A stretch of 45,243 nucleotides of DNA from Arthrobacter sp. H5 (lineage in GTDB: Bacteria > Actinomycetota > Actinomycetes > Actinomycetales > Micrococcaceae): assembly GCF_000520595.1 (NCBI RefSeq), contig NZ_KI915026.1, positions 40,525-85,767 on the forward strand, read 5' to 3'. Positions within the stretch are counted from its first letter, which is position 1; the number at the start of each line of letters is the position of its first letter. This document shows positions 1-45,243 of the stretch, in pieces. The notes beneath the pieces were generated by a model. The model saw nothing but the letters and a program-made list of their open reading frames with translations. It was not told the DNA's origin and searched no databases. The translations under genes and the position numbers were made by a program.

Positions 1-1485
1 GAGCCGCATTCCGACGGCGGGTACGCCGTCTCCAGCTACCGCGAGGTGAACCCTGCGCTCGGCTCGATGGAGCAGTTGCGCGCTCTCGCAGCTGACCTGC
101 GCGCCAATGGCATTTCCCTGGTGGTCGACTTCATCTTCAACCACACCTCGGATGAGCACCAGTGGGCCCGCAAGGCCGCGGCGGGAGACCCCGAATACTC
201 CGACTATTACTGGATCTTCCCCGACCGCACCATGCCGGACGCCTTCGAGCAGCACGTCCGCGAGATTTTCCCCGACGATCATCCTGGGTCATTCGTCCCC
301 ACCGCAGACGGGCGGTGGGTGTGGGCCACCTTCCACAGCTTCCAATGGGACCTTAACTACTCCAACCCGGCGGTCTTCCGGGCGATGGCCCGCGAAATGC
401 TTTTCCTCGCCAACCAGGGGATCGATATCCTGCGAATGGACGCCGTCGCGTTCATCTGGAAACAGCTCGGCACCACCAGCGAGAACCTCCCCGAGGCACA
501 CACGCTCCTGCAGGCGTTCAACGCGGTCTGCCGACTCGCCGCGCCGTCGCTTCTGTTCAAATCCGAAGCCATTGTGCACCCCGACGAGGTGGCCCGCTAC
601 ATTGATCCGGGCGAATGCCAGCTCTCCTACAACCCGCTACAGATGGCGTTGATCTGGGACGCGCTGGCAACGCGGGATGCGTCGCTGCTGGCCCAGGCGC
701 TTCAGCGCCGCCACACCATCCCGGCCGGCACCACGTGGGTGAACTATGTGCGCAGCCATGACGACATCGGCTGGACCTTCGCTGACGAGGACGCCACTGA
801 GTTGAGCGTCAACGGCTTCGATCACCGGAAGTTCCTTAACTCGTTCTACGTCAACCGGTTTCCCGGCAGCTTTGCCCGCGGCGTCCCGTTCCAGGACAAC
901 CCACGCACCGGCGACTGCCGGATTTCCGGGACTACTGCATCACTCTGCGGGCTGGAACATGATGAGGTCCCCGCCGTCGAGCGCATCCTGTTGGCGCACT
1001 CGATCATCTTCAGCACCGGCGGCGTCCCCCTCCTGTACCTGGGTGATGAGGTGGGTCAGCTCAACGACAACCAGTACATGTTTGAGGATGGCCACTCCGC
1101 CGACAGCCGCTGGGTGCACCGACCGCGTTTCCCCGCGGACCGATACGCGCAGCGCCACGACGCTTCTACCTCGGCGGGCACCATCTATGCTGGCCTGCGC
1201 CGGATGATCCGGGTCCGCGCCGCTTCCCCTGAGCTGGCCGGAACGCGGCTGATCGACTTCGCCACCAGCAACCGCTGCGTGCTGGGATACCAGCGGCCCG
1301 GCGCGAATTCAACTATCCTGGTGCTGGCCAACTTCAGCGACATGCCCCAGACGGTGGAATCGCTGACACTGAGCGGGTTTGCGCCCGACGTCGTCAATAT
1401 CCTGGACGACGCAGCACTACGCCTTGACCGGGGTATCACACTGTCGCCCCGGGACTACGTGTGGCTGAGAGTCCGGCCGCAGTAG
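1..1485 (+). CDS. Amylosucrase-type GH13 glycosidase, 3' part
   Basis: The reading frame is open from base 1, so the gene begins outside the window; 494 residues are visible, against about 640 for whole amylosucrases. It should be a cytoplasmic (beta/alpha)8 GH13 enzyme that moves glucose from sucrose onto alpha-glucan, or hydrolyses related substrates. Visible GH13 motifs are [10 protein letters not shown] (region I), ILRMDAVAF with the nucleophile Asp at codon 147 (bases 439-441), the acid/base Glu in LLFKSEA at codon 189, and [10 protein letters not shown] with the His-Asp pair at codons 253-254. The N-terminal stretch [18 protein letters not shown] is typical of amylosucrase rather than alpha-amylase. 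A beta-sandwich C-terminal domain ends in YVWLRVRPQ. Trehalose synthase-like or sucrose hydrolase activity cannot be excluded. GTG at 46 is not taken as the start because the homology continues upstream. Confidence 0.8.
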
Positions 1486-1534
1486 GGAATGCGACCAGCC
1501 AGCACATAGTTGAGACGGCTACGAAGCGAATAGG

Positions 1535-1804
1535 TTGATCAGCAGCGGCCGGCTCCAGCTGGGCATCAGTCGCGGATCACCAGAGCCAGCGCTGAACGGT
1601 GCTGCAACTTTTGGGTATGTCCCGGCCGACGGCGAAGAGTACGCCGATTTGGCCCGCCGCCACACCGAGGTCTTCCGTTATGGGATCAGCGGTGCCGGCA
1701 TCGCAGAGGCCGATCGACGGATGGGCACATCCAACCGCACTCTCCGTGCACCTCGAGGACGCCGCCAGCCGCTAGCTCAGGGAATGAGCTTGTCGGTGCG
1801 GTAG
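1535..1804 (+). pseudogene. Remnant of a luciferase-like (LLM) flavin monooxygenase
   Basis: An 89-codon ORF in an otherwise gene-poor gap. Codons 6 to about 60 (RLQLGISRGSPEPALNGA, then FGYVPADGEEYADLARRHTE) look like an internal segment of an LLM-class flavin-dependent oxidoreductase, a family whose members are usually 330-360 residues. Both the N-terminal TIM-barrel start and the whole C-terminal half are missing. Past codon 60 the reading frame no longer resembles the family. I read it as a decayed fragment and doubt that it is translated. The call rests on recognising the family-like stretch, without a database search. Confidence 0.5.
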
Positions 1805-2878
1805 CGTTCGAAGAGGTCGGTGAAAGCGTCGAGGGTGCGGCGATAGCCGGTGAACCCGGCGACCCGGCTCTTGCTCATATCAGCGACCACCTCAAGGTTC
1901 CGGCCAAGGTCGCCGTCGGTGTGCCACCAGGAAGCCACCCGGTCCAGCCGGGGCTCGGCGAGGGCGTGTGCCTCAACAAGCTGCTCCCACCGTGCCTCGG
2001 CTCCCGCCATCTGAACCTCAAGCGGACGTGGCTCACCCTTGAATCCCTCAGGGGCAACCCCGAAGTACGCTGCAAGGTGCTGCCACATCCAACGCCAGCG
2101 GAAAACGTCCCCGTTGACCACATTGAATGCCTCATTAGCTCCGGCGGGCGACGTCGAAGCCCACACCATATGGTCTGCGAGCAGACCGGCGTCGGTCATA
2201 TCGGTCAGCGAGTTCCACTGGGTTTCAGACCCGGGGAAGATGAAGGGGGCTCCCGGACTCTTTGCATAGTGCGGCATAGGCAGCAAGGGTCAGTCCCATA
2301 TTCATTGCGTTCCCCACTGCATGACCGATCACCGTGTGAGCGCGATGCACCGACCAAGTGAAATCCTGCGCCGCGGCTGCGGCCCACAGCTCGTCCTCCT
2401 GCGCGTAGTAGAAGTTGTTGACCGGCAGCCGTGGCTCCTCTTCGTGGAACGGTGTGTCAGGCATATCCCCCTCGCCGTAGGCTTCGAAAGGCCCGAGGTA
2501 GTGCTTCAGACCGGTCATCAACGCCACGTGGGCAACCGGCTTGCCGGCCAACGCCTCCAGCAAGTTGCGCAGCATGGCGGCGTTCACCCGGATGTTCGCT
2601 CGTTCGGTGTCCTGACGCGCCCAGGCGGTGAAGAACACGTGGGTCGGCGTTTCGCTAGCCAGTGCGTCTATCGGAGACTGGGGCGAGGACAGGTCGGCAG
2701 GAACGTACCGCACGTTGGTCTTCGGCACCCCTTCGCTGCGTGACATGGCGAGCATCTGCCACCCCTCGCCGGCGAGCTTGTTGACCAGGGCGGACCCCGC
2801 GATTCCTGAGGCACCGACTACCAGGGCGGTGCCGCTAGCCTGGACATCGGGGAGCTGGTTTAGTTCGAACTGACTCAT
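1777..2878 (-). pseudogene. SDR family NAD(P)-dependent oxidoreductase (PRISE-like), frameshifted
   Basis: Two overlapping minus-strand frames make up one atypical short-chain dehydrogenase. The first (ATG at 2878, AAGGAGATCACCC before it) has the Rossmann glycine motif ALVVGASGIAGSALV, the active-site-like FYYAQEDELW, and runs to ALCKESGSP. The second, in another frame, resumes with FIFPGSETQWN and runs to the stop at 1777. The switch falls at a run of five C (2245-2249, GGGGG on the plus strand); removing one C gives the continuous reading SPFIFPGSE. The fold resembles the progesterone 5-beta-reductase/iridoid synthase-like group of enone reductases; the substrate is unknown. A single homopolymer indel may be a sequencing error, in which case the gene is intact at about 366 residues. 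Confidence 0.7.
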
Positions 2879-2922
2879 GGGTGATCTCCTTGGCCTGGCA
2901 ACTCGGATGGCAATGGCCATTC

Positions 2923-2940
2923 CAGTTAAATATTGAACTG
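2923..2940. promoter_or_regulatory. Inverted repeat in the SDR / response regulator intergenic region
   Basis: CAGTT-AAATATTG-AACTG is an 18-bp inverted repeat with 5-bp arms and an AT-rich centre, 45 bp upstream of the SDR start codon on the minus strand. A shorter perfect palindrome, AATGGCCATT, lies next to it (2912-2921). The layout suits a MarR-, TetR- or HxlR-type operator controlling the SDR gene, but no such regulator gene is adjacent. It is not related to the GGGWCC palindromes further on. Confidence 0.4.
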
Positions 2941-3070
2941 TTCTCTGTACGCCAAGCCGGTTGCCAGTCGAATAATTCCACGCCTCAACACATGATCAGG
3001 TCCTATGGCACTGCCAGTCCCGTGTGTCATCACAGATGATAGGACAACGAGCGGACAATGAAAGGCGATG

Positions 3071-3748
3071 ATGAGTCAGGAAACGTCACAGCCCGGCGGA
3101 CCGGTAACAGTCTTCCTGCTGGATGATCACGAGCTGGTCCGGCGTGGACTCCGGGACCTCCTTGAAGGGGAGGGATTCGAGGTGATCGGCGAAACCGGAT
3201 CAGCTGTAGAAGCCGTCCGTCATATCCCGGCCCTAGCACCGGATGTGACGATCCTGGATGCTCGACTTGCCGATGGGAACGGCATAGAAGTGTGCCGTGA
3301 CGTGCGCTCGGTGGATCCATCGTTGCAGTGTGTGATCCTGACAAGCTACGACGACGACGACGCCGTCCGGGGTGCTATTCTCGCCGGCGCCGCTGGCTAC
3401 ATCCTGAAGGAAATTGTCGGCTCAGATCTGCTGGACAAAGTGCGCCGGGCTGCCAGGGGCGAATCCCTATTCGATGAAGAGGTCAAGGCACGGGTCGTCG
3501 CAGGTTTCACTGCCGTACAGCCCGAGGATCCGCGTCTCATCGGGCTAACAGTCCAGGAGAAAAGGGTCCTTGCTCTGATCGGGGCAGGCATGACCAATCG
3601 GGAGATCGGCGTCGAGCTGTTTCTGGCAGAAAAAACCATCAAAAACTATGTGTCATCGGTCTTGGCGAAGTTGGGATTCCAACGCCGTACGCAGGCCGCC
3701 GTGTATATCTCCGGCCCACCGAAAGGGCCCAGCTCAGTACCCAGCTAG
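3071..3748 (+). CDS. DosR/DevR-like NarL-family response regulator
   Basis: A 225-residue two-domain regulator. The receiver domain (about 13-130) carries the acidic pair in FLLDDHE, the phospho-acceptor Asp in TILDARLADGNG (D63), the Thr of ILTSYDDDD and the Lys of GYILKEI. The C-terminal LuxR helix-turn-helix (about 155-215) contains LAEKTIKNYVSSVLAKLG and FQRRTQAAVY, almost identical to the M. tuberculosis DosR recognition helix, where Lys and Asn of KTVKNYV contact the GGGAC half-sites. This supports binding to the palindromes described here. ATG 3071 is chosen over ATG 3068 because AAAGG then lies 5 nt from the start. The gene is convergent with its probable kinase (29 bp between stops), whereas devR-devS is normally co-directional. 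I see no good palindrome in its own promoter. Confidence 0.85.
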   Translation: MSQETSQPGGPVTVFLLDDHELVRRGLRDLLEGEGFEVIGETGSAVEAVRHIPALAPDVTILDARLADGNGIEVCRDVRSVDPSLQCVILTSYDDDDAVRGAILAGAAGYILKEIVGSDLLDKVRRAARGESLFDEEVKARVVAGFTAVQPEDPRLIGLTVQEKRVLALIGAGMTNREIGVELFLAEKTIKNYVSSVLAKLGFQRRTQAAVYISGPPKGPSSVPS

Positions 3749-3777
3749 TCCCTTCGGTGACAATCTGGACACGTGCA

Positions 3778-5451
3778 TCAGCTGAGCGGGAGTGCCACCG
3801 CTATCGACGTACCCTGTCCAAGCGGCGAGGCGATCTCGACTGTTCCCCCCAGACCCGCAGCCCGCTGCTGCATGTTTCCTAATCCGCTGCGACGACCACC
3901 CTGCGCAAACCCGCCGCCATTGTCTTTGATCCGCAAGTTCAGGCACTGTTTTCCCACGGACAGGGACACCTCGATGGTGGTCGCGTGAGCGTGCTGGAGC
4001 GCATTGGAGAGGGCTTCACGGAGGATCGCTTCCACCTGGGTGGCGGTGGCCTCCCGGACCGCTATATCCAGCGGACCTGAAAAGTGAATCACCGGTTCAA
4101 CCGGTGACCCCTCGAGGGCATGGCGGACCAGCGCGAGAATCCGTGAACTCAGCGCAGCTTCGCCCTTCGTCACCGGTTGCAGTGAGTAGATTGTGTTCCG
4201 CAACTCCCCGATCGTGGCATCAAGCTCAGTGGTCACAGATGCGATCCGTGCCAGGGGTTCCTCCCCCACCACATGTTTGCGCAGACTCTGGATACTCAGC
4301 CCTGCCGCAAACACGCGCTGGATGACCAGATCATGCAGGTCGCGGGCAATCCGGTCTCGATCCCCGAACACAGCATCCTGTTCGCGTTGGATCTGCATCT
4401 GGGTCAGTTCAAGGGCGGACGAGATCTGGGAGGCGAATGCCGCTGCCATTCGTTGATCCACCGGCGAAAACGGCGGATCGTCCCGGGTACGAACGATGAT
4501 CAGGAACCGGGATTGGTTGCCTCTATCGGTGATTCGTGTGTACATCGCTGCTTCGAATGCTTCGGTCTCTGAACTCGGCAGCACGCTGCCCAGGTGCTGA
4601 CCCGTGAGCACTGTGGGATCGCCAAAAGGACCCATCCCATCGTGCAGGGCAGAACCGTCACCTACGAGCCTGCCACGAAGCTCGTCGCTGTGCAGTCCGA
4701 GCGCCACCTCGCAGTACAGTGATTTGTTGGGGGACAGACGGGTGAGGATCAGCACAAGTGCTGCACCGGACGCTGCCTTCGCGTGTTCTGCTACGAGCTC
4801 GACGTCGCTCAGACTCCGGTCCGGTGAACTATTCAATAGCGCCCGAACTGCTTCCTGACCACGCTCTAGCCACTGGGACCGGCGGGTCTCGGCTTCGAAG
4901 AGCCGCATGTTCTCGATGGCTACCCCTGCCGCGGCCGCAAGCGCGACAGTAAGTTCCTCGTCGGACTCGCTGAAATCACCGCGGGCGTTTTTTTCGGTGA
5001 GGTACAGATTGCCGAAGACTGTGTCGCGCACCCTGATTGGTACGCCAAGAAATGACGTCATCTGTGGATGACCCGCCGGGAAGCCAAACGCTGCCGGGTG
5101 TTGGCGTAGGTCCTTGAGGCGAAGCGGCCTTGGCTCCCTGATCAGCAAACCGAGCACCCCGTGCCCTACCGGTAACGCCCCGATCTGAGCGGTCTGGTGC
5201 TCATTCAGTCCCACTGTAATGAAGTGGCTCAAGACGCCGTCCGGCCCGATGACGCCAAGAGCGGCGAACTTCGCATCGACCAGCCGGCAGGACGCCGCCA
5301 CTACCCGCTCAAGGACTGTCTGCAAACCCTGGTTCTCGGCCAGCGCCGCAAATCCGGCCAGAAGGTGGTCTACGCCGCCGTGGACCATCGAGCTTATGGA
5401 TTCAGTCCCCCCGTCGGGGCCAGCAACCCGGGTGGTTCGTTCGGCGCTCAT
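3778..5451 (-). CDS. DosS/DevS-like sensor histidine kinase with two GAF domains
   Basis: A soluble 557-residue kinase. GAF-A (about 25-185) contains FGFPAGHPQM followed by FLGVPIRVRD. In mycobacterial DosS/DosT the His of the equivalent HPPM is the proximal heme ligand (H149/H147); here it is H128, which suggests heme-based sensing of O2, NO, CO or redox state. GAF-B (about 195-350) is more divergent. The HisKA_3 helix reads DRIARDLHDLVIQRVF with phospho-acceptor H373, and the HATPase domain has EALSNALQHAH (N box), DNGGGF and SGLGNMQQRA (G boxes). No membrane segments are visible. ATG 5451 is preferred over TTG 5484 because GGAG stands 7 nt before it. The gene faces the DosR-like regulator tail to tail, the obvious partner. 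No regulatory palindrome was found at a suitable distance on its side. Confidence 0.85.
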   Translation of the reverse strand: MSAERTTRVAGPDGGTESISSMVHGGVDHLLAGFAALAENQGLQTVLERVVAASCRLVDAKFAALGVIGPDGVLSHFITVGLNEHQTAQIGALPVGHGVLGLLIREPRPLRLKDLRQHPAAFGFPAGHPQMTSFLGVPIRVRDTVFGNLYLTEKNARGDFSESDEELTVALAAAAGVAIENMRLFEAETRRSQWLERGQEAVRALLNSSPDRSLSDVELVAEHAKAASGAALVLILTRLSPNKSLYCEVALGLHSDELRGRLVGDGSALHDGMGPFGDPTVLTGQHLGSVLPSSETEAFEAAMYTRITDRGNQSRFLIIVRTRDDPPFSPVDQRMAAAFASQISSALELTQMQIQREQDAVFGDRDRIARDLHDLVIQRVFAAGLSIQSLRKHVVGEEPLARIASVTTELDATIGELRNTIYSLQPVTKGEAALSSRILALVRHALEGSPVEPVIHFSGPLDIAVREATATQVEAILREALSNALQHAHATTIEVSLSVGKQCLNLRIKDNGGGFAQGGRRSGLGNMQQRAAGLGGTVEIASPLGQGTSIAVALPLS

Positions 5452-5536
5452 TGTGCGGCTCCAGTGTGAACCCCGAACCTTCAATCCGTCAACGTGCTGA
5501 ATGTGAAGGCGCCTGCGTTAACTAACCCGGCGAATA

Positions 5537-5550
5537 AGGTCTTCCGGCCC
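5537..5550 (+). promoter_or_regulatory. DosR-like box and promoter of the leaderless PNPOx gene
   Basis: AGGTCTTCCGGCCC matches the window consensus (GGGTCTTTGGNCCC in this orientation) at 10 of 14 positions, with AGGTC/GGCCC arms and a 4-bp spacer. TACTGT at 5574-5579 is a good -10 and lies 7 nt before the ATG at 5586. If transcription starts at the A of that ATG, the box centre (5543.5) is at -42.5, the position of activating proximal DosR boxes in mycobacteria. Confidence 0.6.
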
Positions 5551-5585
5551 TAGCAGAGCGAGGCGTCCAACCATACTGTCGGGCT

Positions 5586-6035
5586 ATGGACTCCGAGACT
5601 ACACCAACATCCTTTCTGCCGGCCCACACCTGCTGGGAACTCCTGCGGGATTCGGCCTACGGACGCTTAGCCCTGTGCGTCGACGGGCATCCGGAAATTT
5701 TCCCGATCAACGCTCAGGTGGACCACGGGACACTGGTCTTCCGAACTGCTGAGGGATCGAAGCAGCGGGAAGCGGAGGGGGCACCGATAGCCTTCGAGGC
5801 CGACGGCTTGATGGATGACGGCTCTCAGGCCTGGAGCGTGGTGGTCAAAGGGCACGCATCAACTATTCAACGCACGGCTGAGCTCATGTCAACCATCCAC
5901 CTTCCGCTCCACCCTTGGGAGCCCGGACGCAAGGACCGATTCATGAGGATTGTTCCTACCAGCATCACTGGCCGAAGCTTCGATGTTGTACCAGCGCCTC
6001 CACAGCAGGGGGTCCCGGTAGCGAGCGACGAGTGA
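5586..6035 (+). CDS. PNPOx-fold flavin-binding-like protein, 149 aa
   Basis: A small pyridoxamine 5'-phosphate oxidase-like split-barrel protein. The typical order is present: CWELLRDSAYGRLALCVDG (residues 18-36), the strand PEIFPINAQVDHGTLVFRTA, EGSKQREAEGAPIAFEADGL, WSVVVKGHA, and the C-terminal RFMRIVPTSITGRSFDVV. Such proteins bind FMN, F420 or heme; genes of this fold are frequent in DosR-type regulons, but the ligand here is unknown. There is no Shine-Dalgarno sequence; the -10 TACTGT is 7 nt upstream, so the mRNA is probably leaderless. Its last 71 bp overlap, tail to tail, the end of the Usp gene on the other strand. A frameshifted relative lies at 19835. Confidence 0.8.
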   Translation: MDSETTPTSFLPAHTCWELLRDSAYGRLALCVDGHPEIFPINAQVDHGTLVFRTAEGSKQREAEGAPIAFEADGLMDDGSQAWSVVVKGHASTIQRTAELMSTIHLPLHPWEPGRKDRFMRIVPTSITGRSFDVVPAPPQQGVPVASDE

Positions 6036-6882
6036 CCACCATGGTGGGGCACGGCGGAGTCAGCAAAAGCGTATGGGTCACTGAGCCGAGGAGTATTCCG
6101 GGCCTCGCCCCGCGACCGTGCCGGCCAATCACTAGCAGACTGGCGCTGGCAGCGTGGAACGCCAGCGATTGATCGGGACTGCGTAGGGTGTCAATCACTC
6201 GGGACACCGCCACGTCGGGATAGTCAGCCTGGAGGTCGGCCAGCAAACCGGCAAGCGCCGAGGCCGCTGAGTCCTCACTGGCTGGCTGGTTGCTTGAAGA
6301 TGTGACAACCGTCAAGGGCAGTTCTGACCTGTCGGCTTCGTCGACAGCCACCCGAAGCGCGCTGAGGGACTCCGCCGAGCCGTCTACCCCCACGACAACG
6401 CTTCGGGCGGTGGTGTGGGGACCAGCGCCCGCTTCCCTGGGGATGACGACCACCGGAGAGAAGCTGCCGAGGGCAACCTGCTGGCCAACCGAACCCAGGT
6501 ACTCACCTGTTTTGTCGTCCACCCGATCAGCACCGACGACAATCAATGCCGCGTCGTCGGAAAAGCCCAACAGTGCGTCGACTACATCGCCGCAGTGAAC
6601 GTTAGCTGTGACGTGGGTGCCCGGGTGGTCATTACACACTCGCCGGGACTCGTCATCCATAGCTTGCCTGGCCTCAGCGATGAGGCTTCCATACGGCTTC
6701 CCTCCTGCAGCCACTGGCGGCATCAGCGACGGATCGGGAAGCGCATGCAGCAGGAGGATGGGTTGGCCGGTGAGTTGGCTGCGCTCTGCAGCCCACCTCA
6801 GCAACAAGGGCCCGGTCACGTCATCTCGGAAAGCGACAACGATGGGTCGATCCGGAGTCAACAGAGAGGTCAGGGTTTCCAT
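5965..6882 (-). CDS. Universal stress protein, two Usp domains, 305 aa
   Basis: Tandem Usp domains, about residues 10-150 and 160-290. The second carries the ATP-binding signature G-2x-G-9x-G-S in IGRHGRGARPGILLGSVTH and the strand SVVVGVDGS. In the first, the corresponding VGADRVDDKTGEYLGSV lacks the second glycine, so only the C-terminal domain is expected to bind ATP. Two-domain Usp proteins are prominent in the M. tuberculosis DosR regulon (for example Rv2623). This is the last gene of the Usp-ADH-Usp operon: its ATG overlaps the preceding stop by 1 bp (TAATG). Its 3' end overlaps the convergent PNPOx gene. Confidence 0.88.
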   Translation of the reverse strand: METLTSLLTPDRPIVVAFRDDVTGPLLLRWAAERSQLTGQPILLLHALPDPSLMPPVAAGGKPYGSLIAEARQAMDDESRRVCNDHPGTHVTANVHCGDVVDALLGFSDDAALIVVGADRVDDKTGEYLGSVGQQVALGSFSPVVVIPREAGAGPHTTARSVVVGVDGSAESLSALRVAVDEADRSELPLTVVTSSSNQPASEDSAASALAGLLADLQADYPDVAVSRVIDTLRSPDQSLAFHAASASLLVIGRHGRGARPGILLGSVTHTLLLTPPCPTMVVTRRSLPGPPAVEALVQHRSFGQ

Positions 6883-7937
6883 TACAGTGGCGCCTTGTGG
6901 GCATCCGGGACGATGACAGCGCGTCCACGAAGGGTACCGGCACGCAGTCGCTCATATGCCGCGGGCGCCTCAGACAGCGGGAACTCCTCGACTTCAACGT
7001 GAATTTTCCCTGAGCGCGCCAACTCCACTACTTCCATCAGCTCTGACCTGGACCCCCAGTAGGGGGCCCGGGCCTCGGCGTCCCACGGCGTGGAAAAGAA
7101 TCCGACGTCGACAGTGCCGACGCCGACGCCGACGATGGCGATGTCCCCACCAATACCCACTACCCGTGAGGCAAAACTGGTCGTCACTGGGGCACCGACA
7201 AAGTCGAAGACGGCGACGGCACCCTTGCCACCGGTCAGGTCACGGATCTGCACTTCGGCGTCCTCCCCGGGAGGCAGCGCATGGTCCGCGCCGACGTCGA
7301 GGGCGAGAGCCAATTTTTGCTCTGACGTGTCGACGGCGACGATCGTCGTGGCGCTCAATGCACGGAGAATCTGTACACCGACATGACCGAGACCGCCCAC
7401 ACCGATGACCACCGCCGTCGAGCCCGGTACCAGTTTCGCCAGGCTCTGCTTGATGGCGTGATAGGGGGTCAACCCGGCGTCGGTCAGCGACACACTGGCA
7501 ACCGGATCGAGGTCACCCAGTGGCACCAGATGACGGGGGTCATCAACAATGAGATACTCCGCCATCGCCCCAGGGGCCCCGAGTCCGGGAGGTTTGATGC
7601 CCTGCGTCGCGGCCACCTCACAGTAGTTTTCCTTGCCCTGGGCGCAGGTGTAACAGCGCCCACAACCCCAGGGCCCGTAAACCAGCATCGCGTCGCCAAC
7701 CTGAAGCCCGGACACCCCCGCACCCCACGACTCGACGGTGCCAGCTCCCTCGTGACCCAGTGTGAGGGGCAGCCCATAGATGTACTGATCCTCGGGGAGA
7801 TCCATGATGAACTGGTCCGAGTGACACGCTCCGGCCGCTGTGACACGCAGCAGGACCTCACCTGGACCCGACACGGGCACTGGTACGTCTACAAGTTCGG
7901 GTGCGGCACCAACAGTGCGGTACTGCAGTGCCCTCAC
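6882..7937 (-). CDS. Zinc-dependent alcohol dehydrogenase (MDR family)
   Basis: A 351-residue medium-chain dehydrogenase. Catalytic zinc ligands are C38 in GACHSD and H62/E63 in LGHEGAG. The structural zinc cysteines C92, C95, C98 and C106 are all present (CGRCYTCAQGKENYC). The Rossmann motif is VIGVGGLGHVG near residue 175, and the acidic residue at the end of the next strand (VAVDTSEQK) favours NAD over NADP. It would oxidise alcohols or reduce aldehydes to balance NADH when respiration is limited. It lies between two Usp genes, with ATGA overlap upstream and TAATG downstream, so it is translationally coupled to both and shares the palindrome-controlled promoter near 8432. The true substrate cannot be read from sequence. 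Confidence 0.9.
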   Translation of the reverse strand: MRALQYRTVGAAPELVDVPVPVSGPGEVLLRVTAAGACHSDQFIMDLPEDQYIYGLPLTLGHEGAGTVESWGAGVSGLQVGDAMLVYGPWGCGRCYTCAQGKENYCEVAATQGIKPPGLGAPGAMAEYLIVDDPRHLVPLGDLDPVASVSLTDAGLTPYHAIKQSLAKLVPGSTAVVIGVGGLGHVGVQILRALSATTIVAVDTSEQKLALALDVGADHALPPGEDAEVQIRDLTGGKGAVAVFDFVGAPVTTSFASRVVGIGGDIAIVGVGVGTVDVGFFSTPWDAEARAPYWGSRSELMEVVELARSGKIHVEVEEFPLSEAPAAYERLRAGTLRGRAVIVPDAHKAPL

Positions 7938-8392
7938 GAATGCTCCTCCGCCGGTTCCCCGGCCGGTCCCTCAACCACAAGGACTGGGCATTTGGCATGC
8001 GCTACGCACGCGCCGCTGACTGACCCCATCAGCAGTCCCCGGAAACTCCCGTGTCCCCGTCGTCCCAGCACCAGCATGACCGCTCCCTCAGCGGCCTTGA
8101 CCAGCCCCTTTGACGGGTGGGAAAAGACCACCAGCTTCTCCAGACCTTCAGGGGGGTCCTCGCCATAGGCCGCCTGCACTGCCGTATCCAGCCGCTTCTG
8201 GGTGATCTCGTCGAAGTTGTCGCTCTCGATCGGCACATACCCGGCGTATTCCGGTGGGTAGTCCCAGGTACTGATGGCCTGGATCACCGCTCCGAAGGGC
8301 GGTGCGAGCTTCCGGGCGAACCGCAGTGCAGCAATTGATTGTTCGGAACCGTCAACACCCACAACGATCCGGGGCGAGTTGGATTCTTCCAT
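7934..8392 (-). CDS. Universal stress protein, single Usp domain, 152 aa
   Basis: One Usp domain: N-terminal strand RIVVGVDGSEQS, then the complete ATP signature LGRRGHGSFRGLLMGSVSGA (G-2x-G-9x-G-S) at about 113-132 and the C-terminal strand CPVLVVEG. It is the first gene of the Usp-ADH-Usp operon. GGGAGG lies 6 nt before the ATG at 8392. The promoter has two palindromic boxes inside the end of the upstream DUF1003 gene, and the predicted mRNA start at 8432 leaves a 40-nt leader that is nearly duplicated in front of the DUF3267 gene. Confidence 0.9.
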   Translation of the reverse strand: MEESNSPRIVVGVDGSEQSIAALRFARKLAPPFGAVIQAISTWDYPPEYAGYVPIESDNFDEITQKRLDTAVQAAYGEDPPEGLEKLVVFSHPSKGLVKAAEGAVMLVLGRRGHGSFRGLLMGSVSGACVAHAKCPVLVVEGPAGEPAEEHS

Positions 8393-8464
8393 GAGATGCC
8401 TCCCGAGTCAGTGCGGCAGGATTGCAGCAGCTACCCCAGTGTCGCCTGCCGGTGTGGTTTGGCG

Positions 8465-8971
8465 TTAGGGTCTTTGGACCCCTTCCGCGGCGCTTTGGAC
8501 CCCTTCCGTCGCGGATGCCGTGTCCCGGCGCTCTCGGGTAACCGCTCGGTCAGTGGATTCGTTAGCCTCACTAGTGGCTACGGCCCTGAGCTCCTGGAGA
8601 ATTTCCAGCTGTTGAGCATTGATGGCCATCAGCATCTCAATCTCTTCCTTCGACTTGAGATTGGTATCAAAGTCGTGCTGGGCCATGGCAGCAGAGATGG
8701 CGTCTTGTCTTTTCGCGGCAATGAGGAGAATGGCGCCCTGGAGCCCTGCCAGCATCGAGAGCAGAAGGTTCAGGAGGATGTACGGGTACGGGTCCCAGGC
8801 TTCGGCGGCAAGAGCCCAGGTATTGATTCCAGCCCAGATCAGCATGAAACCGATAAAGCCTCCCACGAAGGGCCAGCTTCCCATCCCATTCCGCAGGACA
8901 TCGGCTGCGCGTTGGCCGGAGGTCAATGAGGCTTTGTGCTTCTCGTGCCAGGTTTTATGGTGAACGCTCAT
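8465..8971 (-). CDS. DUF1003 membrane protein, 168 aa
   Basis: A DUF1003 (COG4420) protein: cytoplasmic N-terminus, two membrane helices (about 35-55, GFIGFMLIWAGINTW, and 65-88, ILLNLLLSMLAGLQGAILLI) joined by the short loop EAWDPYPY, then a charged helix (KRQDAISAAMAQHD...LEILQEL) likely to form a coiled coil. Function is unknown; family members often sit beside cation transporters, as here. The start overlaps the P-type ATPase stop by 4 bp, so the two are co-translated. The C-terminus repeats EGVQ (EGVQSAAEGVQRP) because the DNA carries the two regulatory boxes of the next operon; that tail is probably dispensable for protein function. Confidence 0.85.
   Translation of the reverse strand: MSVHHKTWHEKHKASLTSGQRAADVLRNGMGSWPFVGGFIGFMLIWAGINTWALAAEAWDPYPYILLNLLLSMLAGLQGAILLIAAKRQDAISAAMAQHDFDTNLKSKEEIEMLMAINAQQLEILQELRAVATSEANESTDRAVTRERRDTASATEGVQSAAEGVQRP
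8468..8502 (-). promoter_or_regulatory. Tandem DosR-like boxes of the Usp-ADH-Usp operon
   Basis: GGGTCTTTGGACCC (8468-8481) has perfect GGGTC/GACCC arms around a 4-bp spacer. A second copy, GGCGCTTTGGACCC (8489-8502, 12 of 14 the same), lies exactly 21 bp upstream. A 16-bp sequence repeats exactly (8472-8487 and 8493-8508). Reading on the minus strand, GACACT followed by GGGG serves as the -10, and the predicted start is 8432, placing the boxes at -42.5 and -63.5. Paired proximal and distal boxes about 20 bp apart are characteristic of strong DosR promoters. Both boxes lie within the last codons of the DUF1003 gene. Confidence 0.7.
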
Positions 8972-11445
8972 GACACAGACCCATGCTCAAGTGCGTCCGG
9001 GTTAAGACGCTGACGGTGGTATCGGAACAGTACTTCCACCGCGACGGCGCCAGCGAGCGCTACCACCGCGGAGGCGGCCAGGTGGTTCCACCCGGGCATT
9101 GTGAAGTCAAAGAAATCCCTGAGGGGTGGCACCACCAGCACGAACCCGAGGGCGGCCCACATACCGGCAATGATCAACACCCGCCAGCGGTTCAGCGGGC
9201 GGGATAGCACCACCAGTACCCACAGGGCGATGAGGGCCAGGACGAGAGCTGAAGCTGTCCGTCGCTCGGCGATAGTGCTCGATCCCTCCCACAGCGAATA
9301 GGTGTTGATGGTGAGCACGGCGAGCGCGATGATGAGCCCGGCGGGCACGGCGAATGACAATGAGCGTTTCAGGAATCCGCTTCGATAACGTCGAGCGTTG
9401 GGCATCAGCGCCAGGAAGAATGCGGGTATCCCGATGGTGATGCCATCAGTAGCCGACAACTGGCGCGGCAGGAACGGAAAGTCCCAGAGCAGTGCGCCAA
9501 AGGTTATCGAAATGATCACCGCGTAGGCGGTTTTGGCCAGAAACAGCATGGAAACCCGCTCGATATTGGCGATCACCCGACGCCCCTCGGCCACGACGCC
9601 CGGAAGCCTGTCGAATCGCCCATCGAGCAGCACGAGCCTGGATACCGCCTTTGTCGCTGCCGCTGCCGAGTCCATGGCAATCCCGATATCCGCCTCCTTA
9701 AGCGCCAAAGCATCGTTAACTCCGTCACCGGTCATGGCCACCACATGCCCTCGTCGTTGCAGCGCCCGGACCATATCCTTCTTCTGGGCCGGTGTAACCC
9801 GACCAAATACCGTATGGCGGTCCATCACTTCAGCCATCTCTTCTTGATCGTCGGGGAGCTGGCGGGCATCGAACCCGCCATCGGTTGTCACACCGACCTT
9901 CCTGGCTACTGCTGCAACGGTCCGCGGATCGTCCCCGGAGATAATCTTCACCTCCACGCCCTGTTCCTTGAAGTAGGACAGGGTCTGCGCTGCGTCGGGG
10001 CGTACCTTTTCCTGAAAAGTGAGCAGAACCGCTGGAGCGTGATCAGTCGGAAGCTCCACTTCGACGTCGTCCCTGATGAGCAATGCGCCGGGGGCGTGTG
10101 CCAGAACCAGCGTGCGTAACCCAGAGGCGGCAAGAACGGCAGCCGTCTCAAGTGCCCGGCCGGCGTCGGGTTGCTTTGGGTCAAGTACCATCTCGGGGGC
10201 ACCCAGTAGCCACGTCCCGGCAGCCGGCGTGCCGTCAGAGAAGCTCACAGCGCTCCACTTCCTGGCGGAGGAAAACGGGACTGAGGAGAGCGGTCGAAGC
10301 GAACCTTCGTCGCGGAAGTCCGCGGATAGGCAGCGCGCCGTGGCGTTGGCGTTCGGGTCAGCGCCAAACCAGCCGAGAGCCTGCTTCCATCCGGCCGGCG
10401 GGGTGTTGCCCGTGTCATGGACCGCGTCGAACACGATCTTGCCTACGGTCAGTGTTCCGGTCTTGTCCAGGCACAGCATGTCCACCCGGGCGAGCCCCTC
10501 CACCGCGGCAAGCTCCTGGATGAGCACTTTTTGGCGTGCCAGCCGGACGGCGCCGACAGCAAAGGCAACACTCGTCATCAGCACCAGGCCCAACGGAATC
10601 ATGGCGATGACGCTCGCGACGGCGCCCACTGCTCCGATTCGCCAGGTTCCTGTTGTGATGGCAACCTGCCACCCTCCCTGGCTTTGCATCTGTCCATTGA
10701 TGACAATGGCCATCACGGGCAGCAGTGCCAGGGTAATCCACCGCAGCACCTGATTGAGACCCTGACGAATCTCAGAATGGACCAGTGAGAAGCGTTTGGC
10801 TTCCGCCGTCAGTTTGCTTGCGAAAGACTCAGCACCGACCCGGGTGACTACCGCCCTGCCTTGTCCGCTAACCACGCTGGAACCGGACAACACTTCGGCG
10901 CCGACGTCCTTCCCGACAGGTTCCGATTCCCCGGTGAGTAACGATTCATCGACTTCTAGGCCACTTGCCTGCACCACCACCGCATCGGCCGTGACTTGAT
11001 CTCCAGCGCGAAGCACCAACACATCATCTTTGACGACTTCCTGAACATCAACATCCTGAACAACCCCGTCCCGGAGCACCCGGGATCGCGGAGCATTGAG
11101 GACAGCGAGGCGGTCAAGGGATTTCTTGGCCCTGTACTCCTGCACCACCCCGATTAGCGCGTTCCCGACGGCGGCGAAGCCGAAGAGCGCATCCCGCCAT
11201 TGACCGAGGATAAGAAGCAGCACGAAGCTTCCGGCGACGATGGCGTTGAACAGGGTGAAAACGTTGGCCCTGAAGATCTCCCACAGGCTGCGGCTGGATT
11301 GATCGGGAGCATCGTTGGTCAAGCCGCCTTTGACGCGCACTGCAACGTCGGCGGCGGATAGCCCGATCCGGTCGGGTCCATCAGCGGCGCGGATAGTCGT
11401 CTGCCCCAGCTCTCCTATCCCGCTCCCCGGGATGCGGGACGTCAA
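8968..11445 (-). CDS. CtpE-like P-type cation-transporting ATPase, 825 aa
   Basis: A complete HAD-type P-ATPase. It shows TGES (171-174) in the actuator domain, the phosphorylation site DKTGTLT with D327, MTGDGVNDALALKEADIGIA in the hinge, and about ten membrane helices including a C-terminal set after residue 650. There is no heavy-metal HMA domain and no CPC in TM4; instead TM4 reads AMIPLGLVLMTS, so it is not a P1B pump. Overall it resembles mycobacterial CtpE, linked to Ca2+; M. tuberculosis has another P-ATPase (ctpF) in its DosR regulon. PLGL stands where Ca2+-ATPases usually have PEGL. The start is uncertain: TTG 11445 is the only candidate before an in-frame TAG and has no clear Shine-Dalgarno. 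It lies 84 bp after the DUF3267 gene and is coupled to DUF1003. Confidence 0.85.
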   Translation of the reverse strand: MTSRIPGSGIGELGQTTIRAADGPDRIGLSAADVAVRVKGGLTNDAPDQSSRSLWEIFRANVFTLFNAIVAGSFVLLLILGQWRDALFGFAAVGNALIGVVQEYRAKKSLDRLAVLNAPRSRVLRDGVVQDVDVQEVVKDDVLVLRAGDQVTADAVVVQASGLEVDESLLTGESEPVGKDVGAEVLSGSSVVSGQGRAVVTRVGAESFASKLTAEAKRFSLVHSEIRQGLNQVLRWITLALLPVMAIVINGQMQSQGGWQVAITTGTWRIGAVGAVASVIAMIPLGLVLMTSVAFAVGAVRLARQKVLIQELAAVEGLARVDMLCLDKTGTLTVGKIVFDAVHDTGNTPPAGWKQALGWFGADPNANATARCLSADFRDEGSLRPLSSVPFSSARKWSAVSFSDGTPAAGTWLLGAPEMVLDPKQPDAGRALETAAVLAASGLRTLVLAHAPGALLIRDDVEVELPTDHAPAVLLTFQEKVRPDAAQTLSYFKEQGVEVKIISGDDPRTVAAVARKVGVTTDGGFDARQLPDDQEEMAEVMDRHTVFGRVTPAQKKDMVRALQRRGHVVAMTGDGVNDALALKEADIGIAMDSAAAATKAVSRLVLLDGRFDRLPGVVAEGRRVIANIERVSMLFLAKTAYAVIISITFGALLWDFPFLPRQLSATDGITIGIPAFFLALMPNARRYRSGFLKRSLSFAVPAGLIIALAVLTINTYSLWEGSSTIAERRTASALVLALIALWVLVVLSRPLNRWRVLIIAGMWAALGFVLVVPPLRDFFDFTMPGWNHLAASAVVALAGAVAVEVLFRYHRQRLNPDALEHGSVS

Positions 11446-11529
11446 TCGAGGCAGAGCTGCAGGTAGAAACGGTTGTGCGCGGTCGATGGGAGCGGCCTCG
11501 CAGCGAGCGACGCGCTATCCCCACTGGCA

Positions 11530-12123
11530 TCATCTCGCAGCACGGGAAATCTTCGGCACGAACACATGAATTTGATTCCCATCATCCTTAACCAACGCAT
11601 CCTGTGGCTGCCGGAGCAGGACGGCCACCTCGACGTAGTCGCCGGCCGAACCAGCAAAGTTCAGAGTCAGGAGAATGTAGGCGCTCAACAGATAGTCCTG
11701 CGGAACTGTGAGCTGCGCTGCGATGAGCACTATTCCCCAGATAATGGCTGGCGCGACGGCGACAGCCACTGCATTCTGGCGAGTGAGATAAGCGCGGTTG
11801 CCGGTGGTCAGAAACGGAAATCGAAAGGCGTAGGTGGGCTTCACTTTCGTCACCGCTTGCAGGACGACGCCGTGCGTTGCTTCGTGAATCGCCATGTAGG
11901 CGAGGCAAGCACCCAGCGTGATTGGGATAGTGAAGGCGGGAGTCCAGGTCGTTCCCAGAGGCAGTTCCAGGAGGAAAGCGGCTGCCACGGCGCCCAGAAC
12001 AACCAGCATAAAAACCAGTTGGATGGTGGTGGCGAACTTTCGGTCCTTCTTGAAATCGACGCTACGATGCGTCCGATAGCTGGACGGCAATGAAGTAGTG
12101 TCTCGCAGCGGTGCAGACGTCAT
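11530..12123 (-). CDS. DUF3267 membrane zincin-like protein, 197 aa
   Basis: A DUF3267 (putative zincin peptidase) membrane protein. Four hydrophobic segments are visible: about 32-53, 62-80, 112-133 and 137-156. The motif AIHEATHGVV gives HExxH with H80, E81 and H84 at the end of the second helix, the arrangement expected for zinc binding and catalysis in site-2-protease-like proteins. Whether it is an active protease is unknown. ATG 12123 is chosen because GGGAAGG lies 7 nt before it; the longer frame to 12360 would run through the promoter. It is first in a likely operon with the P-ATPase and DUF1003 genes, and its promoter carries a palindromic box. Confidence 0.8.
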   Translation of the reverse strand: MTSAPLRDTTSLPSSYRTHRSVDFKKDRKFATTIQLVFMLVVLGAVAAAFLLELPLGTTWTPAFTIPITLGACLAYMAIHEATHGVVLQAVTKVKPTYAFRFPFLTTGNRAYLTRQNAVAVAVAPAIIWGIVLIAAQLTVPQDYLLSAYILLTLNFAGSAGDYVEVAVLLRQPQDALVKDDGNQIHVFVPKISRAAR

Positions 12124-12198
12124 GGAGTTGCCTTCCCAGTGAGCGCGACAGTATTGCAGCAGCCATCCCAGTCTTACCCGCGGTGCACCCAGGCGTAA

Positions 12199-12212
12199 GG
12201 GTCTTTGGTCCC
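12199..12212. promoter_or_regulatory. DosR-like box between DUF3267 and hydrolase genes
   Basis: GGGTCTTTGGTCCC lies in the divergent intergenic region. On the minus strand, TAAGACT followed by GGG sits at the standard distance and predicts a start at 12163 (box centre at -42.5), 40 nt before the DUF3267 ATG. On the plus strand the only -10-like sequence, TAGGGT (12222-12227), implies a start near 12234 and a box at about -28.5. That is a different geometry, so control of the hydrolase by the same site is less certain. Confidence 0.65.
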
Positions 12213-12235
12213 GCACCACGATAGGGTGTGCCGTG

Positions 12236-13261
12236 ATGGACGAACACTGGACGCCTGATGGTTTGGGCAAGGACTTTGAGCAGCTGACTCTTCCCCTTAC
12301 TGATGCCGGGCCAGCTACCCTAGTGCGGTACCGGCCGAAAACAGAGCCCGTCCGGGACATGGCCGCGGACGGTGCAGACGTCCTGTACGTCCATGGCTGG
12401 TCGGACTACTTTTTTCAGGCCAAGCTTGCCCGATTCTGGCACCGCCACGGCGCGCGGTTCTACGCCGTCGACCTGCACTGCTACGGCCGAAGCCTGCGCA
12501 CCGACCAATCCCCCGGTTTGGTGGGTGACCTTGCGGAGTACGACGACGACATCATGGCGGCGCTCGGCGTAATTGATGCCGAGTCGGGGACAGGCCCGGG
12601 CTCCGGCCCTCAACGCGGAACTGACCGCCCATTGATCCTGATGGGACATTCTGCGGGCGGCCTCACCCTGAGCTGGTGGGCCCACAGACACCCGGGAGTC
12701 GCGTCGGCACTCGTGTTGAACAGTCCCTGGCTGGAATTCCAAGGTGCTGAGCTCGGGCGCCGGGCCATCGCGCCGCTTGTTCAATTACGTGCACGGTTCA
12801 ATCCGTTGGCACCGCTGCCAGTCATCGACCCAGGCATCTATTCGCGCGCTGTATCTGCTTCCTTCGAGGGAGCCTGGACCTACAACGCCCGATGGCGCCC
12901 GGCGCGCGGTTTTCCCGTCACCCCCGCATTCCTCAACGCAATCTTCCAGACACAAGCGGCGGTTGCTGACGGTTTGGACATCGATTGCCCGGTGCTGGTG
13001 ATGCTATCGGACAAAGATTACCTGGAACCCCGGTGGTCCGAGTCGGCTACCCGGGCCGACGTGGCTTTGAACGTCCACGCCGTAGCGCACCGGGCGTTGT
13101 CCCTCGGAGAAACCGTGACGATCGTGCGGATCAAGCACGCGATGCACGACATTTTCCTGTCCGAAGATTCGGCGCGGAAGGATGCCTACGCTCAGATTGA
13201 ACGATGGCTCAATGGCTACGGTGGACGACCAGTTCAGCCGGCCGGCGCCGTGAACTCCTAG
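12236..13261 (+). CDS. Alpha/beta hydrolase, S33/monoacylglycerol lipase-like
   Basis: A 341-residue alpha/beta hydrolase. The oxyanion-hole segment LYVHGWSDYF lies near residue 52, the nucleophile elbow LMGHSAGG gives S139, VMLSDKDYLEP supplies the probable acid, and the catalytic His is in RIKHAMHDIFLS near residue 300. No signal peptide is visible, so it should be cytoplasmic. The family splits carboxylic esters such as lipids; the natural substrate is unknown. GTG 12233 and ATG 12236 are adjacent; ATG is preferred. TAGGGT at 12222-12227 lies 8 nt before the start, so the mRNA may be leaderless. It sits in the stress island beside a regulatory palindrome, divergent from the DUF3267 operon. 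Confidence 0.85.
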   Translation: MDEHWTPDGLGKDFEQLTLPLTDAGPATLVRYRPKTEPVRDMAADGADVLYVHGWSDYFFQAKLARFWHRHGARFYAVDLHCYGRSLRTDQSPGLVGDLAEYDDDIMAALGVIDAESGTGPGSGPQRGTDRPLILMGHSAGGLTLSWWAHRHPGVASALVLNSPWLEFQGAELGRRAIAPLVQLRARFNPLAPLPVIDPGIYSRAVSASFEGAWTYNARWRPARGFPVTPAFLNAIFQTQAAVADGLDIDCPVLVMLSDKDYLEPRWSESATRADVALNVHAVAHRALSLGETVTIVRIKHAMHDIFLSEDSARKDAYAQIERWLNGYGGRPVQPAGAVNS

Positions 13262-13275
13262 GGCTTTCGTCTCAA

Positions 13276-13312
13276 GATTGATCTGGATGATAGAATGATC
13301 AAATAGTCAATC
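13276..13312 (+). promoter_or_regulatory. Nested inverted repeats, probable ArsR operator
   Basis: TTGATC (13278-13283) pairs with GATCAA (13297-13302), and an outer pair GATTGA (13276-13281) matches TCAATC (13307-13312). The repeats flank and cover TAGAAT (13291-13296), a good -10. Bound dimers would block the promoter, as in autorepressed ArsR/SmtB operons. The 60-bp region is markedly AT-rich compared with its surroundings. Confidence 0.55.
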
Positions 13313-13323
13313 AGTGGAGTGAA

Positions 13324-13725
13324 ATGCCAATGGACGTGCACCCCGAGACTTACAAGATGGCCGATTTTCGTGCGCCGCTTTATGAGGTGAAGGCGAATCT
13401 CTTCAAGGGGCTCGCCCACCCGGTGCGTATCCGCGTGCTGGAGTTACTCTCTGCCGCACCCGAAGTGTCGGTGTCTGATCTCTTGTCAGCTACCGGATTG
13501 GAAGCCTCGCATCTGTCACAGCACCTGTCAGTGCTGCGCCGCTATCATCTGGTGAAATCGGAGCGGCGGGGTCTCCAACAGTTCTACATGCTTGCCAATC
13601 CTCTGGTTGCCGAACTGCTGGCGGTTGCCCGGGGGCTCCTCGAGGGCGTTCTCCATGCCACGAAGGAAGACCTTGAGTATTCGGCGTCAGCCGGCCACTC
13701 GGCCGCTGGCGACGGCTCCAAGTGA
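13324..13725 (+). CDS. ArsR-family winged-helix transcriptional regulator
   Basis: A 133-residue ArsR/SmtB-type repressor: NLFKGLAHPVRIRVLELL (helix 1-2), the recognition helix SDLLSATGLEASHLSQHLSVL and the wing VKSERRGLQQFYML. The protein contains no cysteine, so it cannot use the CxC or cysteine-pair metal or redox sites of classic ArsR members; the signal must be something else, perhaps bicarbonate/pH, a small anion or another ligand of the transporter next door. GGAG stands 4 nt before the ATG. Its stop overlaps the SulP start (GTGA), so both are one transcript, very probably repressed by this protein through the upstream inverted repeats. Confidence 0.88.
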   Translation: MPMDVHPETYKMADFRAPLYEVKANLFKGLAHPVRIRVLELLSAAPEVSVSDLLSATGLEASHLSQHLSVLRRYHLVKSERRGLQQFYMLANPLVAELLAVARGLLEGVLHATKEDLEYSASAGHSAAGDGSK

Positions 13726-15410
13726 GAGTCCTCTCCACCCTACGGACCCTGCTACCCACCGTCCGGGACTATTCCCAGGTACCGCGCTCCTGGAGGGGCG
13801 ACCTCATTGCAGGCCTCACCGTCGGAATCGTCGCATTGCCGCTGGCCCTGGCATTCGGCGTCAGCTCGGGGGCAGGAGCGGCGAGTGGTCTCATCACCGC
13901 AGTCGTCGCGGGGCTGGTCGCGGCGGTCTTCGGTGGCTCCCACGTTCAGGTTTCAGGGCCTACCGGCGCGATGGTCGTGGTATTGGGGCCGGTCATAGCG
14001 GCGCATGGAATTGAAGCACTGGCCCTCGTCACTGTTATGGCTGGTCTGATGGTGATCGCTGCTGGCGTGCTGAAGCTCGGGCAGGTCGTGTCCTTCTTGC
14101 CATGGCCCGTCATCGAGGGATTCACCCTGGGAATCGCCGTCATCATCTTCCTTCAGCAGGTGCCAGCCGCCATTGGCGAGGATGCTGGCCCCAGCAGCAA
14201 CTCAGCGATCTCCGCTCTCCAGGCCATCGGTGCTTCCTCCCCCGCAGAATCCATGGCGGCGGTTGGCCTGGTCGCCCTTGTGGCCCTCATCATGATTGTT
14301 GCCCCACGAATCCATTCCAGGATTCCCGGCTCGATCGTCGGAATCGTCGTCGCCAGCGTGTTGGCTCAGGTGCTGGCTATGCCCGTCGTCAGAATCGGAG
14401 CACTGCCCGATTCCCTACCCGCCCCAGCAGCGCCGGGCTGGGATTGGGGATTGATCGTGGTGCTGGCCGCTCCGGCCGCAACCATCGCCATCCTGGCCGC
14501 GATCGAGTCACTGCTCTCCGCACGTGTGGCCGCCTCGATCTCCGATACTGGGTCCTACGATGCAGACAGGGAACTCTTTGGCCAGGGTCTTGCCTCAGTT
14601 GCCTCAGGATTCTTCGGCGGCATGCCCGCCACAGGCGCAATCGCCCGAACAGCCGTGAACATCCGATCAGGAGGGTGTACCAGGCTCGCGGCAATCACTC
14701 ACGCTCTGGTCCTCCTCTTCGTGGTCTATCTGGCCACCGGCCCTGTCTCAGGAATCCCGCTGGCCGCGTTAGCTGGTGTCCTGATGGTTACCGCCGTGCG
14801 GATGGTCTCCTTTTCCACCCTGCGCAGCGTGGTCGGTTCAACCCGCGGCGATACCGTAGTGCTCATCGTGACAGCAGTTGTCACCGTCTCATTCGACCTT
14901 ATCCAGGCGGTGGGCATCGGGGTGTTGGTGGCAGCCTTCTTCGCGCTACGGTCGCTGGTAAAGTCCGGCGGGGTCCACCGCGAAGAAATCTCCGGCCCGG
15001 CCCAGGATGGCGACTCGCGGATTGCCATCTACCGGATCGAGGGTGCACTTTTCTTCGCCGCCGCGGAACGGGTGCTGGAGCGGGTCAGCGACATCCGCAA
15101 TGTTGAGGTGGTAATCATCAGAATGTCCCAGCTCCAGTCGCTGGACGCGACAGGGGCACGCGTCATCGCTGACCTGGTGAACACCCTTGAGCGCCGCGGA
15201 ATCACAGTGCTGGTCAAGGGAGTCCAGGACCGTCACCTTCGTCTGATCACCAAAGTTGGGGTACTCCAATCCCTGCGTCACCAAAAGCATCTCTTTACCG
15301 CTCTGGACGCCGCCGTCGAACATGCCCGAAGCCACGTCGTCCGAAACCGGGCCGCCCAACCCCTCCCAGAATCCGGACAGTATCCGGCTGCTTCACCGGA
15401 GATTGGGTGA
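13722..15410 (+). CDS. SulP-family anion permease with STAS domain
   Basis: A 562-residue SLC26/SulP transporter. The membrane domain (about 20-410) begins with the family signature in WRGDLIAGLTVGIVALPLAL and continues with GSHVQVSGPTGAM. The STAS domain (about 430-535) carries RIEGALFFAAAERVLERV and the segment QSLDATGARVIADLV. SulP proteins carry sulfate, bicarbonate, chloride or carboxylates; the substrate cannot be decided from sequence. It is translationally coupled to the ArsR regulator (4-bp overlap). ArsR-SulP pairing suggests an inducible anion uptake system. A box-bearing promoter for the Usp genes starts 46 bp after its stop. Confidence 0.9.
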   Translation: MRVLSTLRTLLPTVRDYSQVPRSWRGDLIAGLTVGIVALPLALAFGVSSGAGAASGLITAVVAGLVAAVFGGSHVQVSGPTGAMVVVLGPVIAAHGIEALALVTVMAGLMVIAAGVLKLGQVVSFLPWPVIEGFTLGIAVIIFLQQVPAAIGEDAGPSSNSAISALQAIGASSPAESMAAVGLVALVALIMIVAPRIHSRIPGSIVGIVVASVLAQVLAMPVVRIGALPDSLPAPAAPGWDWGLIVVLAAPAATIAILAAIESLLSARVAASISDTGSYDADRELFGQGLASVASGFFGGMPATGAIARTAVNIRSGGCTRLAAITHALVLLFVVYLATGPVSGIPLAALAGVLMVTAVRMVSFSTLRSVVGSTRGDTVVLIVTAVVTVSFDLIQAVGIGVLVAAFFALRSLVKSGGVHREEISGPAQDGDSRIAIYRIEGALFFAAAERVLERVSDIRNVEVVIIRMSQLQSLDATGARVIADLVNTLERRGITVLVKGVQDRHLRLITKVGVLQSLRHQKHLFTALDAAVEHARSHVVRNRAAQPLPESGQYPAASPEIG

Positions 15411-15456
15411 AACAGGAAGGGGAATGGCCCAGGTTTGACCGCCGCCGGGGCGATAC

Positions 15457-15470
15457 GGGACCAAAGCCCC
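15457..15470 (+). promoter_or_regulatory. DosR-like box of the Usp-Usp operon
   Basis: GGGACCAAAGCCCC, followed at the usual spacing by GATGCT-GGG (15494-15502) as a -10, predicts a start at 15506 with the box centre at -42.5 and a 56-nt leader before the Usp ATG at 15562. The CTGGG after the -10 is shared with the promoters of the Usp-ADH, DUF3267 and phosphoketolase genes. Confidence 0.65.
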
Positions 15471-15561
15471 TGTGAGCTTCCAACCGATCAATGGATGCTG
15501 GGTACCAAGGACCTGTGCGCAACTGCGCGCCAAGCCCCGCTCACAACGGACGGACAACTCA

Positions 15562-16035
15562 ATGAATGACCACCCCAGCCCGGAAAAATTCATTGTCGTT
15601 GGAGTGGACGGTTCGCCGTCCTCGATCCTCGCGTTGCAGTGGGCCGCACGTCTCGTTCCCACTGTCGGCACTACCATCAGAGCCGTGGCAGCGTGGCAGG
15701 TCCCGTACACCTATTACGAGTTCCCGATTTCCGGCTGGGATCCGAAAAGTGTTGCCGAGACCATACTGTCGGAGTCACTTTCAAAGGCTTTCGTCGGCTA
15801 TCCGCCCGCAACAGTCAGTGCCTTGACCCGTCAGGGGTCGCCGGCACGAGTGCTCCTGGACGAGAGTCAGGGCGCGCAGATGCTTATCGTCGGAAGCCGA
15901 GGACATGGCGGGTTCGCCGCACTGCTGCTCGGGTCTGTCAGCTCCGCTGTCGCCGAACATGCACAGTGTCCGGTGCTGATCGCCCACGGCGCGACGACCG
16001 ATGAATCAGCAGCTGGAAAGCCCGGCACCTCATGA
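15562..16035 (+). CDS. Universal stress protein, single domain, 157 aa
   Basis: One Usp domain with IVVGVDGSPSS at the first strand and the intact ATP signature VGSRGHGGFAALLLGSVS near residues 110-127, ending in CPVLIAHG and a short acidic/alanine tail. The frame is open upstream to 15472, but that stretch covers the predicted promoter and shows no Usp similarity, so ATG 15562 is used; no strong Shine-Dalgarno is visible. Its TGA overlaps the ATG of the next Usp gene by 4 bp. First gene of a two-Usp operon controlled by the box at 15457. Confidence 0.88.
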   Translation: MNDHPSPEKFIVVGVDGSPSSILALQWAARLVPTVGTTIRAVAAWQVPYTYYEFPISGWDPKSVAETILSESLSKAFVGYPPATVSALTRQGSPARVLLDESQGAQMLIVGSRGHGGFAALLLGSVSSAVAEHAQCPVLIAHGATTDESAAGKPGTS

Positions 16036-16883
16036 AGGAGAGCATCGTCGTCGGATATGACGGCTCGGATCAGTCACGGCTAGCTCTGCGCTGGGCGGCA
16101 GCACAGGCGGTGCTGGAGGAGCGCACGCTGCATGTAGTGCTTGGGTGGATCTGGCCCCTGCTTACCCATGATCTCGGGCCAGTAGAGGGCATCGCGGACA
16201 GCGGAATCAAGCATGCTGCCGAGGCTGTCCTTTCCGAAGGTGAAATTGAAGCGAATCGATTGGCTCCCGGGCTCGACGTGAAGACAAGCCTCATCTCTGG
16301 GGTCCCGTCGGAAGTCCTCGCCCGGACGTCACAGGATGCCCATCTGGTGACTGTCGGCAGCCGCGGACTGGGCGGATTCCTGGGTCTTCTCGTTGGTTCG
16401 GTCAGCCTGAAACTGGCAACTACCGCTCACTGTCCTGTGGCGGTCGTTCGCGCTAAGGAGGCCTCGACTGGGCCTGTGCTGATCGGGGTCGACGGGTCGC
16501 CAAAGAGTGAGACTGCACTGGACGATGCGATCGCGCTGGCGGCACTATGGCGGGCGCCACTGAAGATCATGCACGTGCGGGATGATGTCCGCCTGTTTGG
16601 GCGCAATCACTCGTACCCGGGCTCGGACGTGTTAGCCATGCAGATTCTCTCCGCTGCTGTCCTCCGGGCACGGGCCGCAGTGCCGGACCTCGAGATCGAA
16701 CCGGCCCTGGTAACCGGCCACTCGGTACCTGGCACCATTCTCAACGCCGCCGCATCGGCGCGGATTGTGGTGGTCGGCGAAACCGGACAGGGGAAGTTCA
16801 TTGGCGCTGTTGGCTCCACGGCGCAGGCCATTCTCCACCACGCCAAAGGAAACATTCTGATCTCCCGGCATCCCGGGAACTAG
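16032..16883 (+). CDS. Universal stress protein, two Usp domains, 283 aa
   Basis: Tandem Usp domains. Domain 1 has IVVGYDGSDQS and the full ATP motif VGSRGLGGFLGLLVGSVS (about 108-125). Domain 2 has VLIGVDGSPKSE and VGETGQGKFIGAVGSTAQ, where the gap between the second and third glycine is one residue shorter than the consensus, so ATP binding there is less certain. GGAG is not present before the start; translation is likely coupled to the preceding Usp gene through the ATGA overlap. The stop is only 3 bp from the stop of the convergent phosphoketolase gene, leaving no room for a separate terminator. Confidence 0.88.
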   Translation: MKESIVVGYDGSDQSRLALRWAAAQAVLEERTLHVVLGWIWPLLTHDLGPVEGIADSGIKHAAEAVLSEGEIEANRLAPGLDVKTSLISGVPSEVLARTSQDAHLVTVGSRGLGGFLGLLVGSVSLKLATTAHCPVAVVRAKEASTGPVLIGVDGSPKSETALDDAIALAALWRAPLKIMHVRDDVRLFGRNHSYPGSDVLAMQILSAAVLRARAAVPDLEIEPALVTGHSVPGTILNAAASARIVVVGETGQGKFIGAVGSTAQAILHHAKGNILISRHPGN

Positions 16884-16886
16884 CAG

Positions 16887-19253
16887 TCAGGGCCTGGGCG
16901 TCCATTCCCAATCCCGAATCTCGGGCATATCCTCACCCTCGGTTCGGATGTACTGCCGATGCTCGATCAGTTTGTTCTTCAACTCCTCACGGAAGTGGGA
17001 GGAGATGTCCTTCAGGCGAGGGACCCTGTCAATCACGTCGATAGCCAGGTTGAAACGGTCGATTTGGTTCATCGCGCACATGTCGAACGGCGTCGTGGTG
17101 GTGCCTTCTTCCCTGTATCCGCGCACGTGGAAGTTGTCGTGATTCGTCTGACGGTAGGTCAACCGGTGGATGAGCCACGGATACCCGTGGTAGGCGAAGA
17201 TCACTGGCTTGTCCGAGGTGAACAGCGAGTCGAACTCCGGTCCGGACAGACCGTGGGGGTGTGCAGTCTGGTCTTGCAGCCGCATCAGATCCACCACATT
17301 GACCACCCGGATCCGGAGGTCCGAGAAGTGGGTCTGTAGGATCTCGACCGCGGCCAGCGTTTCCATCGTCGGGACATCGCCGGCGCAGCCCATGACGACG
17401 TCGGGCTCCTCCTCTGCATCAGAGCTGGCCCAGTCCCAGATGCCAATTCCTTTGGTGCAGTGCTGGATTGCTGACTCCATATCGAGGTACTGCAGCTGAG
17501 GCTGCTTACCTGCAACGATGATGTTCACGTACTGGCGGCTGCGCAGGCAGTGGTCGGCCACCGACAGGAGCGTGTTCGCGTCGGGCGGGAGATACACGCG
17601 GACAACATCAGCTTTCTTATTGACCGCGTGGTCGATAAACCCTGGATCCTGGTGCGAGAACCCATTGTGGCCCTGTCTCCACACATGGGAGGTCAGCAGG
17701 TAGTTCAGGGAGGCCACGGGGCGGCGCCACGGAATGCTGTTAGTGGTGCTCAACCATTTGGCGTGCTGGTTGAACATCGAATCGACGACGTGGATGAACG
17801 CCTCGTAGCACGAGAAGAACCCGTGTCGACCGGAGAGTAGGTAGCCTTCGAGCCACCCCTGACACGTGTGCTCGGACAGGATCTCCATTACCCTTCCGTC
17901 GCGGGCCAGATGATCGTCTCCGGGAACGGTTTCGGCGTTCCATGCTCGGCCCGTAGCCTCGAGGATCGCACCTAATCGGTTGGAATTGTTCTCGTCTGGG
18001 GCAAAGACCCGGAAAGATTCCATGTTTGCGCTCATCACGTCCCGAAGCAGGGTACCGAGCACCGTCGTCGCCTCGACCGCGCCCGTCCCTGGACTGGTGA
18101 TCTGGACGGCGTAGCCCCGGAAATCCGGGATGTGCAGGTCCTGAAGCAGGATCCCTCCATTAGCGTGGGGGTTGGCGCTCATCCGTCGGGGACCGTCCGG
18201 GTGCAATCCGCGGATACTCGCGACCGGCGTACCGTCGTCGTTGAACAGCTCCTCCGGACGGTAACTGCGCATCCACTTTTCGAGGATCACCCGGTGCTCG
18301 GTGTTCTCCCGCGCTTCGCTGAAGGGCACCTGATGCGCACGCCAGGTCCCTTCCACCTTGACCCCATCAACTTCAACGGGGCCGGTCCACCCCTTGGGCG
18401 ACCGGAGCACGATCATGGGCCATCGGGGGCGTTCAGCCTGGCCCTCGACGCGCGCCCGATACTGAATGTCCCGGATCTCGTCGAGGCAGGCATCGAGTAC
18501 GCGGGCGAAGTCCTGGTGCATCTGATCCGGATCCGAGCCTTCAACATAGTGCGGGGCATGGCCGTATCCGCGCAGCAGATCGTCCAGCTCCTCGTGACTG
18601 ATTCGTGCCAGGATGGTCGGATTGGCGATCTTGTAACCGTTGAGGTGAAGGATCGGCAGGACGGCACCATCTCTGCGGGGGTCAACGAACTTGTTGGAAT
18701 GCCAGCTTGCCGCGAGAGGTCCGGTCTCGGCCTCTCCATCGCCAATCACTGCTGCAACGGTGAGCTCAGGGTTGTCGAAAGCTGCGCCGTACGCATGGGA
18801 CAGGGCGTAGCCAAGTTCCCCTCCTTCGTGGATGGAACCAGGGGTTTCTGGAGCCACGTGGCTAGGGATGCCCCCCGGGAATGAGAACTGGTGGAACAGG
18901 CGACGCATACCGGTCACATCCAGGGAAACCTCCGGGTAGGTTTCACTGTAAGTGCCTTCGAGCCACGCTGCCGCGACTGGAGACGGCCCACCATGCCCCG
19001 GACCCATGATGTAAATCATGTCCAGATCACGCGCCATGATGGCCCTGTTCAAGTGTGCGTAGATGAAGTTCAGCCCAGGGGTGGTCCCCCAGTGTCCCAG
19101 CAACCGGGGCTTGATATGTTCAGGCCTCAACGGTTCCCGAAGGAGGGGGTTATCCATCAGGTAGATCTGCCCGACTGAGAGATAATTGGCCGCCCGCCAC
19201 CAGGCATGGATGGTGGAGAGTTGGGCAGAACTAAGGACCGGCTGCAAGCTCAT
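16887..19253 (-). CDS. xfp: Phosphoketolase (xylulose-5-P / fructose-6-P)
   Basis: A full-length 788-residue thiamine-diphosphate enzyme that splits xylulose 5-phosphate (and often fructose 6-phosphate) with phosphate to acetyl-phosphate plus glyceraldehyde 3-phosphate or erythrose 4-phosphate. Family motifs include [46 protein letters not shown], the ThDP/Mg site [20 protein letters not shown] and [13 protein letters not shown] 19253 (SLQPV) is preferred to GTG 19262 because it matches the usual N-terminus; GGTGGAG is only 3 nt from it, slightly close. With acetate kinase it would make ATP without respiration, which fits its place in an oxygen-stress island. A palindromic box upstream (19343-19356), with ACCACT-GGG at -10, predicts a start at 19307. 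Confidence 0.95.
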
Positions 19254-19342
19254 GATCTCCACCCTGTTGCCTCGGGGCAGGGCGCTCCAGTGCTATAAGG
19301 CCCCAATCTGCCCAGTGGTCCGGAACCAGGAGGGTCAGTTTG

Positions 19343-19356
19343 CGGACTAAAGGCCC
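19343..19356. promoter_or_regulatory. DosR-like box shared by phosphoketolase and a small membrane gene
   Basis: CGGACTAAAGGCCC has CGGAC/GGCCC arms. On the plus strand TACGGT (19380-19385) is a good -10, 7 nt before the ATG at 19392; the box centre is exactly 42.5 bp before that A. On the minus strand ACCACT-GGG occupies the equivalent place and predicts a phosphoketolase start at 19307, again at -42.5. One palindrome can therefore serve both directions. Confidence 0.65.
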
Positions 19357-19391
19357 TACCAGCGCCGAATCAGCGAAGCTACGGTGGGGAA

Positions 19392-19556
19392 ATGGAAACG
19401 CAACTCATTGATCCTGACCAGTATGTTGCGCTGGGGGTGGTGGCCGGTGGAGGCCTCGCCCTGGCCGCCGGCTTTGGTGCGCTGGGCGTAACGGTTGCCG
19501 CGGGCCTCGGCCTCGTCGCCGGCGCAGTAGTTCGGCTGGTTCAGGCGGGGCGGTGA
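19392..19556 (+). CDS. Leaderless 54-aa glycine-rich membrane peptide
   Basis: A 54-codon gene: the charged/polar start METQLIDPDQYVALG, a glycine/alanine-rich hydrophobic stretch of about 35 residues (VVAGGGLALAAG, then GVTVAAGLGLVAGAVV) long enough for one or two membrane passes, and the basic end RLVQAGR. There is no Shine-Dalgarno, but TACGGT lies 7 nt upstream and a DosR-like box is at -42.5 from the ATG, which is the main support that it is real. It is followed 7 bp later by another small membrane gene and then by a PNPOx gene, probably one transcript. Function unknown; the GxxxG-like spacing suggests helix packing or oligomerisation. Confidence 0.6.
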   Translation: METQLIDPDQYVALGVVAGGGLALAAGFGALGVTVAAGLGLVAGAVVRLVQAGR

Positions 19557-19563
19557 TCCCCTG

Positions 19564-19788
19564 ATGAAAAGGTCAAGACTCAGGAGGTGGAAGGACCTGA
19601 CGGTGAAGCAGCAGACTGCTGTGCTGGCGTTGGCGTCCGTGCAGTTATCCCTCGCAGCCACGGCATGGACCGATCTGGCCAACCGGCCGGAGGCACAGGT
19701 CAACGGGCGCAAGAGCCTGTGGGCGGTTGCCATAGCCGTCAACTTTCTTGGACCAATCCTGTACTTCCTCCGAGGAATCCGCCGCTAG
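19564..19788 (+). CDS. Small membrane protein, PLDc_N-like, 74 aa
   Basis: A 74-residue protein with a basic N-terminus (MKRSRLRRWKDLT), one hydrophobic helix (about 18-33, AVLALASVQLSLAATAW), the loop DLANRPEAQVNGRKSLW, and a second helix (about 52-69, AVAIAVNFLGPILYFLRG) ending in RIRR. This is the layout of the phospholipase D N-terminal-like two-helix membrane domain (PLDc_N), found as a stand-alone protein in many actinobacteria; function unknown. ATG 19564 fits the family, although AAGGA lies 7 nt before an internal GTG at 19603. It follows the 54-aa gene by 7 bp and is probably expressed from the same box-controlled promoter. Confidence 0.7.
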   Translation: MKRSRLRRWKDLTVKQQTAVLALASVQLSLAATAWTDLANRPEAQVNGRKSLWAVAIAVNFLGPILYFLRGIRR

Positions 19789-19834
19789 GGGCCTGGTAGC
19801 GCATCCAATCACTCACTAGAGAGAACAGGCACTA

Positions 19835-20283
19835 ATGACTACACCGCTTGATCAGGATGAATTCTGGGATTCGCCGGGGCTGTTGCGCGCGTCCCAGCCC
19901 CTCAGCACCGACGAGTGCTGGGCACTGCTGGCAGGTCAGACAACCGGTCGCATCGGCTTCCTGCATGAGGGACTGGTCACCATCTTCCCGCTGAACTACA
20001 TCGTGCACGACCGCGGCGTATATTTCCGCACCTCGGAGGAGGGCGTGATTGCCCGCGGCCAGCTGGAGCGGCCGCGTTCCAGCTGGACCACCTGGACACG
20101 GGAACGCGCAGCGGGTGGACCATCCTGATCAACGGCGCGATCGAACGCATCACCGATCCAGAACTTCTCACGACCCTCTGGGGCAGCCGCGCCGACGAAC
20201 CCTGGGCTCCCGGACAGCGCAACGTGTTCTTCGGGATCAAACCCACCAGGATAAGCGGCCGACGGCTCGATTCCGTCCACTGA
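19835..20283 (+). pseudogene. PNPOx-fold protein, frameshifted
   Basis: Relative of the gene at 5586. The first frame (ATG 19835) gives ECWALLAGQTTGRIGFLHEG, VTIFPLNYIVHDRGVYFRTS and EEGVIARGQLER, then loses the family pattern near 20067 and stops at 20128. A second frame takes over with AAFQLDHLDTGTRSGWTILI, NGAIERITDP and NVFFGIKPTRISGRRLDSVH, and stops at 20281-20283. Joined, the two make a normal protein of about 148 residues. The break lies in a CGGCC-rich stretch, so it may be a sequencing indel or a young pseudogene. It follows two small membrane genes downstream of a DosR-like box. Confidence 0.75.
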
Positions 20284-20306
20284 GTTAGGCTGGCGTCCAC
20301 TGTCAT

Positions 20307-23165
20307 CTACAGTCGGTTCGCCTGATCCAACAGTTGCGCCAGGTGGATACCCTTGCGGTCGCTCAGGTCCTCAAGTTGGGTGCGGCAGGAGTAACCGTCA
20401 GCCAGTACGACGGCGTCGGCCTCCGCCGCGCGTACCGCCGGCAGGAGCTGCTGCTCGGCCACCGCCACGGATATCTCGTAGTGCCCGCGTTCCACGCCGA
20501 AGTTACCCGCCAGACCGCAGCAGCCGCCCAGCTTCTGCAGGGTGGCGCCGGCACCTTCGAGCAGTGCCGCGTCCGGGCTCCAGCCCATCACCGCGTGATG
20601 GTGGCAGTGCGGCTGCGCGACGACGGTTGTCCCCTCAAGCGACGGTGGTGTGTAGCCGGGTGCCTTTGCGAGGAACTCCGCCAGAGTGTGCGTGGCACCG
20701 GCAACGGCGCCAGCGGCGTTGGGGCCCAAGAGCTCGACGGCGTCCGAACGGAGCACGCCCGTACAGGACGGTTCAAGCCCCACGATCGGGATGCCTTCCT
20801 CCACCGACTTGCCCAGTACATCGATCGTGGACCGCAGGATCTTCCGGGCAGAATCGAGCTGCCCGGTTGAAATCCACGTGAGTCCACAGCACACGGGCCC
20901 GCCCGGTATCCGGACCTCGTATCCGGCTGATTCCAACACCCGGACGGCGGCTTTACCCACCTCGGGCGAGAAGCTGTTCGTGAAAGAATCCGCCCACAGC
21001 AGTACCGGCGGGCGGGTTTCCGATACGGCAACGGGACGTGCCTTGAACCACGCCTGGAACGTCTGCGGAGCGAAGGCTGGAATGGTTCGGCGCTGGTCCA
21101 CGCCGGCCAGGCGTAGCCCGAGCCTGCCCAGGCCCGGCAGTCCCATGAGAAAGTTCACCAGGCGCGGCGCGAAAGCCGCCAGCCGTGCCCACCGCGGCAA
21201 CCACCCCAGCGAGTAGTGCGACGCAGGCCGCAAACGACCCTTGTAGCTCTGGTGCAGCACCTCAGCCTTGTAGGCAGCCATGTCGATCCCGGTCGGGCAA
21301 TCAGAGGCGCAGCCCTTGCAGGACAAGCAGAGGTCCAGTGCATCGTGCACTTCCGGCGCCCGCCAGTTCGGTTTGCCACCCTTGACTCCCCCGGTGACGC
21401 TGCCGTTGATCATCTCCTGCAGCACCCGCGCCCGCCCGCGGGTGGAGTCCTTTTCCTCCCGCGTCGCAATATAGGACGGGCACATCACGGTCTGGTTATC
21501 GTTATGCGCGGCGCGGCACTGGCCCACCCCGGTGCAGCGGTGGAGTGCCTGGCTGAAGTCGCCGTCGTCGTGCACGTAACCAAATCCCAGGCCCGAGCGC
21601 AGCGGGCCTGCCTCCGCAACCCGGACGTTCGCATCCAGCGGTTCCGGGTCCACCAGCACGCCGGGGTTCAGAATGTTGTCCGGGTCCAGGATGCCCTTGA
21701 CTTTGCCGAACAGAGAGATCGCCGCCGGCGTGTATATGAACGGCAGCAGTTCGCTGCGGGCGCGGCCGTCACCGTGCTCGCCGGACAGCGAACCGCCGTA
21801 GCGGGCCACGAGCTTTGCAGCATCCGTGAGGAACGCACGAAAGGCGGCCGTACCGTCGTCGTTCTGGAAAGGGAAGTCGAGGCGGACGTGCACGCAGCCG
21901 TCGCCGAAATGCCCAAATGGAAAGCCGGTGAGGTTGTGGGCAAGCAGGAGGTCATCGAAGTCACGGAGGTAGTCGCCCAGTGTTTCCGGCGGGACCGCGG
22001 CGTCCTCCCACCCGGCATGCGCGGGTGCCCCCGCCGGCGACCTGCCCGCCAGTCCTCCGCCGTCCTCGCGGATCCGCCACAGCGCGGCTGCCTGGCGTGG
22101 ATGCTCGATGATGCGCGAGTGCTTTGCTGCGTCGATGCGGCTGACACAGGCAGCGCGGTCCGCGACCTCGAGGGCGTCATCCCCGGAGATCTCTACGAAA
22201 AGCCAAGCGGCCCCGCTGGGCAGCTCGGGCACGGCCTGGGGTCCCTTGCGGGCGCGCACTACCTCCACGATCCGCGAATCCAGGCCTTCGCACGCGGTTG
22301 GTGTGAACGGCAGCACGGAGGTTACGGCGTCGCCAGCGGCACCGATGTTTTCGAAGCCGAGCACCACCATGGTCTTATACGGCAGGTCGGTAACCAGCCG
22401 GACTCCCGCTTCGAGCACGACGGCGAGCGTTCCTTCGCTGCCAACAAGCATCCGGCGCAGGTCGAACCCGCGTTCGGGCAGCAAGTGCTCCAGCGAGTAG
22501 CCGGAGACCTGGCGGCCAAACCGGCCCAGTTCCGTCCGGATGGTGCCGAGTTCGGCGCTCACCAGCGAGTGCAGGGCGTCGGTTTCCGACGACGACGGCG
22601 TGCCCTCCGACCCGAGGTGCAGCCGCGTACCTGAACCGGTGACGATGTCGAGATGGGTCACGTTGTCCGCGGTGCGTCCGTAGGCCAGGGCGCGCGAGCC
22701 GCACGCGTTGTTGCCGATCATTCCGCCCACCGTGCAGCGGGTATGGGTGGAGGGATCGGGACCAAACCGCAGTCCGTTGGCCAAGGCGATCTTCTGCAGG
22801 GTGGCGTGGACGGCGCCAGGTTCGACGACGGCGGTGCGGCCTTCGGCGTCGAACTCCAGCACCTTGTTCAGGTGGCGGCTGAAATCGATCACCACCCCGC
22901 GGCCAATGGCGTTGCCGGCAATGGAGGTGCCCGCACCGCGCGAGGTGAAGGGGACACCGCGCTCCCGGCAGACCTCCAGGGTGGTCAACACCTCATCCAG
23001 GTGCCGGGGAAAGACGACGGCGGCGGGCTGAATCCGGTAGAGCGAGGCGTCGCTGGAGTAAGCGGCACGGGAGGTTGCGTCGGCGCGGGCATCGCTCACA
23101 CCGCGGGACTGCAGTTCGGAAACCAGGGACCGCGGTGATGCAAGCGTCGTCGACATAAGTAACAT
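20307..23165 (-). CDS. FAD-binding, Fe-S D-lactate/2-hydroxyacid dehydrogenase, 952 aa
   Basis: A fusion of a GlcD/Dld-type flavoprotein and a GlpC-type iron-sulfur protein. The N-terminal FAD-binding PCMH domain (about 40-270) has PFTSRGAGTSIAGNAIG and GGMIGNNACGSRALAYGRT; the FAD-linked oxidase C-terminal domain follows to about 540. Two 4Fe-4S clusters are indicated by CTGVGQC...CPSY and CLSCKGCASDCPTG, and CCG domains by PVCCGLTWIS and GGCCGLAGNFG. It should oxidise D-lactate or another 2-hydroxyacid and pass electrons to the membrane quinone pool. ATG 23165 (AGGAG 4 nt before) and ATG 23156 are both possible. A perfect palindrome covers this start, next to a divergent GntR/FCD gene, the usual regulator of lactate or glycolate oxidation. 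Confidence 0.9.
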   Translation of the reverse strand: MLLMSTTLASPRSLVSELQSRGVSDARADATSRAAYSSDASLYRIQPAAVVFPRHLDEVLTTLEVCRERGVPFTSRGAGTSIAGNAIGRGVVIDFSRHLNKVLEFDAEGRTAVVEPGAVHATLQKIALANGLRFGPDPSTHTRCTVGGMIGNNACGSRALAYGRTADNVTHLDIVTGSGTRLHLGSEGTPSSSETDALHSLVSAELGTIRTELGRFGRQVSGYSLEHLLPERGFDLRRMLVGSEGTLAVVLEAGVRLVTDLPYKTMVVLGFENIGAAGDAVTSVLPFTPTACEGLDSRIVEVVRARKGPQAVPELPSGAAWLFVEISGDDALEVADRAACVSRIDAAKHSRIIEHPRQAAALWRIREDGGGLAGRSPAGAPAHAGWEDAAVPPETLGDYLRDFDDLLLAHNLTGFPFGHFGDGCVHVRLDFPFQNDDGTAAFRAFLTDAAKLVARYGGSLSGEHGDGRARSELLPFIYTPAAISLFGKVKGILDPDNILNPGVLVDPEPLDANVRVAEAGPLRSGLGFGYVHDDGDFSQALHRCTGVGQCRAAHNDNQTVMCPSYIATREEKDSTRGRARVLQEMINGSVTGGVKGGKPNWRAPEVHDALDLCLSCKGCASDCPTGIDMAAYKAEVLHQSYKGRLRPASHYSLGWLPRWARLAAFAPRLVNFLMGLPGLGRLGLRLAGVDQRRTIPAFAPQTFQAWFKARPVAVSETRPPVLLWADSFTNSFSPEVGKAAVRVLESAGYEVRIPGGPVCCGLTWISTGQLDSARKILRSTIDVLGKSVEEGIPIVGLEPSCTGVLRSDAVELLGPNAAGAVAGATHTLAEFLAKAPGYTPPSLEGTTVVAQPHCHHHAVMGWSPDAALLEGAGATLQKLGGCCGLAGNFGVERGHYEISVAVAEQQLLPAVRAAEADAVVLADGYSCRTQLEDLSDRKGIHLAQLLDQANRL

Positions 23166-23171
23166 GTTACT
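23158..23171. promoter_or_regulatory. Perfect 14-bp palindrome, probable GntR operator
   Basis: AGTAACATGTTACT is perfectly self-complementary and includes the ATG at 23165 and the region between the dehydrogenase start codons and its Shine-Dalgarno. FadR-subfamily GntR proteins bind short palindromes of the GT-N(3-6)-AC type, and the divergent gene encodes such a protein. Binding here would block dehydrogenase transcription or its early elongation. Confidence 0.6.
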
Positions 23172-23207
23172 CCTGATTCATGTTCTGCCAAGCGCTAGTC
23201 TGGTCTC

Positions 23208-23912
23208 ATGTCATCCGTTGTCCACCCGGGGCGTCCACCCTCGCTAACCGAACGCACCATCGAGGCGGTCCGGGACGGCGTCCGAAACGGCACCTTCGTG
23301 CCGGGCGAACTGTATTCGGTGTACCGGCTGGCCGATGAGCTTGGCGTTTCGCGCAGCCCTGTCCGGGAGGCTCTGCTGCGGCTGGCCGAGACCGGCATGC
23401 TGGCGATCGAGCGGAATCGTGGCTTCCGTGTGGTGCTTCCCGGGGCGCGGGAGCTGGCCGAGATCATGGCCGTACGGATTGCTTTGGAGGTTCCGGCGGC
23501 TTCCCGGGCTGCCCGGCTGGCGAAACCCTCGGATCATGATTCACTGCGGGTGGAGCGTGAGGCGATGCAGCAGGCGGTCGTCGCCGGGGATGAGGGAGCT
23601 TTTCTGCTGCACGATCAACGGCTCCATGGCCTACTGCTCGATCTCGCCGGCAACGCCCACGTCACTCGGATCATCGAGAACCTGCGCGACGCAACCCGGC
23701 TGGTGGGCCTTTCCACCATGAAGAATTCCCGCTCACTCGATGAGGTGTACCGGGAGCACCTGCCGATAGTTTCCGCCGTCGAACGTGGCGATGGTCGCGC
23801 CGCCGGTGAGGCGATGCGCCGACACCTTGAGTCGACCGGCCGCCTGCTTTTGCGGGAAGCGGCAGGCGAGAACGACGACGTCAACGCCCTGTGGGCGGAG
23901 CTGATCAGGTAG
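23208..23912 (+). CDS. GntR-family regulator with FCD domain
   Basis: A 234-residue FadR-subfamily regulator. The N-terminal winged helix (about 10-75) contains SVYRLADELGVSRSPVREAL and GMLAIERNRGFRVV; the all-helical FCD effector domain (about 85-215) has the metal/ligand pattern with an Asp/His set (VRIALEVPAA, LLHDQRLHGLLLDLAGN, REHLPIVSAVERGD, MRRHLEST). Proteins of this type sense lactate, glycolate or related acids. TAGTCT (23196-23201) lies 7 nt before the ATG, so the mRNA is probably leaderless. It is divergent from the D-lactate-type dehydrogenase, its likely target, with a perfect palindrome between them. Confidence 0.88.
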   Translation: MSSVVHPGRPPSLTERTIEAVRDGVRNGTFVPGELYSVYRLADELGVSRSPVREALLRLAETGMLAIERNRGFRVVLPGARELAEIMAVRIALEVPAASRAARLAKPSDHDSLRVEREAMQQAVVAGDEGAFLLHDQRLHGLLLDLAGNAHVTRIIENLRDATRLVGLSTMKNSRSLDEVYREHLPIVSAVERGDGRAAGEAMRRHLESTGRLLLREAAGENDDVNALWAELIR

Positions 23913-23952
23913 GCCCATCGAAGCGACACGTTCGGATCGATACAGTTGCGGT

Positions 23953-24459
23953 ATGCCCGAACTGATCCCACCTGCCGAACGGCTGCACGCCGTCTGGCGC
24001 GATGCCCACGCCGAGTGGGGTCCAGGTCTCCATGAAGACGGCTTCGGACTGCTGCCAACTGACGAGGTCCACTCCCCAGCCGGCTTTGCGGCCTGGTTGG
24101 GGCGGCTGACCGAGGAACCGGTGCGCTGCACATACCGCTGGATCCTCGAAGACGGCCAGGTACTTGGCGGAATCGCTTTGCGACACGAGTCCAATATCGA
24201 CGTGCAGCGGGCCGGGCACGTTGGCTACGGCATCCGGCCGTCGGCGCGTGGTCGCGGACTTGCCACGTGGGCGCTGGGCCGGATGGTCGAGGAGCCCCGC
24301 ACGCTCGGCATGGACGGGCTGCTGGTTGTCTGCGAGGCGGACAACGTTTGGTCGGCCAGGACGATTGAGCGCCAGGGCGGCGTACTGGAGGATGTGTACG
24401 ACACCGGACACAGCGCCGTCCGGCGTTACCGGATCACGATCGGGGAGCCAAACACGTGA
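23953..24459 (+). CDS. GNAT-family N-acetyltransferase, 168 aa
   Basis: A GNAT-fold acetyltransferase. The strand WILEDGQVLGGIALRHE is followed by VGYGIRPSARGRGLATWAL, where R-x-x-G-x-G/A (RGRGLA) is the acetyl-CoA pyrophosphate loop, and by VCEADNVWSARTIERQGG, the usual C-terminal Asn-x-x-S/A-x-x-x-x-E motif. The substrate (protein amine or small molecule) is unknown. TACAGT at 23941-23946 is 7 nt before the ATG and no Shine-Dalgarno is present, indicating a leaderless mRNA. It stands alone after the GntR gene. Confidence 0.88.
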   Translation: MPELIPPAERLHAVWRDAHAEWGPGLHEDGFGLLPTDEVHSPAGFAAWLGRLTEEPVRCTYRWILEDGQVLGGIALRHESNIDVQRAGHVGYGIRPSARGRGLATWALGRMVEEPRTLGMDGLLVVCEADNVWSARTIERQGGVLEDVYDTGHSAVRRYRITIGEPNT

Positions 24460-24535
24460 TTCCATCGGAATCATGCATCCGAGGCCAGTTGAGTTGGTCT
24501 CGGATGGAGAGGGAGTTTCGTAGTACGATTTACAG

Positions 24536-24778
24536 ATGGAAGTCTTTTCGTCGGCGCTGCGGCATGACGTCGACCCAGAGGACATCCAGCACGCAATACG
24601 AAATGCGCTGGTTATCGACGAAGTCGACGACGACCCAATCCGATACTTGGTGCTGGGTCCGGACCGAACTGGGAAAATTCTCGAACTCGTGGTGATGGAC
24701 GGTTCGCGCGGACCTATCGTTATACACGCGATGCCCATGAGGGCTAAGTACCGGACTCTATTGGCGAGAGGAGAATAG
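24536..24778 (+). CDS. Probable toxin of a type II toxin-antitoxin pair, 80 aa
   Basis: A small 80-residue protein with the pattern helix (FSSALRHDVDPEDIQHAIRN), strands (RYLVLGPDRTGKILELVVMD, PIVIHAMPMR) and the end KYRTLLARG. The order and the HAMPMR/KYR ending recall BrnT/DUF4258-type RelE-fold toxins. The call rests mainly on position: it lies 2 bp before a ribbon-helix-helix antitoxin-like gene. TACGAT (24524-24529) is 7 nt before its ATG, so it is probably leaderless. Toxin-first order, as in BrnT-BrnA. Confidence 0.6.
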   Translation: MEVFSSALRHDVDPEDIQHAIRNALVIDEVDDDPIRYLVLGPDRTGKILELVVMDGSRGPIVIHAMPMRAKYRTLLARGE

Positions 24779-24780
24779 AA

Positions 24781-25053
24781 ATGCACACACATGGAACTAG
24801 GGCAGACGGCACTCCAATCACCGACGAGCTGGTGGGGAGGATGGCTGACGAGGCCGAGCAAGGCTATGACCCCAGCAAAATCCAGCGCAGACGGAGCGGC
24901 CGGCCCTTGATGGGCACTGCTGCTTCTTCAGTTGAGTCTGTCCGGCTGGATCCGGAGCTCAAACGAGCTCTCCTGCTTCGTGCAGCGGAAGAACACATTA
25001 GCGTCTCCGAGGCCATCCGCAGAGCGATCGGCCAGTATCTGCACGCCAGTTGA
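24781..25053 (+). CDS. Ribbon-helix-helix antitoxin-like protein, 90 aa
   Basis: The C-terminal part (about 50-88) is a ribbon-helix-helix DNA-binding domain: strand SVESVRLDPELK, helix RALLLRAAEEH, turn ISVS, helix EAIRRAIGQYL. The N-terminal half (ITDELVGRMADEAEQGYDPS, then KIQRRRSGRP) is polar and probably disordered until it wraps the toxin. AGGAG lies before the ATG, 2 bp after the upstream stop, so both are made from one leaderless mRNA. Expected to neutralise the upstream protein and repress the pair. Confidence 0.65.
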   Translation: MHTHGTRADGTPITDELVGRMADEAEQGYDPSKIQRRRSGRPLMGTAASSVESVRLDPELKRALLLRAAEEHISVSEAIRRAIGQYLHAS

Positions 25054-25069
25054 CCACCGCAAGGGAACA

Positions 25070-25185
25070 ATTTCCTGCCGGCCCATCCCGGCTGGCCGCG
25101 CTCCCTTGACTGTAAGCAGTTCGCCTACCCGCTCGGGATCCGCCCGCACCAACAGATCGTCGTCCTTCCTCAGGTGTTCACCCGG
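25070..25185 (-). pseudogene. TfoX N-terminal-like remnant
   Basis: Minus-strand reading gives DDDLLVRADPERVGELLTVK followed by GARPAGMGR, similar to the middle of TfoX_N-domain proteins (LLVRVDP...ARPAVM). Only about 35 codons are recognisable, with no start and no continuation, so this is gene debris. The 264-bp gap between the antitoxin and thioesterase genes holds nothing else coding. Confidence 0.35.
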
Positions 25186-25237
25186 CGGTAAGGACTATTC
25201 GCCGGGACCTCGTTTGAGAATCGGCTCCAGAAGGCCG

Positions 25238-25261
25238 AAACGGCGCAGCCAAACGCCGTTT
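25238..25261. terminator. Hairpin downstream of the thioesterase gene
   Basis: AAACGGCG and CGCCGTTT form an 8-bp perfect stem around an 8-nt loop, 57 bp beyond the end of the thioesterase gene (minus strand). There is no T-run, as is common for actinobacterial terminators. It could stop the thioesterase transcript or that of the opposing antitoxin gene. Confidence 0.4.
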
Positions 25262-25317
25262 GCGCCAAATCCGGCGATGATCGAATATGCGTTGAATCTC
25301 AGTGTCCTGACGGTCAG

Positions 25318-26274
25318 TCACCCAAGCAGGTGATTGGGCAGCCGGTTGCCCGGTGCCCGGCCCCGGATTTCCAGGAGTTTCCGCGCATGGGCTGCAAGCC
25401 GCCGGTCCTCATCGGAGCGTGGGTTCCAGGCCGGTACGGGAACCGCCGTTCCGCCCTCGTCCCGGGCGACCATCACAGTCAGACAGTACGTGGTCAGCTG
25501 CATCTCACCGTCCGTCGGCTTGCCGGACCTCACATGCACAGCAACGTGCATGCCCTTGTTTCCGGTGTAGACCAGCCGGGCGTCGACTTCCACCACATCG
25601 CCGATAAGCAGCGGCCGGTAGAACCTCACCCCGCCCGAGAAGACCGCCACCGTGTCCATGCCGCAGTACCGCGACGCGCATACATAAGCTGCCTCATCGA
25701 TCCAGTTCATCACCGTGCCGCCATGAACCTTCCCACCCCAGTTCACATCCGTGGGCGCCGCAAGGAACCGCAGGGTCACCTGTTCCGCGGTGCCCTCCGC
25801 CGTGTATTCCTGGCCGCGCATCGCCTCGACAATCTCCCCACGCACCGCGATGCGGGCTTCAGCCTCATCCCGTCGCCGGATATCCTCCGGCGACGACGGC
25901 ACATACGGCGGCACGGGCACAGGTTTGCCGTCCGGTCCCACCGCCACAAAGATCACCAGGCACTGACTGCGCATGGTGGCTTCTGCGGCCTGGACATCAC
26001 CCGAGGACACCGTTGTCTGGATGTGGAGGGATGATCGGCCTGTATAGACGATGGTCGCTTCCACCTCCACCATGTCCCCCACATTGACGGGGTCAGCGAA
26101 GTGGATGTTGCCCACATAGGCGGTCACGCAGTAGGACTTCGCCCACCCAACAGCTGCGGCATACGCCGCCTTGTCCACCCACTCAAGCACGGTGCCGGCG
26201 TCAACGGACCCGCTGTGGCCCAGGTCCGTAGGTGCGGCCAGAAAACGCAGTGTCACAGAGTTGGTCTGATTCAT
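25318..26274 (-). CDS. Acyl-CoA thioesterase with two hotdog domains, 318 aa
   Basis: Two tandem hotdog domains of the acyl-CoA hydrolase (BACH/ACOT) type, about 5-125 and 160-290. Each has VTLRFLAAPTD at its first strand and the catalytic-region helix: DAGTVLEWVDKAAYAAAVGW in the first, HGGTVMNWIDEAAYVCASRY in the second. The paired domains fold against each other; usually one Asp and one Asn from opposite subunits act. It splits fatty acyl-CoA to free acid and CoA in the cytoplasm. ATG 26274 is used; AATACT lies 6 nt upstream and there is no Shine-Dalgarno, so a leaderless mRNA is likely. The GTG at 26292 would add RNTGS without support. Confidence 0.88.
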   Translation of the reverse strand: MNQTNSVTLRFLAAPTDLGHSGSVDAGTVLEWVDKAAYAAAVGWAKSYCVTAYVGNIHFADPVNVGDMVEVEATIVYTGRSSLHIQTTVSSGDVQAAEATMRSQCLVIFVAVGPDGKPVPVPPYVPSSPEDIRRRDEAEARIAVRGEIVEAMRGQEYTAEGTAEQVTLRFLAAPTDVNWGGKVHGGTVMNWIDEAAYVCASRYCGMDTVAVFSGGVRFYRPLLIGDVVEVDARLVYTGNKGMHVAVHVRSGKPTDGEMQLTTYCLTVMVARDEGGTAVPVPAWNPRSDEDRRLAAHARKLLEIRGRAPGNRLPNHLLG

Positions 26275-26369
26275 GGAGCCAGTATTGCGCACCGGCGGGT
26301 CTGCCGCCGTCGTGCGTCATCCGGGTTGCCCATCTTGACGCACGCGGCGCGTCACACAATCGTTGAGGA

Positions 26370-27812
26370 ATGGAGTGGTTGAGTGACGTGCTCGACGCTG
26401 AAGGCTACGAAGTCGGGCGGCAGATCCTGCAGCGCGGGGTCGCAGCGGTCTACCTGATCGGGTTCCTCTCTGCCATTGCACAGTTTCCTGCGCTACTGGG
26501 CGAACACGGGCTGCTTCCGGCACCAAGGTTCCTTGCGCGTGCCGGCAAGCGCGCAGGCCCCACCCTGTTCCGCTGGCACTATTCCGACCGGCTGCTCCTG
26601 GCTGTGGCGTGGGCCGGAGCCGTGGTTTCGGCGATCCTCATCGCCGGGCTGCCGCAGTCCGGTCCGCCCTGGCTGCCGATGCTCGCGTTCCTGATGATCT
26701 GGGGCCTGTACCTTTCAATCGTGAACGTGGGACAGGCCTTCTATGGGTTCGGCTGGGAAAGCCTGCTCCTGGAGGCCGGGTTTCTGGTGGCGTTCCTGGG
26801 CTCCAACGAGGTGGCGCCGCCGTTCCTGGTGCTGCTGGCGATCCGGTGGCTGGTGTTCCGGCTGGAATTCGGTGCCGGGATGATCAAGATCCGCGGCGAC
26901 CGGTCCTGGCGCGATCTCACCGCCCTCTACTACCACCACGAAACACAGCCCATGCCCAGCCCGGCCAGCCGGTTCTTCCACCTGTTGCCCAAGCCGCTGC
27001 ACCGCATGGAGGTTGCCGGGAACCACTTCGCTCAGCTGGTGGTGCCGTTCTTCCTCTTCGCCCCGCAGCCGGTGGCGGGTACAGCCGCGGTGATCATCGT
27101 CGTCACTCAACTCTGGCTGGTCATTTCCGGAAACTTCGCCTGGTTGAACTGGATCAGCATTGTGCTGGCCTTCGCCGCTGTGCCGGATTCCTTCTACGCA
27201 ACAGCCGTCACGATCAATGTCACGTACGCACCCGCACCGGCGTGGTTCGCCGTCGTCGTCGTTCTCATGGCCCTGCTCGTCACCTACCTGAGCTGGCAGC
27301 CGCTGCGGAACCTGTTCGCACGGCGGCAGCTGATGAACGCGAGCTTCAACCGGTTCCATCTGTGCAACGCGTATGGTGCATTCGGCAGCGTGACCCGCGT
27401 CCGCTACGAGGTGATCATTGAAGGGACCATGGACGACGCCGGACCGGGCGCCCAATGGCGCGAGTACGAGTTCAAGGGCAAACCTGGTGATCCCTCGCGA
27501 CGGCCGCGGCAGTACGCTCCCTACCACCTGCGGCTGGACTGGATGATGTGGTTTCTCGCGTTGGGATCCGACGGCGGATGGTTCACGCCGCTGCTGGTGA
27601 AGCTTTTGCAGGCGGATCCGCGGATACTGAAGCTGCTGCGCAGCGATCCGTTCGACGGCGCCCGGCCACGGTATCTTCGGGCGCGGGTCTTCCATTACCG
27701 CTTCTCCGCGCGAGGCGAGAGGCGCACCACCGGGCTGTGGTGGGTCCGGGAGTCATCGGGAATGCTGGTGGATCCCGTGTCGCTGAATTCTGATCACAAT
27801 TCAACGCCCTAG
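26370..27812 (+). CDS. Lipase maturation factor (LMF1-like) membrane protein, 480 aa
   Basis: A polytopic membrane protein of the lipase maturation factor family. There are roughly eight hydrophobic segments between residues 20 and 315, with the family-specific stretch [40 protein letters not shown] and the NHFAQL motif. A soluble C-terminal beta-rich domain follows ([27 protein letters not shown], then [25 protein letters not shown]). In animals LMF1 helps lipases fold in the ER; the bacterial role is unknown, possibly in export or folding of secreted enzymes. Its last 4 bp overlap the convergent aldo/keto reductase remnant. Confidence 0.88.
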
Positions 27813-28481
27813 GAATCAAGCGTCAGTAGTTCTTCATGGGACAGGTGGAGGGCAGCCGCCGCGACGTTCGCCCGAAGGTGAGTGACGCTGCCCGTCCCGG
27901 GGATTGGGACGACGGGCACTCCATGTACCTGTTGTCGATGATGCACCCAGGCCAATGCGATTTGCCCCGGTGCGGCCTCGTGCGCAGCGGCGACTTCCTC
28001 CAACGCAGCGGTCCGCGCGGCTGTGGCTCCCACACGATGAAGCAGTCCGTGACCGGCCGGAGAGTGGGCAACCACCACTACGCCGAGGGCGGCCGCCGCG
28101 GGAAGCAATTGCCGTTCGATGCTGCGCTCCGTCAGCGACCACTGCTCCTGCAATGCAGCGACCGGGTGGACAGCGTGGGCGCGGTGAAGGTCCTCGGCGG
28201 TCACGTTCGACAGGCCAATCGCACGGACTTTGCCCTGTTTGACCAGTTCGGCCATGGCTCCCACGGTTTCCTCGATCGGTGTGCCCTCGCTTCGATGGTG
28301 CAGGTAATACAAGTCGATCACGTCGACACCGAGCCTTCGCAGGCTTGCCTCACACGCCTACGGGATCGCGGTCAGGCCGGCCAGCCGATTTATCGCTCAG
28401 CCTCATTGCACCGAATCCCTGACGCCCGAAATCATCCGGGCCCAAAGCTGGGCGTAATCCATTCGTCTCTACAGGCGTCAT
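27809..28481 (-). pseudogene. Aldo/keto reductase with an internal deletion
   Basis: The C-terminal two thirds are intact: from [20 protein letters not shown] through [11 protein letters not shown] and [20 protein letters not shown] to [18 protein letters not shown]. Upstream in another frame, ATG 28481 begins a normal-looking N-terminus ending in GPDDFGRQGFGAMRLS; it then reads AGRPD, shifts frame and meets TGA near 28353. The ACEASL frame itself meets TAG at 28358-28360. About 70-80 residues usual in the family are missing between MRLS and GRPD, including the segment with the catalytic Asp and Tyr. So it is a deletion plus frameshift, not a sequencing slip. A GTG at 28321 could start a fragment, but it would lack the active site. 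Confidence 0.75.
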
Positions 28482-28847
28482 GACCCACACGCTATATCTT
28501 CAACCACAGTTGAGGTCCAGTCATGAGTGCGGCAGTACACAAGCTTCGCGGAGCTACGGCGGATGGTGACGGCAACATCAGCGACGTTCCGGCAAGCCAT
28601 CAATCCGGGTGGAGTCAAGGCCACAAGGGGTACCGGAAAGCCCCTCCGCCTCGACCACCCGCGGACACAATCCTGCAGGTTTCTATGGGCGAGTGCACCA
28701 CACTCCCGCTTGTTTCCGGGGTTGGGAGGCGCCGTCGTCGTCGTTCATGCCCAGAAAGTGCAGGATCCGGTCCGCACGCACGCACGCACGCACGCACCCA
28801 GAACAGTCAGCGCGCACCGCAGCTCCCGCAAGCGAGTAGACGAAAGA
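28482..28847. other. Gene-free stretch between the reductase remnant and a hairpin
   Basis: Several frames stay open on the plus strand (from 28523 and 28527), but they show no domain, no Shine-Dalgarno and the arginine/proline-rich composition typical of high-GC shadow frames. I see no RNA gene here. The only structure is a tetranucleotide repeat (28774-28797). Confidence 0.5.
28774..28797. repeat. Six tandem copies of GCAC
   Basis: Six uninterrupted GCAC units (24 bp) in the non-coding stretch. Such tetranucleotide runs can change length by slippage; no gene is read through it, so no phase-variable product is apparent. Confidence 0.85.
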
Positions 28848-28879
28848 GCTCCCATCCGGCACCGAAGCCGGACGGGAGC
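28848..28879. terminator. Strong hairpin after the lipoprotein gene
   Basis: GCTCCCATCCGGC pairs with GCCGGACGGGAGC: a 13-bp stem with one mismatch and the loop ACCGAA. On the minus strand it is followed by CTCTTTCG, a weak T-tract, 18 bp beyond the lipoprotein stop codon. This is a probable intrinsic terminator for that gene. Confidence 0.7.
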
Positions 28880-28896
28880 CCTAACGCAGAAAGCCG

Positions 28897-29490
28897 CTAC
28901 TCTGCAGCGGGCAGTTCCACGTCTGGTGTTTCCTCCAGAGAGGTTGCCTTCCAGGCGCCGTCAGCGTAGACGACGGTGGCCGAGTAGATGGAGCCTGCTG
29001 GGTCAAACGGGCGGGTTTCGTGTACTTCACCGGCCTCGTTGAAGGAGGTGTAGGGATCAGGGTTGACTGGGATCAGCGCCTCAACTTCGGCGCCCTCCAC
29101 AACCTCTTCTGCGGGGGTGGTGATGATGATCTGCTTGACCTTCGGCTGTCCGCCGAGGACCCAGCCGCCGTCGTCGTACATGGCCTTGAACGCCTCGGCA
29201 TCGGACACCGCAGCATCAGCGCCGTCGAGAATGGCCAGCAGCGGCTCGGCGTCGCCGGTTTGCTGCGTGTAGGACTTCAGCTCGAAGACGTGGTGAAGGA
29301 ACGCCTTTGCGCCATCAGCGGTGGCTTCGCTCATGAGGTCATTGGTGGCGGGAGCGGAGACGTTCTGCGCGGGAGCCGTTGAGCTCGCAGGCGTGGGCGC
29401 GGCCTCTGAGGGGGCGGCGGACGACTCGGTGGATTCGCCGCACCCGGTGAGGGCAGCGAGGGCGACAGCGGCGATGGCCGCGACTTTCAT
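28897..29490 (-). CDS. Secreted lipoprotein, DUF6318-like, 197 aa
   Basis: A type II signal peptide MKVAAIAAVALAALTGC with lipobox LTGC (acylated Cys at about 17), followed by a Ser/Ala/Pro-rich linker (ESSAAPSEAAPTPASSTAPA) of about 40 residues and a globular domain with AKAFLHHVFELKSYTQQTGD, FKAMYDDGGWVLGG and YADGAWKATSLEE. The domain resembles DUF6318 lipoproteins of Micrococcaceae; function unknown, anchored on the outer face of the membrane. ATG 29490 is used; TTG codons at 29499 and 29511 would lengthen the n-region and cannot be excluded. A strong hairpin follows. Confidence 0.8.
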   Translation of the reverse strand: MKVAAIAAVALAALTGCGESTESSAAPSEAAPTPASSTAPAQNVSAPATNDLMSEATADGAKAFLHHVFELKSYTQQTGDAEPLLAILDGADAAVSDAEAFKAMYDDGGWVLGGQPKVKQIIITTPAEEVVEGAEVEALIPVNPDPYTSFNEAGEVHETRPFDPAGSIYSATVVYADGAWKATSLEETPDVELPAAE

Positions 29491-29765
29491 GATCTTCAAG
29501 GTGTTCCCCAACGATAGTGAGTTGCATGGCGCCCGTAATGACGGCCTGCGCGTCCAATCCTAGCCGTGGCCTTAGGCAACAAGAGACTCAGAACCCTGAC
29601 TGTGCGCGAGATCACAGGATGACCCCGGCTGGTGAGAATCCTCCTTTCGGCTGATAGACGGACCTGAATCCCGGGCATACGCTGAAGTGCGGTCTTCCCG
29701 CGGCCCATCCGGCTGCCCCTCAAGAGGACCGAGCTCCTGTCAGCCCGCAATTCGAGGAACCGGCA

Positions 29766-31499
29766 ATGCTGATCAAATTGGTCCGCCACTATCTGCGGCC
29801 CTATTCCCGTCTGGTCCTGGCAGTAGTGGTCCTGCAGTTGGCAGCAACCATTGCCGCACTGTATCTCCCCAGCCTGAACGCCCAGATCATCGACGAGGGC
29901 GTGGCTCAAGGCGATACCGGGTACATCTGGGATACCGGGATGACGATGCTCGGCGTGAGCCTGATCCAGGTGGCAGCCGCAATCGCGGCGGTCTACTTCG
30001 GTTCAAAGGCGGCCATGGCGGTGGGTAGGGACGTGCGCAAGTCCGTCTTCCACAAGGTCTCCGGCTTCTCGGCGCAGGAGGTCAACGAATTTGGGGCGCC
30101 GAGCCTGATTACCCGCGGCACCAATGATGTGCAGCAGGTACAGATGCTCGTGCTGCTGGGGCTGAACTTCATGGTTGCCGCTCCCATCATGTGCATCGGC
30201 GGAATCTTCATGGCGGTGCGCGAGGACCTGGAGCTCTCCTGGCTGGTGTGGGTGTCCGTTCCCGCCCTGTTTGTGGTTGTTGGCTTCCTGGTCTGGCGGT
30301 TGATGCCGCTGTTCCGCACCATGCAGGTGAAGATCGATAACATCAACGGCGTTCTACGGGAGCAGATCACCGGCATCCGCGTGGTGCGGGCCTTTGTCCG
30401 CGAACCGTTTGAAGCCCAGCGGTTCGGCAAGGCAAACAGGGAGCTGACGGACGTGTCGCTGGCAGTCGGTGCGCTCTTTGTGCTGATGTTCCCGGCCATC
30501 GGAATGATCCTGCACCTGGCGACAGCCGCGGTGCTGTGGTTCGGCGGGCTGCGGGTGGACGCCGGAGAAATGCAGGTCGGTGCGCTCACGGCGTTCCTGC
30601 AATACCTGTTGCAGATCCTGGTGGCGGTCATGATGGGCACCTTCATGGCAATGATGATTCCCCGCGCCGCAGTCTGTGCCGAGCGCATCAGCGAAGTGCT
30701 GGACATCCAACCCTCCATCCACGAGCCAGTTCAGCCACAGCAGCCGGCGGATAAGGCCGGCGTGGTCGAGTTCCGCAATGTCACCTTCGCGTATCCGGGC
30801 GCTGAGGCGCCGGTGCTCAACGATGTCAGTTTCATCGCCCGGCCCGGGCAGACCACCGCAATTGTGGGCAGTACCGGTTCGGGAAAGAGCACGCTGATTT
30901 CCATGCTGCCCCGGCTTTTCGACGTGGGCGGCGGCCAGGTCATGCTCGACGGCGTTCCTGTCACCGAGATGGCGCGCCATGACATCACTGAGCGTGTGGC
31001 GCTGGTCCCCCAGCGGCCATACCTGTTTTCCGGCACCATTGCCCACAACCTGCGGTTCGGGAATCCGGACGCGTACGACGACGACCTGTGGGAAGCGCTC
31101 ACAGTGGCCCAGGGCGCGGATTTTGTCCAAGCCAAGGAGCACGGTCTGAATGCGGCGGTTTCGCAGGGCGGCACCAACGTCTCCGGAGGGCAGCGCCAGC
31201 GGCTCTGCATTGCGCGGGCATTGGTGGCCAAGCCCAAGGTCTACCTCTTTGACGACTCATTCTCCGCGCTGGACGTGGCCACCGATGCGCGGCTGCGTGC
31301 GGCGCTGAAGGACAAAACCAGGGATTCGACGGTGATCATCGTGGCACAGCGCGTCGCCACGATCATCAACGCCGACCAGATCCTGGTCATGGAGCACGGC
31401 CAGATAGTGGCGCGGGGTACGCATGAGCAATTGCTGGAGACCTCACCCACCTACCAGGAGATCGTTGAATCACAGACCACGGCGGAGGAGGTGGCATGA
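29766..31499 (+). CDS. ABC exporter half-transporter A (degenerate Walker B), 577 aa
   Basis: One half of a heterodimeric type IV ABC exporter. The transmembrane domain (about 10-310, six helices) is followed by the nucleotide-binding domain: Walker A GSTGSGKST near 367, signature VSGGQRQ near 472, Walker B VYLFDDSFSALD near 492-503, and the switch His replaced by Gln in IIVAQRVATI. The catalytic Glu after Walker B is Asp here, and with the Gln switch this marks its own ATP site as the non-catalytic one, as in TM287/288, LmrCD and TmrAB. GAGGAA precedes the ATG. It overlaps the partner gene by 4 bp. Likely drug or lipid export. Confidence 0.9.
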   Translation: MLIKLVRHYLRPYSRLVLAVVVLQLAATIAALYLPSLNAQIIDEGVAQGDTGYIWDTGMTMLGVSLIQVAAAIAAVYFGSKAAMAVGRDVRKSVFHKVSGFSAQEVNEFGAPSLITRGTNDVQQVQMLVLLGLNFMVAAPIMCIGGIFMAVREDLELSWLVWVSVPALFVVVGFLVWRLMPLFRTMQVKIDNINGVLREQITGIRVVRAFVREPFEAQRFGKANRELTDVSLAVGALFVLMFPAIGMILHLATAAVLWFGGLRVDAGEMQVGALTAFLQYLLQILVAVMMGTFMAMMIPRAAVCAERISEVLDIQPSIHEPVQPQQPADKAGVVEFRNVTFAYPGAEAPVLNDVSFIARPGQTTAIVGSTGSGKSTLISMLPRLFDVGGGQVMLDGVPVTEMARHDITERVALVPQRPYLFSGTIAHNLRFGNPDAYDDDLWEALTVAQGADFVQAKEHGLNAAVSQGGTNVSGGQRQRLCIARALVAKPKVYLFDDSFSALDVATDARLRAALKDKTRDSTVIIVAQRVATIINADQILVMEHGQIVARGTHEQLLETSPTYQEIVESQTTAEEVA

Positions 31500-33532
31500 G
31501 CAGGAACAAGGGTGCCAAGCCTGATACCGGCCCGGCCATTGATCCGGTAGTGGCGCCCACTCCCGGTGCGGCGGCCGACGCTGAAGCGCAGGTCCTTGAG
31601 GAGAAATACCAGCCCACCGAGGCCGACGGCGATATGTTCGGCGGTGCGCCGGCCAAGAAGGCGAAGCAGTTCTGGCCTGCCGCCAAGCGGCTCTTCGGGC
31701 TGCTGAAACCGGAGAAGGCAGCCATTGCGGTGGTGCTCGCGATGGTGGTGATCGCCGTCGTGCTCAATGTCATTGCGCCGCGCGTACTCGGCAACGCGAT
31801 GGACGTGATCTTCAACGGTGTCATCAGCCAGGACCTGCCGGCCGGCGCCAGCCAGGAGCAGGTGATTGAGGGTCTGCGCGCGGAGGGGGAGGATCAGTTC
31901 GCCGATTTGCTCTCCGGCATGGAACTCACGCCGGGGGCCGGGATCGACTTCATGCTGTTGGGAAGGCTGATCGCCATTGTCCTGGTTATGTACCTGGTCT
32001 CCTCCCTGTTCATGTGGCTGCAGGGCTACTACCTGAACAAGGTGGTCATGCGCGTGGTCTACAACCTGCGCCGCGACGTCGAAGCCAAGCTGAACCGGCT
32101 GCCGTTGAACTACTTCGATACCCGGCAGCGCGGCGACCTGCTCTCCCGCGTGACCAACGACGTCGACAATGTCCAGCAGGCGCTGCAGCAGGCATTCGCT
32201 CAGCTGATCATGTCGGCGCTGAGCCTGATCGGCATCACCGTGATGATGTTCCTGGTCTCCTGGCAGTTGGCGTTGATTGCACTCATAGCCCTGCCGCTGT
32301 CAGCCGCGGGTGCCGGGCTGATCGGCGTGCGCAGCCAGAAGCTGTTCGCTGCTCAATGGAAGAACACCGGGCAGCTCAACGGCCATATTGAAGAGTCCTT
32401 CAGCGGGCATGACCTGGTCCGGGTATTCGGACGCGAGAAGGAATCGCTGGCCCAGTTCGACGAGAAGAATGAGGAGCTGTACAAGGCATCCTTCGGTGCC
32501 CAGTTTGTCTCCGGAATGATCATGCCGGTCATGCAGTTCATCTCCTACCTCTCCTACGTGGGGATCGCCGTGGTGGGCGGCCTGCGGGTGGCCTCCGGTT
32601 CCATGACGCTGGGCGATGCGACGGCGTTTATCCAGTACTCCCGCGAGTTCAACCAGCCGCTGAGCCAGATGGCGGGCATGGCCAACATGCTGCAGTCCGG
32701 GGTTGCCTCGGCCGAGCGGGTGTTTGAACTGCTCGACGCCGAGGAGCAGGAGCCGGACACCGCCACCACATCACTGCCGGCCAAGACGGACGGACACGTA
32801 GAGTTTGAGCGCGTCACCTTCAGCTATACCCCCGACAAGCCGCTGATCGAGGATCTCTCCTTCGCCGCCAAACCCGGGGAAACTGTTGCCATTGTGGGCC
32901 CCACCGGTGCAGGCAAAACCACGCTGGTGAACCTGGTGATGCGCTTCTACGAATTGAATTCCGGGCGGATCACCGTGGACGGTGTGGACATCACGCAAAT
33001 CAGCCGGGCCGAGTTGCGGTCCCGGGTGGGCATGGTGCTGCAGGACGCCTGGCTGTTTGGCGGTTCCATCTACGAGAACATCCGCTACGGCAACCTGGAT
33101 GCCACGGAGGAGCAGGTCATGGAGGCGGCGAAGGCCACCTTCGTGGACCGTTTTGTGCGCGCACTTCCAGACGGCTATGACACGGTGATCGACGAAACGG
33201 GCAACAACGTCAGCGCGGGCGAGAAGCAGCTCATCACCATTGCCCGGGCATTCCTGGCCAACCCGTCGCTGCTGATCCTGGACGAGGCCACCAGTTCGGT
33301 GGATACCCGGACCGAGCTGTTGGTGCAGCACGCCATGGCAGCCCTGCGCACTGAGCGGACCAGCTTTGTCATCGCGCACCGGCTCTCCACCATCCGCGAT
33401 GCGGATACCATCCTGATGATGGAGGATGGCCGGATTGTGGAGCAGGGCAGCCACGCTGAACTGCTCGAGGCACAGGGCGCCTACTACCGGCTTTACATGT
33501 CCCAATTCGCGGCCGCGGCTGACCCTGTTTGA
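31496..33532 (+). CDS. ABC exporter half-transporter B (degenerate signature), 678 aa
   Basis: Partner of the upstream half-transporter. A charged, disordered N-terminal extension of about 60 residues (KYQPTEADGDMFGGAPAKKA) precedes six membrane helices, with a long acidic loop between the first two (QDLPAGASQEQVIEGLRAEG). NBD: Walker A GPTGAGKTT near 469, signature VSAGEKQ near 572 instead of LSGGQ, Walker B LLILDEATSSVD with the catalytic Glu, and H-switch IAHRLSTI intact. Its Walker motifs plus the good VSGGQ of the partner form the working ATP site, while its VSAGE plus the partner's DD form the degenerate one. Its last 40 bp overlap the convergent AlkD-like gene. Confidence 0.9.
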   Translation: MSRNKGAKPDTGPAIDPVVAPTPGAAADAEAQVLEEKYQPTEADGDMFGGAPAKKAKQFWPAAKRLFGLLKPEKAAIAVVLAMVVIAVVLNVIAPRVLGNAMDVIFNGVISQDLPAGASQEQVIEGLRAEGEDQFADLLSGMELTPGAGIDFMLLGRLIAIVLVMYLVSSLFMWLQGYYLNKVVMRVVYNLRRDVEAKLNRLPLNYFDTRQRGDLLSRVTNDVDNVQQALQQAFAQLIMSALSLIGITVMMFLVSWQLALIALIALPLSAAGAGLIGVRSQKLFAAQWKNTGQLNGHIEESFSGHDLVRVFGREKESLAQFDEKNEELYKASFGAQFVSGMIMPVMQFISYLSYVGIAVVGGLRVASGSMTLGDATAFIQYSREFNQPLSQMAGMANMLQSGVASAERVFELLDAEEQEPDTATTSLPAKTDGHVEFERVTFSYTPDKPLIEDLSFAAKPGETVAIVGPTGAGKTTLVNLVMRFYELNSGRITVDGVDITQISRAELRSRVGMVLQDAWLFGGSIYENIRYGNLDATEEQVMEAAKATFVDRFVRALPDGYDTVIDETGNNVSAGEKQLITIARAFLANPSLLILDEATSSVDTRTELLVQHAMAALRTERTSFVIAHRLSTIRDADTILMMEDGRIVEQGSHAELLEAQGAYYRLYMSQFAAAADPV

Positions 33533-34095
33533 GCCGGGGCGACGTCGTCGTCGTTCGCTGTCTCTTTGTGCGCGCGGCGGACCAGCGACTTCCAGTCACC
33601 CCCTCCCGCGCGCACGGTGCGGAGCGGGGCGAGCAGCGCCGCCCGCCGGAGCCAGCGTTCCGGATCCACCTTCCAGCGATCAAGGACTGACTCCGCCCGG
33701 GTTCGCTCCTGCCCGGTCAGCCCCTGGATCAGCGGACCGACGACGTCGGCGGCAAGCGGATCGACCAGCGCAGCCAGGTGCGCCTCACGTATAAAGCCCT
33801 CGATCCGTGTCAGGTCCGAGTTGGTGAGGAGCCGGGCGTTCGACTGCAGGAGCACCGCTGCCGCCAGACGACGTTCGAAAACGGGCACAGCCCACAGTTC
33901 GGAGCTCAGGGCGGTGACCTCATCGTGGGTCAGGTCCGGGTACTTGCGCCCTGCATCGCGCACAGCTCCACGAACCGCGCCGACTGACGCACCGTAATAC
34001 TGGAGGCCGGTGGCGAATTGGTTCTGCGCTTCCGCCCGCTCCCAGGACGCTTCCCGTTGAAGGGCGGCATCGATGATGCCGGATACCTCAGTCAT
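33493..34095 (-). pseudogene. AlkD-like DNA alkylation repair gene, 3' truncated
   Basis: A 200-residue frame with the all-helical HEAT-like pattern of AlkD DNA glycosylases: FATGLQYYGASVGAVRGAVR, YPDLTHDEVTALSSELWAVP, VFERRLAAAVLLQ, LTRIEGFIREA and DRWKVDPERWLRRAALLAPL. After GGGDWKSLVRRAHKE it ends in a low-complexity tail (TANDDDVAPAQTGSAAAANW) and lacks the C-terminal segment family members carry (the EKEFFIRKAIGWVLRE region), about 50-60 residues including residues lining the DNA pocket. The end overlaps the ABC exporter gene by 40 bp, so the truncation probably arose when that gene's 3' end was joined here. It may still be translated, but repair activity is doubtful. Confidence 0.6.
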
Positions 34096-34183
34096 ACGGA
34101 TACAGATTAGTCGGTTAAGTGCAGGATTCGCCGGGTTATCCCAACGAACCTGCGCCCCTTCTCGGCGATTTTGCGTCTGAGGC

Positions 34184-34288
34184 CTACCCGAACAGCGCGG
34201 GCACCCTCGTCAGCGTCTGGAAGACGCCGTAGGCGAGCGGCAGTCCTACAAGTGCCCAAACAACTATGAGTCGTGCTTTGACTGTCAT
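34184..34288 (-). CDS. MFS transporter small subunit, 34 aa
   Basis: A 34-codon gene: MTVKARLIVVWALVGLPLAY, then GVFQTLTRVPALFG. It is one hydrophobic helix with a basic start, matching the small accessory proteins that follow OFA-family MFS genes in actinobacteria. Its ATG comes 1 nt after the stop of the transporter gene (TGAGATG), so it is translated from the same message. Its role in the transporter is unknown; it may stabilise the complex. Confidence 0.75.
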   Translation of the reverse strand: MTVKARLIVVWALVGLPLAYGVFQTLTRVPALFG

Positions 34289-34289
34289 C

Positions 34290-35678
34290 TCATGCCTCCA
34301 TTGCGGATTCTTTGGGTGTTGTCTTGGCGGGTTCGTGGTGCTTGGAATCCACAGGCTTGATCATCAGGTTGGCGATGAATCCGATGATGAGCAGCCCCAC
34401 CATGGTCAACAGCGCCGGCTGGTAGGCGGCCGCTGTGAGCTCGCCCGGAGTTCCTTGAGCGTCGAGGAACCCATTGATAATGAGCGGTCCGGCGATGCCC
34501 GCCGCCGACCACGCGGTCAAGAGCCGCCCGTGGATGGCGCCCACCTGGAATGTTCCGAACAGGTCGCGCAGGTAGGCGGGTACGGTGGCAAATCCGCCGC
34601 CGTAGAAGGAAATGATGAAGAAGGCCAGGAAGACGAACAGCAGCGTGGTGCTCGCTCCGGCAAGCGCCAGCACGGTGTAGAGCACGGCTCCGACTCCCAG
34701 GTACACCAGGTAGATCCTCTTGCGGCCAATGATGTCCGAGGTGGAGGACCAGACAAAGCGCCCGCCCATGTTGGCGATGGACAGCAGCCCCACAAATCCG
34801 CCGGCTACGGCCACAGTCACCGCGGTGGACCCATCAGGCTGGCGGAAGAAGTCCTGAAGCATCGGCGAAGCCTGTTCCAGGATCCCGATACCTGCCGTGA
34901 CGTTGCAGAAGAGCACAATCCAGACCAGCCAGAACTGCTTGGTCTTGATCGAGTTGGCTGCTGACACGTGATTAGAGGTGACCAATGCCTTGGTCTTCAC
35001 CTTGGACGCGTCAAAGCCTTCCGGCTTCCAGTCCGCGGCCGGAACCTTGATGGTGAAGGCGCCAAACATCATGTACGCCAGGTAGACGACGGCGAGGGTC
35101 AGGAACAGGCTGCCAACGGCCTCGCCACTGGCGACCGCGCCGTCCACACCCGTATTGGGGTCATAGAATTTGAGGAGCGCGGTGGAAACTGGGCTGGCGA
35201 TCAGCGCGCCGCCGCCGAAGCCCATAATGGCCATGCCCGTGGCAAGTCCGGGGCGGTCGGGGAACCATTTGATCAGCGTGGATACGGGCGAGATGTAGCC
35301 GATGCCTAGCCCGATTCCCCCGATGACACCGTAGCCCAGGTACACGAGCCACAGCTGATTGGTGAAAATGCCGAGGGAACCGACCAGGAACCCACCGGCC
35401 CAGAACAGTGCTGAAGTGAACATCGCCATGCGCGGACCGTTCTTGTCCACCCAGGTACCCATCACGGCGGCCGACAACCCGAGCATGACAATCGCGATCG
35501 AGAAGATGATCCCGATCTCGGTCAGGCTGGCGTCGAAGTGCTCAACGAGGGAGTTCTTGTACACACTGGTGGCGTAGGCCTGGCCAATGCACAAATGAAC
35601 CGCGAGCGCCGCCGGTGGAATAAGCCATCGGTTGAATCCGGGTGGTGCAATGGTGTGTTCCCTGTCGAGCCAACTCAT
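34290..35678 (-). CDS. OFA-family MFS transporter, 462 aa
   Basis: A 12-helix major facilitator of the oxalate/formate antiporter (OFA) type. The N-terminal part has NRWLIPPAALAVHLCIGQAY and SVYKNSL; the loop between helices 2 and 3 carries GTWVDKNGPRMAMF; GIGYISPVSTLIKWFPDRPG and LATGMAIMGFGGGALI are strong family marks. The central cytoplasmic loop is DWKPEGFDASKVKTKALVTS. Substrates of this group are small mono- or dicarboxylates; which one is unknown. The ATG is at 35678, with GAGGAGC a few nt upstream. It is followed by the 34-aa small subunit in one operon. Confidence 0.9.
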   Translation of the reverse strand: MSWLDREHTIAPPGFNRWLIPPAALAVHLCIGQAYATSVYKNSLVEHFDASLTEIGIIFSIAIVMLGLSAAVMGTWVDKNGPRMAMFTSALFWAGGFLVGSLGIFTNQLWLVYLGYGVIGGIGLGIGYISPVSTLIKWFPDRPGLATGMAIMGFGGGALIASPVSTALLKFYDPNTGVDGAVASGEAVGSLFLTLAVVYLAYMMFGAFTIKVPAADWKPEGFDASKVKTKALVTSNHVSAANSIKTKQFWLVWIVLFCNVTAGIGILEQASPMLQDFFRQPDGSTAVTVAVAGGFVGLLSIANMGGRFVWSSTSDIIGRKRIYLVYLGVGAVLYTVLALAGASTTLLFVFLAFFIISFYGGGFATVPAYLRDLFGTFQVGAIHGRLLTAWSAAGIAGPLIINGFLDAQGTPGELTAAAYQPALLTMVGLLIIGFIANLMIKPVDSKHHEPAKTTPKESAMEA

Positions 35679-35850
35679 CGATGCTCCTCTGTGACTTCAG
35701 CAAACGGTGCTAGGACGGTAATACGCACCATTGGACATTGTGCGCTACGTCACAGTTGCTTGAGGCAAAGATCGACCGCTGCTGCGATAAGCGGCAGAAA
35801 AAGTGCGGTGAGCGGTCGGGTCGCGCGGCCGTTGTGGACACCGGTTCGAG

Positions 35851-36099
35851 TCAGAAGCCTGGGCGGCCCGGCTCGTGAGGTCCGTCGCCGGAGGGTCCCA
35901 GACGCTTTCGTGCCTGCTCCCGGGCGCTCTCGATCTTGCTCTGGTGTTTGCCTTTGGTCGCTTTGTCCGCAATCGAGGCAGCCCTGTCCACTATCCGGCT
36001 GCCCGCCTGCTTCGCCTGAGGACTGGTGAGGGCGCTCTTGACCTTCGGGTTTCTCGCGAGCTCCCTCGCGATCTTGCTCAACGAGCTGAATCCTGCCAT
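35851..36099 (-). CDS. Small basic helical protein, MT0933 antitoxin-like, 82 aa
   Basis: A lysine/arginine-rich protein predicted helical throughout: MAGFSSLSKIARELARNPKV, KSALTSPQAKQAGSRIVDRA, ASIADKATKGKHQSKIESAR, then EQARKRLGP and a Gly/Pro tail. The pattern resembles the MT0933-like (Rv0909-type) family, called antitoxins although many members have no adjacent toxin; none is seen here. AAAGAGG stands 5 nt before the ATG. Nucleic-acid or membrane binding is possible from the charge. Confidence 0.65.
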   Translation of the reverse strand: MAGFSSLSKIARELARNPKVKSALTSPQAKQAGSRIVDRAASIADKATKGKHQSKIESAREQARKRLGPSGDGPHEPGRPGF

Positions 36100-36116
36100 G
36101 GCGAAACCTCTTTCCT

Positions 36117-36149
36117 ATGCGGGCACCCAAAGCATTTGGGTGCCCGCAT
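36117..36149. terminator. Perfect 15-bp hairpin
   Basis: ATGCGGGCACCCAAA pairs perfectly with TTTGGGTGCCCGCAT around a 3-nt loop (GCA). It lies 44 bp beyond the end of the ABC-2 permease gene and 18 bp before the start of the small basic protein gene, both on the minus strand. It most likely terminates the two-component/ABC operon; no T-run follows, as often in actinobacteria. Confidence 0.75.
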
Positions 36150-36193
36150 GTATCAACGCCCGTGTGCGTGAAAAGGTCCCCGCACAATGGACG

Positions 36194-37441
36194 CTACTGC
36201 TCCAGTTTCAGCGCCTTGCGCAGTGTCAATGCCCCGCCGCTCTGCATCACTGCGCGGCGGTAGATTTTCTCGCCCAAGTGCAACAGCGCTACCGCGGCGG
36301 CGAGGGCAATCACCAGTGACAGAAGCGGCTCCCACAATGCCACCGGCGAGTTCAACATCCGAATAGGCATCGCAACCGAGGACACCACCGGCACATAGGA
36401 CGCAACCACCAGCAATTGCCCGGACGCGAAGAGCCCGGCGAACAGTGCAGCGAAAATCAATGCCATCACTGGTGCTGAATTGCTGGTCAGGTCTTCAGGG
36501 CGGCTGGCCAGGGATCCGAGCACCGCCCAGATTGCCGCCAGGATCAGGAAGCCAAAGAGGAAGAACACCATGAACCAGCCGGAGGCGGGAATGATGCTGC
36601 CCACCAGATCTGCGGTGTCCGTGAGGTTGAGCGCAAGCAGCGCGGCCCCGCCGTAGAGTGCCAGTTGGACCATGGCGAGGATGGTATTGCCGAGCACCTT
36701 GCCATAGAGCAATTGCCGGATGGGTATGGCAGTAGCCAGGATTTCCACCACCCGGTTCTGCTTCTCCTCCACTACCGAGTTGGCAATCGCCATGCCAAAG
36801 ATGATGGAGGCCATGTAGAACAGGAAGCTGAAAATGAACCCGGCAATGGTGGCGAGCAGCTGGTTTTCTGCGCTGCCCTCCAGCAGCGACTCCTCCAGCT
36901 CGGAACCCGCGAGCAGGTCCTCACCGGTGGTCCCGGCAGCTGCCGCGTTCTGGTCCAGCACATAGGCGTCCAAGGACTCCCCTACCTGCTGGGCGAGGCC
37001 TGTGGAAACCTCGTTCTTACCGGTGAGCGTCCAGATTCCGTCGGATTCCTGCAGCAGTGCTGCATCCGCGTCCTCGGTACGAACCTGCTCCAGCGCGCCG
37101 TCGTCATCATCCGCCGTGACCGCTGTGAACGTGACGTTGCCGTCGTCGGCCCGGCCTGCCTCGTCGGCCAACTGGATCACCGCCTGCCCAGCATCGGAGG
37201 TGACCATTACGGTGAAGTCCTCGCCGCGGTTGGCCATGAAGGCGTTGAACACCACGCCCGCGACAATCAGCACCAGCGTGATCATTGTGCTGATTGCAAA
37301 GCCGCGGTCCTTAGCCTTGACCAGGACCTCGCGCAATGTGACGATCAGCCATGGCGGCTGGGTGCCGGGTGGCAATGAAACCGGGGACGACGACGGCGCG
37401 CGGCCGTGTGGATCCCTCACACTGGTTTGGGTGCCGCTCAC
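36194..37441 (-). CDS. ABC-2 type permease, NatB-like, 415 aa
   Basis: Membrane subunit of an ABC-2 exporter. One helix near the N-terminus (about 50-70, ISTMITLVLIVAGVVFNAFM) is followed by an extracytoplasmic domain of about 130 residues (70-200), then five or six helices in the C-terminal half (FIFSFLFYMASIIFGMAIAN and others), with the cytoplasmic motif VEEKQNRVVEILATAIPIRQ LLYGK typical of NatB/YhaP-like permeases. The GTG start overlaps the ATPase stop by 4 bp. With the ATPase it probably exports a toxic compound or Na+; the adjacent two-component system is the likely regulator. Confidence 0.88.
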   Translation of the reverse strand: MSGTQTSVRDPHGRAPSSSPVSLPPGTQPPWLIVTLREVLVKAKDRGFAISTMITLVLIVAGVVFNAFMANRGEDFTVMVTSDAGQAVIQLADEAGRADDGNVTFTAVTADDDDGALEQVRTEDADAALLQESDGIWTLTGKNEVSTGLAQQVGESLDAYVLDQNAAAAGTTGEDLLAGSELEESLLEGSAENQLLATIAGFIFSFLFYMASIIFGMAIANSVVEEKQNRVVEILATAIPIRQLLYGKVLGNTILAMVQLALYGGAALLALNLTDTADLVGSIIPASGWFMVFFLFGFLILAAIWAVLGSLASRPEDLTSNSAPVMALIFAALFAGLFASGQLLVVASYVPVVSSVAMPIRMLNSPVALWEPLLSLVIALAAAVALLHLGEKIYRRAVMQSGGALTLRKALKLEQ

Positions 37442-38319
37442 TGTGATACCTCCCGGTAAATTTCGCTCAGGCTGGGCCTGATTCGGCTGAATTCCTGCAC
37501 GCTGCCGCGTGCCATGGCCGCGGCGAGCAGGTGCTGCGCGGCGTCGTCGTTCTCGAGTTCCAGGACCGCTTCCTGGCCTGCCACGTCGATGACCGTCACC
37601 CCTTTTTCCTCCCGCACCCAGCCGGCGTCCGGCGAGACTGACAGCCGGTGGCGGCGCGGGGCCTTTGCCCGGAGATCATCACCGGAGCCCGAGGCAACCA
37701 GCCGCCCTTGCTGCAGCACTACGAGGTTGTCGCACAACCGGTCAACCAGATCCAGCTGATGGCTGGAGAAAAGAACCGGAACCCCCTGGTCCGTGCGGTC
37801 GCGCAGGAGCTCCACCATCGAATCAACGGCCACTGGATCCAAGCCGGAAAAGGGTTCATCAAGAATGAGGACGGACGGACGGTGAAGCAGCGATGCCGCG
37901 ATCTGCACGCGCTGCTGGTTTCCCAGGGACAGCGACTCGAGCTTGTCCTTCCCCCTGCCTCCCAGCTGGAAGCGTTCCAACAGCTCCTCAGCCTGCGCCC
38001 TGGCATCGGAGGCGGTCATTCGGTGCAGCTGGCCCAGGTAGATCAGTTGATCGAGAATGGGCTGCTTCGGGTACAGTCCGCGTTCCTCCGGCATGTAGCC
38101 GAAGGTGGCCCGGTCAGCGGCCGTGATGGGTCGGCCATCCACCAGCACATCACCAGCGTGTGCTGTGAGAACGCCCATGATCATGCGCATGGTGGTGGTC
38201 TTGCCGGCGCCGTTTGCTCCAACAAATCCGGTCATCTTCCCGGACGGGATAGTGAAACTTACGTTGTCAACGGCGGTGTTCTCACCGAACCGCCGAGTGA
38301 GGTTCCGAACCTGCAGCAT
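37438..38319 (-). CDS. ABC transporter ATPase, NatA-like, 293 aa
   Basis: ATP-binding subunit: Walker A GANGAGKTTT near residue 37, the Q-loop region FGYMPEERGLYPKQP, signature LSLGNQQRVQIAASL (LSxGxQQ) near 128, Walker B VLILDEPFSGLDP near 150, and H-loop LFSSHQLDLVDRL. A C-terminal domain after about 220 is typical of the DrrA/NatA group. GGAGGAGCAACCC precedes the ATG. It lies 81 bp after the response regulator gene and is coupled to the permease. Confidence 0.92.
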   Translation of the reverse strand: MLQVRNLTRRFGENTAVDNVSFTIPSGKMTGFVGANGAGKTTTMRMIMGVLTAHAGDVLVDGRPITAADRATFGYMPEERGLYPKQPILDQLIYLGQLHRMTASDARAQAEELLERFQLGGRGKDKLESLSLGNQQRVQIAASLLHRPSVLILDEPFSGLDPVAVDSMVELLRDRTDQGVPVLFSSHQLDLVDRLCDNLVVLQQGRLVASGSGDDLRAKAPRRHRLSVSPDAGWVREEKGVTVIDVAGQEAVLELENDDAAQHLLAAAMARGSVQEFSRIRPSLSEIYREVSQ

Positions 38320-38400
38320 GGGTTGCTCCTCCTGTTTGTCTTCCTGGAGTCAACCCTAGGCAGCCCGGCCGCCGAGCGGATGGGCCGAAGGACTGAACTT

Positions 38401-39090
38401 TTACTCCCCCGGACGGATGAGCCCGCTCTCGTAAGCAAAAACCACTGCCTGCACCCGGTCCCGGACCTGGATCTTGGCCAGCAGCGATGAAACATGGGAC
38501 TTAACGGTGGCCTCGGCGAGGAAAAGTTTTTGGGCGAGCTCGGCGTTACTCAGTCCGGTGGCCATGCTGGCCAGGACTTCCTTCTCCCGCTGGGTCAGGG
38601 ATTCCAGGAGCTTCTGCAGTTCACCGCTTGGTTGGCTTGTGGGAGCATCCCGGCCTTCGGCGTCGAGCTGCCTGGCGAAACGCTCGATCACCCGGACGGT
38701 CACTTCGGGCGCAAGCAGCGCGTACCCTCCCGCGACGGCCTGCACTGCGGCAATCAGGTCCTCGGGTTCAGCATTCTTCAGCAGAAACCCGCTGGCCCCG
38801 CTGCGGATGGCATCGAAGAGATAATCTTCGCGTTCGAAGGTGGTGAGGATGATGACTTTCCCGCGCCCTGCCCTGGTGATCAGCTCGGTGGCCTTGATGC
38901 CGTCCATTACGGGCATCTGGACGTCCATGAGGATGACATCGACGTCGTGTTCGGCTGCGAACGCCGCTGCTTCCCGGCCGTTCGTTACCTGGCCCACCAC
39001 TTCGATATCGTCTTCAACGGAGAGCATGGTGGCGAAACCGGCACGGACCAGTGCCTGGTCGTCGGCGAGCAGAACGCGGATAATGTCCAT
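38401..39090 (-). CDS. NarL-family response regulator, 229 aa
   Basis: Receiver domain (about 3-120) with LLADDQALVRAGF, the phospho-acceptor in DVILMDVQMPVMDG (about D55), ILTTFEREDY and GFLLKNAEPEDL. The LuxR-type helix-turn-helix (about 160-225) has LTQREKEVLASMATGLSNAE, LAQKLFLAEATVKSHVSSLL. GAGG lies 7 nt before the ATG. It starts 17 bp after the kinase stop. Distinct from the DosR-like regulator: its recognition helix reads ATVKSHVSSLL, not KTIKNYVS. It probably controls the ABC exporter genes downstream. Confidence 0.92.
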   Translation of the reverse strand: MDIIRVLLADDQALVRAGFATMLSVEDDIEVVGQVTNGREAAAFAAEHDVDVILMDVQMPVMDGIKATELITRAGRGKVIILTTFEREDYLFDAIRSGASGFLLKNAEPEDLIAAVQAVAGGYALLAPEVTVRVIERFARQLDAEGRDAPTSQPSGELQKLLESLTQREKEVLASMATGLSNAELAQKLFLAEATVKSHVSSLLAKIQVRDRVQAVVFAYESGLIRPGE

Positions 39091-39107
39091 GAAATGTCCT
39101 CTGAATG

Positions 39108-40454
39108 TCAGTGAAGCAGGAACCGGGCACGGACGCGCCAGCCGCCGTCGGACCTGGGCCCAATTTCCGCCGTTCCCCGATGCAGAGCCACGCGTTCGCG
39201 GATACCCTGGAACCCGAACCCGGAGCCGGATTCGGCACGGGGGCGCGGTCTTCCATTGTCCACCGTTTCGAGCTCAACCCAGCGCTGTTCGCCGGAGAGT
39301 CCGGTGCGCAGGGTCATCACGGCGGACCCTGCCGTCGAGTGTCTGCGGATGTTGGTCAGCGATTCCTGCGCCGTCCGGAAAAGGGATAGGGCTAGCGGTG
39401 CGGAGACTTGAGCGAGTGCGCCAGGGACATCCTCCACCCGGTCAAAGCTCACCCTGAGGCCAAGTTCCCGGTGCTGCCTAGCCAATTCCTCCAGGTCGTC
39501 GAGCCCGGGTTCCGGCCTCCGGCCGCCGTCATCCGTTTCGGTCAGCACGCCGGTTTCCGACCGGAGCACGCCCAGCAGGTTGCGCATGTCTGTCACCGCC
39601 TGGCGGCTGGCCTGCTCAATGGTGCGCAGGGATTCAGCAGCGACGTCGGGCCTCTTGTCCATCACCCGGCGGGCAGCGCCGGCCTGAACGCCGATCACCG
39701 ACACGTGATGCGCTACGACGTCGTGCAGTTCGCGGGCAATCCGCAATCGCTCTTCGATGACGGCGCGTCGCGCAAGCTCAGCCGATTGCCGGGCGATCTG
39801 CTCGGACTGCCCGGCGAGTTGAGTGCGCTGGAGGGCGTTACGCCAGGAGGACATGCCAGCGAGGATTGCCCCGCCGAAGTAGGCAAAGTTCACAATGACG
39901 TTGTACAGCGACACCGAAGTCAACGGATCCAGGATCCCGCGGTAGGTTTCGTCGCCTTCCCGGGCCTGTTCCAGCAGACCGTCATAGGTGTTGGCGACCG
40001 TCAAGGCGAGGATGACCCACAGTGCCATGGCCAGCACTACCACTGCGGTTCCCAGCCAGAGCGTCCGCCGGTCCTTGGCCCACGCCACGGCCGAGTACAA
40101 GGATGCGAAGTACGCCGCCTGATAGGAAATCTGCACGGACAACAGCGGGATCCACAGGCTGAGCCCAATGAACAGCGCAGACATCACCAGCATCACAATG
40201 ACCGGATACTTCCGCCGCAGCACCAGCGGCAAAATCATCAGCGCCAGCACCGCGTGCTGTAGCCAGATGGGGCTGTCCTCCTCCGCCATTGAACCAAAAC
40301 CACGGCTAAGTTCCAACGCCAATGCACTGATCAGCAAGAAGATGACAACGCCGATCACGTCCCTGCGCTGCTGGTCCGCGGTGGGTCCGGGCCGCTCCCA
40401 GCGGCTTTCCCCGGCGTCGGGAGTGTGGGATTTCAACCAGACCGGCAGGTTCAC
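39108..40454 (-). CDS. Membrane histidine kinase, HisKA_3 type, 448 aa
   Basis: The N-terminal part (about 30-200) has five or six hydrophobic segments (DVIGVVIFLLISALALELS; AVLALMILPLVL; VIVMLVMSALFIGLSL; YFASLYSAVAW and others) with hardly any extracellular loop, the intramembrane-sensing type. The dimerisation helix has RIARELHDVVAHHVSVIGVQ (phospho-His near 240), and the C-terminal HATPase shows LFRTAQESLTNIRRHS and GSGFGFQGIRERV. It pairs with the response regulator gene 17 bp downstream. The start is GTG 40454, without a clear Shine-Dalgarno; a 14-codon ORF ends on it (GTGA overlap), so translation may be coupled. Confidence 0.88.
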   Translation of the reverse strand: MNLPVWLKSHTPDAGESRWERPGPTADQQRRDVIGVVIFLLISALALELSRGFGSMAEEDSPIWLQHAVLALMILPLVLRRKYPVIVMLVMSALFIGLSLWIPLLSVQISYQAAYFASLYSAVAWAKDRRTLWLGTAVVVLAMALWVILALTVANTYDGLLEQAREGDETYRGILDPLTSVSLYNVIVNFAYFGGAILAGMSSWRNALQRTQLAGQSEQIARQSAELARRAVIEERLRIARELHDVVAHHVSVIGVQAGAARRVMDKRPDVAAESLRTIEQASRQAVTDMRNLLGVLRSETGVLTETDDGGRRPEPGLDDLEELARQHRELGLRVSFDRVEDVPGALAQVSAPLALSLFRTAQESLTNIRRHSTAGSAVMTLRTGLSGEQRWVELETVDNGRPRPRAESGSGFGFQGIRERVALHRGTAEIGPRSDGGWRVRARFLLH

Positions 40455-40495
40455 TGTTGCGGCTCTCGGTGGTGGGGGCGCGCCGGATCAGTCAT
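40451..40495 (-). CDS. Leaderless 14-aa leader ORF overlapping the kinase start
   Basis: Reading on the minus strand, TACACT (40503-40508) is followed 7 nt later by ATG at 40495. The frame MTDPARPHHREPQQ ends in TGA (40451-40453), which overlaps the GTG start of the kinase by 4 nt (GTGA). With no Shine-Dalgarno before the GTG, ribosomes that read this leaderless ORF may reinitiate on the kinase. Two prolines and a His-His-Arg run could make translation sensitive to stalling. Evidence is positional only. Confidence 0.45.
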   Translation of the reverse strand: MTDPARPHHREPQQ

Positions 40496-40588
40496 GGGTG
40501 CCAGTGTAGCCAGCAGGAGGGGTGCGGCGGCTCCCCCGTTTGGCCTAGTTCGAAAGGATGAACCCGGGTTCTGGTGGAAGGCAAGCGG

Positions 40589-41899
40589 TTAGACCGCGGT
40601 GCGCGGAGCTTCGCCCTCGTCACCAAGTCGGCCGGCTTCGCGTTGGCGTAACCTATCCAACGCGCTCATCACGGGAGTCGCGGTTACACCGTGCAGCACC
40701 ACGGACATCGCAACCACGAGACCCACGAAGGCCCATAGTTCATCGGCTTCAGCAGTGAACTCACCATTACTCAAGCCGTATCCAAGGTAATAGAGCGAAC
40801 CGATTCCCCGTACGCCGAAGAATGCCAAGGCAATGCGCTCCCATTTGCCCGTTTTACCACCGGTCAGTCCCAGAAATCCGGTCAACGGTCTAATGAGGAG
40901 GAGGAAGGCCAATGCCACGAGCACCTCGACCCACCCAATGCCAGCCAGCAACCCGCGGGCTATTGCACCGCCCAGAAGAACCAGGATGACCACGGAAAGC
41001 AGGCGTTCGAGCTGCTCAACGTAGCTGTGAAGCACTTTGTGATACCCATGGTTTCTTTCTGCAGCACGGATAGTGGTTCCGCAAACAAAGACGGCCACGA
41101 AGCCATAGCCTTCGAAGGTTTCGGTCAAACCGTAGGCGAGGAACGTTGCTGCCAGCGCTACAAAACCTTCCGAATGGTTTGAGAGCCGCAAGGAATCATA
41201 CTGCGCGGAGAAGAAGAGCCTTCCAAGCAGCTTACCCGTTCCTATCCCCAGCAGTACGCCGATGCCGATGCGCCACAGCACATCAACTGCGAACCATTGA
41301 GGAAACCAATCCGAAGGTGATGCCCCGACGAGGCTGATTCCAATCGCCAAATAGACAAAGGGGAAAGCCAGTCCGTCATTCAGACCGGCTTCGGACGTCA
41401 GACCAAACCGGACCTCATCCTCATCGTTTGCTTCCTCGTCATCGTCAGCGGGCTCTCCAACCTGCACCTCCGAAGCGAGCACCGGGTCTGTGGGTGCCAG
41501 CGCTGCCGCCACCAGAATGGCGCTGGCCAGACCAAGGCCAAGCACGCCGAACCCTAGAAATGCGAGTCCGACGATACACAATGGCATCACGATACTCAGA
41601 AGGCGCCATGTGGTGGCCCAGCGGCGCCATCCAATTCTTCGGTCCAATGCGAGCGCCGCCCCCATCAGCGAAACGATGACGCAGACTTCCGTCAGGTGCG
41701 TTGTGATCTCGCCGTATTCCACGGGGTCCGGGTTGGGCAGGTAGTCGATAAAAGTGAAGGCCAGGACACCTGCTCCGAGGAAGATCATCGGCATTGAGAC
41801 CGGCGCCTTGTGCAGCAGCCTTGGTAGGAGTGCGGCGGCAAACACCACAAGACCCATCACCGTGTAGATGATGCTTGGTCCTTCGAACAGCTCTAGCAC
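40589..41899 (-). CDS. CPA1-family cation/proton antiporter (NhaP-like), 436 aa
   Basis: A 12-13-helix Na+(K+)/H+ antiporter. The catalytic pair is in TSEAGLNDGLAFPFV (Asn-Asp), with further family motifs GVLGLGLASAILVAAALAPT DPVLA and RNHGYHKVLHSYVEQLERLL. A hydrophilic acidic insert (EPADDDEEANDEDEVR) precedes the catalytic helix. The C-terminus is short and lacks a TrkA-C or cNMP regulatory domain. GTG 41899 is preferred (AAAGAGG 4 nt before) over the GTG at 41917. It would export Na+ or K+ in exchange for protons and regulate pH and salt balance. Confidence 0.88.
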   Translation of the reverse strand: MLELFEGPSIIYTVMGLVVFAAALLPRLLHKAPVSMPMIFLGAGVLAFTFIDYLPNPDPVEYGEITTHLTEVCVIVSLMGAALALDRRIGWRRWATTWRLLSIVMPLCIVGLAFLGFGVLGLGLASAILVAAALAPTDPVLASEVQVGEPADDDEEANDEDEVRFGLTSEAGLNDGLAFPFVYLAIGISLVGASPSDWFPQWFAVDVLWRIGIGVLLGIGTGKLLGRLFFSAQYDSLRLSNHSEGFVALAATFLAYGLTETFEGYGFVAVFVCGTTIRAAERNHGYHKVLHSYVEQLERLLSVVILVLLGGAIARGLLAGIGWVEVLVALAFLLLIRPLTGFLGLTGGKTGKWERIALAFFGVRGIGSLYYLGYGLSNGEFTAEADELWAFVGLVVAMSVVLHGVTATPVMSALDRLRQREAGRLGDEGEAPRTAV

Positions 41900-42105
41900 T
41901 GTGCCTCTTTCCTCCACTTGGAACCCCTGCCAAAGATACCCCGGCGGGCCAAACCGTCAGCGGCATCCAGTACCTGGTGCAGGCTGCACGGTCCCGGACG
42001 TGCCGGAACTGTGCAGGCTCGTTAAGTGTTCGTTTCACTACAAGTTTGTTCGCATCCCGCACTCCCGTGAGCCGGATGGCTGGCTAGCATGCGAGACTGG
42101 ACCGC

Positions 42106-43038
42106 ATGGAGGGAAATCGCGATCCAGGCTGGCTGGGACGGCGTGCCGTTCTGGCAGGGCTGGCCGGTGTGGCCCTCACCGCCTGCGCCGCCGAGACGCC
42201 TCAGGGCAGCCGTCCTTCGGTGAGCTCGTCGCCTGCTCCCCCCTCGCCGTCGTCGTCCCCTTCCGGCCCGCCGCCATCGCCTTCCGTTGCCCCGCCCCCT
42301 CCCGCGCCATCGCCTGCTGCGCCGGTGCTGCCCAACCGGGACCAGATTATTGCCCAGTTCGGCGCGCGCACTCCGGGGTATTGGGGGTTGGAAGCTCCGG
42401 GCGTTGCGCTCAGGCTTCCGCCTGGTTCGCAGGGCATAGCGCTGACCTTCGATTGCTGCGGCGGACCCGGCGGTGAGGCATTGGACCGGCCCCTGATCGA
42501 CGCGCTGCGGACGCACCAGGTGCCCTCGACATTCTTCCTCAATGCGCGCTGGGTCCACGCCAACCCGGCACTCGCCGAGGAGTTGGCTGCGGATCCGCTG
42601 ATCGAAGTTGCAAACCACGGCTCCCAGCACCTCCCCCTGTCAATGACGGGCAACACTGCATACGGGCTACCGGGAACGCGTAACTCCGGCGAGGTGTATG
42701 ACGAGGTAATGGTCAACCAGGAACTGCTCCTGCAACTCACAGGGAAGCCCGCACTCTGGTTCAGGTCGGGCACCGCATTCCTGGACGACGTATCCACCGA
42801 AGTTGTCCGTGCGCTTGGGCTGGTGCCGGTGAATTTCAGCATCAACGGTGACGCGGGAGCTACGTTCCCGGCGCAGACCGTTGCGCAGTCGGTCGGCTCT
42901 GCTTCTGCCGGGGACATTGTCATTGCGCACGCCAACCGGCCGCTGGGCGGGACCGCTGCCGGCGTCGCGGCTGCCTTGCCCGGGATGCTGGTGCAAGGGG
43001 CTCGCTTCGTTCGGCTTTCGGAGGCGCCGCCGGTTTAA
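42106..43038 (+). CDS. Polysaccharide deacetylase-like lipoprotein, 310 aa
   Basis: A Tat-like lipoprotein signal (GRRAVLAGLAGVALTAC; lipobox LTAC, Cys about 27) is followed by a Ser/Pro-rich linker of about 45 residues and a NodB-type deacetylase domain. Motif 1 reads ALTFDCCGGPGG: the first Asp is kept, but the usual second Asp (metal ligand) is Cys. Motif 2 is NHGSQH (HxxxH intact) and motif 3 is WFRSGTAF. It should act on cell-wall or extracellular glycans from the membrane surface. GAGACT (42093-42098) is 7 nt before the ATG, so a leaderless mRNA is likely. Confidence 0.85.
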   Translation: MEGNRDPGWLGRRAVLAGLAGVALTACAAETPQGSRPSVSSSPAPPSPSSSPSGPPPSPSVAPPPPAPSPAAPVLPNRDQIIAQFGARTPGYWGLEAPGVALRLPPGSQGIALTFDCCGGPGGEALDRPLIDALRTHQVPSTFFLNARWVHANPALAEELAADPLIEVANHGSQHLPLSMTGNTAYGLPGTRNSGEVYDEVMVNQELLLQLTGKPALWFRSGTAFLDDVSTEVVRALGLVPVNFSINGDAGATFPAQTVAQSVGSASAGDIVIAHANRPLGGTAAGVAAALPGMLVQGARFVRLSEAPPV

Positions 43039-43137
43039 CGCCGTCTTGTCCGTAGCAGCTGAAGTTCGATGACTTGGTGCAGGGTTCGCGGCTGGGACAT
43101 CTGCTCGCTTGACCACCGCTTCATCGGCGGACACGGA

Positions 43138-45192
43138 CTATCGGCTGAACCCGGGACCCAGTGCCCTCACCAGCGACTCAAAACGCTCATTGCCCGGCAG
43201 GTCCTCCACCATCACGGCGCGCCCCTGCCCGGCGAGCGGTATCCGCCAGTTGGGGTACTCGTCCGACGTGCCCGGCTGGTTCTGGGTTCGCCGCTCACCC
43301 ACAGCATCGGTCAAGGCAACGCCCAGCAGCAGGGAAGGGGTTTGGGCAATGAAGGCGTGCAGCGCCTCAACCGTGCGCTGCACCGCGAACGGCGCACCGT
43401 CGTCGGGCATGGAAGGAACCCGCGAGCGCACCAGTGAAAGGACCGCTTCCTGCGCTTCCCTATCCAACGCCCTTTCCTCCTCGATCGGCCGGTTGAGGAG
43501 GCCCAGCTCCTCCCTCAGGTCGACATGCTCGCCGGCAAGGTATCCCGCGGTAGGCGGCAGGTCGTGGGTGGTGACACTGGTGAGGCACGCACGCCGGTAT
43601 TCCTCGGGCGGGCGTGGGCCAGCATCCGAATGCTCAAACCACAGAATTGATGTGCCCAGGATTCCGCGCTCGGCCAGATCCTCTTGGACGCCCGGTTCAA
43701 ACACCCCCAGGTCTTCACCGACGACGACGGCGCCCGCCCGTTCCGCTTCCAGCGCGAGGATTCCGATCAGCGCGTCGCTGTCGTAGTAGACGTAGGCGCC
43801 CTCACCGGGATCGGCGCCTGCCGGGATCCACCACAATCGGAAGAGACCAAGAATGTGGTCGATGCGCAGGCCGCCGGCATGCCGCAGAATAGTGCGGAGC
43901 ATGTCCCGGTAGGCGGCGTAACCCGACTCGGCAAGCCGCTCCGGATGCCACGGCGGCTGGCTCCAGTTCTGGCCCTGCTGGTTGAACATGTCCGGTGGGG
44001 CGCCTACTGAAACGCCCGGGGCAAGGACGTTGCGCAACGTCCAGGCGTCGGCCCCCGCGGGGTGCACACCGACGGCGAGGTCATGCATGATTCCAATGTT
44101 CATTCCCGCGTCGATGGCCGCGGCCTGGGCAGCCTCCAATTGCTGGTCGCACAGCCATTGGAGCCACTTGTGGAACTCGATCCGGTCCGCAAGAACGGTG
44201 CGTTGCTGCTCAGCAAACACCTCATCCACCCACTCCGGAGCGCCCGGCGGGAGTGTTTCCGCGAGCGCACACCACAACGCATACCGGTCCAGCCCAGGGC
44301 CCTCCCCTGCACAGAAATCCGCGAACTTTTGTGATCGTTCAGCCATGCGAGGCTGGTTGAAGGCAAGCTCCAAAGCCTGCAGTTTGGCAGCAAAACCCGG
44401 ATCCCGCTGCAGCACGTGCGGGTTGCGGTTGGCGTCTTCGAACTGTGCCGCGACCTCAGCCAGCGGCAGCCCCGCGGCCTCCGGGACCTCCTCCACCCTG
44501 AGATACAGCGGGTTGAGGAATCTGCGTGTGGCGGGAAGGTACGGGGAAGGCTCCACCGGAGGCTTCGGTTCGGCCGCATGCAGCGGATTGATCAGCACAT
44601 AACCGGCGCCCTTGTCCGCAGCAACCTCGGCCAAAGAGGCAAGATCCGACAGATCCCCCACTCCCCATGACTTCTCCGACCGCACCGAATACAGCTGCAC
44701 CATGAGGCCCCATGTCCGGTCCAGCCGATCGGTGGTGGTGAGCCGCTGCGGTGTCACCACAAGCACACAGGATTTATCCGCCACCCTCAGCATGTGCCAG
44801 CCCTGCGGCAGGTCACCGGGGATGGTTGCGGACAGTTGTTCCTGATCTGCCCTGCGCTCGATGACCGTGCAGGCAACGTCCCGCTCCGATCCGTCCTCGA
44901 GTTCGACCCACACGCGCGGCGTTAGACCGGCGGGCACGGTCACCGGTACCGCGGTCACGGAGTCCTGGCGAACGACGACGGCGGGAGGCAGTGTGCGATG
45001 CCACAGTGCAAGGTGCCAATCGTCCATGGACTGCATGACGTCGTCGTCCGTTTCGCAGGGCACACCGAGTGCGGTGAGAACCTTGGTCAGCGTATCCGCT
45101 GTGACGCTGCGTTCCTCGCCATCCCAGCCACGGAAGGTGATGCCCACCCGGTGGGCATGGGCGAGTTGCTGCAACGCGGTGAATTCAGCCAT
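43138..45192 (-). CDS. malQ: 4-alpha-glucanotransferase
   Basis: A 684-residue GH77 amylomaltase that disproportionates maltodextrins. The N-terminal extension of about 150 residues (RSVTADTLTKVLTALGVPCE and a beta-sandwich) is normal for actinobacterial MalQ. The catalytic core shows SEKSWGVGDLSDLASLAEVA, NPLHAAEP, the nucleophile in GGLRIDHILGLFRLWWIP, the acid/base in VVGEDLGVFEPGV, and TTHDLPPTAGYLAGEH. ATG 45192 is used; TACATT lies 6 nt upstream (leaderless). The longer frame to 45240 passes through that promoter. Together with the amylosucrase-like gene at the other end it points to alpha-glucan metabolism. Confidence 0.93.
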   Translation of the reverse strand: MAEFTALQQLAHAHRVGITFRGWDGEERSVTADTLTKVLTALGVPCETDDDVMQSMDDWHLALWHRTLPPAVVVRQDSVTAVPVTVPAGLTPRVWVELEDGSERDVACTVIERRADQEQLSATIPGDLPQGWHMLRVADKSCVLVVTPQRLTTTDRLDRTWGLMVQLYSVRSEKSWGVGDLSDLASLAEVAADKGAGYVLINPLHAAEPKPPVEPSPYLPATRRFLNPLYLRVEEVPEAAGLPLAEVAAQFEDANRNPHVLQRDPGFAAKLQALELAFNQPRMAERSQKFADFCAGEGPGLDRYALWCALAETLPPGAPEWVDEVFAEQQRTVLADRIEFHKWLQWLCDQQLEAAQAAAIDAGMNIGIMHDLAVGVHPAGADAWTLRNVLAPGVSVGAPPDMFNQQGQNWSQPPWHPERLAESGYAAYRDMLRTILRHAGGLRIDHILGLFRLWWIPAGADPGEGAYVYYDSDALIGILALEAERAGAVVVGEDLGVFEPGVQEDLAERGILGTSILWFEHSDAGPRPPEEYRRACLTSVTTHDLPPTAGYLAGEHVDLREELGLLNRPIEEERALDREAQEAVLSLVRSRVPSMPDDGAPFAVQRTVEALHAFIAQTPSLLLGVALTDAVGERRTQNQPGTSDEYPNWRIPLAGQGRAVMVEDLPGNERFESLVRALGPGFSR

Positions 45193-45243
45193 ACGCCCAA
45201 TGTAATGGAGTGGACGCAGGGAAGCCCGGCCGCCTTGCAAGAG

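Follow-up and report, generated by a model that had tools for sequence, protein, structure and literature searches.

A predicted leaderless 14-codon frame before an Arthrobacter sensor kinase gene probably descends from the kinase's own start

Hundreds of leaderless small open reading frames (ORFs) have been proposed for mycobacteria, where those coupled to the next gene through an RTGA stop/start tetramer are over-represented, according to the sections of Shell 2015 (PMC4633059) on which we draw. In a published example from the same sections it is the linkage rather than the peptide that is conserved, a feature that is found only sometimes and is not required of every member of the class. A second close parallel is termination-reinitiation coupling, in which, as far as the consulted part of a recent review goes (PMC12548453), a short upstream ORF (uORF) could supply a weakly initiated downstream gene with ribosomes. 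Both the purpose and the origin of the mycobacterial leaderless small ORFs are mostly unclear. The kinase gene analyzed here speaks to both: its relatives provide a natural series in one orthologous operon whose -10 region is conserved, comprising an in-frame leaderless start, a split mini-ORF with RTGA, and a Shine-Dalgarno start. The series makes the birth of such mini-ORFs, and the question whether they drive the next gene, directly testable in Arthrobacter-group soil bacteria.

The arrangement lies on the minus strand of a 45,243-nt stretch of Arthrobacter sp. H5 DNA (hereafter the window). A TACACT hexamer is followed after 7 nt (ggcaccc) by an ATG (40495-40493) that opens 14 sense codons and runs to a TGA (40453-40451) overlapping the kinase GTG (40454-40452), exactly to the base as the original prediction had laid it out (Table 1). 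No second match to the general pattern (TANNNT, 6-8 nt, ATG or GTG, 4-40 codons, and a stop overlapping or at most 4 nt from the start of an ORF of at least 100 aa) is present in the window, so that the arrangement is unique within these 45 kb; with GTGA held fixed, the ATG version occurs in 183 of 60,000 random 140-nt upstream sequences (0.3%). Pairing with the anti-Shine-Dalgarno sequence before the window's GTG amounts to -4.4 kcal/mol, contributed by GAGAG (40467-40463) only, and is near the median of -3.3 for 3,000 random 17-mers of the window (5% at -8.8). The proposal that the kinase has no Shine-Dalgarno sequence of its own thus holds for the window, with a weak motif at the same place in four relatives.

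Table 1. Coordinates and conservation of the features discussed in the text (positions are those of the window)
Feature	Position	Strand	Conservation
Imperfect dyad TCATCC-N5-AACTAG, 53 bp upstream of the -10 box	40545..40561	-	conserved in the genus
Predicted -10 box TACACT	40503..40508	-	TA[CA]ACT in 12/13 loci of the genus; TA[GA]ACT in 29/29 g53 loci
Predicted leaderless ORF, 14 codons including the ATG, plus stop (peptide MTDPARPHHREPQQ); predicted transcript 5' end 40495	40451..40495	-	14 codons and offset of 41 nt in 5/5 clade members
GAGAG, where four relatives carry GAAGG (weak Shine-Dalgarno)	40463..40467	-	
GTGA stop/start overlap (RTGA tetramer)	40451..40454	-	5/5 clade members
Sensor histidine kinase, 448 aa, HisKA_3 and HATPase_c	39108..40454	-	
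NarL/LuxR-type response regulator	38401..39090	-	adjoins the kinase in 31/31 loci listed
ABC transporter ATPase, DrrA-like C-terminal domain	37438..38319	-	
ABC-2 type permease	36194..37441	-	

We found the kinase in 13 of 38 genomes of the window's genus, a count of what was found, as some of the other genomes are incomplete assemblies. The 13 consist of 12 matches of at least 77% identity, the window's included, together with genome G358; a DNA search matched 14 of the 38, from which the 29-base match in G015 was left out of the count, and locus L052, taken as the same genome as L031 on account of a 200-nt stretch in common, was dropped from both tree and counts. Five loci (L001, L002, L003, L005 and L031) are identical in the layout of -10 box, 7-nt spacing, ATG, 14 codons and GTGA. 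Seven others (L004 and L007-L012) retain TACACT, have no ATG at the predicted 5' end and carry a GGAGG-type Shine-Dalgarno sequence (GGAAGG in L011), while L006, which is without the promoter block, was counted apart from both groups. The five uORF genomes form one clade of the kinase tree (99/96) and the other eight its sister clade (95/83), and because all five fall within one clade, the difference between uORF and Shine-Dalgarno sequence represents a single evolutionary contrast. Anti-Shine-Dalgarno pairing ranges from -4.3 to -8.6 in the uORF group versus -8.1 to -13.3 in the non-uORF group, with a slight overlap (-8.6 versus -8.1). GAAGG is located 8 nt before the GTG in four of the five uORF genomes, and independent initiation is consequently possible in these four relatives. 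In L004 and L007-L010, five of the seven loci of the Shine-Dalgarno group, a strong GGAGG(G) lies 14-15 nt before the putative start ATG, a spacing longer than usual.

None of the 13 loci in the window's genus has a leaderless start in frame with the kinase. Outside the genus such a start is present in 38 of 62 loci, namely in 27 of 29 from genus g53 of the same family, in 7 of 28 from the remaining genera of that family (8 of 28 when the upstream span is set to 200 rather than 160 nt) and in 4 of 5 from other families. The kinase occurs in all 29 g53 genomes, each of which carries TA[GA]ACT-N6/7-ATG. In the 27 in-frame cases the offset between this ATG and the kinase is a multiple of 3 and takes 11 values between 33 and 93 nt; since a frame kept through 11 offset values is not expected by chance, the ATG is best taken as the kinase start, and the g53 kinase is predicted to be leaderless. 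Among 25 further loci, of which 24 belong to four other families of the order and one to the same family, 21 have a leaderless in-frame start. Shuffled upstream sequences give 0.2 of 25 by chance and, for the 29 g53 loci, 0.3 of 29.

The start of the 14-codon frame corresponds to this leaderless kinase start of related genera. Both precede the same gene and follow the same -10 box at the same spacing, and the start motif ATG-AT-N-GA is common to g53 and the uORF clade: codon 2 begins with AT in 28 of 29 g53 loci and 4 of 5 clade members, and codon 3 with GA in 29 of 29 and 5 of 5 (GAT). They differ in reading frame, which the ATG shares with the kinase in those genera but not in the window. 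The original prediction of a leaderless start at 40495 is supported by this correspondence and by the conserved -10 box before the ATG, and the uORF has very probably arisen from the kinase's own leaderless start. The leaderless kinase start is itself probably the ancestral state. Because 21 of the 28 family loci outside g1 and g53 (g44, g45, g46, g32, g26 and part of g27, with kinases mostly below 50% identity) are without such a start, and these include L094 (g26, about 60% identical), closest of these to g1 plus g53 in the tree, this ancestry rests on g53, on part of g27 and on the other families. Despite these family loci, an ancestral leaderless start followed by frame loss is the simplest history: an ancestrally leaderless kinase would have lost its frame in the window's genus, with one clade keeping the old ATG at the head of a 14-codon ORF and, in the sister clade, the ATG lost and a Shine-Dalgarno sequence present, listed here with no order of steps implied.

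What has been maintained since then seems not to be the peptide sequence. Across the five genomes the uORF varies in 8, 7 and 7 of 13 columns at codon positions 1, 2 and 3, and dN/dS is 0.77 in the uORF frame versus 1.05 and 0.82 in the other two frames. The kinase sequence after the GTG has a clear third-position bias (5, 6 and 10 of 11 columns variable), which begins at the GTG. There is no conserved run of codons in the uORF among the five genomes, and only the window has the His-His codons. These codon-position counts and missing codon runs led us to reject a sensing peptide, the part of the original prediction in which a leader peptide tunes kinase synthesis to translation status. As an attenuator, the frame would report translation or amino-acid status by ribosome stalling or speed within its 14 codons; its length and position would suit a leader peptide, and cysteine-rich leaderless small ORFs before cysteine genes are proposed attenuators in mycobacteria in the consulted sections of PMC4633059. 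Besides the absence of a shared codon run, we detected no terminator-like site in 40300-40700, no covarying alternative structure, and no Rfam match at gathering score in 40200-40800, making this reading very unlikely. A riboswitch or other structured leader was also rejected, as two Rfam matches (E 0.13 and 0.19) are below the gathering score and outside the leader, and the consensus fold of the leader, with a covariation term of +0.64, gives no support. Since the pairing around the GTG shows no covariation, the version of coupling in which translation of the uORF unfolds the kinase start is likewise unsupported; accessibility of the GTG, which varies from 0.00 to 0.46 between species and is without a null model, was not used.

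The features kept in all five genomes are instead an ATG at a fixed distance from the -10 box, a gap-free 41 nt and the GTGA overlap. Neutral simulations along the kinase tree let the ATG survive in all five genomes with p of about 0.04 when run at the divergence of the leader and 0.002 when run at that of the kinase third positions, which provides moderate evidence for retention of the uORF ATG. The openness of the 13 codons that follow is weak evidence, because of the GC content and because about half of the simulations at the leader's divergence keep the frame open. The stop is not independent evidence either, since the A of TGA is the first base of kinase codon 2 (Asn/Ser) and is partly fixed.

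These observations bear directly on the possibility that the frame is an inert relic of the old kinase start and that the GTG is initiated alone from the same mRNA, with a weak Shine-Dalgarno sequence or independently of one. Such a relic would explain a peptide free of any sign of selection and the GAAGG before the GTG in four of the five genomes, and it would agree with the pervasive translation of short ORFs in M. tuberculosis, mostly without purifying selection, as reported in the consulted part of PMC9094748. It fits less well with a 14-codon length and a GTGA overlap that are exact in five of five genomes at a divergence of 0.32 per site, and with the survival of the ATG against the neutral expectation. 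The window's near-random Shine-Dalgarno energy argues against it as well, as does the sister clade, which is without the ATG and mostly has the stronger Shine-Dalgarno sequence. We consider an inert relic rather unlikely.

With moderate confidence we favor the reading that the kinase ancestrally started, leaderless, at the ATG of the 14-codon frame, that this start was later cut off from the kinase frame, and that it persists as a site where ribosomes load before passing to the kinase by termination-reinitiation. The TACACT box would start the mRNA at A40495, and ribosomes would bind its 5'-terminal AUG directly; after translating the 14 codons they would terminate at the UGA, and kinase synthesis would follow by reinitiation at the GUG that overlaps it. 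The likely effect would be a kinase dose set by leaderless initiation multiplied by the efficiency of reinitiation. We infer three of these steps, namely where exactly the 5' end lies, that the short frame is translated, and that reinitiation is the chief route to the kinase; on balance, termination-reinitiation is somewhat favored as the main source of the kinase. From the original prediction, then, the leaderless start, the conserved short frame (14 codons and the same spacing throughout the clade) and the coupling to the kinase GTG find support in the comparison with relatives, and the sensing leader peptide does not.

Two further routes to the kinase would dispense with reinitiation. Ribosomes entering at the leaderless ATG might instead undergo a -1 shift before the TGA and produce an N-terminally extended kinase; the kinase frame is open for at least 11 codons upstream of the GTG in all five genomes, and g53 kinases carry such extensions. 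No conserved slippery heptamer was recognized by eye before the stop in the five sequences, however, and the g53 extension, which varies from 33 to 93 nt, looks dispensable, so that a frameshift fusion is scarcely credible. The other route places the 5' end near 40454, making the kinase itself leaderless at its GTG, or leaves the kinase to be expressed solely by read-through from the antiporter gene upstream. The stretch between antiporter and kinase shows no terminator-like site, but of 31 loci, each with about 1.5 kb of flank, the window's alone has the antiporter upstream, whereas the promoter is conserved; and TANNNT is absent 5-9 nt before the GTG in all five genomes, which renders improbable the 5' end near 40454 that the original prediction had named as its refuting alternative. 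Taken together, a leaderless GTG or expression by read-through alone is extremely unlikely.

By its predicted features, the 14-codon frame is a member of the mycobacterial 'coupled' RTGA class of leaderless small ORFs as set out in the consulted sections of Shell 2015 (PMC4633059). Its 14 codons lie within the range of 5-50 directly before a larger ORF, the GTGA overlap is present in five of five genomes, and the linkage is conserved and the peptide is not. An RTG at the transcription start is predicted from a -10 box at 7 nt in all five genomes and from homology to the leaderless kinase start. Unlike the members of the class in those sections, the frame belongs to another actinobacterial group and is known here from sequence alone. 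What it adds to the class is a traceable origin, the start of the mini-ORF apparently being the downstream gene's own former leaderless start; no such origin appears in the consulted sections of PMC4633059. Our literature search, which gives weak support to an absence, returned no description of leaderless mini-ORFs that originate when a leaderless gene is split. Compared with termination-reinitiation coupling as treated in the consulted part of PMC12548453, the frame could similarly supply a weak start with ribosomes, but these would load in leaderless fashion, at the 5' end of the mRNA, rather than by a Shine-Dalgarno sequence.

A second, seemingly independent version of the arrangement occurs at the g53 locus L048 (G339). 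In the assembly of this one genome, the -10/start region, some 35-70 nt before the kinase core, carries a 20-nt tandem duplication, and the result is a leaderless ORF of 7 codons with a TGA that overlaps the ATG of the kinase (ATGA). It lends support to a more general route, on which our opinion is evenly divided, whereby leaderless mini-ORFs coupled by RTGA arise by splitting leaderless genes, an event that would have occurred at least twice in this kinase gene: through a frame change in the window's clade and through the duplication in L048. In this route the promoter would fix the 5' AUG as the site of ribosome entry, and an indel that breaks the frame could persist only where the stop it creates is overlapped by a new start (RTGA), which would trap the old start as a mini-ORF. 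At another g53 locus, L071 (G359), the leaderless ATG is one base out of the kinase frame (offset 50), and the sequence before the kinase core offers no usable start in frame, a situation that reflects either a real frame break or an error of sequencing or assembly; given the possible sequencing error, L071 was not counted as a further split case.

A sigma-70 scan of the kinase upstream region found no consensus promoter with a -35 box, and the predicted -10 assignment is based on its conservation and on a TCATCC-type element farther upstream. In 11 of the 13 genus loci this element (TGGTCC in L009 and L010) sits 52-53 bp before the -10 box, and it is present in 18 of 29 g53 loci, at 38-39 bp (17) or 53 bp (1). 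The window's pattern has one exact match in the 4.3-Mb genome. A TCATCC regulon is not claimed, with 15 sites in the genome itself at up to one mismatch versus 47 for the reversed control. The element is a possible site for the LuxR-type response regulator and perhaps an activator site, and autoregulation by the cognate regulator would be a guess. Because the listed NCBIfam matches for kinase and regulator are all below their cut-offs, a name for the two-component system was dropped. The gene order kinase-regulator-ABC is conserved in all 31 loci listed. At L006 (G034), the promoter block of its close relative L008 is missing upstream of the kinase, which directly follows sequence resembling the upstream gene of L008, as if by a short deletion.
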